Assembly: GCF_028713515.1 (NCBI RefSeq)
Contig: NZ_JAQTOD010000001.1
Location: 1-64,000, forward strand
Reading direction: 5' to 3'
Length of the DNA stretch: 64,000 nucleotides
Source: Sulfurimonas sp.
GTDB lineage: Bacteria; Campylobacterota; Campylobacteria; Campylobacterales; Sulfurimonadaceae
Part shown: positions 1-64,000 of the stretch, in pieces
How positions within the stretch are numbered: the first letter of the stretch is position 1
How the letters are laid out: the number at the start of each line of letters is the position of its first letter
Notes under the pieces: generated by a model
What the model saw: only the letters and a program-made list of their open reading frames with translations
Told to the model about the DNA's origin: nothing
Databases searched by the model: none
Position numbers and translations under genes: made by a program

Positions 1-149
1 CTTACTTTTAATAATCAAAATTTTAATCTTCTTCACTCTTCTTTAGTTTTAACGCTAATTTTATCAAGTAAGCCGAAATATTGGTGTAAACTTTAAAATA
101 TAACAATTGATTATGTGGTATTATTTTGCATACTATTTTAGGATGCCAC

Positions 150-740
150 ATGAATAATTACATCAAAGATCAGATTAAAAAATCTTACGAAACAAAGCAA
201 CTAATATATGAAAATGAATCTTTAATCAATAAAATCAAAGAAGTAACTACTCTTTGTGTAGAACTCTATAAAAAAGGTTTAAATAAAACTATATTGGCTG
301 GAAATGGCGGCAGTGCTGCTGATGCGCAACATATTGCCGCTGAGCTTGTTGGGCGATATGGTTTTGATAGACCTTCACTTGCTTCTTTAGCGTTAACGAC
401 AGACACATCCAATATTACGGCAATTGGAAATGATTACGGCTATGATAAAATTTTTTCAAGACAGCTTGAGGGAATGGGGCAGAAAGGGGATATTTTTATA
501 GGAATTTCAACCTCTGGGAACTCTAAAAATATTATAAATGCATTTGAGAGAGCAAAAGAAAAAGGCATTACAACAGTTGCTTTAGTTGGTAAAGACGGCG
601 GAGATATGGCAAAAATAGCTGATATATCACTAATTGTTCCATCTGATTCTACTCCAAGAATTCAAGAGTCTCATATCTTGATTGGTCATATTATGTGCGA
701 CATCATAGAAAAAGAGCTTTTTGGCACTAGAGTTAACTAG
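150..740 (+). CDS. gmhA: Phosphoheptose isomerase (sedoheptulose-7-phosphate isomerase)
   Basis: SIS-domain motifs GNGGSAADAQHIAAELVGRY and GISTSGNSKN; ATG at 150 fits better than 126; followed by gmhB. Confidence 0.93.
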   Translation: MNNYIKDQIKKSYETKQLIYENESLINKIKEVTTLCVELYKKGLNKTILAGNGGSAADAQHIAAELVGRYGFDRPSLASLALTTDTSNITAIGNDYGYDKIFSRQLEGMGQKGDIFIGISTSGNSKNIINAFERAKEKGITTVALVGKDGGDMAKIADISLIVPSDSTPRIQESHILIGHIMCDIIEKELFGTRVN

Positions 741-746
741 CAGTTT

Positions 747-1271
747 ATGAACAAAGCACTTTTTTTGGATCGTGATGGTGTCGTAAATATTGAAATTAAC
801 TATCTTTATAAAATTGAAGATTTTATATTTGTGGATGGAATATTCGAATTGTGTAAGCATTATCAAGAGTTAGGCTATGCTTTATTTGTTGTAACTAATC
901 AATCTGGAATCGCTAGAGGTTACTATACGGATGAAAATTTTAATACATTAACTTCATGGATGATAAAAGAGTTTTTAAAGCATAGCATTGAGATAAAAAA
1001 AACATATTACTGTCCACATTTTCCTGAGATATCCGGCGAATGTAGTTGTAGAAAACCAAATTCTGGAATGTTGTTACAAGCAAGGAATGAGTTTGATATT
1101 GATTTGGAAAATTCAATTTTGATTGGCGATAAAGAGAGTGACATTGAGGCGGCTATCGGTGCTGGACTTAAAGAGAGTTACCTTTTTGATGAGACAAAAA
1201 AAGTAAAATTTTCAAGAGCCACAAAAATAGTCTCTAGCTTAAAGGATATTTATAATGTTAATACTAAATAG
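747..1271 (+). CDS. gmhB: D-glycero-beta-D-manno-heptose-1,7-bisphosphate 7-phosphatase (HAD)
   Basis: FLDRDGVVN, VTNQSGIARG, Cys/His zinc motif CPHFPEISGECSCRKP, GDKESDIEAA. Confidence 0.92.
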   Translation: MNKALFLDRDGVVNIEINYLYKIEDFIFVDGIFELCKHYQELGYALFVVTNQSGIARGYYTDENFNTLTSWMIKEFLKHSIEIKKTYYCPHFPEISGECSCRKPNSGMLLQARNEFDIDLENSILIGDKESDIEAAIGAGLKESYLFDETKKVKFSRATKIVSSLKDIYNVNTK

Positions 1272-1740
1272 TGGTGGCACCCTCAATAAAAGATACAATC
1301 CGTTAAATGGCGAACTGATGGTTCCATTTGATAACAACGCCATAAAAACTATACTAGAGAGCACTGGCAATATTTATGATCTTGCAGGAATTGTTTACAA
1401 AGATAGCTTAGACATGACACTAGATGACAGAAAAACAATTGCAAAAGTTATCATGGAGTCAAAAGATGATAAGTTTATAATAATTCATGGAACTGACACC
1501 ATGCACACCACCGCTGAGTTTTTATCAACAATATTTGACGATAGAAAGATTGTATTAGTGGGAGCAATGAAGCCTTTTGAGATAGACAATGTTGAAGCAG
1601 CTTTAAATATTGGAATGGCAATCGGTTTTGCAAATGGTGTCTCAGGTGCAGGTGTTTATATATGTATGAGTGGATATGTCCAACCATGGAATAAATTAGT
1701 AAAAAACAGAAAATTTGGAAAATTTGAAGTTGTCCAATAG
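1255..1740 (+). CDS. Single-domain (N-terminal type) asparaginase family protein
   Basis: LNSGGTLNK and HGTDTMHTTAEFL motifs; only 161 aa. Confidence 0.8.
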   Translation: MLILNSGGTLNKRYNPLNGELMVPFDNNAIKTILESTGNIYDLAGIVYKDSLDMTLDDRKTIAKVIMESKDDKFIIIHGTDTMHTTAEFLSTIFDDRKIVLVGAMKPFEIDNVEAALNIGMAIGFANGVSGAGVYICMSGYVQPWNKLVKNRKFGKFEVVQ

Positions 1741-4177
1741 TGTTGCTTGCTCCCATTGTCATATAGAGTTTGATAAATGGGTAATGATTCAAGAGGAAGA
1801 GCATTCTCTTGATAAAACGGATTCTGCATCTGGCTCTAATGTCTATTATTTTTGCTGCAAAGGGTGTCAAAGTGTGTTTCATCTTCTTAAAGATAAGGGA
1901 TTTGATAGCTTTTATGATAAAAGTAAAAATGCAACCCTCTCTCCTCCGCCAGAAACTTTTACAGATTCGTCAAACTTTGATGTTGCATCGTTTTATGAGA
2001 GATTTGTAAAAACAGATAGCGACGGATTTAATAGAGTTTCTTTAATAATAGAAGGTATTCACTGCTCGGCTTGTATTTGGTTAAATGAGAAGGCACTTCA
2101 CTCTATGGATGGAGTTATAGAAGCAAATATAAACTTTACAAATAACAAGGCAACCATTGTTTGGGCGGGCAGCATTGTAAAATTATCTGAAATTATTGAG
2201 ATGATAAGGTCTGTTGGATATGATGCTTTTGCATATGATCCTTTGCTACAAGAGCTCTATATCAACAAAGAGAGAAAAGCTTACTATCTAAAAATGGCAG
2301 TTGCTATTTTTTCATCTATGAATATTATGTGGATTGCTGTTGCTCAATATGCTGGCTATTTTAGTGGAATCACTCAGGATATAAAAACAATACTAAATAT
2401 TGCAGAATGGATTTTATCAACTCCAGTTCTTTTTTATAGCGGTTGGATTTTCTTTCGAGGCGCTTATTATGGGCTTAAGAGAAAAACTATAAATATGGAC
2501 CTTTTGGTTGCAACAGGCTCAACTCTTACTTACATCTACTCAATATATGTAACGATTATGCACATTGGCGAAGCGTATTTTGATTCGGTTAGTATGATAA
2601 TTACCTTTGTTCTTATCGGTAAATTTTTAGAAGTTTTAAGTAAGAAAAGTGCTTCCGACGCGCTTGATGTTCTTACAAAAAATATTCCGACAGAAGTTAA
2701 AGTAATCAAAGAAGAGAAGATAGTTATATGTGCGCTTGATGATGTGATGGTTGGAGATGTTGTTATTGTGTCTTCTGGAGAGAGGATTTTACTCGATGGC
2801 GTAATTGTAAAAGGTGATGGCTCATTTGATGAGTCTAGTTTAACTGGCGAGAGTAATCAGATTTATAAAACCATTGGCAATAGTGTAATAAGCGGTACAA
2901 CAAGTATAGATGCAGATATACATTATAAAGCAATAAAAGATTTTAAACACTCTACACTCTCAAATATTATCTCTCTGTTGGAATCAGCAATCAACAAAAA
3001 ACCAAAAATAGAACAACTTGCAAACAGGCTCTCTGAGTATTTTTCATCAATAATTTTGCTTTTATCTTTTGCTACATTTGCTTTTTGGTGGATAACATCA
3101 CATAATTTTGAGATATCTTTTATGGTAGCAATATCTGTGATAATTATCGCTTGCCCTTGCGCCCTTGCACTTGCCACTCCAGTTGCAACCCTTGTTGGAC
3201 TAAGTGCAAGTGCCTCAAGAGGTATTTTGTTTAAAGAGGCAGCATTTTTAGAGACAATGGCAAAAATAGATACTCTTGTTTTGGATAAAACAGGGACGAT
3301 TACGCAAGGAAAACCAGAGGTCATAAAGGGAAATTTTTATAGTGAGTTTGATAAAAATTTGCTCTACTCACTAGTAAAAACTTCAAACCATCCAATGGCT
3401 AGTGGAGTTGCAAAATATATAAAAGAACAAGAGAGTACGGTTGAAGAAGTGCTATTTGATGAATATATGCAAATTCCAGCTAAAGGAATTAGGGCAAAAT
3501 ATAAAGGCATAGAATATTTAGGTGGGAATATTAGACTGCTTAGAGAGTATGGCATAGAAACAAATTTTGTGGCTGAAGAGTCAATTTTTTATTTTGCAGT
3601 AAATAATGAAGTTGTGGCGATTTATGAGCTTAAAGACAAGATAAAAAGTGGAATTAAAGAGTTGATGGATAGTATGAAGCAATACAAGATAGAAGTAGTG
3701 TTGCTTAGTGGAGATCATGAAAACATAACAAAAAAAGTGGCAAAAGAGACTGGAATAGAGAATTTTTTGTTTGAGCAAACCCCGCAAGATAAAGCAAAAT
3801 ACATAGATAGATTACATGGCGATTGGAAAAAAGTTGTTATGGTTGGAGACGGTATTAATGATATACTTGCTTTAGCTTCTGCTGATATTGCTATTGCTAT
3901 GGGCGGTGGAAGCGATATTGCGGTTGAGTGTGGTGATGTCGTACTGCTTGATAATTCATTAAAGTCAATAAATGATGCTATTAGAATAAGCAGAGGCACT
4001 TTTGGTTTGATTAAACAAAATCTTGCTATTTCACTTCTATATAACTCAATCACAATTCCTCTTGCAATGGCTGGGTTTGTTATACCACTTTTTGCAGCAA
4101 TCTCTATGTCTTTTAGCTCCCTTTTAGTTGTTGGCAACTCTATAAGAAATCGTAAAAAATGGAGCAAAAATGGATAG
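1715..4177 (+). CDS. ccoI: Heavy-metal translocating P-type ATPase, CcoI/FixI type
   Basis: N-terminal CCKGC and CSAC motifs, CPC in TM (ACPCALALATP), DKTGT, GDGIND; followed by ccoS. Confidence 0.92.
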   Translation: MENLKLSNSVACSHCHIEFDKWVMIQEEEHSLDKTDSASGSNVYYFCCKGCQSVFHLLKDKGFDSFYDKSKNATLSPPPETFTDSSNFDVASFYERFVKTDSDGFNRVSLIIEGIHCSACIWLNEKALHSMDGVIEANINFTNNKATIVWAGSIVKLSEIIEMIRSVGYDAFAYDPLLQELYINKERKAYYLKMAVAIFSSMNIMWIAVAQYAGYFSGITQDIKTILNIAEWILSTPVLFYSGWIFFRGAYYGLKRKTINMDLLVATGSTLTYIYSIYVTIMHIGEAYFDSVSMIITFVLIGKFLEVLSKKSASDALDVLTKNIPTEVKVIKEEKIVICALDDVMVGDVVIVSSGERILLDGVIVKGDGSFDESSLTGESNQIYKTIGNSVISGTTSIDADIHYKAIKDFKHSTLSNIISLLESAINKKPKIEQLANRLSEYFSSIILLLSFATFAFWWITSHNFEISFMVAISVIIIACPCALALATPVATLVGLSASASRGILFKEAAFLETMAKIDTLVLDKTGTITQGKPEVIKGNFYSEFDKNLLYSLVKTSNHPMASGVAKYIKEQESTVEEVLFDEYMQIPAKGIRAKYKGIEYLGGNIRLLREYGIETNFVAEESIFYFAVNNEVVAIYELKDKIKSGIKELMDSMKQYKIEVVLLSGDHENITKKVAKETGIENFLFEQTPQDKAKYIDRLHGDWKKVVMVGDGINDILALASADIAIAMGGGSDIAVECGDVVLLDNSLKSINDAIRISRGTFGLIKQNLAISLLYNSITIPLAMAGFVIPLFAAISMSFSSLLVVGNSIRNRKKWSKNG

Positions 4178-4385
4178 CTGGGTAATTGTTATGATGCTAG
4201 GTGTCTCTATATTTTTAGGGGCGATTGCACTTTTTGGATTTTTATGGGCTGTTAAAAATGGTCAGTTTGATGATGAAGAGAAATTTCTAAATGGTGTAAA
4301 GTTTGATGGAGAAGATGAGTTAAATGATATGGCCAAGCAGGAGCAAAAGAAGGATAAATTAAAGAGAGAGTATAGACCAGAATAA
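4170..4385 (+). CDS. ccoS: cbb3-type cytochrome oxidase assembly protein CcoS
   Basis: Small one-TM protein with LFGFLWAVKNGQFDD motif directly after ccoI. Confidence 0.9.
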   Translation: MDSWVIVMMLGVSIFLGAIALFGFLWAVKNGQFDDEEKFLNGVKFDGEDELNDMAKQEQKKDKLKREYRPE

Positions 4386-4401
4386 TTCTTTATTCTAGAG
4401 T

Positions 4402-4430
4402 AGCAAGATTGTCTAATGAACAATCTTGCT
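4402..4430. terminator. Bidirectional intrinsic terminator-like hairpin
   Basis: Perfect 11-bp inverted repeat AGCAAGATTGT-ctaatga-ACAATCTTGCT between convergent genes. Confidence 0.75.
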
Positions 4431-4437
4431 TGGTAAA

Positions 4438-4722
4438 TTATTTACCGATAGTTAGTGCGAATGCATCTAGTTCAGCATCAGAATACTTAGAAACTTGACC
4501 TTTCATAAGACCTTTCATTGGTCCACCTTTGTCAACTTTGTAACCTTTAAGTGCAGCAGCGATTTCTGCATGAGGTAAAGTTGCAACAATTTTAGATTTA
4601 CCAAGAGCAGCTTTGCTCCAGTCAGCACCATGACAACCAACACATGCAGCAGCGTTTACGGCAGCCATTAAAGAAGAAGTTGCAGCTAAAGCAACGATTG
4701 AAGCGATAACGATTTTTTTCAT
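4438..4722 (-). CDS. Periplasmic class I cytochrome c (c553-like)
   Basis: Signal peptide, CVGCH heme motif, C-terminal MKGLMKGQVSKYSDAELDAFA. Confidence 0.9.
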   Translation of the reverse strand: MKKIVIASIVALAATSSLMAAVNAAACVGCHGADWSKAALGKSKIVATLPHAEIAAALKGYKVDKGGPMKGLMKGQVSKYSDAELDAFALTIGK

Positions 4723-4832
4723 TTTATTTCCTTATGATTTGATTCGACCGAAATTATATATATGTTTCTCTTAAATGGATGTTAATTGTTTATTTGTTAT
4801 CATCTTGCTAAATAAATAACTACGGTGAGCAG

Positions 4833-5843
4833 ATGAGATATATAAAAGATGATTTAAAAGAAAAGACGATTTTAATTACCGGCGGAGCCGGATTTGTAGG
4901 TTCTAACTTGGCATTTTATTTTCAAAATAACCATCCTGATGCAAAAGTTGTTGTGGTTGATTGCTTTAGAAGTGGCGAGAAATTATCAAATGGAAATTTA
5001 AAAAGTTTTGGACATTTTAAAAACTTAATCGGTTTTACAGGAGAAATCATAAGCGGTGATATTAATGACAAAAGCTTGTTAAGTAGTTTGGATGCAAACT
5101 ATAAATTTGATTATATTTTTCATGAAGCAGCAATTTCCGATACAACAGCACAAGAACAAGATTTGATGATAAAAACAAATGTTAATGCTTACAAAGATCT
5201 GCTTAAAATTGCAATCAAACATAACGCAAACATGATTTACGCCTCATCAGCAGCAACATATGGAAATGCCGAGTCACCACAAAGAGTAGGGCGTGAAGCA
5301 CCACAAAATGTTTATGGATTTTCTAAACTTTGTATGGATAATTTGAGCCGAGAATATATGAAAAAAAATAGTATCTCAATTGTTGGTCTCAGATATTTTA
5401 ATGTTTACGGTCGAGGAGAGTATTTTAAAAATACAACGGCATCTATGATTATGCAGTTTGGTCATCAGATACTCTCAGGTAAAAATCCACGACTTTTTGA
5501 AAATAGTGACAAAATTTTGCGTGATTTTATATATATAGAGGATGTTATCCAAGCAAATATAAAAGCTATGGAGCCAAAAGAGAGCGGAATTTATAATGTC
5601 GGAACAGGAAAAGCTAGAAGTTTTCAAGATATTGTAGATATCTTACAAAATGAACTTCAAACTTCTCTTGTCTGTGAATATATCCCAAACCCATTTGTTG
5701 GAAGTTATCAATTTCATACAGAAGCTGATATTTCATCAACAAGAGATGCTCTTGGATATGAACCTAAGTTTGAGATGGAAGATGGTATAAAATCCTACAT
5801 AGATGAAATCAAAAGAGTTTATAACGAAGAAGTTAAGAGATGA
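4833..5843 (+). CDS. hldD: ADP-L-glycero-D-manno-heptose 6-epimerase
   Basis: GGAGFVGSNL Rossmann motif, YGFSKL, LRYFNVYGRGE, HldD-type spacing; followed by hldE. Confidence 0.92.
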   Translation: MRYIKDDLKEKTILITGGAGFVGSNLAFYFQNNHPDAKVVVVDCFRSGEKLSNGNLKSFGHFKNLIGFTGEIISGDINDKSLLSSLDANYKFDYIFHEAAISDTTAQEQDLMIKTNVNAYKDLLKIAIKHNANMIYASSAATYGNAESPQRVGREAPQNVYGFSKLCMDNLSREYMKKNSISIVGLRYFNVYGRGEYFKNTTASMIMQFGHQILSGKNPRLFENSDKILRDFIYIEDVIQANIKAMEPKESGIYNVGTGKARSFQDIVDILQNELQTSLVCEYIPNPFVGSYQFHTEADISSTRDALGYEPKFEMEDGIKSYIDEIKRVYNEEVKR

Positions 5844-7270
5844 AAAATTTTAAAAATTTAACCCCTAAGATTTTGGTTGTTGGTGACTTGATGATAGATC
5901 ACTATCTGTGGGGAAGCTGTGATAGAATCTCTCCAGAAGCGCCTGTTGCAGTTGTTGATATAAAAAATGAGACAACAGTTTTAGGCGGTGCTGGAAATGT
6001 TATAAATAACCTAAGGGCTCTTGGGGCTGAAGTTTTTGTTAGCAGTGTTATAGGAAACGATGATAACGGACTAGAACTACTTGAGATGCTAGAGAATATA
6101 AGTGTAGATACAGCTAAAATTATTAAACTAGAAGATAGAAAAACATCAAAAAAAAGCCGTGTAATAGCGAGCTCACAACAGGTGCTTAGGTATGATATGG
6201 AGAGCAAAGAGCAGATATCAAAATCTGCATCTGATGAGATTTTAAACTCTTTGGCTGGTGTTATTTGTGATTATGATGTAGTTGTGCTCTCGGACTATGG
6301 AAAAGGTGTTTTAAGTGGCGATTTGTGTCGAGGAGTTATAGGGCTTTGCAATAAAAATAGCATAAAAGTTTTAGTTGATCCAAAGGGAAGCGACTACAGC
6401 AAATATAGTGGAGCTTATCTTTTAACGCCAAATAAAAAAGAGGCGATTCTTGCCACTGGTATAAATATAAAAGATACTCAATCATTAAAAAGTGCACTTT
6501 TAAAACTAAAGCAAGATTGTAATTTGGCTATCTCCTTAATCACGCTATCAGAAGATGGAATAGCCACTTATGATGATGAGTTAAAACTGTTTCCTACTGT
6601 TGCAAAAGAGGTTTTTGATGTAACTGGAGCAGGCGATACCGTCATAGCATCCATTGCTTTTGCGATTAGTGCTGGTAAAAATATCGAAGAAGCATCGGCA
6701 TTTGCAAACCTTGCAGCTGGTGTTGTTGTTGGAAAAATTGGCTCAGCAACTGTCACACTTGATGAGATTGAAGAGTATGAAGCAACTCTACATAAAAGCA
6801 CCTCAGATGCTCACATAAAGAGCTTTGAGGATATAAAAAATATAGTAGAGCGATATAGAAAAAATGGTAAAAAAATTGTATTTACGAATGGCTGTTTTGA
6901 CATACTTCATGTGGGACATGTAAAATATCTGCAAGAGGCGAAAAGTTTTGGAGATGTTTTGATAGTTGGACTTAACTCCGACGAATCTGTATCGAGGATT
7001 AAGGGTCCAACCCGCCCCGTAAATGTAGCAGAAGACAGAGCGTATCTGTTGGCAGCTCTTGAGGCGGTTGACTTTGTTGTCTCATTTGGTGATGATACGC
7101 CGTATGAGCTTATAAAAATGATAGCGCCGGATACCCTTGTAAAAGGCGGAGACTATGAGGGTAAAGAGGTTGTCGGAACAGAATTTGCTAGAGAATTAAA
7201 ACTTGTTGAGTTTATTAATGGAAAAAGCACAACAAAAACTATAGAAAAAATACAAGGAATTTCATGTTAA
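5840..7270 (+). CDS. hldE: Bifunctional heptose 7-phosphate kinase / heptose 1-phosphate adenyltransferase
   Basis: PfkB kinase motif DVTGAGDTVIA plus nucleotidyltransferase FTNGCFDILHVGHVKYL. Confidence 0.95.
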   Translation: MKNFKNLTPKILVVGDLMIDHYLWGSCDRISPEAPVAVVDIKNETTVLGGAGNVINNLRALGAEVFVSSVIGNDDNGLELLEMLENISVDTAKIIKLEDRKTSKKSRVIASSQQVLRYDMESKEQISKSASDEILNSLAGVICDYDVVVLSDYGKGVLSGDLCRGVIGLCNKNSIKVLVDPKGSDYSKYSGAYLLTPNKKEAILATGINIKDTQSLKSALLKLKQDCNLAISLITLSEDGIATYDDELKLFPTVAKEVFDVTGAGDTVIASIAFAISAGKNIEEASAFANLAAGVVVGKIGSATVTLDEIEEYEATLHKSTSDAHIKSFEDIKNIVERYRKNGKKIVFTNGCFDILHVGHVKYLQEAKSFGDVLIVGLNSDESVSRIKGPTRPVNVAEDRAYLLAALEAVDFVVSFGDDTPYELIKMIAPDTLVKGGDYEGKEVVGTEFARELKLVEFINGKSTTKTIEKIQGISC

Positions 7271-7836
7271 AAAAAGTAAGTTTATTGACACTATCAGCAG
7301 TCTCTGTTTTTGCGATGCATTCAGCGGAGATTAATGTAAATAATACGGATTTAGAGCTTTCAGCAAAATTTGATATCGGTCAAGTAAATGAAAAAGTTGA
7401 ACCAAATACAATATTTATAGGAGCTAAATACCTAAATGTTGATGAACGCCACAGTGATATCTCTAATGTAGATGATTATTATGAGGCGAATTTTTTAATG
7501 ATGAAAAATGCAAGCAAGGATTTAAAAATAGGACTTGGCGTAAAGTTGAACCACACAAAAGATTTTACATCAGCTCCTCTGGGTGTAGAGGCTGCTTATA
7601 AGTTGCCAATAGAGTCTAGTGTGCCGTTTTATGTTGGTGGTAGCTTGTATTATGCTCCGAGAGTTCTTGCTTTTGAAAAAGCTGATAACTATCTAGAGTA
7701 TCGTGTGACAGTGGATGCTGAGGTTATAAAAAATGGTTTTGTAACAGTTGGATTTAGAGATATGAATACAAACTATGAGAGTGGAAATGTTGAGTATAAC
7801 AAATCATTCTACGGTGGTTTTAGATTCTTATTTTAA
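7264..7836 (+). CDS. Outer-membrane beta-barrel protein, YfaZ-like
   Basis: Signal peptide, alternating amphipathic strands, C-terminal aromatic FRFLF. Confidence 0.65.
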   Translation: MLKKVSLLTLSAVSVFAMHSAEINVNNTDLELSAKFDIGQVNEKVEPNTIFIGAKYLNVDERHSDISNVDDYYEANFLMMKNASKDLKIGLGVKLNHTKDFTSAPLGVEAAYKLPIESSVPFYVGGSLYYAPRVLAFEKADNYLEYRVTVDAEVIKNGFVTVGFRDMNTNYESGNVEYNKSFYGGFRFLF

Positions 7837-7867
7837 TATATTCTAAATTGTGACTTGGAGAATAGGT

Positions 7868-8842
7868 TTAAATATCTAATTCTCGTACAGCTTTAATGAC
7901 TTCTGGCGACATAATGCCTTTCATACACTCATGATGACCAAGAGGGCATTCTCTTCTCATGCATGGTGAGCACTCCATCTCGTGTCTTACAATTTTACTT
8001 CTCTCATTCATCCACTGCGAAGTTTCCGTATGTTTTGTGGGCCCAAAGATGGATACGCTAGGCACACCATAAGCTGCTGCTACATGCATGGGACCGCTAT
8101 CGTTTGTTATAAAAAGTGAACATCCGCCTATGTTTTCGCAAAGCTCTTTTATGGTGGTTTTGCCTGCTAGATTTGTGTAATTTTTAACGCCGTACTGTTT
8201 TAGGTATGACTCTATCTCGTTTGCCATCTCGGTCTCGTTTGGTCCGCCAAAAATAACTATATCATATCTGTTGCTAAGCTCATGAGCTACTTGGGCAAAT
8301 CGTTCTGGATACCATCTTTTTGCACTTCCATATGTTGCACCTGCGTTAATTCCTAAAGTCTGTTTTTCAAGATTCTTTGGTTCTATATAGAGTTTAAGTT
8401 TTGGTGTATTACCGTCCCATAAATCTGTATTTGTCATAGCGAGTTCCGCATACTGTTTGGAGAGATGTTTATTTGTTTTTATATTTGGTGCGTGTGAGAG
8501 CAAAAACATGGAGTGCCATGAACGCTTTGCAATACAAATCACACTGCCCGTTAGTCTAAGAAGCAGTGATGAGTGAATCTGATTCCTAAAAGAGATTGCT
8601 ATATCAAAACTGCCTAGTTTTTTTGCAAGCTCATAAGTTGCTTTAATCCTGTTTTTGGCTTTTTTTGTCTCGTCCACTATTGCATTTTTGCAGAGAGGAT
8701 GATACTTTAATGCCTCAATTGATGCGTAACTGCCAACAAAAGTAAAGTTCGCATCTGGATAGTAGGTTGCTAAAAGTTCAATAGCTGGAGTTGCCATAAC
8801 GGCGTCTCCTAGCCAGTTTGGCAGAATAATTAGTATGTTCAT
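7868..8842 (-). CDS. waaF: Lipopolysaccharide heptosyltransferase II (GT9)
   Basis: NILIILPNWLGDAVMATPA start, NDSGPMHVAAAYGVPSVSIFGPT, CSPCMRRECPLGHHECM. Confidence 0.93.
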   Translation of the reverse strand: MNILIILPNWLGDAVMATPAIELLATYYPDANFTFVGSYASIEALKYHPLCKNAIVDETKKAKNRIKATYELAKKLGSFDIAISFRNQIHSSLLLRLTGSVICIAKRSWHSMFLLSHAPNIKTNKHLSKQYAELAMTNTDLWDGNTPKLKLYIEPKNLEKQTLGINAGATYGSAKRWYPERFAQVAHELSNRYDIVIFGGPNETEMANEIESYLKQYGVKNYTNLAGKTTIKELCENIGGCSLFITNDSGPMHVAAAYGVPSVSIFGPTKHTETSQWMNERSKIVRHEMECSPCMRRECPLGHHECMKGIMSPEVIKAVRELDI

Positions 8843-10149
8843 TAGTTAGTTCCATTTTTTATGTAGATGTAAATTGGTGATGAGCCGATATTTAATATTT
8901 CATTTTCGATTTTTTTACCATTTTTAGAAAATACTTCAAAATAGTCTTCATTTTTTAGAGTTGTTGGTTTTAGTGACCAGTGAATTTGTAAAAGATTGTT
9001 ATCAACAAGGCACTGGAAAATATAGTAATGACGCTTTATATCAAGTCTCAAAAACTGTGCATTTTTCAGACTACTTACCATAAACTTATAGGCTGTAAAT
9101 GCTGTTCGTTTTCTTATACCGTCCCTGTTATCCACAAGTCCATAGCCTGGGGCTATTAATTGATGCCACGAGACTGAATTAACCTGAGCAGAAGCAAAAG
9201 CAAGTAGATAATATCTAAGCATAAAATCCCCATAAAGTTCCTCGCTTACACACTCATGCTCACTTGTTGGAGCGTATGGAGCAGTACCCGTAATTGGCCA
9301 GTTGGTCTCTGTGATGTGAAGTTCATGGGTGCTTTTTGGACTAAGCCAAACCATAGCGCTAAGCAGTGCTATTTTATCTGAGAGATTAAATCCCAGCTGC
9401 ATATTTTCCGGTGCACCTCGTCTATCAACATATAAAAGCGAAGAGATTCCGTCATAGCGGTATCTAAAAAAATTAAAAAGAGTATGAGCGGTAAAATGGT
9501 ACTCAAAATCTATGACTCCGCTGCCAATAAGCTTGGTGTGTGGGAATTTTGAAATTTTCAGATTATATGCGACTTTATAAAAACGATTGTACTCATCTAC
9601 GCTAAAAAATCCCCATTTTGCACGATTTATAGTTGAGCCAATCTCAAAAATATCTACTATTTCATGAAGTGTACTAAAAATGGTGTCTAAATCTTTTTTT
9701 AAAAGCCCCAAATCTTCTATATGTTCTCTATCTTGAAGAATTTTAAGAGTTATTTTTCTCTGACTCATGGCAAGGATAAATTCTTTGAGCTCATTAAGGG
9801 TTTCCATTTCCCAAAGTTTAAAACGCACCAAAACTCTTTCTGCTCCGAGTTCATTAATGAGCTCTATCGTTACATCCTTTTCGCGTTGGTAATCAACACC
9901 AATACAGAAAAAGTCGCTATTTTTAATACTCTTTTTTCGTACAAACGGGATAGCAAGGAGCGAAATCGGTAATGTAAAAATTGATATAAGGAATGTTTTT
10001 AAAAGAGATAAAAACTCTTTCTTCCTCATGCTTTTTTTATAGATTTTATCTTTTAGTGGATATGGCTGGTCGGAATAGTTATCCCATATAAAAGGCTGTT
10101 TCATAAGAAGAATTATATCTTTTTTGGTATTAAACCAGTCAAAAACCAC
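8842..10149 (-). CDS. Predicted membrane-anchored TIM-barrel glycosidase-like protein of the LOS locus
   Basis: N-terminal TM, then GH-like barrel features (VLVRFKLWE, FEIGSTINRAKWG, LHITETNWPI); embedded between heptosyltransferase genes. Confidence 0.5.
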   Translation of the reverse strand: MVFDWFNTKKDIILLMKQPFIWDNYSDQPYPLKDKIYKKSMRKKEFLSLLKTFLISIFTLPISLLAIPFVRKKSIKNSDFFCIGVDYQREKDVTIELINELGAERVLVRFKLWEMETLNELKEFILAMSQRKITLKILQDREHIEDLGLLKKDLDTIFSTLHEIVDIFEIGSTINRAKWGFFSVDEYNRFYKVAYNLKISKFPHTKLIGSGVIDFEYHFTAHTLFNFFRYRYDGISSLLYVDRRGAPENMQLGFNLSDKIALLSAMVWLSPKSTHELHITETNWPITGTAPYAPTSEHECVSEELYGDFMLRYYLLAFASAQVNSVSWHQLIAPGYGLVDNRDGIRKRTAFTAYKFMVSSLKNAQFLRLDIKRHYYIFQCLVDNNLLQIHWSLKPTTLKNEDYFEVFSKNGKKIENEILNIGSSPIYIYIKNGTN

Positions 10150-10206
10150 AGAGGATTAGTTAGTATTTATTTAGCACAATTTTGTTAAAATATACAAAAT
10201 AAAGTT

Positions 10207-11049
10207 TTGTATGTTGGAGTGTTTATGCAACCTGTTTCCCCAGATATTAGTTTGGTTGTAGCTGTCTATAAGGATGCCCAGTCTTTGAGTCTTATTTTGG
10301 AGGCGCTGGAGAAACAGTCCTATAAGAATTTTGAGATTATTGTTGCTGAGGATTGTGAATCTGATGAAATTAAAAATTGTATAAAAAATTATGCACATCT
10401 AAATTTAAAACATACCACTCAAAAAGATGTTGGTTGGAGAAAAAACTCATCTCTAAACAATGCCATAAGAGTCGCGAGTTCTGATTTTTTACTGTTTATA
10501 GATGGTGACTGTATACCAAATATTCATTTTGTTAGAGAGTACAATAAGCAAAAAGAAAAAAACACGGTGTTGTGTGGACGACGAGTAGAGCTTGGAAGTA
10601 GATTTACAAAACAGATAAGAGAGAGAAAATTAAATATTCTAGATATTCAAAAGAACTATTTATTAAATATATTTAATTTTCGAGAGGACAACACTAGGCA
10701 TTTTGAAGAGGGAATTTATTTAGGAGACTTGTTGTTTAATCTAAAACATAAAGGTAAAGAGGCATCAGTTCTTGGATGTAATTTTGGTATAAACAAGAGT
10801 GACTTGATTGAAATAAATGGCTTTAATGAAGATTATGTTTCTCCATCGGTCGGCGAAGATACAGATATAGAGTATAGATTGAGATTAAAGGGATGTAACT
10901 TTAAGCGTATAAGAAATAGATCATTTGTGTTTCATCTCTATCATGAAGAGGTGTATAGTCCTGCCGATGCTGAAAAATCTATGAAAGTTTTCAACAAAGT
11001 AAAAGAAAACAAGCAAGTGAAATGCAAAATTGGTTTAACAAGAGAGTAG
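10207..11049 (+). CDS. Glycosyltransferase family 2
   Basis: ISLVVAVYKDAQSL, FEIIVAEDC, FLLFIDGDCIPN, GEDTDIEYRLRLKG. Confidence 0.88.
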   Translation: MYVGVFMQPVSPDISLVVAVYKDAQSLSLILEALEKQSYKNFEIIVAEDCESDEIKNCIKNYAHLNLKHTTQKDVGWRKNSSLNNAIRVASSDFLLFIDGDCIPNIHFVREYNKQKEKNTVLCGRRVELGSRFTKQIRERKLNILDIQKNYLLNIFNFREDNTRHFEEGIYLGDLLFNLKHKGKEASVLGCNFGINKSDLIEINGFNEDYVSPSVGEDTDIEYRLRLKGCNFKRIRNRSFVFHLYHEEVYSPADAEKSMKVFNKVKENKQVKCKIGLTRE

Positions 11050-11082
11050 TTTTTAGTAAGTTTGATATGGTTGGTAATTTGA

Positions 11083-12018
11083 TTATCTGCTTGTAACTAT
11101 TTCAATCATCTTGCTTTCGACTGTATTGTAATAGTTTTCATCATAATCGGCAGGTATCATAAAATTGTGTTGCCTGCTTTTCTCGCTTACGGTTGCCCAT
11201 CTTAGGGCACTTGCAAAAAGAGTGTTGCCAAAAAATGAGAGTGTGTTCGTGTTGACGGCACCGGCTAAATGCATGGGCCCGGTTGAGGTGCTGATAAACA
11301 GCTCACAGCCAGCCAAAAACTGGCAAAACTCCATGAGGCTCATCTTTGAAACTAAAAGTTCAGCTTTAAAATCAAGATGACTTTCTATGTATTCTTTTGA
11401 CTTTGTATCATCTGGACCAAAAGTAAAAACTACCTTTGTGTTTTGGAGTTCGCTTGCTCTTTTTGCGAGGCGTAAATAGTCATCAAGTTTTAAGTTGCCA
11501 TCGCTACTGCCGCCAAAACCGGGATGAAGGGCAACCGTTTTTTGTGAGGAAGGAGTAGAAAACGAAGATTTTATGAGAGGTCTTGAAAAATCAAGCTTTA
11601 TATCCGCAAAAATCTCTTTTGCCAGATCAAGATTATATTGCCACTCTGTTTTCTCTGCTTTGTTTCTTCTTTGGGCTACTGTTTTGTTGAAAAAAAATTG
11701 GGCAAGTTTTGTGGATGGTGCAACCCTCTGTTTTATGCCGCTTAAAAAAAGAAGAACACCGAGGTTTGTGTCTATAAATCCGCTGATGCTAGCGTCGAAT
11801 TTATGGGCTCTGATTCTGCGCAATGTTCCCATAAAATCATTTTTGTCATACAAAATCACATTATCTATGAAATCTATTTGTGATGCAAATTGATAATTTA
11901 TTTTTGATACGAGCGCAGTTATTTTTGTATTTGGATACTGCTCTTTTATTGCTTTAAAAAGAGGTAGAGTTACTACAAAGTCCCCGATTTTGTCATGTCT
12001 TGTTATAAGTAGGTTCAC
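11083..12018 (-). CDS. GT9 heptosyltransferase family protein
   Basis: LLITRHDKIGDFVVTLPL; STSTGPMHLAGAVNTNTLSFFG. Confidence 0.85.
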   Translation of the reverse strand: MNLLITRHDKIGDFVVTLPLFKAIKEQYPNTKITALVSKINYQFASQIDFIDNVILYDKNDFMGTLRRIRAHKFDASISGFIDTNLGVLLFLSGIKQRVAPSTKLAQFFFNKTVAQRRNKAEKTEWQYNLDLAKEIFADIKLDFSRPLIKSSFSTPSSQKTVALHPGFGGSSDGNLKLDDYLRLAKRASELQNTKVVFTFGPDDTKSKEYIESHLDFKAELLVSKMSLMEFCQFLAGCELFISTSTGPMHLAGAVNTNTLSFFGNTLFASALRWATVSEKSRQHNFMIPADYDENYYNTVESKMIEIVTSR

Positions 12019-12773
12019 TTTTTTGCCTCATGATTTAGCTCGTAAAGCTTGATATATTTATAAAAGTTTGTTGCCATATGAGAAAATGCAATAACGAGCC
12101 CAGCGTAACCATCAAGAAAACCTCGTTTAAAAAAGTATGTTTTTATGAATGAAAAAATTCCATTAAAAAGCGCTTTTGCTGGCGAAGATGTTTTTTTACC
12201 AACATTATTTTGTGCAAAAAGCGTAGAGTATCTATCTGCTTTTTTAATAAAATCACTTATGGAGTGATAGCTATAATGAAGAATATTTCCACCATTAAGC
12301 TCAACGGTATTCATCTTGTCGGTTATTATATTTTCGTGAACATAATTTGAGTTGAATTTTGTTTTTGTCTTGTTATAGAGCCGTTTTATTTTTTGATTAT
12401 TCCAGCCACAATGTTTTATCTGAATTTCTTTATAAAAAGCATGAAAATTTAGTAAATATACACTATTGTTATCTAAATCTGTATTTTTTAGAGTTTTAAA
12501 AAGATTACTATCCACAACTTCATCACTATCTAGAATAAGTATCCATTCATGTTTTGCATAGCTAGCTGCCTTGTTTTTTGTTTCTCCAAAACCAATAAAT
12601 TCTCCCTGAATAAAATTAACATTGGAAAATTTTGATGCTATATTTGCTGTTTCGTCTTCAGAGCCATTATCATAAACAACCACATCATCAAAACCTATAA
12701 GACTTTCAAGAGAGTTTTTGATTGTAAGAGCGCCATTTTTTACAATCATTACAACCGATATATTACTAGCCAT
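12015..12773 (-). CDS. Glycosyltransferase family 2 (WaaE/KdtX-like)
   Basis: ISVVMIVKNGALTIKNSLESL, VVVYDNGSEDET, EWILILDSDEVV. Confidence 0.85.
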   Translation of the reverse strand: MASNISVVMIVKNGALTIKNSLESLIGFDDVVVYDNGSEDETANIASKFSNVNFIQGEFIGFGETKNKAASYAKHEWILILDSDEVVDSNLFKTLKNTDLDNNSVYLLNFHAFYKEIQIKHCGWNNQKIKRLYNKTKTKFNSNYVHENIITDKMNTVELNGGNILHYSYHSISDFIKKADRYSTLFAQNNVGKKTSSPAKALFNGIFSFIKTYFFKRGFLDGYAGLVIAFSHMATNFYKYIKLYELNHEAKK

Positions 12774-13491
12774 TTGTTACCTTTTTTGTAAATGCTTTAA
12801 ATTTATACTTGAGAATCTTTTTCCACTCAAAAATACTACTTTTGGTATCGAGTTTATCCCCGTCAATTCTATAGATTACGCCATTGATACCAGAAAAATC
12901 TTCTTGGACAGCATTACCGATTCTAAAAGCATATTTATAATACTTTTTTGTTTCTTTTAAAATTTCTTTGTTGTATTTACCAAATGGAAAAACAAAGCTA
13001 TCTACAGTCACATTTAGCTTTGATTCTAGTGTTTTTTTAGAATGCTCTAGTTCTTGTTCCAAATTAATTTCTTTTTGAATTAAATTTGAATGTGTGCAAG
13101 AGTGAGAAGCAATAACTATTAGTCCACTACCTATCATCTCAAGAAGCTCTGTATATGTGCAAAATGTTCCTTTTGTGTAATTTTTGAAAAGGTCATTATG
13201 CTCAAATCCCATTCTTATTGTTGGTTCTAAATCGCAATAGTCTAAAATATAATTACTTGGAACCGCAAGAAGCGCCTTTAGGTTGTATTTTTTTAAAAGA
13301 GGGTATATAAGAAAATAAAAATCACTATACGCATCATCAAAAGTTAGACATATAGAATTTTCATCTATTCTTTCACCAGGTAGAACAGTCGTAAAATTTT
13401 TTTGTATATAAGACAAGTGTTGCTCAAATATTTCTAAATTATTCGAGCATCTGTCACTGTTTACATGATGATACATTACACTAATCAACAA
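12766..13491 (-). CDS. Polysaccharide deacetylase family protein
   Basis: SVMYHHV, CLTFDDAYSDF, ASHSCTHSNL. Confidence 0.85.
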   Translation of the reverse strand: MLISVMYHHVNSDRCSNNLEIFEQHLSYIQKNFTTVLPGERIDENSICLTFDDAYSDFYFLIYPLLKKYNLKALLAVPSNYILDYCDLEPTIRMGFEHNDLFKNYTKGTFCTYTELLEMIGSGLIVIASHSCTHSNLIQKEINLEQELEHSKKTLESKLNVTVDSFVFPFGKYNKEILKETKKYYKYAFRIGNAVQEDFSGINGVIYRIDGDKLDTKSSIFEWKKILKYKFKAFTKKVTNG

Positions 13492-14215
13492 CTTCGATTC
13501 CTCTTAATCTTTTTTTTGTATTTATTTTATTTTTGTGAGTTTGTGAGTATTTAAGTGCAACTTCAATGCAATCTTGTGTATCCAAGCCCGCAAGTCTTGC
13601 ATATTCTTTTGCGATAAATCTTAAATCATCATCCTTTGCCCAAAGTTTGGAAAAATTTTTTAGTCTCTCATTTGAAGTAAGAGTTTTAAATTGCATTCTA
13701 TTTATATCTACGATTTTAAATGTGTAAGTATCACTCTCTTTTTTTATGAGAATATTTCCCGGAGAGTAATCAAGATGAAAGATGTTGCTTTCATGAAGTA
13801 AAAATGTAAATTTTGCAAAAGCCATAAAAATAGCTTCTCTGTCTGAAAAACCTCTATCTAGTAGAGGCTCTCGTATTGTAAAATCGTAGCCAAACTTCTC
13901 GCTTACAAAATAGCTCTCATTAATTAAGCCAAATTTTTTAAACTCAATAAAACCTATAGGCTTTGGCACAAAATCTACTATCTTTAAGCTATTGTCATAA
14001 GATTTTTTTGCTTTTGAGTCTTTGAAAAATGAGTAAACTATTTTGTTTATGATATTTGGGATTTTAAAAGATTTTATAATTAATTCTTTGTTTTCAAAGT
14101 TTATAACTTTTATCTCATTTCTCGCCTTATGTATAGAGTTATCGGAGTTTTTGAAATGTTTTTTTATATTTTTTAATAATAATTTGGAGTTGGTATCTAC
14201 TGATTCAAGTTTCAT
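13481..14215 (-). CDS. Lipopolysaccharide (WaaP/Kdo-kinase-like) kinase
   Basis: Kinase-like HLDYSPGNILIKK and FKIVDINRMQF. Confidence 0.75.
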   Translation of the reverse strand: MKLESVDTNSKLLLKNIKKHFKNSDNSIHKARNEIKVINFENKELIIKSFKIPNIINKIVYSFFKDSKAKKSYDNSLKIVDFVPKPIGFIEFKKFGLINESYFVSEKFGYDFTIREPLLDRGFSDREAIFMAFAKFTFLLHESNIFHLDYSPGNILIKKESDTYTFKIVDINRMQFKTLTSNERLKNFSKLWAKDDDLRFIAKEYARLAGLDTQDCIEVALKYSQTHKNKINTKKRLRGIEVVD

Positions 14216-14328
14216 TTTTTTATTCCATTATGATTAACATTTTATTTTACAAGAAAATTCAACTCATGAACTGTATAAGATTCTTGGTAAAAAATAAGAG
14301 ATAAAATTTTAGCAAATACGCGCTATTT

Positions 14329-16224
14329 TTACTCTGATTGCTTTCCTTTATACTGTCTGAAATTTTTTGTTTTTCCATCAAAAAGAAGCTTTTGGGAGGC
14401 GTTTGTAAAACTTAATGCTCTGTTTTTGAAGTTTATTATATCATTTGTACACCCAATCTCTCTATCTGTAAAGGTGGATATATCGTAACATTTATGCTTA
14501 TTGGTCGCTGTATTTATCTCAAGAAGATTATCTTTTTCAATCCAGCCTAAAAAACCATTATGATAATAGTCAGCAAAAAAATCATTTTCACTTAACAAAG
14601 AACGACCACTAAACTTAGTTGTTATCTTTTTGTAGTCACCAAAAACAGCGTCCAAGATAGTTGGGGCAATATCTCTTTGGGAAAGATAATTATTACTATA
14701 GAAAGGCTTTAAGTCTTTGTGATAAAGTGCAAAAGGGATTAGATAATTTTCAAAATTACTTCCTTTTACTCCACCACAATGATCAGCTACAAAGACAAAA
14801 AGTGTATTTGGATATTTTTTTTTCATTATTTCTACAAATTTTTGGAGTGCCATATCTGAAAAATGAAGAGCATTTAGTTGATTGTTTAGTGATTTATCTG
14901 CTACAAAATTGATTTTTTCTACCCCTTGTGGGATTTTATCGTCATGTGTTGTGGCTCCATTTATTCCTATTATAAATGGCTTATTTGATGTTTGAATTGT
15001 ATCGATTGTGAAATTATAAAGATCGCTATCATGAACTCCCCAATTGTTTTGTTCATATGCCCTTTTAATCACATCTTTTTTCCCATAACTTTCTTGGAAT
15101 CCTATACTTTGCGCAAAAGCTCCAGTTCCGCTTGTTTCTTTGGCTGAACCTTGGAAAAATGCACTTCTGTATCCTGCTTGATTGAAAATGTTGATTAAAG
15201 ATTCATACTTAAAATCTTGTAGTTGTGTTTTTGCTACTGTCTTTCCTAGTGGATTTTGAAATGAACAAAGAGTTGCAAATATCCCCTCAGTTGTTCTATG
15301 TCCTCCCGCTATCATTGCCTTTGGTCTGATTGATTGCGCTAAGATGGAGTCAAAAAATGGAGTAGTAGAGATAGATGATTTGTTGAACCCATAATTTTTG
15401 ATATTGACTCCACTCCAACTTTCAAGGAAAAATATCACAACATTTGGCTTATGCAGGGGTCTATTGTAAGGAGTATAACTATTTTGATAGAGTTTTTGCA
15501 TCTCACTTTGCATCACATCTTTGTCTATGGTTGGAATCTTTAGTAGTTTGAGTTTTTTATCTCTATTCGTAAGTGAAAATATTGCGTTGTAAGTACCGTT
15601 AAGTGCTAAAGTCGCTAGCTTGCTATCTCTTATTTGGCTAGATTGCCAAGGAGTAAGAGGAATATTTTGCGCCATTCCACGCATAAAAAATAGTGTAAAT
15701 AAGAGTATGACTAAAAGTTTAGGTAAATAGAATTTATTAAAAGGTATCACTAAACTTTTTTTAACCAAAAGTTTATATATTAAAATAAAAAGAATTACGC
15801 TGAAAATAAGTGAGCTAATCGTAAGTAAAGTATGTTGCGAAGCCGCTGTCATTGCCAAGCCAGAAGCATCAGTTAAGGCATCACTTACTTCATATCCCAT
15901 ATGCCTGCTAGACTCAAAAAAATACATAATATCCGAGCTTTGGGATAGAAAAAGAAAAGATAGTAAAAAAGAAGAGGCAATGGCAAAATAGTTACGATTC
16001 GAGGCAAAAAGAAAACCAATTAAACTAATTAACGAAGCAGTTGCGAAATCAAACTTGTATCCCCAAAAAATTGCGTAGCAGAGTGATGAAAACGGTATGC
16101 CATTGAAGCTGTCAGAGAGATAAAATAAAAAAATAAATTTTGAAATAAGTACGACAAGGTAAGCGACAATAAAAATAAGGAAATAATTTTTTAAAAAATA
16201 AAGTTTAGTCAATGAATTATCCAA
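14329..16224 (-). CDS. LTA-synthase/sulfatase-family membrane protein
   Basis: Five N-terminal TMs then sulfatase fold: PNVVIFFLESWSG, GGHRTTEGIFATLC, TLFVFVADHCGG. Confidence 0.85.
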   Translation of the reverse strand: MDNSLTKLYFLKNYFLIFIVAYLVVLISKFIFLFYLSDSFNGIPFSSLCYAIFWGYKFDFATASLISLIGFLFASNRNYFAIASSFLLSFLFLSQSSDIMYFFESSRHMGYEVSDALTDASGLAMTAASQHTLLTISSLIFSVILFILIYKLLVKKSLVIPFNKFYLPKLLVILLFTLFFMRGMAQNIPLTPWQSSQIRDSKLATLALNGTYNAIFSLTNRDKKLKLLKIPTIDKDVMQSEMQKLYQNSYTPYNRPLHKPNVVIFFLESWSGVNIKNYGFNKSSISTTPFFDSILAQSIRPKAMIAGGHRTTEGIFATLCSFQNPLGKTVAKTQLQDFKYESLINIFNQAGYRSAFFQGSAKETSGTGAFAQSIGFQESYGKKDVIKRAYEQNNWGVHDSDLYNFTIDTIQTSNKPFIIGINGATTHDDKIPQGVEKINFVADKSLNNQLNALHFSDMALQKFVEIMKKKYPNTLFVFVADHCGGVKGSNFENYLIPFALYHKDLKPFYSNNYLSQRDIAPTILDAVFGDYKKITTKFSGRSLLSENDFFADYYHNGFLGWIEKDNLLEINTATNKHKCYDISTFTDREIGCTNDIINFKNRALSFTNASQKLLFDGKTKNFRQYKGKQSE

Positions 16225-16277
16225 ATATTAAGGTTGAGTATGATAACAAAAAAATATTACCATGAAGATAAAACTCT

Positions 16278-17309
16278 TCAATTGTTATCTTCATAGATTG
16301 AGGTGACATCAAGCTCAATAACATTAATTCTTGTATTTTTCATTCCCTCATAACAAAGATGAATGCCATCATGATATCTAAGCAGGTCTTTACTATCAAT
16401 TTTAATTGCATCTATTGTTGTGGTTTCAAAAATTTTCTCTAAATTAAAAAGAGCCGAGGAATAGAAAGAGACAACATGCATTGGGTAAATATTTCTTGAC
16501 AAAAAGACAATCTCTATTGGACCTTCATTTTTTTGAATAGTGAATTGATCTGAGGTAAGAGCTTTAAGCCGATCGGAAATGATTTCTGCACGATGAGGTA
16601 TGTAGATAATCTCTTTTTTATAGTAGTCTATGATTTTTTTTATATAATTTACATATTTTATATCTGTCATTGTTTTGCCACTTGTGAATGATTGGCCAAG
16701 CAAATATATACGCTCATCCTTAAACGCTTTTTCTGTATATGTTTTTTTGAAATAGCTGTAGTTGTTTGTTATGATTTTTTCATGACCGTGTGGAATGATG
16801 TGGTAATTTGTAAATAAATTTACAGGGTTATTTTGATTGGTGTTTAAACCAAAGATTTTGTATCGCAATAGTTTTATTTTTTGTTCCCATGATGATTTAT
16901 GGTTTGGATGCAGTTTGTTGGCGTGTGTTGTCATAGTCATAGTGCCATCGTCTAATAGATATGTGCTTATAGTTTTTAAATTGGCAATAATAAGTTGGTT
17001 TATGGTTCCATAATCGCCAGTGAAAATATGTTCATAGTTTTTTTGTTGTAGTTTTTTAATTAATTTTGCTTGAGATGAAAGTTTTGAAAATTTAGATTTG
17101 TTTGGGTAATAAAAGTCTATCTCTTCATCAAACATTGAAAGTTTTGAAACCAATTGCATTTGAGTTGAGTTTGTGCTAATTGGGTTTATTGTTGAATCAT
17201 GCATAATTAATAATATATTGTGTTTTGTTGAGAAGTGCTCTTTTGCTTCAATTGCGTTCATTAGTTGGAGGGGACTTCTTACTATGAAGAGGTTATAAGT
17301 TGTAGTCAT
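16278..17309 (-). CDS. Candidate nonulosonate (sialyl/legionaminyl) transferase-like protein
   Basis: N-terminal LFIVRSPLQLMNAIEA, D-D-G motif YLLDDGT, HP-like motif YIPHRAE, SS motif SFYSSALFNL; adjacent to legionaminic acid genes. Confidence 0.55.
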   Translation of the reverse strand: MTTTYNLFIVRSPLQLMNAIEAKEHFSTKHNILLIMHDSTINPISTNSTQMQLVSKLSMFDEEIDFYYPNKSKFSKLSSQAKLIKKLQQKNYEHIFTGDYGTINQLIIANLKTISTYLLDDGTMTMTTHANKLHPNHKSSWEQKIKLLRYKIFGLNTNQNNPVNLFTNYHIIPHGHEKIITNNYSYFKKTYTEKAFKDERIYLLGQSFTSGKTMTDIKYVNYIKKIIDYYKKEIIYIPHRAEIISDRLKALTSDQFTIQKNEGPIEIVFLSRNIYPMHVVSFYSSALFNLEKIFETTTIDAIKIDSKDLLRYHDGIHLCYEGMKNTRINVIELDVTSIYEDNN

Positions 17310-17327
17310 TAAAACATCCTCACTTTT

Positions 17328-18098
17328 CTATAAACTAAATCCATCATCAACAACGATATTTTGCCCATTCATATACCGACTCATATCACTTAAAAGATAT
17401 ATAAGTGTACCTTTTAAATCATTTTTATCTAGCATCCCTTTGTTCAAACACTGCTTCTTGTAAGCTTCCAAAAATACTTCCGGTTGATTGTCAAAAATCC
17501 CACCAGGACTAATTGCATTTACGCGGATGTTCATTCCTTTGAAGTATTTTGCCATATATTGTGTTAAAAGAACCAGTGCAGACTTAATTGCGGCATACTC
17601 CACTGGCATTGTCATTGAGGTGTTGTCGTAAACTTCAAACTTTGGAGCGATTACCCCATAGATAGATGATATGTTGACAATGTTTCCATAGCCTTGATTT
17701 TTAAAATAAGATGCAAACTGTTGAGAAGTCAAAAAATAGCCTCCTAAATTGAGATTAATATTTTCACAAAAATCATCATACTCAACATCGAAAAAATGTT
17801 TCCCATAGTTTTTATTCCGAGGGTAGGCATTGTTGACAAGTGCATCAATTCTGCCATACTTGGCGTTAAGATATGTAATCATGTTTTGTAATGATGTTTT
17901 AGAGGTGATGTCGAGTGCTATAAAATCAATATTTTGCGTATTTAGCGTGGTAGATAAATCATTTTTAACTTGATTACCAATTTCTGAGTTAATGTCTGCA
18001 ATAACAGCAATACCGTTTTGCTCTACTATGGATGCTACAAACTCTTTTCCGATAAGACCAGCTCCGCCAGTAATAACGATAACTTGATTTTTAAGCAT
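17328..18098 (-). CDS. ptmA: SDR oxidoreductase, PtmA-like
   Basis: VITGGAGLIGKEF, NNAYPRNKNYG, YAAIKSAL; position in legionaminic cassette. Confidence 0.78.
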   Translation of the reverse strand: MLKNQVIVITGGAGLIGKEFVASIVEQNGIAVIADINSEIGNQVKNDLSTTLNTQNIDFIALDITSKTSLQNMITYLNAKYGRIDALVNNAYPRNKNYGKHFFDVEYDDFCENINLNLGGYFLTSQQFASYFKNQGYGNIVNISSIYGVIAPKFEVYDNTSMTMPVEYAAIKSALVLLTQYMAKYFKGMNIRVNAISPGGIFDNQPEVFLEAYKKQCLNKGMLDKNDLKGTLIYLLSDMSRYMNGQNIVVDDGFSL

Positions 18099-18111
18099 AA
18101 AATATCCTTTA

Positions 18112-18663
18112 TTAATTTAATTGTCTGATTAGTTTGGCCGGATTCCCAGCGTATACAGTATTTTCGGGAATAGACTTAGTAACTACACTGCCTGCGCCCA
18201 CTACACTGTTATGACCTATAGTGATCCCTGGTAAAATTATAGTATTTGCTCCAATCCAACAGCCATGCTTCAGAGTGACACTTTTCGGATCGCTGTGACC
18301 TTGCTTTAGGATAGGAATAGATGTATTGTCAAATTTATGATTAGACACATATATATGAACACCAGAACCAAGCATTACATCATCTTCAATGATTATGCTG
18401 CCATCCTTCCCATCTCTAGGATCTGCAAAAAGCATTGTTGTTGGACGAATTACTACATTTTTGCCCAAATGAATTTTAGAGCAAGTTACGGCATAGGCCC
18501 CAGCGCGAAAATCTGCACCTTCCAAATAAGTTCCAAATTTATTTTTGCAAATTCTTTTTTTACTTAAAGAAAAATATAGATACCAATGAGTAAATGGGCA
18601 GTCAGGACCAAGTCTATCTGCGCTTTTATCGAATTTGTATTTTTTAATAATTTCCTTAAGCAT
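18112..18663 (-). CDS. Hexapeptide-repeat O-acyltransferase
   Basis: Left-handed beta-helix repeats, CWIGANTIILPGITIGHNSVVGAGSVVTKSIPENTVYAGNPAKLI. Confidence 0.88.
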   Translation of the reverse strand: MLKEIIKKYKFDKSADRLGPDCPFTHWYLYFSLSKKRICKNKFGTYLEGADFRAGAYAVTCSKIHLGKNVVIRPTTMLFADPRDGKDGSIIIEDDVMLGSGVHIYVSNHKFDNTSIPILKQGHSDPKSVTLKHGCWIGANTIILPGITIGHNSVVGAGSVVTKSIPENTVYAGNPAKLIRQLN

Positions 18664-19360
18664 TTTTATTATTTTTCATTAAGAATTCCACAAACTCGAA
18701 ATCAAGTTCTGTGTCAATGTCGATTGAACGCTCTTCGGGCATTACATATAGACCAGTTTTTGGTAGAAAAATAGAGTTTTCGTTTAAGATTGCATGACGA
18801 TTCCAAATATAAATCGATGCATTCATATCGTAACTTTTAGGGGCATCCTGTCTTCTGACAATGGAGTCACTCAATTTTTTAGATAAAGATACTTGTCCAT
18901 TGCTGTTTACTTCAACTAAGTTGAAATACGGACTTCTGCGACTTGGCATTGCTGTAATGAGGTTATCATTTTTATCCTCTAGGAATTGTGCAAATGATGC
19001 AGTAATATCTTCTGTGGCGCGCAGTGGTGCCGTCGCATCAAGGTCTATTAAATAATCAAATTTTTTATTATAGTGCTCTTCACTTCTAACAAAAGCATCT
19101 CGAATTACATCAAGTTTTCCTGCAGTATCGCTTGCCATTTCAGGATTTCTTTTAAAAAAAACCTCTGCCCCGTATTTTATTGCCACTGAAGCAATGTCAT
19201 CGGAATCAGTGCTGATAACTATATGTTCGAATAACTCTGATTGTTTCGCCTGTTCAATAGTGTAAGCAATAAGGGGTTTGCCATTTAGGAGTTTAATATT
19301 TTTATTTTTAACACCTTTGGAGCCACCTCGGGCGCAGATTGTACATAAAATATTGCTCAT
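18656..19360 (-). CDS. legF: CMP-nonulosonate (CMP-legionaminate-type) cytidylyltransferase
   Basis: ICARGGSKGVKNKNIKLLNGKPLIAYTIEQA (acylneuraminate cytidylyltransferase motif). Confidence 0.88.
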   Translation of the reverse strand: MSNILCTICARGGSKGVKNKNIKLLNGKPLIAYTIEQAKQSELFEHIVISTDSDDIASVAIKYGAEVFFKRNPEMASDTAGKLDVIRDAFVRSEEHYNKKFDYLIDLDATAPLRATEDITASFAQFLEDKNDNLITAMPSRRSPYFNLVEVNSNGQVSLSKKLSDSIVRRQDAPKSYDMNASIYIWNRHAILNENSIFLPKTGLYVMPEERSIDIDTELDFEFVEFLMKNNKNA

Positions 19361-20265
19361 TTATTTTGCTCCTGAATAATTGAGATTGTTTTCATAACAT
19401 TTTTTGCCTCTTCGTAGGTGCAGACATCGTGCTGATTTGATAATATAGATATATGCATTTTTTCAAACATTGTATTTCTTTCTAGATTTTTTGCTTCATG
19501 TTTTTGTTCTAATCCATTTCTGTTTTTTTGAGTCAGCAGATTGCTTATGAAGTCTAATTCATATGTATTTTCAATAGTGTGTATAATCATTTTTCTGTAT
19601 GTAATTTTACTAATATAATCAATAGATAGAGTAACAATAACACCTTTTTGAGTTTTTGAGATAAGAGTAACTAAATCATCAGAATCTATCTCCAAATCTG
19701 AAACTTTCAATTGATAACTTTTAATATCTATCATGTCTCCAAATAACCATTGAGCATAATCAATCTCATGGCTTAAATCCAAAAGTACGCCACCACCTTG
19801 AGCTTTGATTGCGCTATATGATGTTTTATAGTCAATCTCTTTACGCCATGTTGGTAAATACTGTCCACAAACAATAGTAGAGCTAATGATTTTTTCATTT
19901 TTAAGATAATGTTTTAATTTTTGCATCAATGGATGGAATCTTAACACATAACCTACTGAAACTATATTTTTTAAGATTATCAACTCTTTGTCTGTTTCAA
20001 AAAGTGGTTTCTCGCAAAAAATCAATTTATTGGAAACATTATTTTCCAAATATTTTAGCTGCTCAAAATGCTTATATGTCTCACTGGCGATAACAATGTA
20101 ATCATATTGCCCTAAATTGTCAACTTCTTGAAGGTTTTTGAAGGTTGTTTTATTTGGTACTGTTTGCTTGGTTACAATATGAATCTCTTTTATTGTACTA
20201 AAAGAGAATAAAACTTCCTCATGTCTTCTGCCAATTGAACCATATCCAATTAACAATATTTTCAA
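19357..20265 (-). CDS. ptmF: Gfo/Idh/MocA oxidoreductase, PtmF-like
   Basis: LLIGYGSIGRRHEEVL, FCEKPLF, LDLSHEIDYAQWLFGD. Confidence 0.78.
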   Translation of the reverse strand: MKILLIGYGSIGRRHEEVLFSFSTIKEIHIVTKQTVPNKTTFKNLQEVDNLGQYDYIVIASETYKHFEQLKYLENNVSNKLIFCEKPLFETDKELIILKNIVSVGYVLRFHPLMQKLKHYLKNEKIISSTIVCGQYLPTWRKEIDYKTSYSAIKAQGGGVLLDLSHEIDYAQWLFGDMIDIKSYQLKVSDLEIDSDDLVTLISKTQKGVIVTLSIDYISKITYRKMIIHTIENTYELDFISNLLTQKNRNGLEQKHEAKNLERNTMFEKMHISILSNQHDVCTYEEAKNVMKTISIIQEQNK

Positions 20266-21312
20266 TTAAAACACCTCATAATACTCACTATTGGCTTGCT
20301 CGTAATCATTTATTCGTCCGATGTCTAGCCAATACTCATGTATGGGAAATGAGAGCGCTTTGTTGTCTTCATTTATAATCTTCTCAAAAAGAGATGGCAT
20401 ATCAAAAAATTCTCCATCAGGGATAAGCGATAACGCTTTTGGTGAGAGCATATAAATCCCTGCGCTCACAAAAAACTTGTGTGTAGGTTTTTCGGTTATT
20501 GAAGAAATTCTACCATCTTCAATATTAACAACCCCATAAGGAACCTGAAAGTCATATTCTCGAACCCCCATAGTGCCAATAGCTTCTTGAGATTTATGAA
20601 AATCGTGAAGGTGCTCAAAGTTTACATTGGTTAGCAGGTCGCCGTTCATTACAAAAAATGGTTCTTTTAAAAGATTGCGCATTAGACTTAGTGCACCTGC
20701 TGTGCCCATTCGCTCTTTTTCATGGATATACTCAATTGAGACACCAAGCGTACTGCCGTCCCCGAAATAATCCTCGATTACATGAGAGAGATAGTTTACG
20801 CTAATGATAATGTTGGTGTATCCATACTTTGAAAAATTTTCGATGATGGTTTGAAGGATTGGTTTATTGCCGACATGAAGCATCGGTTTTGGAGTGGTTT
20901 TTGTCAGTTCGCCCAAACGAGTCCCAAGCCCGCCTGCCATAAGAACAACTCTGTTTGTTTTATCTTTTGGCTTTATAAGCTCATCTATTTCCACTATTCC
21001 TAGCACACAATTTAGCTCATTGACAATCGGTATCTGGTGAAGTTTTTTAGCAAGCGCAACTTTAAGAATCTCTTCTTTTGTGTCACTCATCTTTGCAACG
21101 GTTGGTGTTTTAAAATATATGTCTTTGATGCCGCCATCGACAGAAAGACCACTTAGTAAGCCCCTGCGTATGTTTCCATCGGTAAGCGTTCCTAGAAGTC
21201 GGTTTTCATCATCTACGACGATAGCAATTTGCATCGCACCACTATCTATGACGGCAAGCGCTTCTCTTATGGTTGCAGTTGGTTTTAGTTTTATGTTTTG
21301 TATATTTTTCAT
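20266..21312 (-). CDS. ptmE: CBS-domain sugar-phosphate nucleotidyltransferase (PtmE-like)
   Basis: Tandem CBS domains then LMAGGLGTRLGELTKTTPKPMLHVGNKPIL. Confidence 0.82.
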   Translation of the reverse strand: MKNIQNIKLKPTATIREALAVIDSGAMQIAIVVDDENRLLGTLTDGNIRRGLLSGLSVDGGIKDIYFKTPTVAKMSDTKEEILKVALAKKLHQIPIVNELNCVLGIVEIDELIKPKDKTNRVVLMAGGLGTRLGELTKTTPKPMLHVGNKPILQTIIENFSKYGYTNIIISVNYLSHVIEDYFGDGSTLGVSIEYIHEKERMGTAGALSLMRNLLKEPFFVMNGDLLTNVNFEHLHDFHKSQEAIGTMGVREYDFQVPYGVVNIEDGRISSITEKPTHKFFVSAGIYMLSPKALSLIPDGEFFDMPSLFEKIINEDNKALSFPIHEYWLDIGRINDYEQANSEYYEVF

Positions 21313-21313
21313 T

Positions 21314-22474
21314 TTAAACCTTTAAATCATAAAATGACTTTTTCAAAATATTATTCAAATCTACTTTTTTAATCTCTTCGATAATTTTTTTGCTTGCACA
21401 GCCATCGCCATAAGGATTTTTAACTGCCGTGAGTATGTCTTGAAACTCTTTGCTGTATAACTTTTCAAATGTTTGCAATATAGATGATTTTATAGGTTCG
21501 CAATCTATCACGCTATCTGCTTTTATGCGTCCTTTTTGACGATCCCCAATATTTATAGTTCCTATCTTAAAGCTAGGTGCTTCTGCTAAACCGCTTGAAC
21601 TATTTCCTACAACTGCATCAACATATTGTAAAGCGCTTAAGTATCTTAGTTGTCCTAATGAAGTAAATCCAATAGATTTATGAGAATTTTTAGCAACATA
21701 TTCATCTATCATTTGATTTATGACTCTTCCGTCGGTGTCACTATTTGCTTTTGTAAATATGATGTTTGTATCTTTTAGTTCATCTATTGCGTTAAGCAAT
21801 GCTTGAAATTGCTCTTTTGCGGTGGAGCTTTCTAAAGTTACCGGATGAAAAGTCACTAAAATATTTTTTTGATTCAATATAAAATCAATAGATTTTTCAA
21901 ATTCTTCTTTTGATAAGAGTTTTAATCTCTTGATGTTTTCTATGCCCATCCCACCAACATTAAAAACTCTTTCTGGATGCTCTCCAAGTTGTATCACTTT
22001 ATTTTTGTATTCTTCTGTTGCAGTAAAGTGAAGATGACTCATTTTAGTAATACTATGGCGAATAGACTCATCAAATGCACCCTCGGTGGTTTCTCCACCA
22101 TGAAGATGAGCGATAGGAATACGGGCTATCATTGCAGTACTGACAGCCGAAAAAATTTCATATCTATCTCCAAGAACCACAATCATATCAGGTTTCAAAT
22201 CTTCAAAAGCTTCTGCAAAAGATATTTGAGCTAGTCCCATGGATTTTGAAATACCAACTGAAGTATCAGATGATAAAAGCATCTCTATTTTTTTGTCAAT
22301 TTTAAACTCTTTTTCTATCTCTTTATAAGTTAAACCAAACTCAGGACTTAAATGCATACCTGTAGCTATGATTTGAAGTTCGAGTTCTTTATTGGCTTCA
22401 ATCTCTTTCATAAGCCAATAAAGCAGTCCATATTCAGCTCTGGTGCCAGTTACTACACAAATTCTGCGTTTCAT
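21314..22474 (-). CDS. legG: Hydrolysing nucleotide-sugar 2-epimerase (NeuC/LegG type)
   Basis: RICVVTGTRAEYGLLYWLM, VVLGDRYEIFSA, LHGGETTEGAFDESIRHSITKMSHLHF. Confidence 0.92.
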   Translation of the reverse strand: MKRRICVVTGTRAEYGLLYWLMKEIEANKELELQIIATGMHLSPEFGLTYKEIEKEFKIDKKIEMLLSSDTSVGISKSMGLAQISFAEAFEDLKPDMIVVLGDRYEIFSAVSTAMIARIPIAHLHGGETTEGAFDESIRHSITKMSHLHFTATEEYKNKVIQLGEHPERVFNVGGMGIENIKRLKLLSKEEFEKSIDFILNQKNILVTFHPVTLESSTAKEQFQALLNAIDELKDTNIIFTKANSDTDGRVINQMIDEYVAKNSHKSIGFTSLGQLRYLSALQYVDAVVGNSSSGLAEAPSFKIGTINIGDRQKGRIKADSVIDCEPIKSSILQTFEKLYSKEFQDILTAVKNPYGDGCASKKIIEEIKKVDLNNILKKSFYDLKV

Positions 22475-23469
22475 ACTAACTCATCTTCTTTATAATCTTT
22501 AGTTGCCGTGGTTCCAATAATTTCATCCCATCTCATAGGATTTATACCATTCCCTGGTCTTTTTATAGTTATATTGTCATCTGTAAAAATCTCATCTTTT
22601 TTAATGTCACATCTTGCAACTATTGATTTTCTAGCTACTTTCATATTTGGCAACTCACTCTTTGATGGTTTTTTAACACTACTTCCAAGAGCCAACTCTA
22701 TATTTCGTATAGCTTTTACCATATTTTTTAGTTCATTTGGTTCAAGACTTGCCTTATGGTCAGGCCCCTCCATTGTCTTGTCTAGTGTGAAATGTTTTTC
22801 AATGCAACTAGCCCCCATAGCAACTGCTGCAATATCTACTTCTATGCCTAATGTGTGGTCGCTATATCCATAGGCAATATTAAAAGTATTTCCGATAGTT
22901 ACCATTGCTCTTAAATTCACATCTTCCATGGGGGTTGGATACATGGTATTTGCATGTAAAACCGTGATATTTTCTTTTTTAGTTCCAGCTTGAATAAGTA
23001 CATCTAAGGCATCTTCTATTTCACCAATATCTGCCATTCCTGTTGAAAGTATCACTTGTTTTTTTAGTCTTCCGATGTGTCTAAGATATGGAAGATTTGT
23101 GATTTCTCCACTTGGTATTTTAAATATTTCAAGCTCTAAATCATTAAGGAGGTTGATACTATCATGATCAAAAGGGGTGGATAAAAACATGATATTCTTA
23201 GTTTTACAATAAGCGATAAGCTCTTTATGTGTATCCAAATCAAGTTCAAGTTTTTTTATCATTTCAAATTGTGATTCAGTTTTATCAGTTGTTTGCTTTT
23301 GATAATCAGCCTTTTGTGCATTCCTAGATACGAGTTTTTCAGCTTTAAATGTTTGGAATTTAACTGCATCAGCTCCACTATCACTAGCTACATCTATAAG
23401 TTTTTTTGCTAACTCAATTGAACCATTGTGATTTACCCCAGCTTCTGCTATTATAAATACTTTACTCAT
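22471..23469 (-). CDS. legI: N-acetylneuraminate/legionaminic acid synthase (NeuB/LegI type)
   Basis: FIIAEAGVNHNGSIELAKKLID, GYSDHTLG, EKHFTLDKTMEGPDHKASL, C-terminal SAF domain. Confidence 0.92.
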   Translation of the reverse strand: MSKVFIIAEAGVNHNGSIELAKKLIDVASDSGADAVKFQTFKAEKLVSRNAQKADYQKQTTDKTESQFEMIKKLELDLDTHKELIAYCKTKNIMFLSTPFDHDSINLLNDLELEIFKIPSGEITNLPYLRHIGRLKKQVILSTGMADIGEIEDALDVLIQAGTKKENITVLHANTMYPTPMEDVNLRAMVTIGNTFNIAYGYSDHTLGIEVDIAAVAMGASCIEKHFTLDKTMEGPDHKASLEPNELKNMVKAIRNIELALGSSVKKPSKSELPNMKVARKSIVARCDIKKDEIFTDDNITIKRPGNGINPMRWDEIIGTTATKDYKEDELV

Positions 23470-24041
23470 TTTACTAGGCTCCCTGCCTTTACAAATTCAC
23501 ATATCTTAATATACTCTTTTGAAGTTGCATTGCTGCCAACAAATGTATTTTCTTTCACTTCTACTCCACCATTTATCACGCTTGCGGTTGAAATATGACA
23601 GTTATCACCAATGCTCGCATCGTGTTCTATCAATGCTTTTGTGTTAATGATACAATTTTTTCCAATTTTTGCATTTGCATTTATGAGAGCATGGTGCATA
23701 ATGATTGTCCCCTCGGCTATCTGCGAATGTTTTGAAACATAAGCTAGTGGAGAAATAATTATAGGCAAACAAAATCCAATCCCTTTTAATTTATTGTAGA
23801 TTTTTACTCTTAAATCGTTTGTTTTTATTTGTCCCACAGTAATGATTGCATTTTTACAAGTTTGAAAAATTGTTTCTAAGTCATCATCACAGCCAATTAT
23901 TTCATAATCAAAAACTTTTATTCCAATATTTTCTTTTATATCGACAATACCAATAATGTCATATTTGTTTGTTTGCTCTATCACATCTATAACACTTCTG
24001 CAATGCCCGCCACCACCGATAAGAATTATTTTTTCGTTCAT
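23466..24041 (-). CDS. legH: NeuD/LegH-type sugar N-acetyltransferase
   Basis: IILIGGGGHCRSVIDVIE, hexapeptide repeats. Confidence 0.85.
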   Translation of the reverse strand: MNEKIILIGGGGHCRSVIDVIEQTNKYDIIGIVDIKENIGIKVFDYEIIGCDDDLETIFQTCKNAIITVGQIKTNDLRVKIYNKLKGIGFCLPIIISPLAYVSKHSQIAEGTIIMHHALINANAKIGKNCIINTKALIEHDASIGDNCHISTASVINGGVEVKENTFVGSNATSKEYIKICEFVKAGSLVK

Positions 24042-24044
24042 TTT

Positions 24045-25190
24045 TTATACTCTCACCGAACTCGGTATATTAACAACTCTCTCTTCTAAATATTTTGCAT
24101 TTTTTAAATCGGTACATTGACAATCTTTAAACATTTCAAGTTCGTTCATAAGTCGCCAAATTGGTCTTGTCATTACACCATTTTTATTAGTAAAATCTAA
24201 AAATTCATCTCTTTTAATTTTATCATTTAACAAAACAGTTTGTAGCCAATAATTTGATTTGCTATCTTTTGGTTCTTCTATAAATTTAATCTCATTATTT
24301 GTAGAAAAAAACTTTTTATATTTCAAGGTTAATTCTCTTTTTGATTTCAAGAAATTATCAAGCTGTTCAAGTTGTGCAACTAATAAAGATGCGTTAATGT
24401 TTGGTAATCTATAGTTGTATCCTATCTCATCATGGACATATTCGTAAGAATGGGGGATTTTCGCTGTTGTTGTGATATGTTTTGCTCTTTTTGCCAAATT
24501 TTCATCATCGGTGACTATTGCTCCGCCACCACCTGAAGTGATGATTTTATTTCCATTAAAACTAAAAGCACCCACTTTCCCAAATGTGCCTGTATGTTTC
24601 TCTTTATAATAACTTCCAAGTGATTCAGCCGCATCTTCAACTAAAGCAATGTTCCAAATATCACAAATATTTTTTATCTCTTCAATTCTACATGGATGTC
24701 CAAAAGTGTGCATAGGGACGCAAGCTTTGATGATTTTCCCTGTAGTTTTATTGATGCAAGCATTTCCTTTTAATTCACAATTTGTCTCTAAGAAAGACTT
24801 CAAAGAATCAGGACTTAAGCCCATAGTATCCAAATCAACATCTACAAATATCTGCTTTGCTCCGATGTAAGAGATGGCATTGCATGTGGCTATAAAAGTA
24901 AGTGGCTGAGTTATCACTTCATCCTCTTTTTTTACATCAGCTAAAAGTAGTGAAATATGAAGTGCCGCCGTACCATTTACGGTGGCTATTGCATATTTGC
25001 TTCCAACAGTTCTTGCAAACTCTTTTTCAAAAATATCTACATATTTTCCAACACTTGAGACAAAAGTAGAATCTATACAATCATTTAAATATTTTTTCTC
25101 ATTTCCAGTAAAACGAGGCTCATGAAGTGGGATAAATGCTTCTGTATCAAATGTTTGTTGAATAAAAGTGGTAATATTTTTAAAACTCAT
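24045..25190 (-). CDS. legC: PLP-dependent sugar aminotransferase (LegC type)
   Basis: IPLHEPRFTGNEKKYLNDCIDSTFVSSVGKYV, EDAAESLGS, FSFNGNKIITSGGGGAIV. Confidence 0.9.
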   Translation of the reverse strand: MSFKNITTFIQQTFDTEAFIPLHEPRFTGNEKKYLNDCIDSTFVSSVGKYVDIFEKEFARTVGSKYAIATVNGTAALHISLLLADVKKEDEVITQPLTFIATCNAISYIGAKQIFVDVDLDTMGLSPDSLKSFLETNCELKGNACINKTTGKIIKACVPMHTFGHPCRIEEIKNICDIWNIALVEDAAESLGSYYKEKHTGTFGKVGAFSFNGNKIITSGGGGAIVTDDENLAKRAKHITTTAKIPHSYEYVHDEIGYNYRLPNINASLLVAQLEQLDNFLKSKRELTLKYKKFFSTNNEIKFIEEPKDSKSNYWLQTVLLNDKIKRDEFLDFTNKNGVMTRPIWRLMNELEMFKDCQCTDLKNAKYLEERVVNIPSSVRV

Positions 25191-26380
25191 TACATTTTCC
25201 CATCAAGATATTTGCCGGTTTCTTTGTGTCGAAAATTTGGAATCATCTCATGAAACAGTTCTACGATCTGATCTTTTGTCCAAGATTTTGCATTTTTCAT
25301 ACTATCTATTTTTTGTATGAAATAATTTAGTTTATCCTCATTAAAAATGGCTTCGTTTTTAATGACGCCGAGATTTAGAAACCTGCTCATGTCAAGGAGT
25401 TCTTTGTCGGTAAAGAACTCTTCAAAATCTTTTTCGCCAGTTGTGTCGCTTGCAGTAAATAGACATGGCCATTTTCCTTGCTCTGGCATGGTTTTTGCCA
25501 GTTCTCTTGCCTCATCTTCACTCTCGCAAAGATATGGCTCATAACCTAGATTTTTTAGGTATTTCACAGCAATATCGGCAAAGGTGATTAGATGAAGAGC
25601 CTCGCTTAGTTTTGGGAAAAAGATATCTCTATTTTCTCCAAAAATGCATGACATGAGACAAAGTTCACCCGACTCTTTAGGGGTGACAAAATAGCGTTTG
25701 ATATCGTTGGGGGCGACAATTGGCTGGCGTTTTTGAATTCGCTGATTAAACCCATGAAGCAGACTACCGTCACTAAAAGCAACATTTGCAAATCTTGCGG
25801 TTGAAATATCTATTTGAAGAGATTTCCTCATTAAAAACATCTCCATAATTCGCTTGCTTGCACCCATCATATTTACCGGATTTGCCGCCTTGTCGGTGCT
25901 TACGCAGAAATATTTTTTAGTCCCGTTTTCTATGGACTGTTGCAGAGTTTTGTCGGTGTTGAAAATATTTACCTCGCACATTCGCATTAAAGTAAAGGGG
26001 TCTTTCTCGCTTCTTACATGTTTGAGGGCAGAGAGGTTTAAGACATAGTCATATTTTCCGTCCGCTTTAATAAACGCGTCATACTCCACACTTCCAACAT
26101 CAAGTGCAAAGGTTTGAAAATCACCATCAATGTAGCCAAAAGAACTACGAATATCTCTGACAAGTTCTACCATGTTGTTTTCGCTTATATCCACTATATG
26201 TAACTTTTTAGGATTTCGTTTAAATATCTCTTTTGTAACGGCTTGCCCTATTGAACCGGCACCACCGATCACTAAGAATGCTGAAGACGACACAATGTTT
26301 GAGAGCTCTTTTTCATATTTTTTTATGTCATCTTTGAATAACTCTTTTTCTCTATCTATTAATTTTAAAATATTTGGCAT
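25190..26380 (-). CDS. NDP-HexNAc 4,6-dehydratase (CapD-like; fills the LegB step)
   Basis: LVIGGAGSIGQAVTKEIF, NLSALKHVRSEKDPF, STDKAANPVNMMGASKRIMEMFL. Confidence 0.82.
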   Translation of the reverse strand: MPNILKLIDREKELFKDDIKKYEKELSNIVSSSAFLVIGGAGSIGQAVTKEIFKRNPKKLHIVDISENNMVELVRDIRSSFGYIDGDFQTFALDVGSVEYDAFIKADGKYDYVLNLSALKHVRSEKDPFTLMRMCEVNIFNTDKTLQQSIENGTKKYFCVSTDKAANPVNMMGASKRIMEMFLMRKSLQIDISTARFANVAFSDGSLLHGFNQRIQKRQPIVAPNDIKRYFVTPKESGELCLMSCIFGENRDIFFPKLSEALHLITFADIAVKYLKNLGYEPYLCESEDEARELAKTMPEQGKWPCLFTASDTTGEKDFEEFFTDKELLDMSRFLNLGVIKNEAIFNEDKLNYFIQKIDSMKNAKSWTKDQIVELFHEMIPNFRHKETGKYLDGKM

Positions 26381-26390
26381 TTTTTAGCTC

Positions 26391-27473
26391 CTAATCTATT
26401 TTGTGTGCGATATGATTGCTGACTTGCAGAGCGATTGTCTGCGGAGTAAACCCACTTAGTGTAAGTGAACGATCGTTTATTCCAAGTGTGCCGTAGAGAG
26501 TTGGAGAGGTTGTTTTAAATAGAGCAATAGTGGGAACTCCTGAAGCACTAGCTAGATGCATCGGTCCAGTGTCTCCACAAACAAAAGCATCTATTTGTGA
26601 GAGCATGGCACCTAAATTTCGCAGGTTGGATTCCATAAGGGTGTAGAACTCATTGCTTAATTTCTCAAGCACATCAGGAGAGAGAATATCTATAAAGACG
26701 GCACTTGGATTGAGTTGTTTCATCTCTTTGTACCACTCTATCCACCACTCATTGTCAATCTTTTTCTCAAATCTGGCATCACGGAAAATAGCAATGATTT
26801 TGTTTTTCTCCCCCCAGATATATCCTTGTTCTAAGAGCCGTTTTTTAAGCATTTCCAGCCCTTGTTCTTTCTCGTATTCGCTGAGGGCAATGTCTAATAT
26901 CTGAGGGTAATCACTTGGTTTATTGCCAAACGCCTGCATCAGATAGAGGGGTTTAAGCGCTTCGTGTATGCTAACTGTAGGAAAATCAACAACATGGGTT
27001 GAAGGTGACCAGTTATTAGGAGAATTAAATCCCAATTTGTATGTGCTTCGAGCCAAAAAAGTAGCACCCTTGTCACTTGCTGAACTGCTGTTTAGGCTTA
27101 CTACAAGATCGTAGTGCGGAGTGCGTAGTTGTTTGATGTAACGAAATAGATTGATTGGATTTTTGAGTAGTTTTCTTGGAAAGTCATAGACATTTTTAAC
27201 GGTAGCAAAACCACTTAGCAAAGATGATGGATATTTTGCTCCAATTAGAACATCTATGTCAGCCTCAGGAAAGCGTTGCTCTAGTGCGCGAAGCAGTGGA
27301 GTCATAAAAAGAATATTTCCTATACGATAGTTGATTCGGATAACCAATATACGATGAATCTCCCCACTTGGAATTATTTCTCGTTTGGCTTTGGTTGGAA
27401 AAAGTAGCGATAGAAGTTTGTTAAAACTATTTTTTAAATCCCTTCTAAGGCGTGAGTGAAGCGGTAAAGCCAT
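26391..27473 (-). CDS. GT9 heptosyltransferase family protein
   Basis: ILVIRINYRIGNILFMTPLLRALEQRFP, CGDTGPMHLASASGVPTIALF. Confidence 0.87.
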   Translation of the reverse strand: MALPLHSRLRRDLKNSFNKLLSLLFPTKAKREIIPSGEIHRILVIRINYRIGNILFMTPLLRALEQRFPEADIDVLIGAKYPSSLLSGFATVKNVYDFPRKLLKNPINLFRYIKQLRTPHYDLVVSLNSSSASDKGATFLARSTYKLGFNSPNNWSPSTHVVDFPTVSIHEALKPLYLMQAFGNKPSDYPQILDIALSEYEKEQGLEMLKKRLLEQGYIWGEKNKIIAIFRDARFEKKIDNEWWIEWYKEMKQLNPSAVFIDILSPDVLEKLSNEFYTLMESNLRNLGAMLSQIDAFVCGDTGPMHLASASGVPTIALFKTTSPTLYGTLGINDRSLTLSGFTPQTIALQVSNHIAHKID

Positions 27474-27494
27474 AAAATTCCTTTGATTTTCTAC

Positions 27495-29324
27495 TTAATT
27501 AAAAAACTTTTTATTTTCGTTGATTATATCTAAAACCTTTTTGCTATCAACTTTGACACCCTCGGCTTTTTCGTATGTTTTTGTATCTCTAATTTCATTT
27601 TTGAACATTTTGTCCGGTCTGTTTGAGAAGAGATATGTATAGCTGTTTGTTATGATGGCGTTGTTATTCCAGCTAGCACAAAATGCGTACTCTCTTTTGT
27701 AGTTTTTATCAAGAAGATTGTATCCGTTACTGTAATCTGATGGATTATTTTTAACGCCAAGTATGCTTAGCAGTGTTGGTACGATATCATTATGAGAAGT
27801 GAGCTGATTTGTGTCAATTTTTGGAATCTTCATATTTTTTGGAAACTTTATGATAAAAGGCGAGTTTGTTTGCACACTTGAAAATGCGGAGTTGTGACCA
27901 AAATTGCCATGTTCATAAAACTCTTGCCCATGGTCTGAGGTAAATATGATTATGGAGTTGTCATACAGATTCTTTCTTTTGAGCTCATCTATCATATTTT
28001 TAAAGAGTATATCATCATAAGCTACGGAGTTTTTGTATCTAGCAAAAGCGTCTTTAATCTCTTTACTTCCTTTTGTGGCGGTTAAATAGTTTATATTGTT
28101 ACCAGTTGCGTTAAATTTGTTAAACTCCTTTGGATATGAAAAGCCGTGCGGTGCATCAAGAAAAACAAAAGAGAAGATTGGATTTTTACCATTATAGTTA
28201 GCAAGTTGTTTTATAAAGTGTTCACTGCTCTGTTTGTCTCGCTCCCATGGAATTCCGCTAAAATTATCGCTTACGCATTCATGTATATCTGCATAACAAG
28301 TTTGTTTAAACTCAGGCCATGAAGTGTTCGTGGAAGAGGTTATATCTATCTTATAATTCAATTTTTTAAGTACATCAAAAAGAACTGGAGCTTTTGCATT
28401 ATCTAAAAAGCTAAACCAGTAGGTAGAGTTCACGCCATAAATGATTGAAAATATCCCAAATCTAGTCGCATTTCCGCCACTTCGATGGTTGTTAAATGTT
28501 AAAGAATCTTTTTTAAACTCCTCTATGTTTGGAGTAACTTCACTGCCAAGAACAGCGTTTCTAACAGAATCACTAGCGATGATGATTATGTTTGGCCTAG
28601 TTGGATTGGCACAAAGTTCAATTGGTTTTAGTGGATAATTAAGTTTTCCGTTTAGTTTAATGCTGTCTTGAGTCTCTTTGTCTTGCTTTATTTTAAAATA
28701 TTTCACACCGATTTTGTTGAAAGTCAGAGGTTGATAGAGAGGAATTGCGCCATATTTTGAAACCACATCACTATTTTTAAGCAGAGACGCCACTCCGTAT
28801 GAAATTTTATCTGTTAGAGTGATTAAAAAAACGGGAATTATGATGATTCTGTTAAGTTTTCTGTTAAGTCTATGTTTTTTGTCTGGTGAGGCAAGTATGG
28901 CTTTTTTAATGATAAATATCTCAAATGCAACCAGAGCAACCACAAAAAACATAAAAAGTAAAATAGGTTCTGTGCCAACTTGCATAGAGTCCATGGCATC
29001 TGGCGAGGTTAGTATATTTATAACCATACCGTTTATATGAAATTTATATAGGTTGTATATGAAAAAATCTACGACTAAGGCTATGTTTAGAAGCACAAAA
29101 AAGAGACTTGAGAGGAAAAGGATAAATCTTTTTGTGAATGTAAAAAGAAATAGCATAATGAAAAGCAGAATGTAAATTGTTGTAACAGTGGAGATAACTC
29201 CAGCTATAGCCAAAGAGAGGCTAAGGGTAGTGTAGTCCACATTGTACCGCAAAAATAACAGAGCAAAAATAGTTGTTAAGAGAAAGTTCGCTTTAAAAAG
29301 GAGTGAGAAATTTAAGTTTTTCAT
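27495..29324 (-). CDS. YejM/LapC-like membrane sulfatase-fold protein
   Basis: Five TMs; IIIASDSVRNAVLGSEVTPNIEEF, SGGNATRFGIFSIIYGVNSTYWFSFL, TSDHGQEFYEHGNFGHNSAFS. Confidence 0.75.
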   Translation of the reverse strand: MKNLNFSLLFKANFLLTTIFALLFLRYNVDYTTLSLSLAIAGVISTVTTIYILLFIMLFLFTFTKRFILFLSSLFFVLLNIALVVDFFIYNLYKFHINGMVINILTSPDAMDSMQVGTEPILLFMFFVVALVAFEIFIIKKAILASPDKKHRLNRKLNRIIIIPVFLITLTDKISYGVASLLKNSDVVSKYGAIPLYQPLTFNKIGVKYFKIKQDKETQDSIKLNGKLNYPLKPIELCANPTRPNIIIIASDSVRNAVLGSEVTPNIEEFKKDSLTFNNHRSGGNATRFGIFSIIYGVNSTYWFSFLDNAKAPVLFDVLKKLNYKIDITSSTNTSWPEFKQTCYADIHECVSDNFSGIPWERDKQSSEHFIKQLANYNGKNPIFSFVFLDAPHGFSYPKEFNKFNATGNNINYLTATKGSKEIKDAFARYKNSVAYDDILFKNMIDELKRKNLYDNSIIIFTSDHGQEFYEHGNFGHNSAFSSVQTNSPFIIKFPKNMKIPKIDTNQLTSHNDIVPTLLSILGVKNNPSDYSNGYNLLDKNYKREYAFCASWNNNAIITNSYTYLFSNRPDKMFKNEIRDTKTYEKAEGVKVDSKKVLDIINENKKFFN

Positions 29325-29338
29325 ATATGTGTTTTTAC

Positions 29339-29701
29339 CTATTTATTTAAAGTAACAATAAAAATCAACCAGCAGGCAAGATGAAGAGCTATGCTAAACA
29401 TCACAGCGGTGGCGCCTATGTCTTTAGCATTTTTTGCTAATGGATGAATCTCTTTTGTGACCAAATCAACAACATTCTCGATGGCACTATTTAGAAGTTC
29501 TACTATTAAAACTAAGAGAGCGGTGCAAAAAAGGATAGTTTTTTGCCATAGTTCAAAATCAAGTAAAAATATAGTCGGGAGGATAAAGAGCGCCAGCAGA
29601 AGTTCTAATCTAAAAGAACTCTCTGTTTTGAAAGCATGTAAAAATCCATCGAGTGCGTATTTTGTGTTTTTAAAGAGATGATATTTTGGTTTGTTGTTCA
29701 C
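29339..29701 (-). CDS. dgkA: Diacylglycerol kinase
   Basis: ESSFRLELLLA and VELLNSAIENVVDLVTKEIHPLAKNAKDIGATAV. Confidence 0.93.
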   Translation of the reverse strand: MNNKPKYHLFKNTKYALDGFLHAFKTESSFRLELLLALFILPTIFLLDFELWQKTILFCTALLVLIVELLNSAIENVVDLVTKEIHPLAKNAKDIGATAVMFSIALHLACWLIFIVTLNK

Positions 29702-30671
29702 GAATTTCCTTGATTGTTTTTATGATTTGGTTAGGTTCTATCTCGCCGATAGAGAAGTCATTTTTGTTGAGCTTATATGGATTAACGGCAGATGAAGACT
29801 CTATCGCTTTGTTGATGTTTGTTATGTAAGTGTTTCGCGCTGGTGTTGGACCAAAAAGAGTTATTGATGGGACATTTAATGCCCATGCCATGTGCGTTGG
29901 TCCAGTGTCGTTGCCGATAACAATCGATGCGTTTGCAATAGTGGATTTTAACTCATCAAAGCTCATTTTGTTTAAAGCTTTTGCGTTTGGCGTGTGAGTT
30001 TCAATCCAGAGAGCTAGTTCTCTCTCTTTTTCGTTGCCCCAAACTAAAAATATTGGTTCATTAAGCTCATTGGCAAGGGAAGTAAACTGCTCTTTTGGAT
30101 AGTTTTTGCTCTCCCATGACGAACCAATCACAAATAGTATATATGGTTTGGCGAGTTTTGGTTCGGCTTTAAAAAAAAGATAACTCTCTTTTGCATCCAA
30201 AAGCCGAGTATTTACATGAATTCCAAGGGGCTCCAAAATCACTGCCACATTACGGAGGATAATATTTTCATGATACGCTATATGAATTTTTTTGTTATAA
30301 AATAGAGATGCAATGCCTTCTCGAATAGAGTTTTTGTCAAACCCGGCAATAATTTTGCCGCCGATAATCCTTGATACTATGGCAGATTTCAGCAATCCTT
30401 GAGCATCTATGACGATGTCGTAGTTGTTTTTTGAGTAAGCTTTTAAAATTTTGTATTGAGTAAAAAATTCACTCTTTTTTGTTTTTATAGATTTTAGATT
30501 TACTGGTAAAATGTTGTCGATGTGAGGATTATTCTCTAATACACCGCGAAACCCGCTTTCTACAACCCAGTCAATCTGAGCATCTGGAATCTCTTTTTTT
30601 ATAAATTGCAAAGCCACCATAGCGTGAATGATATCGCCCATAGCAGAGAGTTTTACTATACATATTTTCAT
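29670..30671 (-). CDS. waaC: Lipopolysaccharide heptosyltransferase I
   Basis: KICIVKLSAMGDIIHAMVALQFIK, IDAQGLLKSA, IGNDTGPTHMAWALNVPSITLFGPT. Confidence 0.93.
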   Translation of the reverse strand: MKICIVKLSAMGDIIHAMVALQFIKKEIPDAQIDWVVESGFRGVLENNPHIDNILPVNLKSIKTKKSEFFTQYKILKAYSKNNYDIVIDAQGLLKSAIVSRIIGGKIIAGFDKNSIREGIASLFYNKKIHIAYHENIILRNVAVILEPLGIHVNTRLLDAKESYLFFKAEPKLAKPYILFVIGSSWESKNYPKEQFTSLANELNEPIFLVWGNEKERELALWIETHTPNAKALNKMSFDELKSTIANASIVIGNDTGPTHMAWALNVPSITLFGPTPARNTYITNINKAIESSSAVNPYKLNKNDFSIGEIEPNQIIKTIKEIREQQTKISSL

Positions 30672-30750
30672 GAAACGGATTTTACACTAATGGGTATGAA
30701 AACTAGATAAGTTAAAAGTTTTTAGGATAAAATCCCGCATAAATAAACCA

Positions 30751-32472
30751 TTGGAACAACTATTGAAAGAAATTTTTAAACGCTATTCGCCATATATGAA
30801 GGATTATAAGCTCCAATATTTTTTAGTCATTGTGGGTATTATTTTAACTGTTAGTGCTACAGCAGCAACCGCACATATTATGAAGCCACTTATGGATGAT
30901 ATGTTTGTCGCAAAAGATGAAAAAATGCTCTATCTTATACCGTTTGGACTAATTGGAATCTATGTAGTTAAATCAATTGGCAGATACATGCAGTCAGTTT
31001 TTACAAAATATATTGGTCAGCATATCATCGCAAGACTTCGTGAGACGCTACTGGAGAAAATCATTAGTCTTGATATGTCGTTTTTGTATGCAAATCGTAG
31101 TGGAGAGCTGATTTCACGAGTAGTAAACGATATTGATAGAATTAGATATTTTGTCTCAAGCATGTTGCCAGATCTGCTCCGCGAGATACTCACGGCTATT
31201 GCCCTTATAGCTTATGTTATATATCTGAACCCCATCCTCGCTTTTTACTCTCTGGTTGTTATGCCGCTTATCATCTATCCGCTTATTTTAGTGGCTAGAA
31301 AACTAAAAAAATATGCCCATAGGTCGCAAGAAAAAAATGCGGATGTTGTAAGTAGGCTTACTGAGGTGTTTAATAGTAGTGAAATTATAAAAGCAAATGC
31401 TACTCAGAAGTTTGAGTTAAAAAGATTTAGTGTAGAAAACTGGCAATTCTTTAAAATAAATATGAAATCGGCTTATGTCGGAGATATAGTTTCGCCAATC
31501 ACCGAGATAGTCGCGGCAGTCGGACTTGCCATGGTTATATTTGTCGGCGGAAGAGAAGTTTATAACAATAACATGAGCGTTGGAGAGTTTACTGCTTTTT
31601 TAACAGCCATCGGGCTTGTGATGCAACCGCTTCGCCAAATTGGAATCATTTACCCTAAAATTCAAGACGCAACAAGTGCAAGTGAGAGAGTTTTTGAGAT
31701 ACTTGATACGCAGAGCAAAATCGTGGATGGAGATAAGATTTTAGAAGATGATATTGTGCATATTGAGTTTAAAAATGTAAAGCTAAAATATGACAATACT
31801 TATGCATTAGATGATATAAATATAGATATAAATAAGGGGCAAAATATTGCACTTGTCGGAGATAGTGGGGGCGGGAAAAGCACATTTATAAATATGCTTC
31901 TTCGTTTTTATGACCCAGAGAGTGGCGAGATTTTGATAAATGGTACAAATATAAAAGAGTTTAACCAAGACTCTCTGAAGCACCATATCTCACTTGTTAC
32001 GCAGAGAGTTTACATCTTCCAAGATACTCTTGCAGCAAATGTTGCTTATGGACAAGAGATAGATGAAAAAAGAGTAAGTGAAGCGCTTGAGTTAGCCGAT
32101 GCTTCGGCTTTTGTGGACTCTCTTGAGGATAAAATGTACACAAAAATGGAAGAGTTCGGTACAAATCTATCAGGTGGACAGAGACAAAGGATTGCAATTG
32201 CTAGGGCTATCTATAAACATTCATCTTTAGTTCTTTTTGATGAGGCAACCTCTGCACTTGATAATGAGAGTGAAAAGAGAATTCAAAAAGCTCTTGATGA
32301 ATATACAAAAGATAAAATCACCATAACAATTGCCCATAGACTAAGCACCATAAAAAATGCCGATAAGATTTTAGTTATACAAAAAGGTAAAATTGTTGCG
32401 AGTGGGAATCATGATGAGTTGATGGAAACTTCGCAGGTTTATCAAAGATTAGCTGGAGAGTTGAAGAATTAA
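30751..32472 (+). CDS. msbA: Lipid A export-type ABC transporter (MsbA family); TTG start
   Basis: TM domain plus GDSGGGKST Walker A, LSGGQRQRIAIARAI, VLFDEATSALD. Confidence 0.9.
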   Translation: MEQLLKEIFKRYSPYMKDYKLQYFLVIVGIILTVSATAATAHIMKPLMDDMFVAKDEKMLYLIPFGLIGIYVVKSIGRYMQSVFTKYIGQHIIARLRETLLEKIISLDMSFLYANRSGELISRVVNDIDRIRYFVSSMLPDLLREILTAIALIAYVIYLNPILAFYSLVVMPLIIYPLILVARKLKKYAHRSQEKNADVVSRLTEVFNSSEIIKANATQKFELKRFSVENWQFFKINMKSAYVGDIVSPITEIVAAVGLAMVIFVGGREVYNNNMSVGEFTAFLTAIGLVMQPLRQIGIIYPKIQDATSASERVFEILDTQSKIVDGDKILEDDIVHIEFKNVKLKYDNTYALDDINIDINKGQNIALVGDSGGGKSTFINMLLRFYDPESGEILINGTNIKEFNQDSLKHHISLVTQRVYIFQDTLAANVAYGQEIDEKRVSEALELADASAFVDSLEDKMYTKMEEFGTNLSGGQRQRIAIARAIYKHSSLVLFDEATSALDNESEKRIQKALDEYTKDKITITIAHRLSTIKNADKILVIQKGKIVASGNHDELMETSQVYQRLAGELKN

Positions 32473-32478
32473 ATTAAT

Positions 32479-32504
32479 AATAAAACAGACTTGTTTGTTT
32501 TATT
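32479..32504 (+). terminator. Terminator-like hairpin after msbA
   Basis: 9-bp inverted repeat AATAAAACA / TGTTTTATT just after the stop codon. Confidence 0.5.
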
Positions 32505-32636
32505 GCATAATAATAATTAATAAGATTTTCAACACTTTTTAGAGATAATCGCTACGATTAATATAGATAATTTTTTTGCCAAAAAGTGGCAAACTGCAGC
32601 GACTATTGCTGTTTCAATAATATGCAAGGATGAAAA

Positions 32637-34004
32637 ATGTTAGATTTTGCAAAATTTACAAAGTACTCAAAACCAGGTCCAAGATATACAAGTTACCCAA
32701 CAGCACTAGAGTTTAGCGACTCTTTTGGATATGATGAGTATATAAAAAAACTTGATTCTCAGGATTCATCTCGCCCTTTGAGCCTATATTTTCACCTCCC
32801 TTTTTGTAAAAATGCTTGCTACTTTTGTGGTTGTAATGTAGTTTTCACCTCCAAAGAAGATAAGATGATTCGCTATTTGGATTATTTAAAAAGAGAGTTA
32901 AAAATTCTCTCTGGACATCTAAACTGTAAAAGAGAAGTTATTCAGATGCACTTTGGCGGTGGAACTCCAACTTTTTTTAATGCCGAGCAACTCGATGAAG
33001 TTATAAAAGAGATAAGAGCTTTCTTCCCAAATTTTGTTAAAGATGCTGAGATAAGTTGTGAGATTGACCCTCGTCACATCAATGAAGATCAGATGAGAGT
33101 GCTTAGTAAAAATGGCTTTAATCGTGTAAGTTTTGGTATCCAAGATTTTAATGAAAAAGTTCAACAAGCAGTTCACAGAATTCAGCCGTACAATATAACA
33201 AAAGAAGCTATGGATTTGGCTAGAAAGTACAATATGAACTCCGTTAATGTTGACCTTATTTACGGACTTCCATACCAATCTTTAGAGACTTTTAAAGAGA
33301 CACTCTCACTCACACTTACTCTAAATCCAGACAGATTCGCAATTTTTAACTATGCTCATGTGCCGTGGATGAAAAAAACTATGCGTAAGATTGATGAAAC
33401 AACTCTTCCACTTCCGGATGAGAAGCTTCAGATTATGCAGTACACAATCAACTTTTTAACCTCAAATGGTTATAAAATGATTGGCATGGATCACTTTGCA
33501 AAGCCAGAAGATGAGCTGTTTAAAGCGATTGAAAAAGGTGAACTTCATAGAAATTTCCAAGGATATACCACAAAGGGTGGAGCTGATCTAATCGGAGTGG
33601 GGCTTACCTCCATTGGCGAGGGCATAGACTACTACGCGCAAAACCATAAAGAGATGAGAGAGTACGAAGATGCAATTGACGCAGGAAAACTACCGTTTGA
33701 ACGAGGTGTTGTGCTTAGTGATGATGATCAAATCAGACAATTTGTGATTATGGAACTTATGAGTAACTTCAAACTTGACATAAGAAGATTTGAGAAACTC
33801 TTTAATATTAATTTTAAAACATATTTTGCAGACGCAGTAGAAGCGTTAAAGCCATTTGTGGAGGATGAACTGCTCACTATGGACGAAAATCATATAGAGT
33901 GTAGTCAAACAGGTACTTTGCTTATAAGAAATATAGCTATGCCATTTGATGCATATATGAAAAAACACACAAAAAGCTCTAAAACATTTTCTAAAACGGT
34001 TTGA
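32637..34004 (+). CDS. hemN: Oxygen-independent coproporphyrinogen III oxidase
   Basis: PRYTSYPTALEF, radical-SAM CKNACYFCGCNVVF, HFGGGTPTFF. Confidence 0.95.
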   Translation: MLDFAKFTKYSKPGPRYTSYPTALEFSDSFGYDEYIKKLDSQDSSRPLSLYFHLPFCKNACYFCGCNVVFTSKEDKMIRYLDYLKRELKILSGHLNCKREVIQMHFGGGTPTFFNAEQLDEVIKEIRAFFPNFVKDAEISCEIDPRHINEDQMRVLSKNGFNRVSFGIQDFNEKVQQAVHRIQPYNITKEAMDLARKYNMNSVNVDLIYGLPYQSLETFKETLSLTLTLNPDRFAIFNYAHVPWMKKTMRKIDETTLPLPDEKLQIMQYTINFLTSNGYKMIGMDHFAKPEDELFKAIEKGELHRNFQGYTTKGGADLIGVGLTSIGEGIDYYAQNHKEMREYEDAIDAGKLPFERGVVLSDDDQIRQFVIMELMSNFKLDIRRFEKLFNINFKTYFADAVEALKPFVEDELLTMDENHIECSQTGTLLIRNIAMPFDAYMKKHTKSSKTFSKTV

Positions 34005-35296
34005 TGATGAGCAAATCTGCACAAGAGATTTTTAACTTTGGCGCGACAACTGATGAGTGTATTAAGTGTGGAAAGTGTATCCCTGTTTGTACCATTCATA
34101 ATGTAAATGCCGATGAGGTAACATCTCCAAGGGGATTTTTGGACCTTTTGGGTGCTTATCAGCGAGGAAATTTAGAGCTAGATGCAAACGCAAAAGCCAT
34201 TTTTGAGAGCTGTTTTTTATGTACCGCTTGCGTTGAGGTTTGTCCAAAATCACTTCCAGTTGATATGGTAATAGAGCAGGTTCGCTCAGATATAGCACAA
34301 AAATTTGGTATAGCATGGTATAAAAGAGCCTTCTTTTTGCTTCTTCGCCATAGATGGCTAAATGATTTGGCGTTTAAACTCGGTTGGGTTTTTCAAACTT
34401 GTGGATTTAAAATTCAAGCAGATATTGACTCTATGAGTTCTCGTTTTAACCTACCGATGCTAAAGGCGGATAGACTTCTTCCAAGCCTTAGAAAAAAATC
34501 ATTTTTAAATTCGCATGAAGAAAATATCAGTAACGGCGGCAAGAGAAAAGTTGCTATTTTTATTGGCTGTTTGGGTAATTATAACTTCGTAGATGTCGGT
34601 AATTCACTTTTAGAGATTTTAGAAGCTTTGGAGATAGATGCATTTTTAGCTAAAGACCAGAAGTGTTGTTCGGCTCCTGCTTACTTTACTGGAGATTTTT
34701 ATACGGTTGATTACAATGCAAAATTTAACATAGAGTATTTTGAGAGTTTCTCAAAAGATGTTGAAGCTATTATAGTTCCAGAAGCAACTTGTAGTGCGAT
34801 GCTTAAAATAGACTATGAACACTATTTTCACGATCAACCTGAGTGGCAAGCAAGAGCGGTTGCGATTAAGAGTAAAATTTTTATGGCAACGGAGTGGTTG
34901 CAACAACACACACATCTAGAAGAGTTATTGGCTTCAAAGAAGCAAGACCCAAAAATAGTAACTTATCATGACCCTTGTCATGCTAGAAAAATGCAGGGGA
35001 TTCACAAAGAGCCAAGAGCGCTTATAGGTAAAAACTACAAAATAGTTGAGATGAGCGACCCAAATAGCTGTTGTGGATTTGGTGGTGTTACTATGCAGAG
35101 TGAGAAATATCATCTTGCTAAAGCCGCTGGTATCCCAAAAGCTGATATGATTAAAAAAACTGGTGCAGATATAGTTAGTTCGGAGTGTAGCGCTTGCAGA
35201 ATGCAGATAAATGCTTCTATGAATTATGTTGATGCGAAAAGCGTTTTCAAAAATCCTATTGAGCTAATCGCCCAAGCCCTGAGAGAACACCCATAA
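34001..35296 (+). CDS. (Fe-S)-binding oxidoreductase with CCG domains (GlcF/GlpC/LutA-like)
   Basis: Two CxxCxxC[x3]CP clusters, KCCSAPAY and SNSCCGFGGV-like CCG motifs. Confidence 0.88.
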   Translation: MMMSKSAQEIFNFGATTDECIKCGKCIPVCTIHNVNADEVTSPRGFLDLLGAYQRGNLELDANAKAIFESCFLCTACVEVCPKSLPVDMVIEQVRSDIAQKFGIAWYKRAFFLLLRHRWLNDLAFKLGWVFQTCGFKIQADIDSMSSRFNLPMLKADRLLPSLRKKSFLNSHEENISNGGKRKVAIFIGCLGNYNFVDVGNSLLEILEALEIDAFLAKDQKCCSAPAYFTGDFYTVDYNAKFNIEYFESFSKDVEAIIVPEATCSAMLKIDYEHYFHDQPEWQARAVAIKSKIFMATEWLQQHTHLEELLASKKQDPKIVTYHDPCHARKMQGIHKEPRALIGKNYKIVEMSDPNSCCGFGGVTMQSEKYHLAKAAGIPKADMIKKTGADIVSSECSACRMQINASMNYVDAKSVFKNPIELIAQALREHP

Positions 35297-36120
35297 TGAA
35301 TGCGTGGAACAACATATATGCCGTTTTTGACCCAATAGCTTTTAAAATCTTTTCACTACCAGTTCATTGGTATGGAATTATGTATGTGTTGGCTTTGGTT
35401 ACTGCTTTGTACCTCGGAAAATATTTTATTAAAAAAGATAAAATTGATTTCAAAAACAGTGAGATAGACAACTATTTTATCTATGTTGAGATAGGCGTTA
35501 TTTTGGGCGCTAGACTCGGCTATATCCTTTTTTACGATACTCAAACACTCTACTATCTTTCTCATCCATGGCAGATTTTTAATCCTGTTGTAAATGGTGA
35601 ATTTGTGGGCATAAGAGGCATGAGTTATCATGGAGCTGTTATAGGTTTTTTACTTAGCACTTACATCTACTCTAAAAAACATAAAATTGCTTTTGGCAAA
35701 ATTATGGATTTAGTTGCCATAAGTGTTCCTCTTGCTTTTGTGTTTGGACGAATAGGCAACTTCTTAAATCAAGAACTTATAGGCAGACAAGCCGATGTGC
35801 CTTGGGGAATTTTAGTAAACGGTGTACTTCGTCATCCGTCACAACTCTACGAGGCTGTCTTAGAGGGCTTTGGTGTTTTTGTGGTTGTTTATCTATATAG
35901 GAAATATCAAAAATTTAGCGGAGAGCTGATTTTGGTGTATGGCATGAGTTATGGTATTTTTCGTGCAATCGCAGAGATTTGGCGTGCACCGGATGTTCAA
36001 ATCGGCTATATTTGCTGTGATGTTGTAACTTTTGGGCAACTGCTTAGCCTTGGTATGGCACTATTTTCGTTTGTTGGATGGATTTATTTTAAAAGAGTAA
36101 ATAGTACTAAAATAATCTAG
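35296..36120 (+). CDS. lgt: Prolipoprotein diacylglyceryl transferase
   Basis: VHWYGIMYVLAL, GRIGNFLNQELIGRQADVPWGI, RHPSQLYEA. Confidence 0.95.
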   Translation: MNAWNNIYAVFDPIAFKIFSLPVHWYGIMYVLALVTALYLGKYFIKKDKIDFKNSEIDNYFIYVEIGVILGARLGYILFYDTQTLYYLSHPWQIFNPVVNGEFVGIRGMSYHGAVIGFLLSTYIYSKKHKIAFGKIMDLVAISVPLAFVFGRIGNFLNQELIGRQADVPWGILVNGVLRHPSQLYEAVLEGFGVFVVVYLYRKYQKFSGELILVYGMSYGIFRAIAEIWRAPDVQIGYICCDVVTFGQLLSLGMALFSFVGWIYFKRVNSTKII

Positions 36121-36235
36121 AATATGCTTTATTGCGCAATAGTGGGCAGTTAAAGCCTATGTTTAAATTTTTTTATGTAAAATAGTTACATTGCAAATTA
36201 AATTTTTAATAATAATTTTTTTATAAAAGGCTCTT

Positions 36236-36841
36236 ATGGAACATCTATTTATCGATTGGCTAAAAGAGTACGGCTATGCTGTTTTGTTTATTTGGAGTAT
36301 TTTAGAGGGCGAACTTGGTCTTGTAATGGCTGGAATTATGTCCCATACTGGAGATATGAACCTTATAATAGCCCTTGTTGTCGGTGCACTCGGTGGTTTT
36401 GTCGGAGATCAGATTTACTTTTACATTGGCAGATACAACAAAAACTATATTCATAAAAAACTTCATTCTCAAAAAAGAAAGTTTGCACTAGCCCATCTTT
36501 TGCTAACAAAGTATGGTTGGCCAATTATCTTTGTGCAACGATATATGTATGGAATGAGAACTGTAATACCAATGGCAATAGGACTTACAAAATATTCAGG
36601 TCGTCAATTTGCTATAATTAATCTAGCAAGTGCCTTGATTTGGGCTTCTATTACGATTGTACCAGCTTATTATTATGGAGACCATCTGCTTGCTCTTCTT
36701 GCATGGATTAAAGCTCACTGGTATTTTGCTGTACCTCTGATCTTGAGTGTAGTGGGTACTATATTTTACACTTTGAACCGACTTGAGAAAAAAGTTTTGA
36801 TAAAAAGAAGTGAGCGCAAGTTTGATGTATTAGTAAAGTAA
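36236..36841 (+). CDS. DedA family membrane protein
   Basis: EGELGLVMAGI, GALGGFVGDQIYFYIGRY, QRYMYGMRTVIPMAIG. Confidence 0.88.
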   Translation: MEHLFIDWLKEYGYAVLFIWSILEGELGLVMAGIMSHTGDMNLIIALVVGALGGFVGDQIYFYIGRYNKNYIHKKLHSQKRKFALAHLLLTKYGWPIIFVQRYMYGMRTVIPMAIGLTKYSGRQFAIINLASALIWASITIVPAYYYGDHLLALLAWIKAHWYFAVPLILSVVGTIFYTLNRLEKKVLIKRSERKFDVLVK

Positions 36842-36976
36842 AATCACTAGTTTAGATTTTTTTAAAATCGCTTGATTTATAAAATAATTCCGCTGTGAGT
36901 TTTTTCTATTAATCTAATAATTATTATTCTATTTTAAATTAGAAATTCGAGTTAAACTATAGGAGCTTTTTACGCA

Positions 36977-37219
36977 TAGAGTCATTTTGGTAACTGGGGC
37001 TAGTTCCGGAATGGGAAAGGCTACGGTAGAGCTTTTTTGTTAAAAGGTTTTATGGTCTATGCTGCTACAAGGACTACAGAGGCATTTGATGGTTATCAAA
37101 ACGCAAATTTTAATGCTCATGCAACAGTAGGTGATAAAGCTAAAAAATTTATACCTATGAAGAGAGAGTTGAGTGATGAAGATTTTGAGAGACGAGTTAT
37201 AGAGCATTACAGTTTATAG
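36977..37219 (+). pseudogene. Short-chain dehydrogenase/reductase remnant
   Basis: HRVILVTGASSGMGKATVELF hits a stop; reading resumes in another frame as LLKGFMVYAATRTTEAF; catalytic YxxxK region absent; apparent ACG in place of the start codon. Confidence 0.75.
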
Positions 37220-37981
37220 GTGGAAAGCCTATTTTTCAATATCACTGACACAAAATACAGAGTTACGACACTTTTTGAGAGTTCAGGCGAGCACATAAAG
37301 AGAGTTGATATATCTAATGGCATCTTTTTTTTAGATGTACAACTCTTTTTTCACAACATTGACACTCTTATAAAAAACCTTGATAGAATGGTAGTTTTTT
37401 GCGTAGCAAAATATGCACAGATAAGTATAGTCGAAAATATCTCAAAAAAAGAGTTTGTGCTTAATAAAAACAGCACAAACACTCTTATAGACACTCAAAG
37501 CATAGATGCTCTCAGCCTTTACATAATCGATAAAATAGTAAATATAAAGAGTGACTCCGTGATGAAGAGTATAGTGTGTGAGCAAAATATTTTAGAGTTT
37601 ATTGCCCATAGGTTGCGACTAGTTGATATGGTAGATAAAGATCTCGACGATGATGAACTGTGCATCTCAAAGAGTGCAAAAGAGATACTTTTAAAGAGTT
37701 ATGTAAAGCCTCCTACTATCACTCTTCTGGCTCATCTGTGCGCGACAAACGAGTCAAAACTAAAAAAGGTTTTTAAAAAAGTATATAAATGCACCATATA
37801 TGAGTATACACAAAAGCTCCGTCTTGAGAGAGCAAACCTCCTTTTAAGAGAACAACTCTTAAATATAGGAGAGATAGCAAAAGAGGTCGGCTACAAATAT
37901 CAAAGTCACTTCTCAAAGTTTTTTTATGAGACTTACGGTGTTTATCCGAAGGATTTATTGAAAAAAAATAATTTGTGTTAG
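37220..37981 (+). CDS. AraC family transcriptional regulator (GTG start)
   Basis: C-terminal HTH: TQKLRLERANLLLREQLLNIGEIAKEVGYKYQSHFSKFFYETYGVYPKDL. Confidence 0.85.
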   Translation: MESLFFNITDTKYRVTTLFESSGEHIKRVDISNGIFFLDVQLFFHNIDTLIKNLDRMVVFCVAKYAQISIVENISKKEFVLNKNSTNTLIDTQSIDALSLYIIDKIVNIKSDSVMKSIVCEQNILEFIAHRLRLVDMVDKDLDDDELCISKSAKEILLKSYVKPPTITLLAHLCATNESKLKKVFKKVYKCTIYEYTQKLRLERANLLLREQLLNIGEIAKEVGYKYQSHFSKFFYETYGVYPKDLLKKNNLC

Positions 37982-38016
37982 AATATAAAAAAATAGTTTA
38001 GCGGTACGGTAATAAA

Positions 38017-38304
38017 ATGTCTATATTTCAAAAATCAATACTAAACTCCACCAAACAAGATGAAAGTCTCGTCGCACAGAGATGGGCAAAATTTCAAAGC
38101 TACTTAGCAAAAATCTCCGCCATCAAAGGGTTTAAAGAAGAGGTTTATCAAGACGGTTTTTTAGAAGATATCTTTGAAAACTACCTCAGTTATATATCTA
38201 AAGCTCGCTCCTCTGACGAACTGATCTGGCTACACTTATCCATGCTTTTTGCGGAAGATAGAGACCTGTTCAAAAAGAGACAATTAAAGAGATGTAGATA
38301 TTGA
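38017..38304 (+). pseudogene. Internally deleted type IIG/Eco57I-like restriction-modification remnant
   Basis: N-terminal QKSILN...QRWAKFQSYLAKISAIKGFKEEVYQDGFLEDIF joined directly to LFAEDRDLF-like segment; only 95 aa. Confidence 0.5.
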
Positions 38305-38351
38305 AGCAATTTCAATTATAAATAATTTCAAAGATTATTAAAGGATTAGAT

Positions 38352-38750
38352 ATGGGAAGGGGTGGATTTCTTAGTGCAGTGGTTAAAGTTGCTAAAGCGA
38401 TAAATAAGGCAAATGCAAAAGCTGCAAAAGAGAAAGAAAAGCAGGCAAGATTAATAGAGAAGGAGAAGGAGAGGCAGAGGCACATCACAGCACAGACTTT
38501 AAGAGATGAGGAGCGCCGACGGAATAGCAAACAAGCTGAAGAAGCTAGAGAGGCAGGAAGAATAGCTAACTTACAGCGTATCGAGGAAGAGGAGCGGCGA
38601 TGGAATAGCAAACTTCAGGCAGCAAGACAAAGAGATATCGACAAGAATGAGTTAGATAGCATGATTGAAGTTTCAAGGAGATTGTTTGAGTTAAGACAAG
38701 ACGATAGACGGCGACTAGTCGAATCATTTATTCGAAAAAATATCAAGTAA
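38352..38750 (+). CDS. Small charged coiled-coil protein
   Basis: Lys/Glu/Arg-rich heptads; internal repeat EERRRNSK / EERRWNSK; directly upstream of the DUF4041-like gene. Confidence 0.65.
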   Translation: MGRGGFLSAVVKVAKAINKANAKAAKEKEKQARLIEKEKERQRHITAQTLRDEERRRNSKQAEEAREAGRIANLQRIEEEERRWNSKLQAARQRDIDKNELDSMIEVSRRLFELRQDDRRRLVESFIRKNIK

Positions 38751-38759
38751 AGAGGAAGA

Positions 38760-40337
38760 ATGGAAACAAAAATATTTATCGTTTTGGCATTGTTGGTTGT
38801 AGTAGCAATTATGGTATTTTTGTTTGAAAGAAATAAGAATACAAACGAAAAGATTTCTTATTTCAATTCTATTGATGATGCGATTGCTGAGCTAGAGCTA
38901 GAAGTGAAGTTAAAAAATGAAGAAATCTCAAGGTTTGATTCTAAACTGAAGATGAAACAATTGTCTCTTGAGACCATTGATGATGATATACAAAATAAGA
39001 GCGTTGAAGCAAAGAAAATTTCTGATGAGATAGCAATAGCAAAAGCCTCATTTGATGGCCTAAGCAAGGAAACAGCTGATCTGCAAAGACTTAAGACGCA
39101 GGAAGAGCAATTACGACAATCTATTCAAGCATCAAACGAAAAAATGGAAAAAGACGCAGCAAAAATAGCTTCACTGACCGCAGAAATAAAAAATATCACA
39201 AGAAAAGCCGACCTTTACTCAAGAATTGATGAATTTATTGATTATGGGCACTTTGAGATACCTCAATATCTCTATGAGACTTCCGCAAGATATGCTGAAG
39301 AAATAAAAATTATACGCAACACACAAAAAAAGATGATTATGGACAAAAAAGCGGTCTTATTTCCAGAAAGAAATACCATCTCCAAATACACATCACTGGA
39401 TAGCGGAATATTTAAAAACCAAATAATTATGATGTTAAAAACATTTAATATTGAATGTGACTTTTTGATTGAAAATGTTAGCCCTGGTAATTTTGCAAGG
39501 ACTCTTGAGAGAATTAGTAAAGCAGCAAATGATATCGAAAAAAACTCATTGACTCTTGAATTCGGTTTTAATAATGAGTATATATTACTTAAATTAGAAG
39601 AGTGTGAGCTTCAGTACCAATTTGCCTTAAAGAAACAGGAAGAAAAAGAAGAACAGCGTTTCATAAGAGAGCAAATGAGAGAAGAGCAAAAGGCAATGCA
39701 AGAAGCCGAGAAGGCAATACAAGAAGCTGAGAAAGAGGAACATTTATATCGAGAATTGCTTAGCAAAGCGAGAGAGGAGCTTGCAAAAGCAGGTGGTGAG
39801 GAAATTATTCTTGCAGAATTTAAGATTGCTGAGCTTGAAAGAAAACTAGAAGAGGCAGAAAACAAGGAATGTCGCGCAAAGAGTATGGCTGAACAAACAC
39901 GAAGAGGACATGTATATATTATCAGCAATATTGGATCATTTGGTGAAAATGTCTACAAGATAGGAATGACGCGACGACTTGACCCTATGGATAGAGTCAA
40001 AGAGCTCGGGGATGCCAGTGTGCCTTTTAGATTTGATGTTCATGCAATGATTGCTTTTGATGATGCACCAAAGCTTGAATCGGAACTTCACAAGAAATTT
40101 ATGAATAGTCGTGTCAACGCAGTAAATCTAAGAAAAGAATTCTTCAAAGTGGATCTTGAGATGATTAGGGCAGCTGTAGCGGAACTTACCAATAAAGAAG
40201 CCGATTTTATTACCACGATTTTAGCAGAAGAATATTTTGAAACAAAGAGGCTTCAAGTACAACCTGTGTCTCTTTCCTCGTTCCCAACGCTCCAGCTTGG
40301 GAATACATACTCAAATCCATCTCTCATAGATGTATGA
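38760..40337 (+). CDS. Membrane-anchored coiled-coil protein with DUF4041-like and C-terminal GIY-YIG (T5orf172) domains
   Basis: N-terminal TM; long coiled coil; RGHVYIISNIGSFGENVYKIGMTRRLDPMDRVKELGDASVPFRFDVHAMI...ELHKKF. Confidence 0.8.
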   Translation: METKIFIVLALLVVVAIMVFLFERNKNTNEKISYFNSIDDAIAELELEVKLKNEEISRFDSKLKMKQLSLETIDDDIQNKSVEAKKISDEIAIAKASFDGLSKETADLQRLKTQEEQLRQSIQASNEKMEKDAAKIASLTAEIKNITRKADLYSRIDEFIDYGHFEIPQYLYETSARYAEEIKIIRNTQKKMIMDKKAVLFPERNTISKYTSLDSGIFKNQIIMMLKTFNIECDFLIENVSPGNFARTLERISKAANDIEKNSLTLEFGFNNEYILLKLEECELQYQFALKKQEEKEEQRFIREQMREEQKAMQEAEKAIQEAEKEEHLYRELLSKAREELAKAGGEEIILAEFKIAELERKLEEAENKECRAKSMAEQTRRGHVYIISNIGSFGENVYKIGMTRRLDPMDRVKELGDASVPFRFDVHAMIAFDDAPKLESELHKKFMNSRVNAVNLRKEFFKVDLEMIRAAVAELTNKEADFITTILAEEYFETKRLQVQPVSLSSFPTLQLGNTYSNPSLIDV

Positions 40338-40360
40338 ATTCCCATCAAGACGATGGGAAC
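40278..40360. repeat. Palindromic intergenic-type element with GTTCCCA/TGGGAAC termini
   Basis: cGTTCCCAacgctccagcTTGGGAA...TTCCCATCaagacGATGGGAAC; contains two hairpins plus an ATACAT/ATGTAT arm. Confidence 0.65.
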
Positions 40361-40364
40361 TAGC

Positions 40365-40592
40365 CAAATGGTAATAAATAGTGAAGTTGAAAAAGATGGA
40401 GAAAAGAAAAATAAAGTTTATTTTTTGGCAAATAAAAAACAAATTTTATAAAAAACAAAAAACAAATTTTCTATAATCCCTATTTTAAGGGATTTGTTTT
40501 ATTTTTGTTTATCTATTTTAAAAATAAAAAAACTGGAGAAACACCTCTCTAGGTAAATCCCAACTTTTCTTAACCAAGTGCCAAATGTTGTG
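40365..40592. repeat. Direct repeat A, copy 1 (about 228 bp)
   Basis: Near-identical to 41692-41920 from aaatggta...gaagttgaaaaagatgg to ccaagtgccaaatgttgtg. Confidence 0.9.
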
Positions 40593-40627
40593 CAAGCAAC
40601 GCCCCTGTGAGTGAATCTCCACTTTCT

Positions 40628-40714
40628 CTCGTTCCAAACGCTCAACCTTCAAAATAAATACAAAATCAATAAATAAAATGACAAATTGCAATGTTTTTTA
40701 AGGAGATTTTTAAA
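40628..40714. repeat. Direct repeat B, copy 1
   Basis: acgctcaaccttcaaaataaatacaaaatcaataaataaaatgacaaRttgcaatgttttttaag shared with 41235-41320. Confidence 0.9.
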
Positions 40715-40743
40715 AGAGGATAGTATGACAAAAAAAGGGGAGG

Positions 40744-41154
40744 ATGATGAGTAAACGGTTTGATGCGTGGAATGAGACGAAAAAAAAGACAGAAGTTAAT
40801 GAACGAAAAGTGGGTATCAAATCTCGGGAGCTATTTTGGGTAAAGATTGGGCAAAATATTGGTTCTGAGGAATATGGCAAAGGCGAAAACTTTACGCGTC
40901 CCGTTATTATTATCCGAAAGTTGACACATGATCTGTTTTTAGGAGTTCCTACTGCAACTGCTCTAAAACATGATGATTACTTTCATACATTTGAATACAA
41001 TCATGAATCAAAAAGGATGGTAAATACATCTGCAATGATACTTCAAGTCAAAGTTTTTAGTACAAAACGATTGATGAAAAGAATTGGGATGGTTGACAAG
41101 GAAAATTTTAAAACGATTCAAGAGAAAATAAAGAGATTGATTGACCCCACTTGA
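40744..41154 (+). CDS. PemK/MazF-like toxin, apparently without antitoxin
   Basis: RELFWVKIGQNIGSEEYGKGENFTRPVIIIRKLTHDLFLGVPTATALK. Confidence 0.75.
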   Translation: MMSKRFDAWNETKKKTEVNERKVGIKSRELFWVKIGQNIGSEEYGKGENFTRPVIIIRKLTHDLFLGVPTATALKHDDYFHTFEYNHESKRMVNTSAMILQVKVFSTKRLMKRIGMVDKENFKTIQEKIKRLIDPT

Positions 41155-41234
41155 AAAGCGGGTGTGCCCGAAGGCGAATTGTGGAAGAATTATATACTAT
41201 TTTTAAAAACATGTCAAAAAGTTCTGCATTTCCC

Positions 41235-41320
41235 CTCGTTTTCAACGCTCAACCTTCAAAATAAATACAAAATCAATAAATAAAATGACAAGTTGCAATG
41301 TTTTTTAAGAAGATTTTAAA
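41235..41320. repeat. Direct repeat B, copy 2
   Basis: See copy 1 at 40628-40714. Confidence 0.9.
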
Positions 41321-41349
41321 AAGCTACTAGGATGATGAAAAGAAGATAA

Positions 41350-41763
41350 ATAAGCACCAAAACCATCAAAGAAAATTGGGGTAAAGGTGTAGTTAAAGAG
41401 TTGGCTGATTATATCAAGTTGCAAGAACCAACGATAAATGGATTTACAGCTAGAAGTCTTTGGCGTATGAAGCAATTTTATGAAACTTACAAAGACAATG
41501 AAAAAGTGTCGCCAGTGGTAACAGAAATTTCTTGGACAAATCATCTACTTTTATCGGCTTCTAAAAGTGATGAGGAGAGGGAATTTTATCTAAGAGCTTG
41601 TATCAAAGAGAGATATCCAAAAAGTAAAATATCTGAAATTCATCAAAGGATAGATGATTTGGATATTTCGTATTTAAGAAGAGTGGTTTACAAAATGGTA
41701 GTAAGTGGTGAAGTTGAAAAAGATGGTGAAAAGAAAAATATGGTTTATTTTATTGTCAAATAA
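41350..41763 (+). pseudogene. Truncated DUF1016/YhcG-like nuclease remnant with a foreign C-terminal tail
   Basis: In-frame ENWGKGVVKELADYIKLQEPTINGFTARSLWRMKQFYETYKDNEKVSPVVTEISWTNHLLL...EEREFYLRACIKE, then an unrelated tail ending EVEKDGEKKNMVYFIVK. Confidence 0.75.
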
Positions 41764-41920
41764 AAAACAAATTTTATAAAAAACAAAAAACAAATTTTCT
41801 ATAATCGCTATTTTAAGGGATTTGTTTTATTTTTGTTTATCTATTTTAAAAATAAAAAAACTGGAGAAATGCCCCTCTGAGTAAATCCCAACTTTTCTTA
41901 ACCAAGTGCCAAATGTTGTG
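41692..41920. repeat. Direct repeat A, copy 2 (about 229 bp)
   Basis: See copy 1 at 40365-40592. Confidence 0.9.
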
Positions 41921-41982
41921 AACTAATACATTCTCTTGACATTATTACTAATTAGTAATATAGTTTTATTGAGGTGATTGAT

Positions 41983-42435
41983 ATGAAGATTCATCCGACA
42001 AAAAGTTATGGCAAACGGGCTGATAGAATTATGGGTGCGTGGATTCAGCTTTTTCGTTCGTACAATAAGATACGAGCAAAAGAGTCGGCTTATATTCAGT
42101 CATTTAGTTTAACAATGAACCAGTTTCAGGTGCTGGAGGTTTTATACCATAGAGGTGAACTTAGTGTCGGAGCGATTACAAAGCTGACAATGGGAACACA
42201 CGGCAATACAACGGTTGTGGTAAAAAATCTCAAACGCGATGGCTTGATCAGTTCAGTTTTACATGAAAATGACAAAAGAAGTTCGATTCTTTGCATTACC
42301 CAAAAAGGTAAAGATATTATAGAAAATCTGTTTCCAAATCATGCGAAAAATTTTGAAGACTACTTTGATGTTTTGAGCGATGATGAGGTAGATACACTGT
42401 TTTCACTTCTTCGAAAACTAAACAAAGCACAATAA
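41983..42435 (+). CDS. MarR family transcriptional regulator
   Basis: MNQFQVLEVLYHRGELSVGAITKLTMGTHGNTTVVVKNLKRDGLI wHTH. Confidence 0.88.
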   Translation: MKIHPTKSYGKRADRIMGAWIQLFRSYNKIRAKESAYIQSFSLTMNQFQVLEVLYHRGELSVGAITKLTMGTHGNTTVVVKNLKRDGLISSVLHENDKRSSILCITQKGKDIIENLFPNHAKNFEDYFDVLSDDEVDTLFSLLRKLNKAQ

Positions 42436-42446
42436 AAGGATCTATT

Positions 42447-43016
42447 ATGAAAATAAAAACTATTTTGTTAGCGTCACTTCTATCTGTGGGGACGCTATTT
42501 GCAGGGAATTATAAAGTGGATGCTGATCATACGAGTGTGGCTTTTAAAGTCAAACATATGATGATTTCAAATGTTAAAGGTCAGTTTGGAAAATTTAGTG
42601 GAACTTTTGTATATGATGAAAAAACAAAAACGCTTCAGGCTCTGCATGGCGATGTGGATGTGTTGTCAATTAATACAGATAATGCAAGAAGAGATACACA
42701 CCTTAAAAGTGCAGATTTTTTCGATGTGGCAAAATACACGACCATAAGCTATACTCTTGATAAAGTGGTTGGAAATAAAGCATACGGAAAACTTACCATC
42801 CATGGCATAACAAAAGATGTACCGATGGATCTTGAACTTAGCGGCGGCACAGTAAAAGATCCTTGGGGCAATACAAGAACAGGTCTTTCACTTAGTGGAA
42901 CGATTAACAGAAAAGATTTTGGACTTATGTGGAATCAGGCTATTGAAGCAGGCGGTGTGATGGTTGGCGATGAGGTCAAGATCAATGTTGAGATTGAGGG
43001 TATTTTGCAAAAATGA
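42447..43016 (+). CDS. YceI family periplasmic protein
   Basis: Signal peptide, YKVDADHTSVAFKVKHMMISNVKGQFGKFSGTF. Confidence 0.93.
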   Translation: MKIKTILLASLLSVGTLFAGNYKVDADHTSVAFKVKHMMISNVKGQFGKFSGTFVYDEKTKTLQALHGDVDVLSINTDNARRDTHLKSADFFDVAKYTTISYTLDKVVGNKAYGKLTIHGITKDVPMDLELSGGTVKDPWGNTRTGLSLSGTINRKDFGLMWNQAIEAGGVMVGDEVKINVEIEGILQK

Positions 43017-43057
43017 AAACGCCGGCTCTTTTTGTGGGGCATTGAAATCCTATGAAC

Positions 43058-43084
43058 GCGATAAGGGGATAATTCTTTTATCGC
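43058..43084 (+). terminator. Terminator-like hairpin after yceI-like gene
   Basis: Inverted repeat GCGATAA...TTATCGC. Confidence 0.4.
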
Positions 43085-43476
43085 TTCATTAAATGGTTTG
43101 GGCAAAACTTTGCAAAAAACCAATATAAACGCCACTGTGAATGAATCTCTGCTTTTCTTAACCAAGTGCTAAATGTTGTGCACCAATACAATTGTTGACT
43201 TTAAAAATGGAAACTTTATGCAGATGATAAAGACTAAAGACACAACAAAATCCCTCTACTGCTAAAATAAAATCTCTCTACTGCCAAAAAACTCTTGATT
43301 GTATTTCTCTTTTTTTATATACTCAAACTATCAAATCATGGCAATCTTTTTGTGTCAAAAGTAGTTTTAGCTACACATACAATCAGTAATTTGGGTTAAT
43401 AGGGTAAAATACAAAGAGTAATCAATGCTGTTTGTAGAAATAAAATCGTCGTTTTAAATATATTTTTGGAGCATAT

Positions 43477-44679
43477 ATGAAAAAGTATTTATTTTATGTG
43501 GTTGTTGTTCCACTAATTTTTGTTACCGCTTTATTTTCTATTCCTTTTATTATTCCTGCTAAAAAGTTCCCAAAATATAGTGATGCTAATTTAAGAGAAA
43601 TAGCACTCTCAAGAGGTTTGAGATCTACTCCTACAACATTAGATGAGCTCAAAAAGCTATTAGACTCACCAAAGAATCCAATAACTATGCAAAAAATCTC
43701 ACTCGGCGAAGAGCTGTTTTTTGATACAAATTTATCAAAAAGCAGAGCTACAAGTTGTGCAACATGTCACTCTTTTGATAGAGATTTAAAAAACAGAGGC
43801 GCTATTAGAAAAGTTGTTTTATCAAAAAACGAAAAATTTACAGATTGTGCTATGTGCCACTTGCAGGACCAAAGCGGAGTTGATAGATTTACATCCTCTG
43901 TTGGAGATAATGGTATAGAATATCCGCAACTGCTAAATACGCAGACCGTACTAAATGCATCTTTGGCAAAATACTTTACATGGAATGCAGAGGTTAAAAG
44001 CCTAGAGGAGCAGAGTGCAAATTCCATCGTGGCTCATCATAAACTAAATTTATCTCCAAAAGAGCTGGAGGAGAGACTTGGTTCAAACAGATACTTTATA
44101 GATAAGTTTCAGGAAGCTTTTGGAGAAAAACCAAATATAAACAACAGTTCAAAAGCTATTGCGGTTTATCTAAAGACGCTCATTACGAGAGGAAGCTATG
44201 ATAGATTCTTGGATGGAGACAACAAGGCAATCAGTAGCGAAGCAAAGAGAGGCTTAGCAAACTTTATAAACTTTGGATGCAAGGGGTGTCATACGGGTGT
44301 GAGCTTGGGTGGTCAGAGTATTCAGAGATTTCCAGTGAGAATGGTTGTGCTTGCTTCGTACTTTAGGGTTAATTTGCATGGTGAATCTGGTAATGATGGT
44401 TCATTGTATGAGTTTCCATTTGAAAACAGAGGCGGATTCTTAGGCAGAAACAATCAATATCTATTTAGGGTTCCAATACTACGAAATGTTGCAAAAACTT
44501 CACCATATTTTCATAATGGCGCCGTACCTAAGCTAAGAGAAGCTGTTGAAATTATGGCAAAATATCAAACAGGACGCTATGTAAGTGATGAGCAGATTGA
44601 TGAGATAGTTGCATTTCTAATAACACTAAACGGAGATTTGATTGACTATAAAAAAGCAAAAGGAGATGATACTCTATGA
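43477..44679 (+). CDS. Cytochrome c peroxidase/MauG family protein with three CxxCH motifs
   Basis: CATCH, CAMCH, CKGCH; KISLGEELFFDTNLSKSRATSCATCHSF; PYFHNGAVPKLREAVEIMA. Confidence 0.9.
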   Translation: MKKYLFYVVVVPLIFVTALFSIPFIIPAKKFPKYSDANLREIALSRGLRSTPTTLDELKKLLDSPKNPITMQKISLGEELFFDTNLSKSRATSCATCHSFDRDLKNRGAIRKVVLSKNEKFTDCAMCHLQDQSGVDRFTSSVGDNGIEYPQLLNTQTVLNASLAKYFTWNAEVKSLEEQSANSIVAHHKLNLSPKELEERLGSNRYFIDKFQEAFGEKPNINNSSKAIAVYLKTLITRGSYDRFLDGDNKAISSEAKRGLANFINFGCKGCHTGVSLGGQSIQRFPVRMVVLASYFRVNLHGESGNDGSLYEFPFENRGGFLGRNNQYLFRVPILRNVAKTSPYFHNGAVPKLREAVEIMAKYQTGRYVSDEQIDEIVAFLITLNGDLIDYKKAKGDDTL

Positions 44680-46472
44680 AAATTAGCGGTATAAAAATGT
44701 CCATACTTTTTATGTTTATAAGTGGGGTTTTGCAGATGGATTTAGTAAAGCTTAATTGGAATTATTTTACAACTATTCAAGTCATTCACGCCATAGGTGC
44801 CATAATAATAACTACCTTTTTGCTTATTCCACTTGTTTATAGACATATTCGTTATTGGGGAAGTATAAGAAGAGCTGGATTTGTTGATGGTGTTGTTTTG
44901 GCGATCTCTCTTTTTTTAATTACTATTAGTGGAGTTTATCTCTTTTTGGTTGGTAACCGTGGAGGAGATTTTTTGGGCACATACTCTTTTTATGTACATC
45001 TTTATGGCTCATTTGTGTTATTAGCACTTCTTTTTTATCACATAAACTTACAGCGTGCAAAACTACAACTATTTACACTATTTTTTGCACTGTCTCTATT
45101 TGTTCCGGCACCAACTTACGCACAAGATAAACTCTCTTTGCTTAAAGTCAATGGAAGTCACAGCGAAGATTGGACAAACTCAACAAAGTGCAAATCATGC
45201 CACAATGAAATTTTTAACCAATGGGCAGACTCAAATCATAATCACATGGCAGGTTCAAATCCATACTATATGGCCATGGAAACTTTAGCAGGAGAGGATC
45301 AGGGAGTAGAGTTTAGAAAATGGTGTATGGGCTGTCATAATCCAAGTGGACTAACGACTGGGCTTGAAAAGTCAACTCATGCAATGGATGGCAATGTTCT
45401 TCGTAGTGAGCTGTTTCTGGGTGGTGCACAGTCGCTTAAAAATGATTTTGCTTCTCATGGGAATTTTAGATTAGAAGAGGGCGTCTCATGTGTGGCGTGT
45501 CATAGAATAACCGATGCAAATAGCACTGGAAATGGCTCATACTCAGTAGATTTAAAGAACCGAAAAAGATATGTCATGGAAGATAGCAAGTCTGATATTG
45601 GGCGATGGTTTGGGGAGAAGTTTATTAACTCAAAACCAAAAGAGCATAAAGACAGTTACTCAAATCCACTCTACAAACAGAGCAGATACTGTGCTTCATG
45701 TCACAATGAGTTTCATCCAAAAACAGCCATTAAGATTGTATCAACCTATGAGCAGTGGGAAAAATCATCGTTTAACAATCCAAAAGATAAAACCAAACAC
45801 AAAAGCTGTATAGACTGCCACATGAGCAACCTAAAAGATGGTAAGTTTTCGCCACTAAAAGGAGCTTCAACGGATGGCGGAGTAGTAAAAAATAGTGTAA
45901 AAACTCACTATTTTGCAGGCTCAAATCACTTCTTGATAGGACTTAAAAATAAAACAGCAGAAGCACAAACTCTGCAACTTCTAAAAACTTCTGCAAAAAT
46001 GGATGTTGATGTTAAAGATGGGAAATTGATTGTTGGTATTAAAAATGTTGGAGCAGGGCACAACTTACCAACTGGAGTTGCAGATTTGAGAGAGTTGTGG
46101 CTTGATATAACTCTAAGAGATGCAGATGGTAAAGTTGTGCTCTCTAGTGGAAAATTAAAGAGTGATGGAAATATTGAAGATAATTCTAGAATCTTTATGA
46201 AAGTTTTTGGTGACGATGAAAATAAGCCAGTTGGGCTTATGTTTTGGAGATATACAAAACTCTTAAGTGATACAACAATCCCAGCCGGAGAGAGACGAGT
46301 AGAGAGTTATAATATAAAAACAGAGCTAAAATACCCTCTAAAAGTAACAGTAAAATTAAATTTTAGAATCTATCCGCAATGGGTGAGTGATGTGGTTAAA
46401 AAGATGTATCCTCAACTTCCAAACCCACTTGTTGTGGAGTTACAGAAAATAGAGAGAGTCTTAAGCAGGTGA
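44676..46472 (+). CDS. Membrane cytochrome: His-containing TM domain fused to pentaheme c domain (c554-like)
   Basis: N-terminal TMs with conserved-looking His; five CxxCH (CKSCH, CMGCH, CVACH, CASCH, CIDCH). Confidence 0.82.
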   Translation: MKISGIKMSILFMFISGVLQMDLVKLNWNYFTTIQVIHAIGAIIITTFLLIPLVYRHIRYWGSIRRAGFVDGVVLAISLFLITISGVYLFLVGNRGGDFLGTYSFYVHLYGSFVLLALLFYHINLQRAKLQLFTLFFALSLFVPAPTYAQDKLSLLKVNGSHSEDWTNSTKCKSCHNEIFNQWADSNHNHMAGSNPYYMAMETLAGEDQGVEFRKWCMGCHNPSGLTTGLEKSTHAMDGNVLRSELFLGGAQSLKNDFASHGNFRLEEGVSCVACHRITDANSTGNGSYSVDLKNRKRYVMEDSKSDIGRWFGEKFINSKPKEHKDSYSNPLYKQSRYCASCHNEFHPKTAIKIVSTYEQWEKSSFNNPKDKTKHKSCIDCHMSNLKDGKFSPLKGASTDGGVVKNSVKTHYFAGSNHFLIGLKNKTAEAQTLQLLKTSAKMDVDVKDGKLIVGIKNVGAGHNLPTGVADLRELWLDITLRDADGKVVLSSGKLKSDGNIEDNSRIFMKVFGDDENKPVGLMFWRYTKLLSDTTIPAGERRVESYNIKTELKYPLKVTVKLNFRIYPQWVSDVVKKMYPQLPNPLVVELQKIERVLSR

Positions 46473-46846
46473 TAAAAATCCTATTTATCTCTCTCTTTTT
46501 CTCTTCACTCTTGTTCTCTGATTATATAAAATGGCAAAACAGTTATGAAGAGACTCTGCTGAGAGCCAAAGCACAGAATAAAGATATACTGCTTCTTATA
46601 CTAAAAGATAATTCTGAAAATTCCAAGAAGATACTGGTTGATATTTTTGCAAAAGAAGAGATTATAAGAGTTGTAAATAAAAAATATATTCCCGTAGCAG
46701 TTTTCTTTGAAAATAAAAATAGTTATCCAATAGAGCTTTTTTACACGCAAATCTTTCCAGCACTTTTTTTCATATCAAGCAAAGATGAGTTATATCTAAA
46801 TGAGCCAATATTTGATAATTTTAGCTGGAGTCAGTATAAAGAGTGA
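46469..46846 (+). CDS. Periplasmic thioredoxin-fold-like protein lacking CxxC
   Basis: Signal peptide, YEETLLRAKAQNKDILLLILKDNSENSKKILVDIFAKEEI. Confidence 0.6.
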   Translation: MIKILFISLFFSSLLFSDYIKWQNSYEETLLRAKAQNKDILLLILKDNSENSKKILVDIFAKEEIIRVVNKKYIPVAVFFENKNSYPIELFYTQIFPALFFISSKDELYLNEPIFDNFSWSQYKE

Positions 46847-46888
46847 TAATATGATAAAATTCGCTACAAAATAAAAAAGTAGGTAAAA

Positions 46889-48220
46889 ATGTCATTTGAA
46901 AAATTAGGAGTTATAAAACAACTTCTCAAATCTATAAAAGATTTAGGCTATGAAAAACCTACAACTATTCAAAAAAGAGCCATTCCTCTAGTTTTGGCAA
47001 AGAGCGATGTTTTTGCAACTGCTCAAACCGGAACTGGTAAAACCGCTGCATTCGGACTTCCTATGCTTCAGCGACTTAGAAAAACAACTGCAGATGAGAG
47101 CAGGGCAATAAGAGGTCTTATACTTGCGCCAACTCGCGAACTCTCTATTCAGATTTATGAAGATTTGCAAAATTATGCTAAAGGAATGGATCTTGATATT
47201 TCAGTTTTGGTGGGTGGCAAAGATATAGAGACCCAGCAAAAATTACTCAAAAAAGGGGTTGATATTATTATCGGAACTCCTGGAAGAGTTATGGAGCTGG
47301 TGAGTAAGGGCGTTAGCTTGGCTAGCATAGAGATTTTTGTGTTAGATGAAGCTGACAGAATGCTGGATATGGGCTTTGCCAAAGATATAAGAGTTATCCA
47401 CCCACTTCTACCAAAAAGACATCAAACACTACTTTTTTCAGCTACTTCTAGTGATAAGGTGAGAAAATTATCAAAATTGCTTCTGACAAAGCCAGATTTT
47501 GTAGAAGTCTCTAAAAAGAATTCAACCGTTGAGACAATAAATCAAGTTGCGTATTTAGTGGATACAGACAAAAAAGCGGCGCTTTTGGCATATATAATCG
47601 GCTCAAGAAACTTTAGACAAGTTTTAGTCTTCACAAAAACAAAAGCAAGTGCTGATTCGCTGATAGCAGAGCTTAAAAACGATGGATTAAAGTGTGGCGT
47701 TATCCACGGAGATAAAACTCAAGCGCATAGACTTAAAACTCTAAATGAGTTTAAAGAGGGAAAAATAAAAGTTTTAGTAGCTACTGATATAGCCTCAAGA
47801 GGGCTAGATATCGAAGATCTACCATTTGTTATAAACTACGAGTTGCCATCAATTCCAGAGGATTATGTCCATAGGGTTGGGCGAACCGGGCGTGCAGGTA
47901 AAGATGGCATAGCTATTTCACTGCTTGATATATATGATGTTTTTGATATAAAGGCAGTGGAGAAGCTTATAGGAAAGAAGATTCAAAAAGAGGTTGTTGA
48001 GGGCTTTGAGCCAGATAAGTCTGTACGAAGAAAAGATCAAGATGAAGTAAAAATAAAAAGTGAGTATAAGTCAGCTGAAAAAAAGCAGAGCTCAAAAAAA
48101 TATAGCACTAAAAAGTCAACCTTTAAAAAATTAGATTCAAAAAAGGTAGGTACAAAGAAGCCAGCAGAGGCTAAAAAAGCACCAGCGTCAAAAAAAAGAA
48201 AAACAACAAAGCGTGATTAG
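46889..48220 (+). CDS. rhlE: DEAD-box RNA helicase, RhlE type
   Basis: Q motif, AQTGTGKT, PTRELSIQI, VLDEADRMLDMGF, SATSSD, HRVGRTGRAG; Lys-rich tail. Confidence 0.92.
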   Translation: MSFEKLGVIKQLLKSIKDLGYEKPTTIQKRAIPLVLAKSDVFATAQTGTGKTAAFGLPMLQRLRKTTADESRAIRGLILAPTRELSIQIYEDLQNYAKGMDLDISVLVGGKDIETQQKLLKKGVDIIIGTPGRVMELVSKGVSLASIEIFVLDEADRMLDMGFAKDIRVIHPLLPKRHQTLLFSATSSDKVRKLSKLLLTKPDFVEVSKKNSTVETINQVAYLVDTDKKAALLAYIIGSRNFRQVLVFTKTKASADSLIAELKNDGLKCGVIHGDKTQAHRLKTLNEFKEGKIKVLVATDIASRGLDIEDLPFVINYELPSIPEDYVHRVGRTGRAGKDGIAISLLDIYDVFDIKAVEKLIGKKIQKEVVEGFEPDKSVRRKDQDEVKIKSEYKSAEKKQSSKKYSTKKSTFKKLDSKKVGTKKPAEAKKAPASKKRKTTKRD

Positions 48221-48273
48221 CCACCGAGACTACGCGTTTTTGTAAAAAATGGCGTAAAAATATCTTGTAATTA

Positions 48274-48369
48274 TCGAAAAACTTGTTTTTCGTAGCTTTA
48301 TGGGATCGGAAGGGACGATGAGTCCCTACCACAAAGACGGACTTGTTCGTTTTTGTGTATAACATCAAT
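48274..48369. repeat. Structured intergenic element, copy 1
   Basis: TCGAAAAAC hairpin, agTCCC, stem CACAAAGACG-GACTTGTT-CGTTTTTGTG; homologous to 59550-59650. Confidence 0.8.
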
Positions 48370-48385
48370 AAACATAGGAGTTCAA

Positions 48386-48829
48386 ATGGAAGTAATCTAT
48401 CCATACGCAAATATAATACACCTCATTTTGGCAATAATTTTCTTAGGTTATGTTTTTACTGACTTAGTTATAATCTCAGCATTAAAAGGTAAATTTGGTA
48501 AAGAAAATGATAAGAAGATAGAGCAAACACTGGGAGCTAAAAGCTTTAAAATTTTCCCAATTGCGCTTCTTTTTATAGTTTTAAGTGGTGGTATGATGAT
48601 GTCAAAATACATAAACTCTACTGCAGGATTTTTCGAGACTGATTTGCAAAAAATATTAGTCGTAAAAATTACTTTGGCATCTATAATAATTTTAGGTGTT
48701 CTTTATAATCTCTTTACAAAACTTACAGGTAGAAAAAAGATAGCTTTTATGCAAAATCACTTCCACAAGTTAGTTATAGTTCTAGGATTTTTTATAGTTG
48801 TTTGCGCAAAAATGATGTTCGTTGCATAA
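48386..48829 (+). CDS. CopD-like small integral membrane protein
   Basis: Four predicted TMs, HLILAIIFLGYVFTDLVII...FHKLVIVLGFFIVV. Confidence 0.65.
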   Translation: MEVIYPYANIIHLILAIIFLGYVFTDLVIISALKGKFGKENDKKIEQTLGAKSFKIFPIALLFIVLSGGMMMSKYINSTAGFFETDLQKILVVKITLASIIILGVLYNLFTKLTGRKKIAFMQNHFHKLVIVLGFFIVVCAKMMFVA

Positions 48830-48858
48830 CTAAGTATATTGATAAAATAGGTAAAATC

Positions 48859-49314
48859 CTATTTGTCAATTTGTACATATATTTTTGATAGATATGAGTT
48901 ATCCACAAGAGTATCGTCAATGGCATTCGTAATAGCATATGTCAAAAGATAGTAAAGCTCATCGATCATCTGTTTTACGCTTTCATGATTGCTTGCAGTA
49001 ACTACGCAAGAGTAGATTTTTTTAGAGAAATATGTTTGTTGAAAACTTGTCAGTAGCTTATTTGCTGCTTTAATCCCATTGGAGTTGTTCACAGAATCAA
49101 GTATTATGGCACATAAATTTGGTGCAATGAGCACAAAAGAGTCGCTTTTTCGGATAGATGAAGAAAATTGTGCAAAATCAATAGGCTCAGTTGAGAATCC
49201 AATCATTACAGAGTAATTTATCCCATATCTTTTAAATCTATAGTCAAATTTATCTACCTCTTGTATTAATATATCTTTAATTGCAGAGTTATTTCCATCT
49301 ATGGTAGCTAACAT
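48859..49314 (-). CDS. Degenerate GGDEF-like protein
   Basis: RYGINYSVMIGFSTEPIDF...SIRKSDSFVLIAPNLCAIILDSVNNSNGIKAANKLL resembles GGDEF fold without the GGDEF signature. Confidence 0.5.
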   Translation of the reverse strand: MLATIDGNNSAIKDILIQEVDKFDYRFKRYGINYSVMIGFSTEPIDFAQFSSSIRKSDSFVLIAPNLCAIILDSVNNSNGIKAANKLLTSFQQTYFSKKIYSCVVTASNHESVKQMIDELYYLLTYAITNAIDDTLVDNSYLSKIYVQIDK

Positions 49315-49438
49315 TTTAAAGCCTTTTTTGTTTATATTATATCAGGATAATTTTTATGAATAAAAGTTTAGGATTATTTTTTTTAAAACAGTGGAATATA
49401 AAAGAAGTATAAAGCCCAGAAAAAGGCTTTATAGCAAT

Positions 49439-49702
49439 CTATCTTAAGTTTTCGAAAGGCGCAGTTACTACTGCTTTTCTTGTTACAGTATATGGAACCA
49501 ATGCAACAGCACGAGCTCTCTTTATAACTGTAGATATCATATCTTGGTGGCGTTTACAGTTTCCTGTTAAACGACGAGGCATAATTTTATATTTTTCTGA
49601 AAGAGAGAAGCGAAGAGCCCCAATATCTTTATAATCCATAAAATCAACTTTTGCTTCACAATATTTACAAAATCTTTTTTTGTATTTTCTTCTTTCTGCC
49701 AT
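49439..49702 (-). CDS. rpsR: 30S ribosomal protein S18
   Basis: [55 protein letters not shown]. Confidence 0.96.
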
Positions 49703-49728
49703 CTTATATCCTTTTTGTTATCTTGTTT

Positions 49729-50244
49729 CTAAAATGGAATCTCATCTTCATCTATGTCGATCACTGGAATCTGACTACTGCTTGGCATCTGCTGAGCTGG
49801 CTTTTGATAGCTTTGAGGCTGTTGCTTATAGCTCGGTTGTTGATAAGCTGGTTCAGTGCGAGACTGACCTTGTGGTGCCTGACTTTGAGGTGCATCATAA
49901 TCATTTTGACTATGACTATCACTTTTTGAATCAAGCATCTGCATAGTTTCAACAACTACAGAGTGTTTTGAGCGTTTTTGTCCATTTTGATCAACCCATT
50001 GATCAAAGTTAAGTCTACCTTCGACTAGGATTTTACTCCCTTTTCTTAGGTATTGATTAGCAATTTCTGCACTTCTTGCAAAAAATGTAATATCTATAAA
50101 ACAGACTTCCTCTTTTTTCTCACCATTTGCGGTGAATTTTCTTGTAGTAGCAAGAGCAGTGTTGGCAATTGCCATCCCGCCTTGAGAGTATTTAAGTTCT
50201 ATTTCTCTAGTTAAGTTTCCAACCAAAATAACTTTGTTATACAT
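49729..50244 (-). CDS. ssb: Single-stranded DNA-binding protein
   Basis: MYNKVILVGNLTREIELKY, acidic C-terminus DIDEDEIPF. Confidence 0.96.
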   Translation of the reverse strand: MYNKVILVGNLTREIELKYSQGGMAIANTALATTRKFTANGEKKEEVCFIDITFFARSAEIANQYLRKGSKILVEGRLNFDQWVDQNGQKRSKHSVVVETMQMLDSKSDSHSQNDYDAPQSQAPQGQSRTEPAYQQPSYKQQPQSYQKPAQQMPSSSQIPVIDIDEDEIPF

Positions 50245-50277
50245 GAGTATTCCTTATCTGTTTAGGCTATTTGCCAA

Positions 50278-50700
50278 TTACTCTGCTGCTGCTTCAGTTG
50301 TTTCTTCTGCTGCTGCATTAGTTGCAACTTCTGCTTCTGCTTCAGTTGAAGTTGGTGATCCAGCTCTTTTGATAGCTTTTTGCACTAACTGTTTCCAAGC
50401 AACTATTTCACGATTTGTGTCATACTTGATTGTTATGAAACGGAGTAAATTTTCGTTGATACGAAAACGACGCTCAATTTCAGAAATTGCCGAAGAAGCT
50501 ATAGTGTAATAAATTACATAATAAAAACCTCTTTCATTTCTATCTATAGGATAAGCTAATTTTCTCATTCCCATAGAGTCTGTTGTTGCTATTTCTCCGC
50601 CATTTGAAGTTATAATTTCTTCAATTACTTTAATGTTAGCTTGAATCTCTTCTGCTGTTAGTGTTGGTTTTACGACTACTAAGTTTTCGTAATGTCTCAT
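50278..50700 (-). CDS. rpsF: 30S ribosomal protein S6
   Basis: MRHYENLVVVKPTLTAEE, MGMRKLAYPIDRNERGFYYVIYY; rpsF-ssb-rpsR order. Confidence 0.96.
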   Translation of the reverse strand: MRHYENLVVVKPTLTAEEIQANIKVIEEIITSNGGEIATTDSMGMRKLAYPIDRNERGFYYVIYYTIASSAISEIERRFRINENLLRFITIKYDTNREIVAWKQLVQKAIKRAGSPTSTEAEAEVATNAAAEETTEAAAE

Positions 50701-50916
50701 AGAGTGAATCTCCCTTTGGTATTTCGCCTAAGTCGGCTTTTGTTTCCCTTTCGGATGTAGTATATATCGAGAGTTTTCGATACAAAGAGAAAGGAACGCG
50801 GAATTATACATAAACAATACTTAAAAAAACAATAGTATAATACTCCCTTATATAAAACGAGATGTCCATAGAATAGTGTTTTTTGGGCAAAATAGTAATA
50901 TTTTTTTGGAGAGTTT

Positions 50917-52014
50917 ATGGCAAAAAGAAGAAGTAGAAGTTCTGGTAAAAATTCAAATAGTTTAAAATATATAGTTATAGCACTGATTTTTATTGCAACT
51001 GTGCTTTTTTCACTTTTGGGGGGCTACTATTTTGGATATAGTGAAGCAAAAGAGGATATGGCTCAAAAAGAGAAAGTAAGATTGGAGATGTTAGAAAAAC
51101 TTGAAAACGCGAGTATTGGAAAAGATAAAACAACTGATGAGCTCTTAAAAAAAAACGAACCAGCAGTAGAGCAGGAGATTGAAAAAAAAGTAGAAAAAGA
51201 TGTTAATGAAAGTGTAAAAATTGCTCCTAAAGCAGAGTTGGAAAAAGAGCCAAAAAAACAAGAACTAAAAGCTGAAACTAAGACAGCACTAAAAACTATA
51301 GATTCTTCGCACGAGTACGACCCATCAACTCTGCCGCAACCTCCAAAGAGAGGTGTGCGTGCATCATCAGAAAAACCAAAATTAGCAATTATTATTGATG
51401 ATGTTAGTATAAAATCACATGTAAGCGCAGTACATGGGCTAAATCTTCCCATCACAATGTCATTTCTTCCACCAAGTGAAAATGGACCAAAATCAAATAT
51501 TCTGGCACAAAATGAGAAGTTTTATATGGTGCATCTGCCAATGGAAGCTCAAAATTTCACAAAGGAGGAGCCGTTTACTTTGAGGGTAAGCGACTCTCAA
51601 AGTGAGATATCCCAAAGAGTAAGAGCAATAAAAGAGCTTTTTCCAAGAGTGCATTACATAAATAATCATACCGGCAGCAAGTTTACATCAGATGAAGCAT
51701 CTGTAAACAGACTTATATATGCGCTTGATAAAGAGAATATAAATTTTATAGATAGTAGAACAGTGGCTTCAACAAAGATTCAAAAAGTTATGGAGAGCTA
51801 CGGTAAAAAATATGTTGGTAGAGACATATTTTTGGACCATCAAGCTGACAAAGGATATGTAAAATCTCAAATTAAAAAAGCTGTTGAGATGGCAAAACTA
51901 CATGGTAACGCTATAGCAATTGGACATCCTCATGAAAATACAATCTTGGCGATTAGTGAATCTAAGGAACTTTTAAAGAGTGTTGAGCTGGTTTTTGTAG
52001 ATAAGATATACTAG
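50917..52014 (+). CDS. Divergent polysaccharide deacetylase family protein (YibQ-like)
   Basis: N-terminal TM and Lys/Glu-rich linker; KLAIIIDDVSI, PMEAQNF, YINNHTGSKFTSD, GHPHENT. Confidence 0.88.
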   Translation: MAKRRSRSSGKNSNSLKYIVIALIFIATVLFSLLGGYYFGYSEAKEDMAQKEKVRLEMLEKLENASIGKDKTTDELLKKNEPAVEQEIEKKVEKDVNESVKIAPKAELEKEPKKQELKAETKTALKTIDSSHEYDPSTLPQPPKRGVRASSEKPKLAIIIDDVSIKSHVSAVHGLNLPITMSFLPPSENGPKSNILAQNEKFYMVHLPMEAQNFTKEEPFTLRVSDSQSEISQRVRAIKELFPRVHYINNHTGSKFTSDEASVNRLIYALDKENINFIDSRTVASTKIQKVMESYGKKYVGRDIFLDHQADKGYVKSQIKKAVEMAKLHGNAIAIGHPHENTILAISESKELLKSVELVFVDKIY

Positions 52015-52800
52015 ATGAGTGTTATTCGAGATAAAATCACAGAGCTCTTATCTATGAAAAGCTATCCTGAAAAACTTTTTTACGATGGAAATCTTGAACT
52101 TCTAAAAAGAACAAAAATTTCTATAGTTGGCAGTAGAAAGCCAACACAATACTCTCGTACTCAAATCCAAAAACTCTCATCTTTACTCTCAAAAAATGGA
52201 GTTTGTATTGTTAGTGGCGGAGCCATGGGTGTGGATGCACTCTCGCACAGTGGGGCCGGAGCATCAAATACTATAGCTGTTTTGCCTTGCGGCATTGATG
52301 TGAGATACCCTGCTATAAATAAAAATCTTTTAGAAGATATTGCTAAAGATGGACTGTTGCTTAGCCAATTTGATGCTGGTTTTAAAGCAACGCCATGGAG
52401 TTTTGTTGTTAGAAATGAGCTAGTAGTGGCACTTGGTGATGCTTTAGTTGTCGGTGAAGCAGATATAGATAGCGGAACCATGAGGAGCATTGAGTTTGCT
52501 CTAAAGATGAAAAAAGAGATTTTTGTACTTCCACAGCGACTAGGTGAGAGTGAAGGAACAAATAAACTGCTAAAAGATGGCAAAGCAAAAGCTATCTATG
52601 ATATGGATGAGTTTGTAGCAATGTTTAGCACTACTTTAAAAGGTAAAAACAGTTCGATTGTTGAGGATGATTTTCTTCTCTATTGCAGCAAAAACCCAAC
52701 TTATGAAGAGGCTATGAAAAAATATCAAAATAGAGTTTTTGAGGCAGAGCTTAACGGAGAGATAAAAGTGGTTAACGGAGTTGTTATAAGATTAACATAG
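52015..52800 (+). CDS. dprA: DNA processing protein DprA
   Basis: SIVGSRKPTQYS, VSGGAMGVDALSH, GEADIDSGTMRSIEFAL. Confidence 0.93.
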   Translation: MSVIRDKITELLSMKSYPEKLFYDGNLELLKRTKISIVGSRKPTQYSRTQIQKLSSLLSKNGVCIVSGGAMGVDALSHSGAGASNTIAVLPCGIDVRYPAINKNLLEDIAKDGLLLSQFDAGFKATPWSFVVRNELVVALGDALVVGEADIDSGTMRSIEFALKMKKEIFVLPQRLGESEGTNKLLKDGKAKAIYDMDEFVAMFSTTLKGKNSSIVEDDFLLYCSKNPTYEEAMKKYQNRVFEAELNGEIKVVNGVVIRLT

Positions 52801-53818
52801 CATCGCCATAAGAGTAGAACCTATAGTCCCTCTCTATAGCTGCCCTATATAGCTCATGAGTTTTATCAATTCCAACAAAAGATGCCACAAGCATCAGTAG
52901 TGTTGATTTTGGTAGATGGAAGTTTGTTAAAAGATGGTTTACTCTGAGTGGTTTGTTGTTTGGATGTAAAAATAGATTTGCCTCACCTTTTTGCAGATCT
53001 CTGTTTCTCATGTAAAACTCAACTGTTCTTGTCGTCGTGGTTCCAACGCTAAGTATTGGCGCATCCGAGAGCAGTATATTTTTAGCTTCACTGGAGATGC
53101 TGTAGTATTCGGAGTGCATCGGATGATCTGTGATAATCTCCGTTTCAACTGGTTTAAATGTCCCACTTCCTACATGCAGAGTAACAAATGCGTGAGTAAA
53201 ACGCGAGCAGACTCTCTCATGCTGCTCTTTTGTGAAATGAAGTGAAGCTGTTGGAGCTGCAACCGCTCCATCTTCTTTTGCGAATACACTTTGGTATTCA
53301 CTCTCGTCCTCTTTATTATCTTCTCTTTGTATGTATGGTGGCAAGGGAATATGACCAATTTTGTCTATTATGGGTAGCAACTCCTCAAATCTAAGAGGTT
53401 TTTTATTAACAAAGAAGTGTGCAATTCTGCTTCCGTCCTCGTTAAGTTTGGTAACAATAGCAGTTAAATTTTCATCAAAAAGAAGTTCGCTGCCTACTTT
53501 CATTTTGCCTCTAATATAAACGCTTATATCAAGAGCATTTAAGGGCTTATTGATTAGAAGTTCAATATTTGCACCACTTGTTTTTTTACCAAAAAGTCTA
53601 GCTTTTATAACTTTTGTATCATTGAAAATAATGGCGCAATTTTTGGGGATAAACTCCTCAAGATTAGAGAAATTTGTGTGTATGATTTCGTCTGTTTCTC
53701 TGATGTAAACCAAGAGTTTTGCGCTATCTCTTGGTGAAGCAGGATGAGTTGCGATTAGCTCTTTTGGAAGAGAAAAATCATAACTCGAAGTTAGTAGAGA
53801 AGCACTATTTGTTATCAT
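52784..53818 (-). CDS. queA: tRNA preQ1(34) S-adenosylmethionine ribosyltransferase-isomerase
   Basis: FSLPKELIATHPASPRDSAKLLV, VAAPTASLHFT, HVGSGTF, TNFHLPKSTLLMLVASF. Confidence 0.95.
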   Translation of the reverse strand: MITNSASLLTSSYDFSLPKELIATHPASPRDSAKLLVYIRETDEIIHTNFSNLEEFIPKNCAIIFNDTKVIKARLFGKKTSGANIELLINKPLNALDISVYIRGKMKVGSELLFDENLTAIVTKLNEDGSRIAHFFVNKKPLRFEELLPIIDKIGHIPLPPYIQREDNKEDESEYQSVFAKEDGAVAAPTASLHFTKEQHERVCSRFTHAFVTLHVGSGTFKPVETEIITDHPMHSEYYSISSEAKNILLSDAPILSVGTTTTRTVEFYMRNRDLQKGEANLFLHPNNKPLRVNHLLTNFHLPKSTLLMLVASFVGIDKTHELYRAAIERDYRFYSYGDAMLIL

Positions 53819-54626
53819 TCTCTAGCGCTAGTGGCTCTTCTGTGTCTTCTTCATCCTCATCCTCTTCTTCATCTTCGGCAGGATTTACAAATTTAACTAT
53901 TATTATGGAAACCCCATATAAAACTACAAGTGGTACTGCCATAAGAGATTGCGTTAAAACATCCGGAGGAGTTAGTATTGCTGAAATAATAAAAATTATA
54001 ACAATAGCGTATCTAAAAAATCCAGACATCTGCTTATCATTAACTAAACCTAAGATAGCCAAACCGTATGCAAAAATAGGTAGTTCAAACGCTATGCCAA
54101 AGCCAAACATAATTTTTGTAAAAAAGCCTACATAATCTTCTATATTTATAAGTGGAGTGAACTTGAAACTACCAAATGCGATTAGAAAGTCAAAACCAAA
54201 TGGAGTTACAACATAGTATGCAAACGCGGCACCAAGTGCAAACATTACTGTTCCGCCGACTACAAAAGGAATAATAAGTTTTTTTTCGTTTGCATAAAGA
54301 GCTGGAGCCACAAAAAGCCATATTTGAGCAAGGATGATTGGTAAAGAAGCAATGAGCGCTGCAAAAAATGAAACAGTCATTGCCACAAAAAATGCACCGC
54401 CTATTTGGTTTGTAGTAACTTTTCCATCAATTGCAAAATTTGCAGTGCCATCAGTTAAAGATTGTTTACCGACCGAGACAAGAGCATCGTTCAGCGGCTG
54501 AACCAACCATGTGAGCAGTTCCTGGCTAAAAGAGAACATAATAAAAAACATAACAATTAGAGTCACAACAGAAATTACTAATCTTTTTCTTAGTTCAACT
54601 AAGTGAGGTCTTATATCATCAAACAT
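53805..54626 (-). CDS. tatC: Sec-independent translocase TatC
   Basis: Six TMs, RPHLVELRKRLVIS, FGIAFELPIF, ILTPPDVLTQSLMAVPLVVLYG. Confidence 0.95.
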   Translation of the reverse strand: MFDDIRPHLVELRKRLVISVVTLIVMFFIMFSFSQELLTWLVQPLNDALVSVGKQSLTDGTANFAIDGKVTTNQIGGAFFVAMTVSFFAALIASLPIILAQIWLFVAPALYANEKKLIIPFVVGGTVMFALGAAFAYYVVTPFGFDFLIAFGSFKFTPLINIEDYVGFFTKIMFGFGIAFELPIFAYGLAILGLVNDKQMSGFFRYAIVIIFIISAILTPPDVLTQSLMAVPLVVLYGVSIIIVKFVNPAEDEEEDEDEEDTEEPLALENDNK

Positions 54627-55011
54627 TTACATCTTCTTTAGTTTTGTTTTTTTTAAAAGTCACTTCTTCTGGTTTGTTTGTTTTTTCTTTAAATGAATCA
54701 AGAGAATCATTGTGCATAAAAGAGTCATCTTCAAATGATGTTAATTTTGCTGCAATAGATCTCGTGTCAGTTGCACTTTTAACTGTATTGCTTGCATCTA
54801 GTAGTTCTTTTTTGTATGCCAGAGCTTCGTCTTTTAGCTCTCTTACATTCATTTCTTGCTCAATTGAGTCTTTAAATGAACCAAGCGTTTCTTTTGTTTG
54901 TTTAAAAAATTTAGCTATTTGAACCATTGTGCTTGGAAGCTTATCTGGCCCAAGAAAAATTACGGCTACAATGGCGATAAGAAGTATCTCTGAAAAACCC
55001 ATACCAAACAT
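54619..55011 (-). CDS. tatB: Sec-independent translocase TatB
   Basis: MFGMGFSEILLIAIVAVIFLGPDKLPSTMVQIAKFF. Confidence 0.93.
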   Translation of the reverse strand: MFGMGFSEILLIAIVAVIFLGPDKLPSTMVQIAKFFKQTKETLGSFKDSIEQEMNVRELKDEALAYKKELLDASNTVKSATDTRSIAAKLTSFEDDSFMHNDSLDSFKEKTNKPEEVTFKKNKTKEDVNV

Positions 55012-55064
55012 AAAAAATCCTTAAAAATTATAATAGGGCGAATTTTAGCTAAAGAATAATTAAA

Positions 55065-56117
55065 CTAGGATATAAAGAGTGCTACCTCGTCCGCTAGAAG
55101 ATAGTTATTGTTGTAGTATATGCCATCTTTTAGAGTTAATTTTTTTTCATAAACTAGAATATCTGCTCTTTCTAGTTCATTTGTATTTAAAAGGTTTTTA
55201 TTTAAGCCAACACAAGAACGAAATCCTAGAAAAATTTGTTCGCTTTTTTTATCTTCTTCTGTTAGCGCCTCCACGCTTATGTTAAGTGGATTTATTATAT
55301 ATTCTTCGAGATTTGTGGTTGGATAGAATCTGTTCATATCCATTTTACCAACAGCACCGCTACCTAGTCCTATATAGTCTTTGTATTGCCAGTATCCCAT
55401 ATTGTGTATGCTTTTATAAGAACCAAAGTTGCTAATTTCGTATTGTTTAAATCCAGCTTTTTTGATTTTATTAAACAACCATTTTGTGATAGTTAGTCTC
55501 TCTTTCGACATATATGGTTTTAGAGCAAAGGGTGTTGCTTCTTCGATGGTTAGAGCATAAGCGCTTAAGTGATTTATAGGCAGAGAAAATGCAGTGTTTA
55601 AATCTTCTTCTAAGAGTTCTTTTGTGTCACCTAGTGTTGCGTAGATTATGTCTAGTGAAATATTTGTAAATCCAACCTCTTTAGCGTTTATAATAGCCTT
55701 TTTTGCTTGTTTTGAGCTGTGCGCTCGGTTTAGCAGTTTTAGTTTTGCATCATTGAAGCTCTGAACGCCAAAACTAACGCGATTAACACCCAGGTTGTGC
55801 ATCTGGCTTAGCCACTCTTTATTCGCACTATTTGGATTTGCTTCTGTTGTTATCTCGATACCGTCTTTTAAATATGGAGAAAGCATTTCAAAGAGTTTTT
55901 TATAGAGTTTTGCTTCAACACAAGACGGAGTTCCACCACCAATAAAGAGTGCCTCTATCTCTTTGGCTACTACATCAAATCTTTTTAGTTCAAATTCCAG
56001 TTGGTTACAGAGTGCCTGCATATAGCTATTTTTGAGATGAAATTTATCAACATAAGAGTTAAAAGCACAGTAGTAACACTTAGAGTCACAAAATGGGATA
56101 TGAATATATAGTAGCAT
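55065..56117 (-). CDS. hemW: HemW-like radical SAM protein
   Basis: LLYIHIPFCDSKCYYCAFNSYV, FIGGGTPS, RVSFGVQSFND. Confidence 0.88.
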   Translation of the reverse strand: MLLYIHIPFCDSKCYYCAFNSYVDKFHLKNSYMQALCNQLEFELKRFDVVAKEIEALFIGGGTPSCVEAKLYKKLFEMLSPYLKDGIEITTEANPNSANKEWLSQMHNLGVNRVSFGVQSFNDAKLKLLNRAHSSKQAKKAIINAKEVGFTNISLDIIYATLGDTKELLEEDLNTAFSLPINHLSAYALTIEEATPFALKPYMSKERLTITKWLFNKIKKAGFKQYEISNFGSYKSIHNMGYWQYKDYIGLGSGAVGKMDMNRFYPTTNLEEYIINPLNISVEALTEEDKKSEQIFLGFRSCVGLNKNLLNTNELERADILVYEKKLTLKDGIYYNNNYLLADEVALFIS

Positions 56118-56227
56118 TTAGCCCCTGACCTATAAAATAAAATTGTACCAATAAATAAATTAATACCCATTAAAGCAATATGTGCTAAAGTTTTATAATT
56201 TTTTTATATAAATATTTTAGAAATTAT

Positions 56228-57610
56228 ATGGTTTGGAATATCATGAACAAAGATAGAAATATTTTAGATTATCTTGAGAAATTAAAAGATTTTTATAAAA
56301 AAAGCACAGATAATCAGCAGATGCTATTTTTTCAATTGATTGATACAATACTGGAATCTAAAGATCTTGAAGAGATTAGCTTTGAAATAAAAAATGTAGA
56401 AAAGATAGACGCTCTTTCTGGCAGAGAAGTTTTAATTGAAGATATAGAGTTGCTGGAAGATGAGGCTATGTTGATTGTTTTTCAGCTTAATCAAACAGAT
56501 GCTATCAAGCAGTTGTATGGGGCTGAGGTATTAAAAGAAGTTATTACAGACAAGGCTAGTAAGCTAAAATCCATAATAAATGAGAGTGGTGTCTCTCTTT
56601 ATAGTATAAGCTTTCAGAAATTTGCTATTTTAGTAAGAGATAAGGCGCTCTTTGATAGATACTTTTCAATACTAAAGTTTTCTATTTTTAACAATATTGA
56701 TAATTCTGTATATAATTCCAAAACTTATGGTGAGATTTTATCAGATTTTACAGTCGGAGTTTCGTATGGTAGAGACCATCTTTATCATAGAGCCAATATA
56801 GCCATACAAGAAGCCGTGCTATCTAAATCTCGTTATAAGATTTATGATAAAAATGCTGATGGATTAGAGCTTAAAAAGGCAACTCTCGACAAGTTTAGAG
56901 TATACAAAACTGCACTTCATGATGGTCATATTGTCCCGTATTTTCAGCCTATAGTATCTGCTTCTACTGAAGAAATAATTAAATATGAGGCTTTGGCAAG
57001 ACTTGTGCTTCCTGATGGAAGGGTAATCTCACCAATTGATTTTTTAAATACTGCAATAGAAGATAAAACATTTGAGTTTTTTACAAGGCAGATGATGCAG
57101 AAAGTTTTTATTGTCTATGGCAATAATAGCTGTGAAATATCAATTAATTTGACATATGAAAATATAAAATCAAAAACTATGCTTGAGTATATAAAGAATA
57201 GACTTGAGAAGTATGGTGGAGAGAGAATTACTTTTGAGATAGTTGAAACAGAAGAGATAGTTGAATATAAAATAGTTGAAAATTTTATCAAAATGGTTAA
57301 AGAGTACGGTTGTAAAATATCTATAGATGACTTTGGTAGTGGGTATTCAAATTTTACAAATCTATTTAAGTTGGATATTGATTATATAAAAATTGATGGA
57401 ACAATAACAACGAGATTGTTAGATGCTGAAAAAGCAAGGATAATGATAAGAGGGCTTGTTGGATTTGCAAAAAGCGTCAATGTTAAGACAATAGCTGAGT
57501 TTGTAAGCTCGAAAGAGCTTTTTGAGTGTGTTAGAAAACTTGGAGTTGACTATGTCCAAGGATACTATCACGGAGAACCAAAAAATGCTAAAGATTACGG
57601 TTTAGAGTAG
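56228..57610 (+). CDS. Degenerate-GGDEF/EAL phosphodiesterase
   Basis: Intact-looking EAL residues: YEALARL, SINLTYEN, EIVETEEI, SIDDFGSGYSNF, IDYIKIDG, QGYYHGEP. Confidence 0.88.
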   Translation: MVWNIMNKDRNILDYLEKLKDFYKKSTDNQQMLFFQLIDTILESKDLEEISFEIKNVEKIDALSGREVLIEDIELLEDEAMLIVFQLNQTDAIKQLYGAEVLKEVITDKASKLKSIINESGVSLYSISFQKFAILVRDKALFDRYFSILKFSIFNNIDNSVYNSKTYGEILSDFTVGVSYGRDHLYHRANIAIQEAVLSKSRYKIYDKNADGLELKKATLDKFRVYKTALHDGHIVPYFQPIVSASTEEIIKYEALARLVLPDGRVISPIDFLNTAIEDKTFEFFTRQMMQKVFIVYGNNSCEISINLTYENIKSKTMLEYIKNRLEKYGGERITFEIVETEEIVEYKIVENFIKMVKEYGCKISIDDFGSGYSNFTNLFKLDIDYIKIDGTITTRLLDAEKARIMIRGLVGFAKSVNVKTIAEFVSSKELFECVRKLGVDYVQGYYHGEPKNAKDYGLE

Positions 57611-57629
57611 GTTATAGTTTTTCTAATAT

Positions 57630-58004
57630 CTACTTAATTAGTGCTATTGCATCTATTTCCACTAATGCGTTTCTTGGTAGCGTTTTAACTGCAACGGTTG
57701 AGCGAACCGGCTTATGAGAACCGAAAGCTTCCGCATATATCTCGTTTACGGTTGCAAAATCATCCATACTGCTTAAAAAAATAGTTGTTTTTACCACATT
57801 TTGTAGTGAGCTTCCAGCCTCTTGCAGGACAGCACTTAGATTCTTAAGAACCTGTTTTGTCTGCAATGCCACATCATTCCCAAGCATTTCACCCTCTGGT
57901 GTAAGCGCGATTTGCCCAGATGTAAATACCATCTTGTCCACTATAGCTGCTTGAGAGTATGGACCAATTGCGGCTGGAGCCCTGTTTGTTTGTATGAATT
58001 TCAT
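57630..58004 (-). CDS. ridA: RidA family deaminase
   Basis: APAAIGPYSQAAIVDKMVFTSGQIALTPEG, RNALVEIDAIA. Confidence 0.95.
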   Translation of the reverse strand: MKFIQTNRAPAAIGPYSQAAIVDKMVFTSGQIALTPEGEMLGNDVALQTKQVLKNLSAVLQEAGSSLQNVVKTTIFLSSMDDFATVNEIYAEAFGSHKPVRSTVAVKTLPRNALVEIDAIALIK

Positions 58005-58016
58005 TCTTTTCCTTTT

Positions 58017-58406
58017 TTATTTTTTAGCTTCTTTTACTTCATCTAATAGTTCATAAAAGCCCTCTTTGCTTCTACTTCCTATTGTTGTGTAGATTATTTC
58101 ACCTTTTTTTGTTAAAAAATAGTGTCTTGGAACAGGTTTTACCTCTAAGTGAGGTGGAATATCATCTATGTCTCTTGAAAGATAAACAAGCACAAAATCT
58201 TTTTTTAATCTTTTTATAACTTCATCTTGTGATAAAACTTCTTTTTTAAATTTTTCACAAAATGGGCAATACTCAGAACCTAAAAAAACATAAACATCTT
58301 TTTTCTCTTTTGCTGCTTGTTTTAGTGCCGCGTCATAATCACTTGACCAGTTTAGTCCGGCGCTGAGTGAACTTATCATTACTATTAGTAAAAGAAAATA
58401 TCTCAT
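58017..58406 (-). CDS. Periplasmic thioredoxin-like protein (SoxW-like)
   Basis: Signal peptide, YVFLGSEYCPFCEKFKKEVL. Confidence 0.85.
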   Translation of the reverse strand: MRYFLLLIVMISSLSAGLNWSSDYDAALKQAAKEKKDVYVFLGSEYCPFCEKFKKEVLSQDEVIKRLKKDFVLVYLSRDIDDIPPHLEVKPVPRHYFLTKKGEIIYTTIGSRSKEGFYELLDEVKEAKK

Positions 58407-58410
58407 AAAC

Positions 58411-59508
58411 TTACTCCCAAATCTCTATTAATTTTTTAAAAATAGCATACAAATCTTCAACTTCTTTTATGCCTGTTCTCTCATTTACGGAGTGAATTGT
58501 ATCATTTTTAACGCCAAATTCAATCACCTCGATGCCAAGAGGCGCTATAAATCTAGCATCAGATGTTCCTCCTGCCGTGGAGTGTTTTGGCTTAAATCCC
58601 ACAATATCCATAATTGCTTCATCTATCTTCTTTACCAATTTTGTGTTCGTATCTGTTTTAAAAGGGTGAGAACCTTGTACTAGACGCAACTCATAATCAA
58701 GCCCAGATAGATTTTTAGCCACAAAGTTTCTTATGTCCTCTTTTGTTGTAATGGTTGTATTTCTAACATTAAACATCATTGTGAGTTCGTTTGGAGTTAC
58801 ATTTGTCACTTGCATTCCTGCGCGAATGTCCGTTATCACAAACTTGCTAGGAGAGAAAAATTCATCTCCATTATCAAGATCTACACCAGCCATTTTATGC
58901 AAAACACCAGCTATGTTATGGATAGGATTGATCGCTTTTTCAGGATATGCGGCATGGCCTTGCTTCCCTTTTATAGTTATATATCCATTTATTGAGCCAC
59001 GGCGTCCAACTTTTATAGCATCACCAAATAGTGCCTCGCAAGTCGGCTCAGCAACAACAACTGCATCTGGAAGCAGACTATTTTCTTTTAGATACTCAAG
59101 CACTTTTACGGTGCCATTTACTGCATCACCCTCTTCGTCTGATGTAAGCAAAAGAGAGATGGTTCCTTTAAAGTTCTTGGCTTCTTTAACGGCCTGAGTA
59201 AAAGCACAAACGCCACTTTTCATATCCTGCGCTCCACGGCCATAGATAAAACCATCTATTTCAGTCGCCTTGTATGGGTCACTATCCCACCCTTTACCTG
59301 CTGGAACAACATCTACATGTCCAGCAAAACAGAGATGTTCTCCATCACCAAACTTTTTATAAATAAACAAGTTTTTAACATCTTCTACATCTACTCTTAT
59401 CGGTGTAAACTCCGGTAAATACCCCTCTATAAACTCCAAAAGTCTACCATCATCTGGTGTTTCACTTTTTGCTTCTATCATATACTTTAATAGTTCTATT
59501 GTTGTCAT
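58411..59508 (-). CDS. dapE: Succinyl-diaminopimelate desuccinylase
   Basis: CFAGHVDVVPAGKGWDSDP, YGRGAQDMKSGVCAF, GGTSDARFI. Confidence 0.95.
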   Translation of the reverse strand: MTTIELLKYMIEAKSETPDDGRLLEFIEGYLPEFTPIRVDVEDVKNLFIYKKFGDGEHLCFAGHVDVVPAGKGWDSDPYKATEIDGFIYGRGAQDMKSGVCAFTQAVKEAKNFKGTISLLLTSDEEGDAVNGTVKVLEYLKENSLLPDAVVVAEPTCEALFGDAIKVGRRGSINGYITIKGKQGHAAYPEKAINPIHNIAGVLHKMAGVDLDNGDEFFSPSKFVITDIRAGMQVTNVTPNELTMMFNVRNTTITTKEDIRNFVAKNLSGLDYELRLVQGSHPFKTDTNTKLVKKIDEAIMDIVGFKPKHSTAGGTSDARFIAPLGIEVIEFGVKNDTIHSVNERTGIKEVEDLYAIFKKLIEIWE

Positions 59509-59549
59509 TTTTCAGCTTTTTTTGTTTTTTTGGCACAATTGTATCATTA

Positions 59550-59650
59550 TAGTTCTCGAAAAACGAGTTTTTTTGTAGCTTTAGAGGGCTGGAAGAGATG
59601 ATAAGTCCCTTTCACTAAAACGGACTTATTCGTTTTAGTGGGTAGCATCA
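59550..59650. repeat. Structured intergenic element, copy 2
   Basis: Stem CACTAAAACG-GACTTATT-CGTTTTAGTG; homologous to 48274-48369. Confidence 0.8.
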
Positions 59651-59694
59651 GTGTTTATTATAGAAAATGATACAATTCGCAAAAAAGGAAGATA

Positions 59695-60201
59695 ATGAAC
59701 TGGTTTTTTATAACTTTAGGATACAGCGGGCTTTTTCCAAAAGCTCCAGGAACGGTTGGAACTATCGTTTCTCTTCCTGTTGGAATGGCAATACTTATAT
59801 ATTTTAGTGCTCAAACACTTTTTTTAGCAGCTCTTCTTATTACTATAATTGCTATTCGTGAGATTAATAGATACGAAAGCGTTAGTGGCACTCATGATGA
59901 CAAGAGAATAGTCATTGATGAACTTGCCGGCATGTGGTTTGCGCTTAGCGTTGCTCCAGCTATCTCGATAAGTGCAGATCAGATAGGAAATTTTCAAAAT
60001 GGATTTTTAGTTCAAAGCCTGCTCTCTTTTGTTCTATTTAGATATTTCGATATAACAAAACCCTCAATAATCGGAAGATTAGACAGAGAAGCAAGAGGTG
60101 GAATTGGAGTAATGGGTGATGACATTGTTGCTGGATTTGTTGCTGGAATACTAAGCGCTGCCATTTGGCAAGGTATTCTTCAGATTCAAACTATGCTTTA
60201 A
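59695..60201 (+). CDS. pgpA: Phosphatidylglycerophosphatase A
   Basis: SGLFPKAPGTVGTIVSLP, HDDKRIVIDELAGMW, RFFDITKPS-like motif, GIGVMGDDIVAG. Confidence 0.93.
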   Translation: MNWFFITLGYSGLFPKAPGTVGTIVSLPVGMAILIYFSAQTLFLAALLITIIAIREINRYESVSGTHDDKRIVIDELAGMWFALSVAPAISISADQIGNFQNGFLVQSLLSFVLFRYFDITKPSIIGRLDREARGGIGVMGDDIVAGFVAGILSAAIWQGILQIQTML

Positions 60202-60203
60202 AA

Positions 60204-60231
60204 ACTCTCACAACTTCAATGTTGTGAGAGT
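60204..60231. terminator. Bidirectional terminator-like hairpin
   Basis: Perfect 11-bp inverted repeat ACTCTCACAAC-ttcaat-GTTGTGAGAGT between convergent genes. Confidence 0.75.
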
Positions 60232-60240
60232 AAAGATACT

Positions 60241-60747
60241 CTAAATAGATATTGGATCATCAGTTACTTCTATCTCTTCAAAGTCTTCTGCAATCTGCTT
60301 AAGTGTCTTCATAATTTTATTGGCCTTAACTATATACTCGTCAAAAATAGTTTTAGATGAAGGAAAAGCCTCACTTAGTTCTGTGTAGATAAGTATGCGA
60401 CCATTTATGTGTTTGTTAATCTCATAAAAAGCATCTTCAAGATATTTTCTTGTGGTTGTGTGTCTAAAAAGAGCTCGAACCATTTTGACTCTCTCTTTGA
60501 TTGGGATAGACTCCCCGATTGCTTCTGCGATTCTTTTTATGTCTAATCTTGAGAGATAAACTCCACTAATTGAAGGTGCTAAAAGTTTTTCTGTAAGGAT
60601 GTCCACAAACTGTGGAAAAGGCTCGTTGTCATCTTTGTCTCCGGCATCTCTGTTGTCCGCCACATTTCCATCTGTGCCAATAGAGCAATCTTCCTTTATA
60701 AAATTATCAAATTCCGCTCTTAGACTATCTAAATTATTTACACTCAT
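60241..60747 (-). CDS. Conserved-type hypothetical protein of the Fdh accessory cluster
   Basis: Overlapping/adjacent operon position after AroE-like and 4Fe-4S genes. Confidence 0.6.
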   Translation of the reverse strand: MSVNNLDSLRAEFDNFIKEDCSIGTDGNVADNRDAGDKDDNEPFPQFVDILTEKLLAPSISGVYLSRLDIKRIAEAIGESIPIKERVKMVRALFRHTTTRKYLEDAFYEINKHINGRILIYTELSEAFPSSKTIFDEYIVKANKIMKTLKQIAEDFEEIEVTDDPISI

Positions 60748-60756
60748 TTTTTCTCC

Positions 60757-61554
60757 TTAAAATCTCATATTGCTTTTGTCATACTCAAGATGCTTGTTCT
60801 TTTCTAGATATTTAAAAATAGCATCACCAAACTCTACCAACAACTCATCAAAACCAAAATAACTCTGCTCTAGCTCTTTACTTCTCTTCTTTAAGGCAGA
60901 AAACTCTTTTTTTGGCTTCATATCAACATTGATAGCGCTAAGCTTTTCAACCATCTCAAAGTTCTCAAAATCAGAGAAATCAACAACTGCATCGTACGAT
61001 GAGAAATCAATACTCATAGAATCTGCGATTCTATTTATATCCGCATCAACTAGCTGTATCTGCGAAGTAAAATCCATCAACATCTCTAAATCGCGGTAAT
61101 AATAGTCAACAGTGAACTCTTCTGCCAAATAGGCGAATGCCTTAGCGCTTGGTGAAATCCCAATAAGAGCAACTTTTTTTACATCTTTTATTCTTAAAAA
61201 GTCTATTAAAACATTTGTACCTAAAACATCTCCAATTAGCCTCTGCTCATCCCTTATCAAAACATCGCAGATTCCAAATTTAAGGACAAGCTCACTTGCT
61301 TCGTCTAGGATATCAACCACTTTTGAACTGTATTCACTTGAAATAAACGCACCATTTACATGTGATTTTTTCATATTTACAACCGTAAAGTAAAAATCAT
61401 CTTCACGAATATTCATAGGAATTATCATGGCATCTTTGTTTGATGCTTTGAATTTTTTATTTAAAACTGCGCTTATACTACTCTGTCCAGCAAACTCACC
61501 TATAAAACCATAAAGTTTTGTTTGGTGAGATATCTCGTTTGCGTCATTCATCAT
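60757..61554 (-). CDS. Shikimate-dehydrogenase-N-terminal-like (AroE-like) protein, Fdh accessory cluster
   Basis: TKLYGFIGEFAGQSSISAVLNKKFKASNKDAMIIPMNIREDDFYFTVVNMKKSHVNGAFIS. Confidence 0.6.
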   Translation of the reverse strand: MMNDANEISHQTKLYGFIGEFAGQSSISAVLNKKFKASNKDAMIIPMNIREDDFYFTVVNMKKSHVNGAFISSEYSSKVVDILDEASELVLKFGICDVLIRDEQRLIGDVLGTNVLIDFLRIKDVKKVALIGISPSAKAFAYLAEEFTVDYYYRDLEMLMDFTSQIQLVDADINRIADSMSIDFSSYDAVVDFSDFENFEMVEKLSAINVDMKPKKEFSALKKRSKELEQSYFGFDELLVEFGDAIFKYLEKNKHLEYDKSNMRF

Positions 61555-61558
61555 ATTT

Positions 61559-62662
61559 CTATATATCTCCCTTTATTCCCCAAAGTTCTCGTGCTTCTTC
61601 CTCTTCTGCTTTGCATCTATAACAGAGTGCTTCAACACTATTTGTGCTAAATGAGACACCGCACTCATCACACCTTCTAACTCTAAATTTTATAAGATTT
61701 ACAACCTCTGGCTCAAAAAATTCCTTAACTCTATATGATGGGGCAAGAGTTATTGCGTTTGGCTCACATACATCATGACAAATATGACACTTTATACACA
61801 AAAATGGGTCAAAATCTATTTTAGAATTTTTAAGGTCAGATGTAAGCGCTCCAGTCGGGCAAACTCTATAACACATCTGACAAGCAGTACAACTCTCACT
61901 ATCTAGAAGCTTCATCGAGGTAAATGTAAGCTCGTCTGCCTCTATAACATGGAATTGTGAGGGTTTTTTAACTCTCTTTATGGCTGTAAAAAATAGCTTC
62001 CGCTTGTCTGGAATTCTCTTTTGTTTTAAAAGTTTAATATCACTTTTTTGTAGTGTATGCTCAACCAGCTCATCAGTTGCTTTTTGTATCTCTTTTTCAA
62101 ACTCTATTTTAGTTTTTATAGCACCTTTAAGAGTTGCTTTGCTAAAAAAATCTCTTCTAGTTGGGCTCTCTTTTGTCTCGACGCTATTTTTATGTTTAAC
62201 ATCTTCAAGTTTTATAACAGCGTCGCTTTCCATGGCTTCTAAGATATAAGATGCCTCTTCATAGTTTTTTAAAATCTGTGGCTTACACTTATGAGCTATA
62301 TCACACTCATCACAATATCCCATGTCAAAAATCATCTCTTTTTTTAAAACAGCCATTGAGATAATGTTTTCTATATTTAATGCCGCTATGCAGGGTACAT
62401 TTTTTCTACACGATATAATATTTTGCTCATCTTCTATATAGGAAAAGAAAAACTCTGTTTGACTAAAGTTATCCAAAGAGAGCGCCTCACTTGGACAAAC
62501 CGCGTCACATGCGCCACACTCTACGCAAGAGTAAAAATTTATGCTTGGGAGTGGATTTGTTCCAACAACTATTGCTTCTGTTGGACAGATAAGCTCACAC
62601 CTATTACACTCGCTCTCTTTTGAAAGCAACCGGACACAACGACTAGCACTTAGTTGTATCAT
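61559..62662 (-). CDS. Poly-4Fe-4S ferredoxin-like protein with C-terminal zinc-ribbon-like Cys motifs
   Basis: Multiple CxxCxxCxxxCP clusters; C-terminal CDECGVSF...CYRCKAE. Confidence 0.85.
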   Translation of the reverse strand: MIQLSASRCVRLLSKESECNRCELICPTEAIVVGTNPLPSINFYSCVECGACDAVCPSEALSLDNFSQTEFFFSYIEDEQNIISCRKNVPCIAALNIENIISMAVLKKEMIFDMGYCDECDIAHKCKPQILKNYEEASYILEAMESDAVIKLEDVKHKNSVETKESPTRRDFFSKATLKGAIKTKIEFEKEIQKATDELVEHTLQKSDIKLLKQKRIPDKRKLFFTAIKRVKKPSQFHVIEADELTFTSMKLLDSESCTACQMCYRVCPTGALTSDLKNSKIDFDPFLCIKCHICHDVCEPNAITLAPSYRVKEFFEPEVVNLIKFRVRRCDECGVSFSTNSVEALCYRCKAEEEEARELWGIKGDI

Positions 62663-63280
62663 TTAGATGCTTAACTCTTTAACCAAATACTCATTATCGC
62701 TCAAGATAAACTCTAAAGCCATATCAGCGGCGTCATAGTAAAGTGGTGTTCTTGCTTCAAACTTAACATTCAAAAGATACATTGGAGCCCATCTTAGTAG
62801 ATGCTTGTTTAAAAATTCCATCTGAACTTCTCTGATAGATTTTACCGCATCCGCATCATTTTCCTGCATCGCCTTTTCCTCAGCGGAAACTAAATGGTAC
62901 ATAAACTCAAGCTCAATTCCAATATGGTCAGCCGCAACAGTCCTTGAAAGTTCATAATCAACTATAAAATTTGATGCACTGTAAATATCAGTTACAGGAT
63001 TAGCTCCGCCGGTCTCTATCTTTTGGTCTTCTCTTGTGTAAAAAGTTTCATATGGGATAATGTGTAGTATAGATAAATTCACAAAATCTGGATTCAAATA
63101 CTCCTCTAAAAGTACGGATCCCTCTACCTCCCAGAGCTGTTTCCACTCTTTTAGTGTTGGAAAAAAATCTAAAATATTTTCATCTTTTTTAATAATTTCT
63201 AACATCTCTAAATCTAACTCTTGAAGCAAAACTCTCGACAATAACGCATAAATATTTGCTCTAGCTTTTGTATTTTCCAT
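62663..63280 (-). CDS. TorD/DmsD family molybdoenzyme chaperone
   Basis: All-helical; ADHIGIELEFMYHLVSAEEKA and LRWAPMYLLNV motifs. Confidence 0.85.
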   Translation of the reverse strand: MENTKARANIYALLSRVLLQELDLEMLEIIKKDENILDFFPTLKEWKQLWEVEGSVLLEEYLNPDFVNLSILHIIPYETFYTREDQKIETGGANPVTDIYSASNFIVDYELSRTVAADHIGIELEFMYHLVSAEEKAMQENDADAVKSIREVQMEFLNKHLLRWAPMYLLNVKFEARTPLYYDAADMALEFILSDNEYLVKELSI

Positions 63281-63416
63281 AATTTAAATTCTTTATATTG
63301 ATTTTTAGTGCAAAATTCTATCCAAAAAGACTGAATATACAATTATGAAATATTGATACAAAATAAAGAGAAGAAATTGCAACTTATGCTAAAATTGCCT
63401 TAAAAAAGGAGTTCCT

Positions 63417-63836
63417 ATTATTTATACACTCATTCACACGATTCATATATTTTCGGTTTTTATCTATGGTGGTTTTTTATTTGTAGATGTTCTTTTTCTA
63501 TCAAAAATGAACAGATCGCTAAGTATTGAAGAGCAAAAAAAAGCAAGAGAAGCAATTATGATATATGTAAGAAAAGTTGTCCCTTACGCTTTGATGGTTG
63601 CAGTTGCAAGCGGACTTTTTCTTATTGTTCAAATTTTTGGAAAGATTGAAAACGGTGCGCTCTCTAATTTTCAAATCTTACTAAGCATAAAAGCTTTTTT
63701 AGGCTCATGGCTTGGCTTGCGTGGAATCAATCAAAAGCTATTTAAGATAGATCCTTGGGTATTTAAAAGCCATCTATTCCCATTTAGTTTAGTTGTTGTT
63801 ATTATTCTACTATCTCAGTTTATGTATGTCTTCTAA
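63417..63836 (+). CDS. CopD-like small integral membrane protein; probable ATT start
   Basis: In-frame IIYTLIHTIHIFSVFIYGGFLFVDVLFLSKMNRSLS upstream of the tracked ATG at 63507; AAGGAG 5 nt before ATT. Confidence 0.6.
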   Translation: MIYTLIHTIHIFSVFIYGGFLFVDVLFLSKMNRSLSIEEQKKAREAIMIYVRKVVPYALMVAVASGLFLIVQIFGKIENGALSNFQILLSIKAFLGSWLGLRGINQKLFKIDPWVFKSHLFPFSLVVVIILLSQFMYVF

Positions 63837-63961
63837 AGTATAAGCACACTACTAAAAGTGTCTTTGGTTTAATAAAATTAACAATTTATAATGTTAATCA
63901 CAAGAAAAATGGTATAAAATATGCTATCATCAAAAAAATATCACATAATCAAGGATGCGCT

Positions 63962-64000
63962 GTGTTTAAAAATTTAAGTATTCAAAAAAAGATGAACTAC
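63962..64000 (+). CDS. 5' end of a gene running off the window, possibly a methyl-accepting chemotaxis protein
   Basis: GTG start, (M)FKNLSIQKKMNY resembles typical MCP N-termini. Confidence 0.4.
   Translation, partial: MFKNLSIQKKMNY

Follow-up and report, generated by a model that had tools for sequence, protein, structure and literature searches.

What is the repeated, foldable DNA that takes up the intergenic space between rhlE and a CopD-like membrane gene in a Sulfurimonas genome? A preliminary description of the window analysed here (64,000 nucleotides, positions 1 to 64,000 of contig NZ_JAQTOD010000001.1; all features of the copies described below for it lie on the plus strand) had reported an element of ~100 bp in two copies, and had proposed that it could be either a structured RNA or a MITE/REP-like mobile palindrome. 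We are confident that it is a MITE, a ~140-bp non-autonomous DNA transposon that an IS701-family transposase would move in trans and whose interior has a conserved fold; this identification draws on the observed ends, 7-bp target-site duplication, same-end IS partner, copy number, element-free relatives at the rhlE locus and compensatory changes. The window copies are decayed members of a previously undescribed MITE family of the order Campylobacterales, and a search of the open literature returned neither a MITE described in Campylobacterota nor a prior description of this family.

The first copy is full-length but worn. Nhmmer and the covariance model matched 48225-48367 (152.5 bits, E = 4e-31 in the window), and because the outermost bases of the family proved to be C and G, we place its span at ~48224-48368, its outermost C/G positions being the ones predicted from the family ends. 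The reported location was correct, and the element is longer than the proposed ~100 bp, extending left into a worn terminal repeat; the neighbouring landmarks are the rhlE stop codon (48218-48220) and the start of the CopD-like gene (48386). Alignment with other copies of its own genome revealed the left terminal inverted repeat (CGAGACTACGCG for TGATGTTACGCAC), and the left-end part (48225-48260) also holds a local inverted repeat, TACGC/GCGTA (hairpin H1; 48231-48235/48252-48256). Further in lie hairpin H2 (CGAAAAAC/GTTTTTCG; 48275-48282/48285-48292, spanning 48275-48292), a conserved single-stranded box (TAGCTTTA; 48293-48300) that is followed in most copies by a G-rich run, hairpin H3 (core GGGAC/GTCCC, 48312-48316/48322-48326, within 48308-48330) and hairpin H4 (CACAAAGACG/CGTTTTTGTG; 48330-48339/48348-48357) with a 2-bp apical extension (G-U, A-U). 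The ‘AGTCCC box’ of the preliminary description is the 3' arm of H3, and the stem it singled out is H4. The right terminal inverted repeat is GTGTATAACATCA plus an outermost A (48355-48368; family consensus GTGCGTAACATCAG), and the target duplication is no longer left there. No promoter or terminator was found in this copy.

The second copy (59546-59650 by nhmmer; 102.3 bits by the covariance model, E = 4e-20 in the window) has lost its left end and sits between the divergent dapE-like (M20 peptidase) and pgpA genes. Both copies are where they had been reported and align with a mean column identity of 87%; the H4 counterpart (59613-59622/59631-59640) is present, and the two stem differences described between the copies do preserve pairing. 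Both copies fold, the plus strand slightly better relative to shuffled controls (z ~ -2.5); in both, the terminal inverted repeats are worn, and the 7-bp duplication is visible at neither. The interior of the second copy contained no promoter or terminator, and a nearby promoter-like match (59667-59696) was at chance level. On its two sides, ATTGTATCATT and AATGATACAAT (59530-59545 and 59660-59680) form an inverted pair; these are probably the -10 regions of the divergent dapE-like and pgpA genes, which remained on either side of the insertion. A third, badly worn copy directly follows an ORF ending at 32472 and retains only H4 and the right end GCATAATAATA (32478-32515; 23.1 bits, E = 0.0095).

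The element is by no means confined to two copies. BLAST of the first copy against its own 2.0-Mb genome returned ~20 significant places, therefore defining a dispersed repeat family, and a covariance model (R1) built from 17 of the own-genome copies raised the count to 26 at E<1e-3. The wider search that the preliminary description had called for found R1 matches in 66 of 100 Sulfurimonas genomes and in 12 of the 61 genera sampled across Campylobacterales (150 genomes). Among the matches listed from 200 genomes sampled across the phylum, none lay outside the order. Exact-pattern matches in named genomes came from Sulfurimonas MAGs in 10 of 11 cases and from a genome labelled Helicobacteraceae in the other; searches of viral contigs and of plasmids returned no match. 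At ~120-175 bp (typically ~140 bp), the elements are too short for a transposase and have no transposase ORF. They are intergenic (106 of 107 copies lie between ORFs of at least 80 aa, one inside), have no fixed neighbour genes and show no preferred orientation relative to genes (49:39, 43:45). Two own-genome copies (C2:262988-263161, L097/L018; and C1:481929-482090, L104/L014) share the same 33-bp insertion (AGGTATGCTAACCAATGGCATACT...) after the TAGCTTT box, so that they may form a subfamily or carry a nested insertion.

A full-length copy reads CTGAYSTTACGCAC...GTGCGTAACATCAG, and in the own-genome alignment such copies extend further left and terminate in inverted repeats, TGATGTTAYGCAC... 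and ...GTGCGTAACATCA. The outermost C and G were present in 30/36 and 31/36 copies from other genera, and in 33/54 and 41/54 copies from Sulfurimonas. Exact occurrences of the end CTGANNTTACGCA numbered 59, 104 and 57 (31+28, 51+53 and 30+27) in three genomes of other genera, two complete and one draft, and its reversed control gave none in the same genomes. We compared the flanks of 90 full-length copies with shuffled pairs, and found a 7-bp target-site duplication outside the C/G ends both in the 54 Sulfurimonas copies (mean identity 0.64 vs. 0.46, z = 9.0; 9 perfect cases vs. 0.58 expected) and in the 36 copies from other genera (0.81 vs. 0.49, z = 12.5; 16 perfect vs. 0.79 expected). Pooled, this amounts to 25 perfect cases against ~1.4 expected, with other lengths at background; the rise also seen for a 9-bp comparison begun one base further in reflects the same 7 bp, which it includes. 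The window’s own genome has one perfect duplication (ATAATAA).

At the locus of the first copy, the gap between rhlE and the CopD-like gene has no element in four relatives (G067, G024, G040 and G354); the element there is therefore specific to its own lineage, although the sites are not comparable base for base. In the nearest two (G040 and G354; L255 and L256), the gap holds a pseudouridine-synthase-like gene, identified as such from its sequence, that may have been lost from the window’s genome. MITEs with unrelated interiors (127, 164-178, 269 and 435 bp) carry the same ends and the same 7-bp duplications, so that a single kind of transposase would mobilise several elements that carry no cargo. 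One such family, of 269 bp, is strongly palindromic and GC-rich and occurs in G102 and G177 (L174:6175-6443, L175:7101-7369, L172:11502-11770 and L169:2677-2944); another group, of 165-178 bp with a 435-bp composite and ends CTGACCTTACGCA, occurs in G139 (L182:197-631, L204:131-295 and L177:3801-3978).

The best candidate for that transposase emerged when sixteen genomes, mostly carriers, were searched for DDE transposases (PF01609): one locus had matching ends (G081, L218), the other PF01609 loci having none. Its ORF is bounded by CTGATGTTACGAT...ATCGTAACATCAG in an IS of 1203 bp whose terminal repeats (CTGATGTTACGATAATC...) are perfect over 22 bp, and the encoded protein of 355 aa scores 264.8 bits against NCBIfam IS701_2 (NF049921; cut-off 250) and 44 bits against PF01609 (cut-off 23). 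Autonomous elements with MITE-type ends measure 1.1-1.2 kb; copies were found in G081, G083, G265, G291 and G272, and relatives of the transposase in 17 of 228 genomes of the family. At least seven IS copies in G083 have 7-bp duplications (among them AAAATCA, TAAATAA, TTTATAA, TTAATCC and CACTTAA), and one element in G291 has 8 matching flank bases. MITEs in G224 and G139 have exactly the ends, CTGACCTTACGCAC, that the IS elements of G265, G291 and G272 carry. G081 holds both MITE and IS, but there the IS matches the outer 11 bp only; among the genomes examined, none showed a young MITE together with a parent having an identical 14-bp end, and pairing terminal repeats up to 4 kb apart in G139 and G102 recovered MITEs only. 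The window’s own genome yielded no such transposase gene. Two further DDE transposase genes, L220 (G224) and L221 (G127), lie near ends like TGCGAAAGTTCAG and TGCGAAAGTTGAG that resemble the MITE ends without matching them, and possibly belong to related IS groups. The shared ends and duplication length suggest that the MITE would be mobilised in trans.

Assignment of the partner to the IS701 family follows its passing of the IS701_2 cut-off. Classic members of the family duplicate 4-5 bp, with nTAG in Deinococcus (PMC10017437), and the Geobacillus elements ISGka1 and ISGka2 produce 4-9-bp duplications in AT-rich sites (PMC8024623). Classic members start CTGTACTTTG..., whereas the partner found here starts CTGAYSTTACG and duplicates 7 bp, not the classic 4-5 bp; it is therefore at most a divergent IS701 group.

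The interior of the element is a conserved fold, since its covarying hairpins are real and family-wide. Among 100 Sulfurimonas copies and the 24 pairs of H2, H3 and H4, 98.7% of pair cells pair, and 14 pairs have changed on both sides; a covariation count gave 79 double-change cells vs. 7.4 (sd 2.5) after shuffling, and 4-17 in slid-partner controls. H4 is 99.0% paired with compensatory double changes in 8 of its 12 pairs, and H3 is 97.3% paired with three such pairs; the double-change counts of these two hairpins lean towards structure because the alignment was fitted to them. H2 is absent from the model, yet it is 99.3% paired and also has three pairs with double changes (98 distinct copies). 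Across genera, the stem sequences change almost completely while the fold is kept and the box at 48293-48300 stays near-invariant. The interior is not a piece of the IS, whose sequence lacks the MITE core. The H-type pseudoknot suggested in the preliminary description was not supported. Its bases are shared with an arm of H3 and with the apical stem of H4, where they also pair; its four core pairs are near-invariant, with three double-change cells, all in bases constrained by H3/H4; its fifth pair is 64% paired; and the complementarity is uneven and lapses in other genera.

A fold that covaries in this way might be taken for a host-encoded regulatory RNA (a riboswitch, a 5'/3'-UTR element or a small RNA) that happens to be multicopy. 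The strong covariation of three hairpins, the conserved single-stranded box, the excess of G-T over A-C pairs and the better folding of the plus strand, seen in 121 of 134 copies outside the window’s own genome, would all suit such an RNA, and loop-to-flank complementarity of the kind proposed is shared with H-type pseudoknot riboswitches (e.g. preQ1). Against it stand the terminal inverted repeats with their 7-bp duplications and matching IS, the patchy distribution with an orthologous locus lacking the element in relatives, and the absence of fixed neighbours, of an orientation preference, of a promoter or terminator and of any Rfam match above the gathering score in the window (the best sub-threshold hit at the locus being at chance level, E = 7.8); in contrast to preQ1-type riboswitches, the MITE has neither covariation support for its pseudoknot, nor a fixed gene context, nor an Rfam match. 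We rejected this identity on those grounds and regard it as very unlikely, so that of the ‘structured RNA’ half of the original proposal there remain the covarying hairpins and a strand asymmetry pointing weakly to RNA. Still more improbable, to the point that we consider it ruled out, is a palindrome of the REP/RAYT type that a tyrosine (HUH) transposase would mobilise. It is true that GTAG adjoins H2 in most copies, and that GTAG/CGTC-tagged REPs, likewise dispersed extragenic palindromes, have been reported in another member of the phylum, Sulfurovum (PMC3733652); but those are single hairpins of 20-40 bp with a tyrosine transposase or none, whereas the element studied here is a four-hairpin, ~140-bp unit with terminal inverted repeats, 7-bp duplications and a parent IS encoding a DDE transposase, and its GTAG is found on the 3' side of a hairpin in the interior rather than at the terminus. 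The MITE part of the ‘MITE/REP-like’ alternative is thus the part that stood.

Given that the element is a MITE, the more delicate question is whether its fold has been kept as RNA or as DNA. Its palindromes may have been maintained at the DNA level only, by template-switch correction in replication or by extrusion that aids the transposase, with RNA being irrelevant; the further MITEs that share these ends are strongly palindromic too, and the copies show no orientation preference relative to genes. Since a plus-strand G-T pair is an A-C mismatch on the minus strand, the G-T:A-C ratio shows which strand’s fold matters. Both DNA-level processes are strand-symmetric, yet outside the window’s own genome G-T exceeded A-C: the 84 top-scoring copies gave 45:3 (14 vs. 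1 by position), a count that overstates the effect. Score selection could inflate it, and we therefore used the complete copy sets of two genomes, which gave a modest asymmetry of 8:3 and 20:6 (28:9 together); folding all copies without G-U gave 38:5, much of it from one genus group (19:0). These cells share ancestry and are not independent. Unpaired positions had no matching mutation bias, and the H4 G-T pair was kept in 92/100 copies, both of which also weigh against the DNA-level explanation, whereas the window’s own genome (25:19, i.e. no asymmetry) favours it, this ratio fitting decay and being one that could also mean a small effect. Taken together, these counts give a hint that the plus-strand fold is under selection, probably as RNA: such selection is probable in lineages in which the family is, or has been, active, and the copies of the window’s own genome would be decaying neutrally. 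Maintenance as DNA only is a possibility that we take seriously while inclining to doubt it. We put forward tentatively, as a reading falling somewhat short of an even chance, that the interior is a genuine RNA module: throughout Campylobacterales its fold of three hairpins would be selected as plus-strand RNA, and an IS701-type transposon that lacks the module would carry it.

The MITE that we describe forms a new family within an established class of elements, and its fold is unusually well documented. ERIC (Yersinia/enterobacteria), Correia/NEMIS (Neisseria), BOX/RUP (pneumococcus) and QMITE2 (Coxiella) elements are likewise ~100-250 bp long, without ORF, with inverted ends, target duplications (7-9 bp in QMITE2; PMC10969869), intergenic dispersal and transcripts predicted to fold. 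MITEs with folded transcripts can alter mRNA stability or undergo RNase III cleavage, the latter being known for Correia transcripts (PMC10969869, PMC2649163). Unlike ERIC, Correia, BOX and QMITE2, the Sulfurimonas MITE has different ends, a different sequence, another host phylum and an IS701-type partner; its interior is also kept from genus to genus, has undergone compensatory changes and shows a plus-strand bias in the counts above. We envisage that a 1.1-1.2-kb IS would provide, in trans, an IS701-family transposase that recognises the ends CTGAYSTTACGCAC/GTGCGTAACATCAG and inserts the element into AT-rich intergenic targets with duplication of 7 bp. The interior is a conserved scaffold of H2, H3 and H4 around the box GTAGCTTTAGGGGG, together with H1 at the left end. 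Ends and fold are common to copies across the order; in the window’s own genome the transposase is gone and the copies are decaying. The plus-strand fold may be kept because read-through transcripts are tolerated or processed, as with ERIC and Correia MITEs, so that an insertion would do little harm.

For specialists, the partner transposase and the strand test are useful rather than startling, and the family also cautions against calling an intergenic element a riboswitch on the strength of covariation alone. Strand-asymmetric covariation offers a cheap sequence test for a long-standing question about bacterial MITEs, namely whether their folded interiors persist for the sake of the RNA or of the DNA only, and this family brings many hundreds of natural copies to it. 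The results name and explain an intergenic repeat family of Sulfurimonas and many of its relatives and identify its probable transposase; if the interior is indeed an RNA module, the MITE would be selfish DNA with a fitness governed by how its transcript folds.
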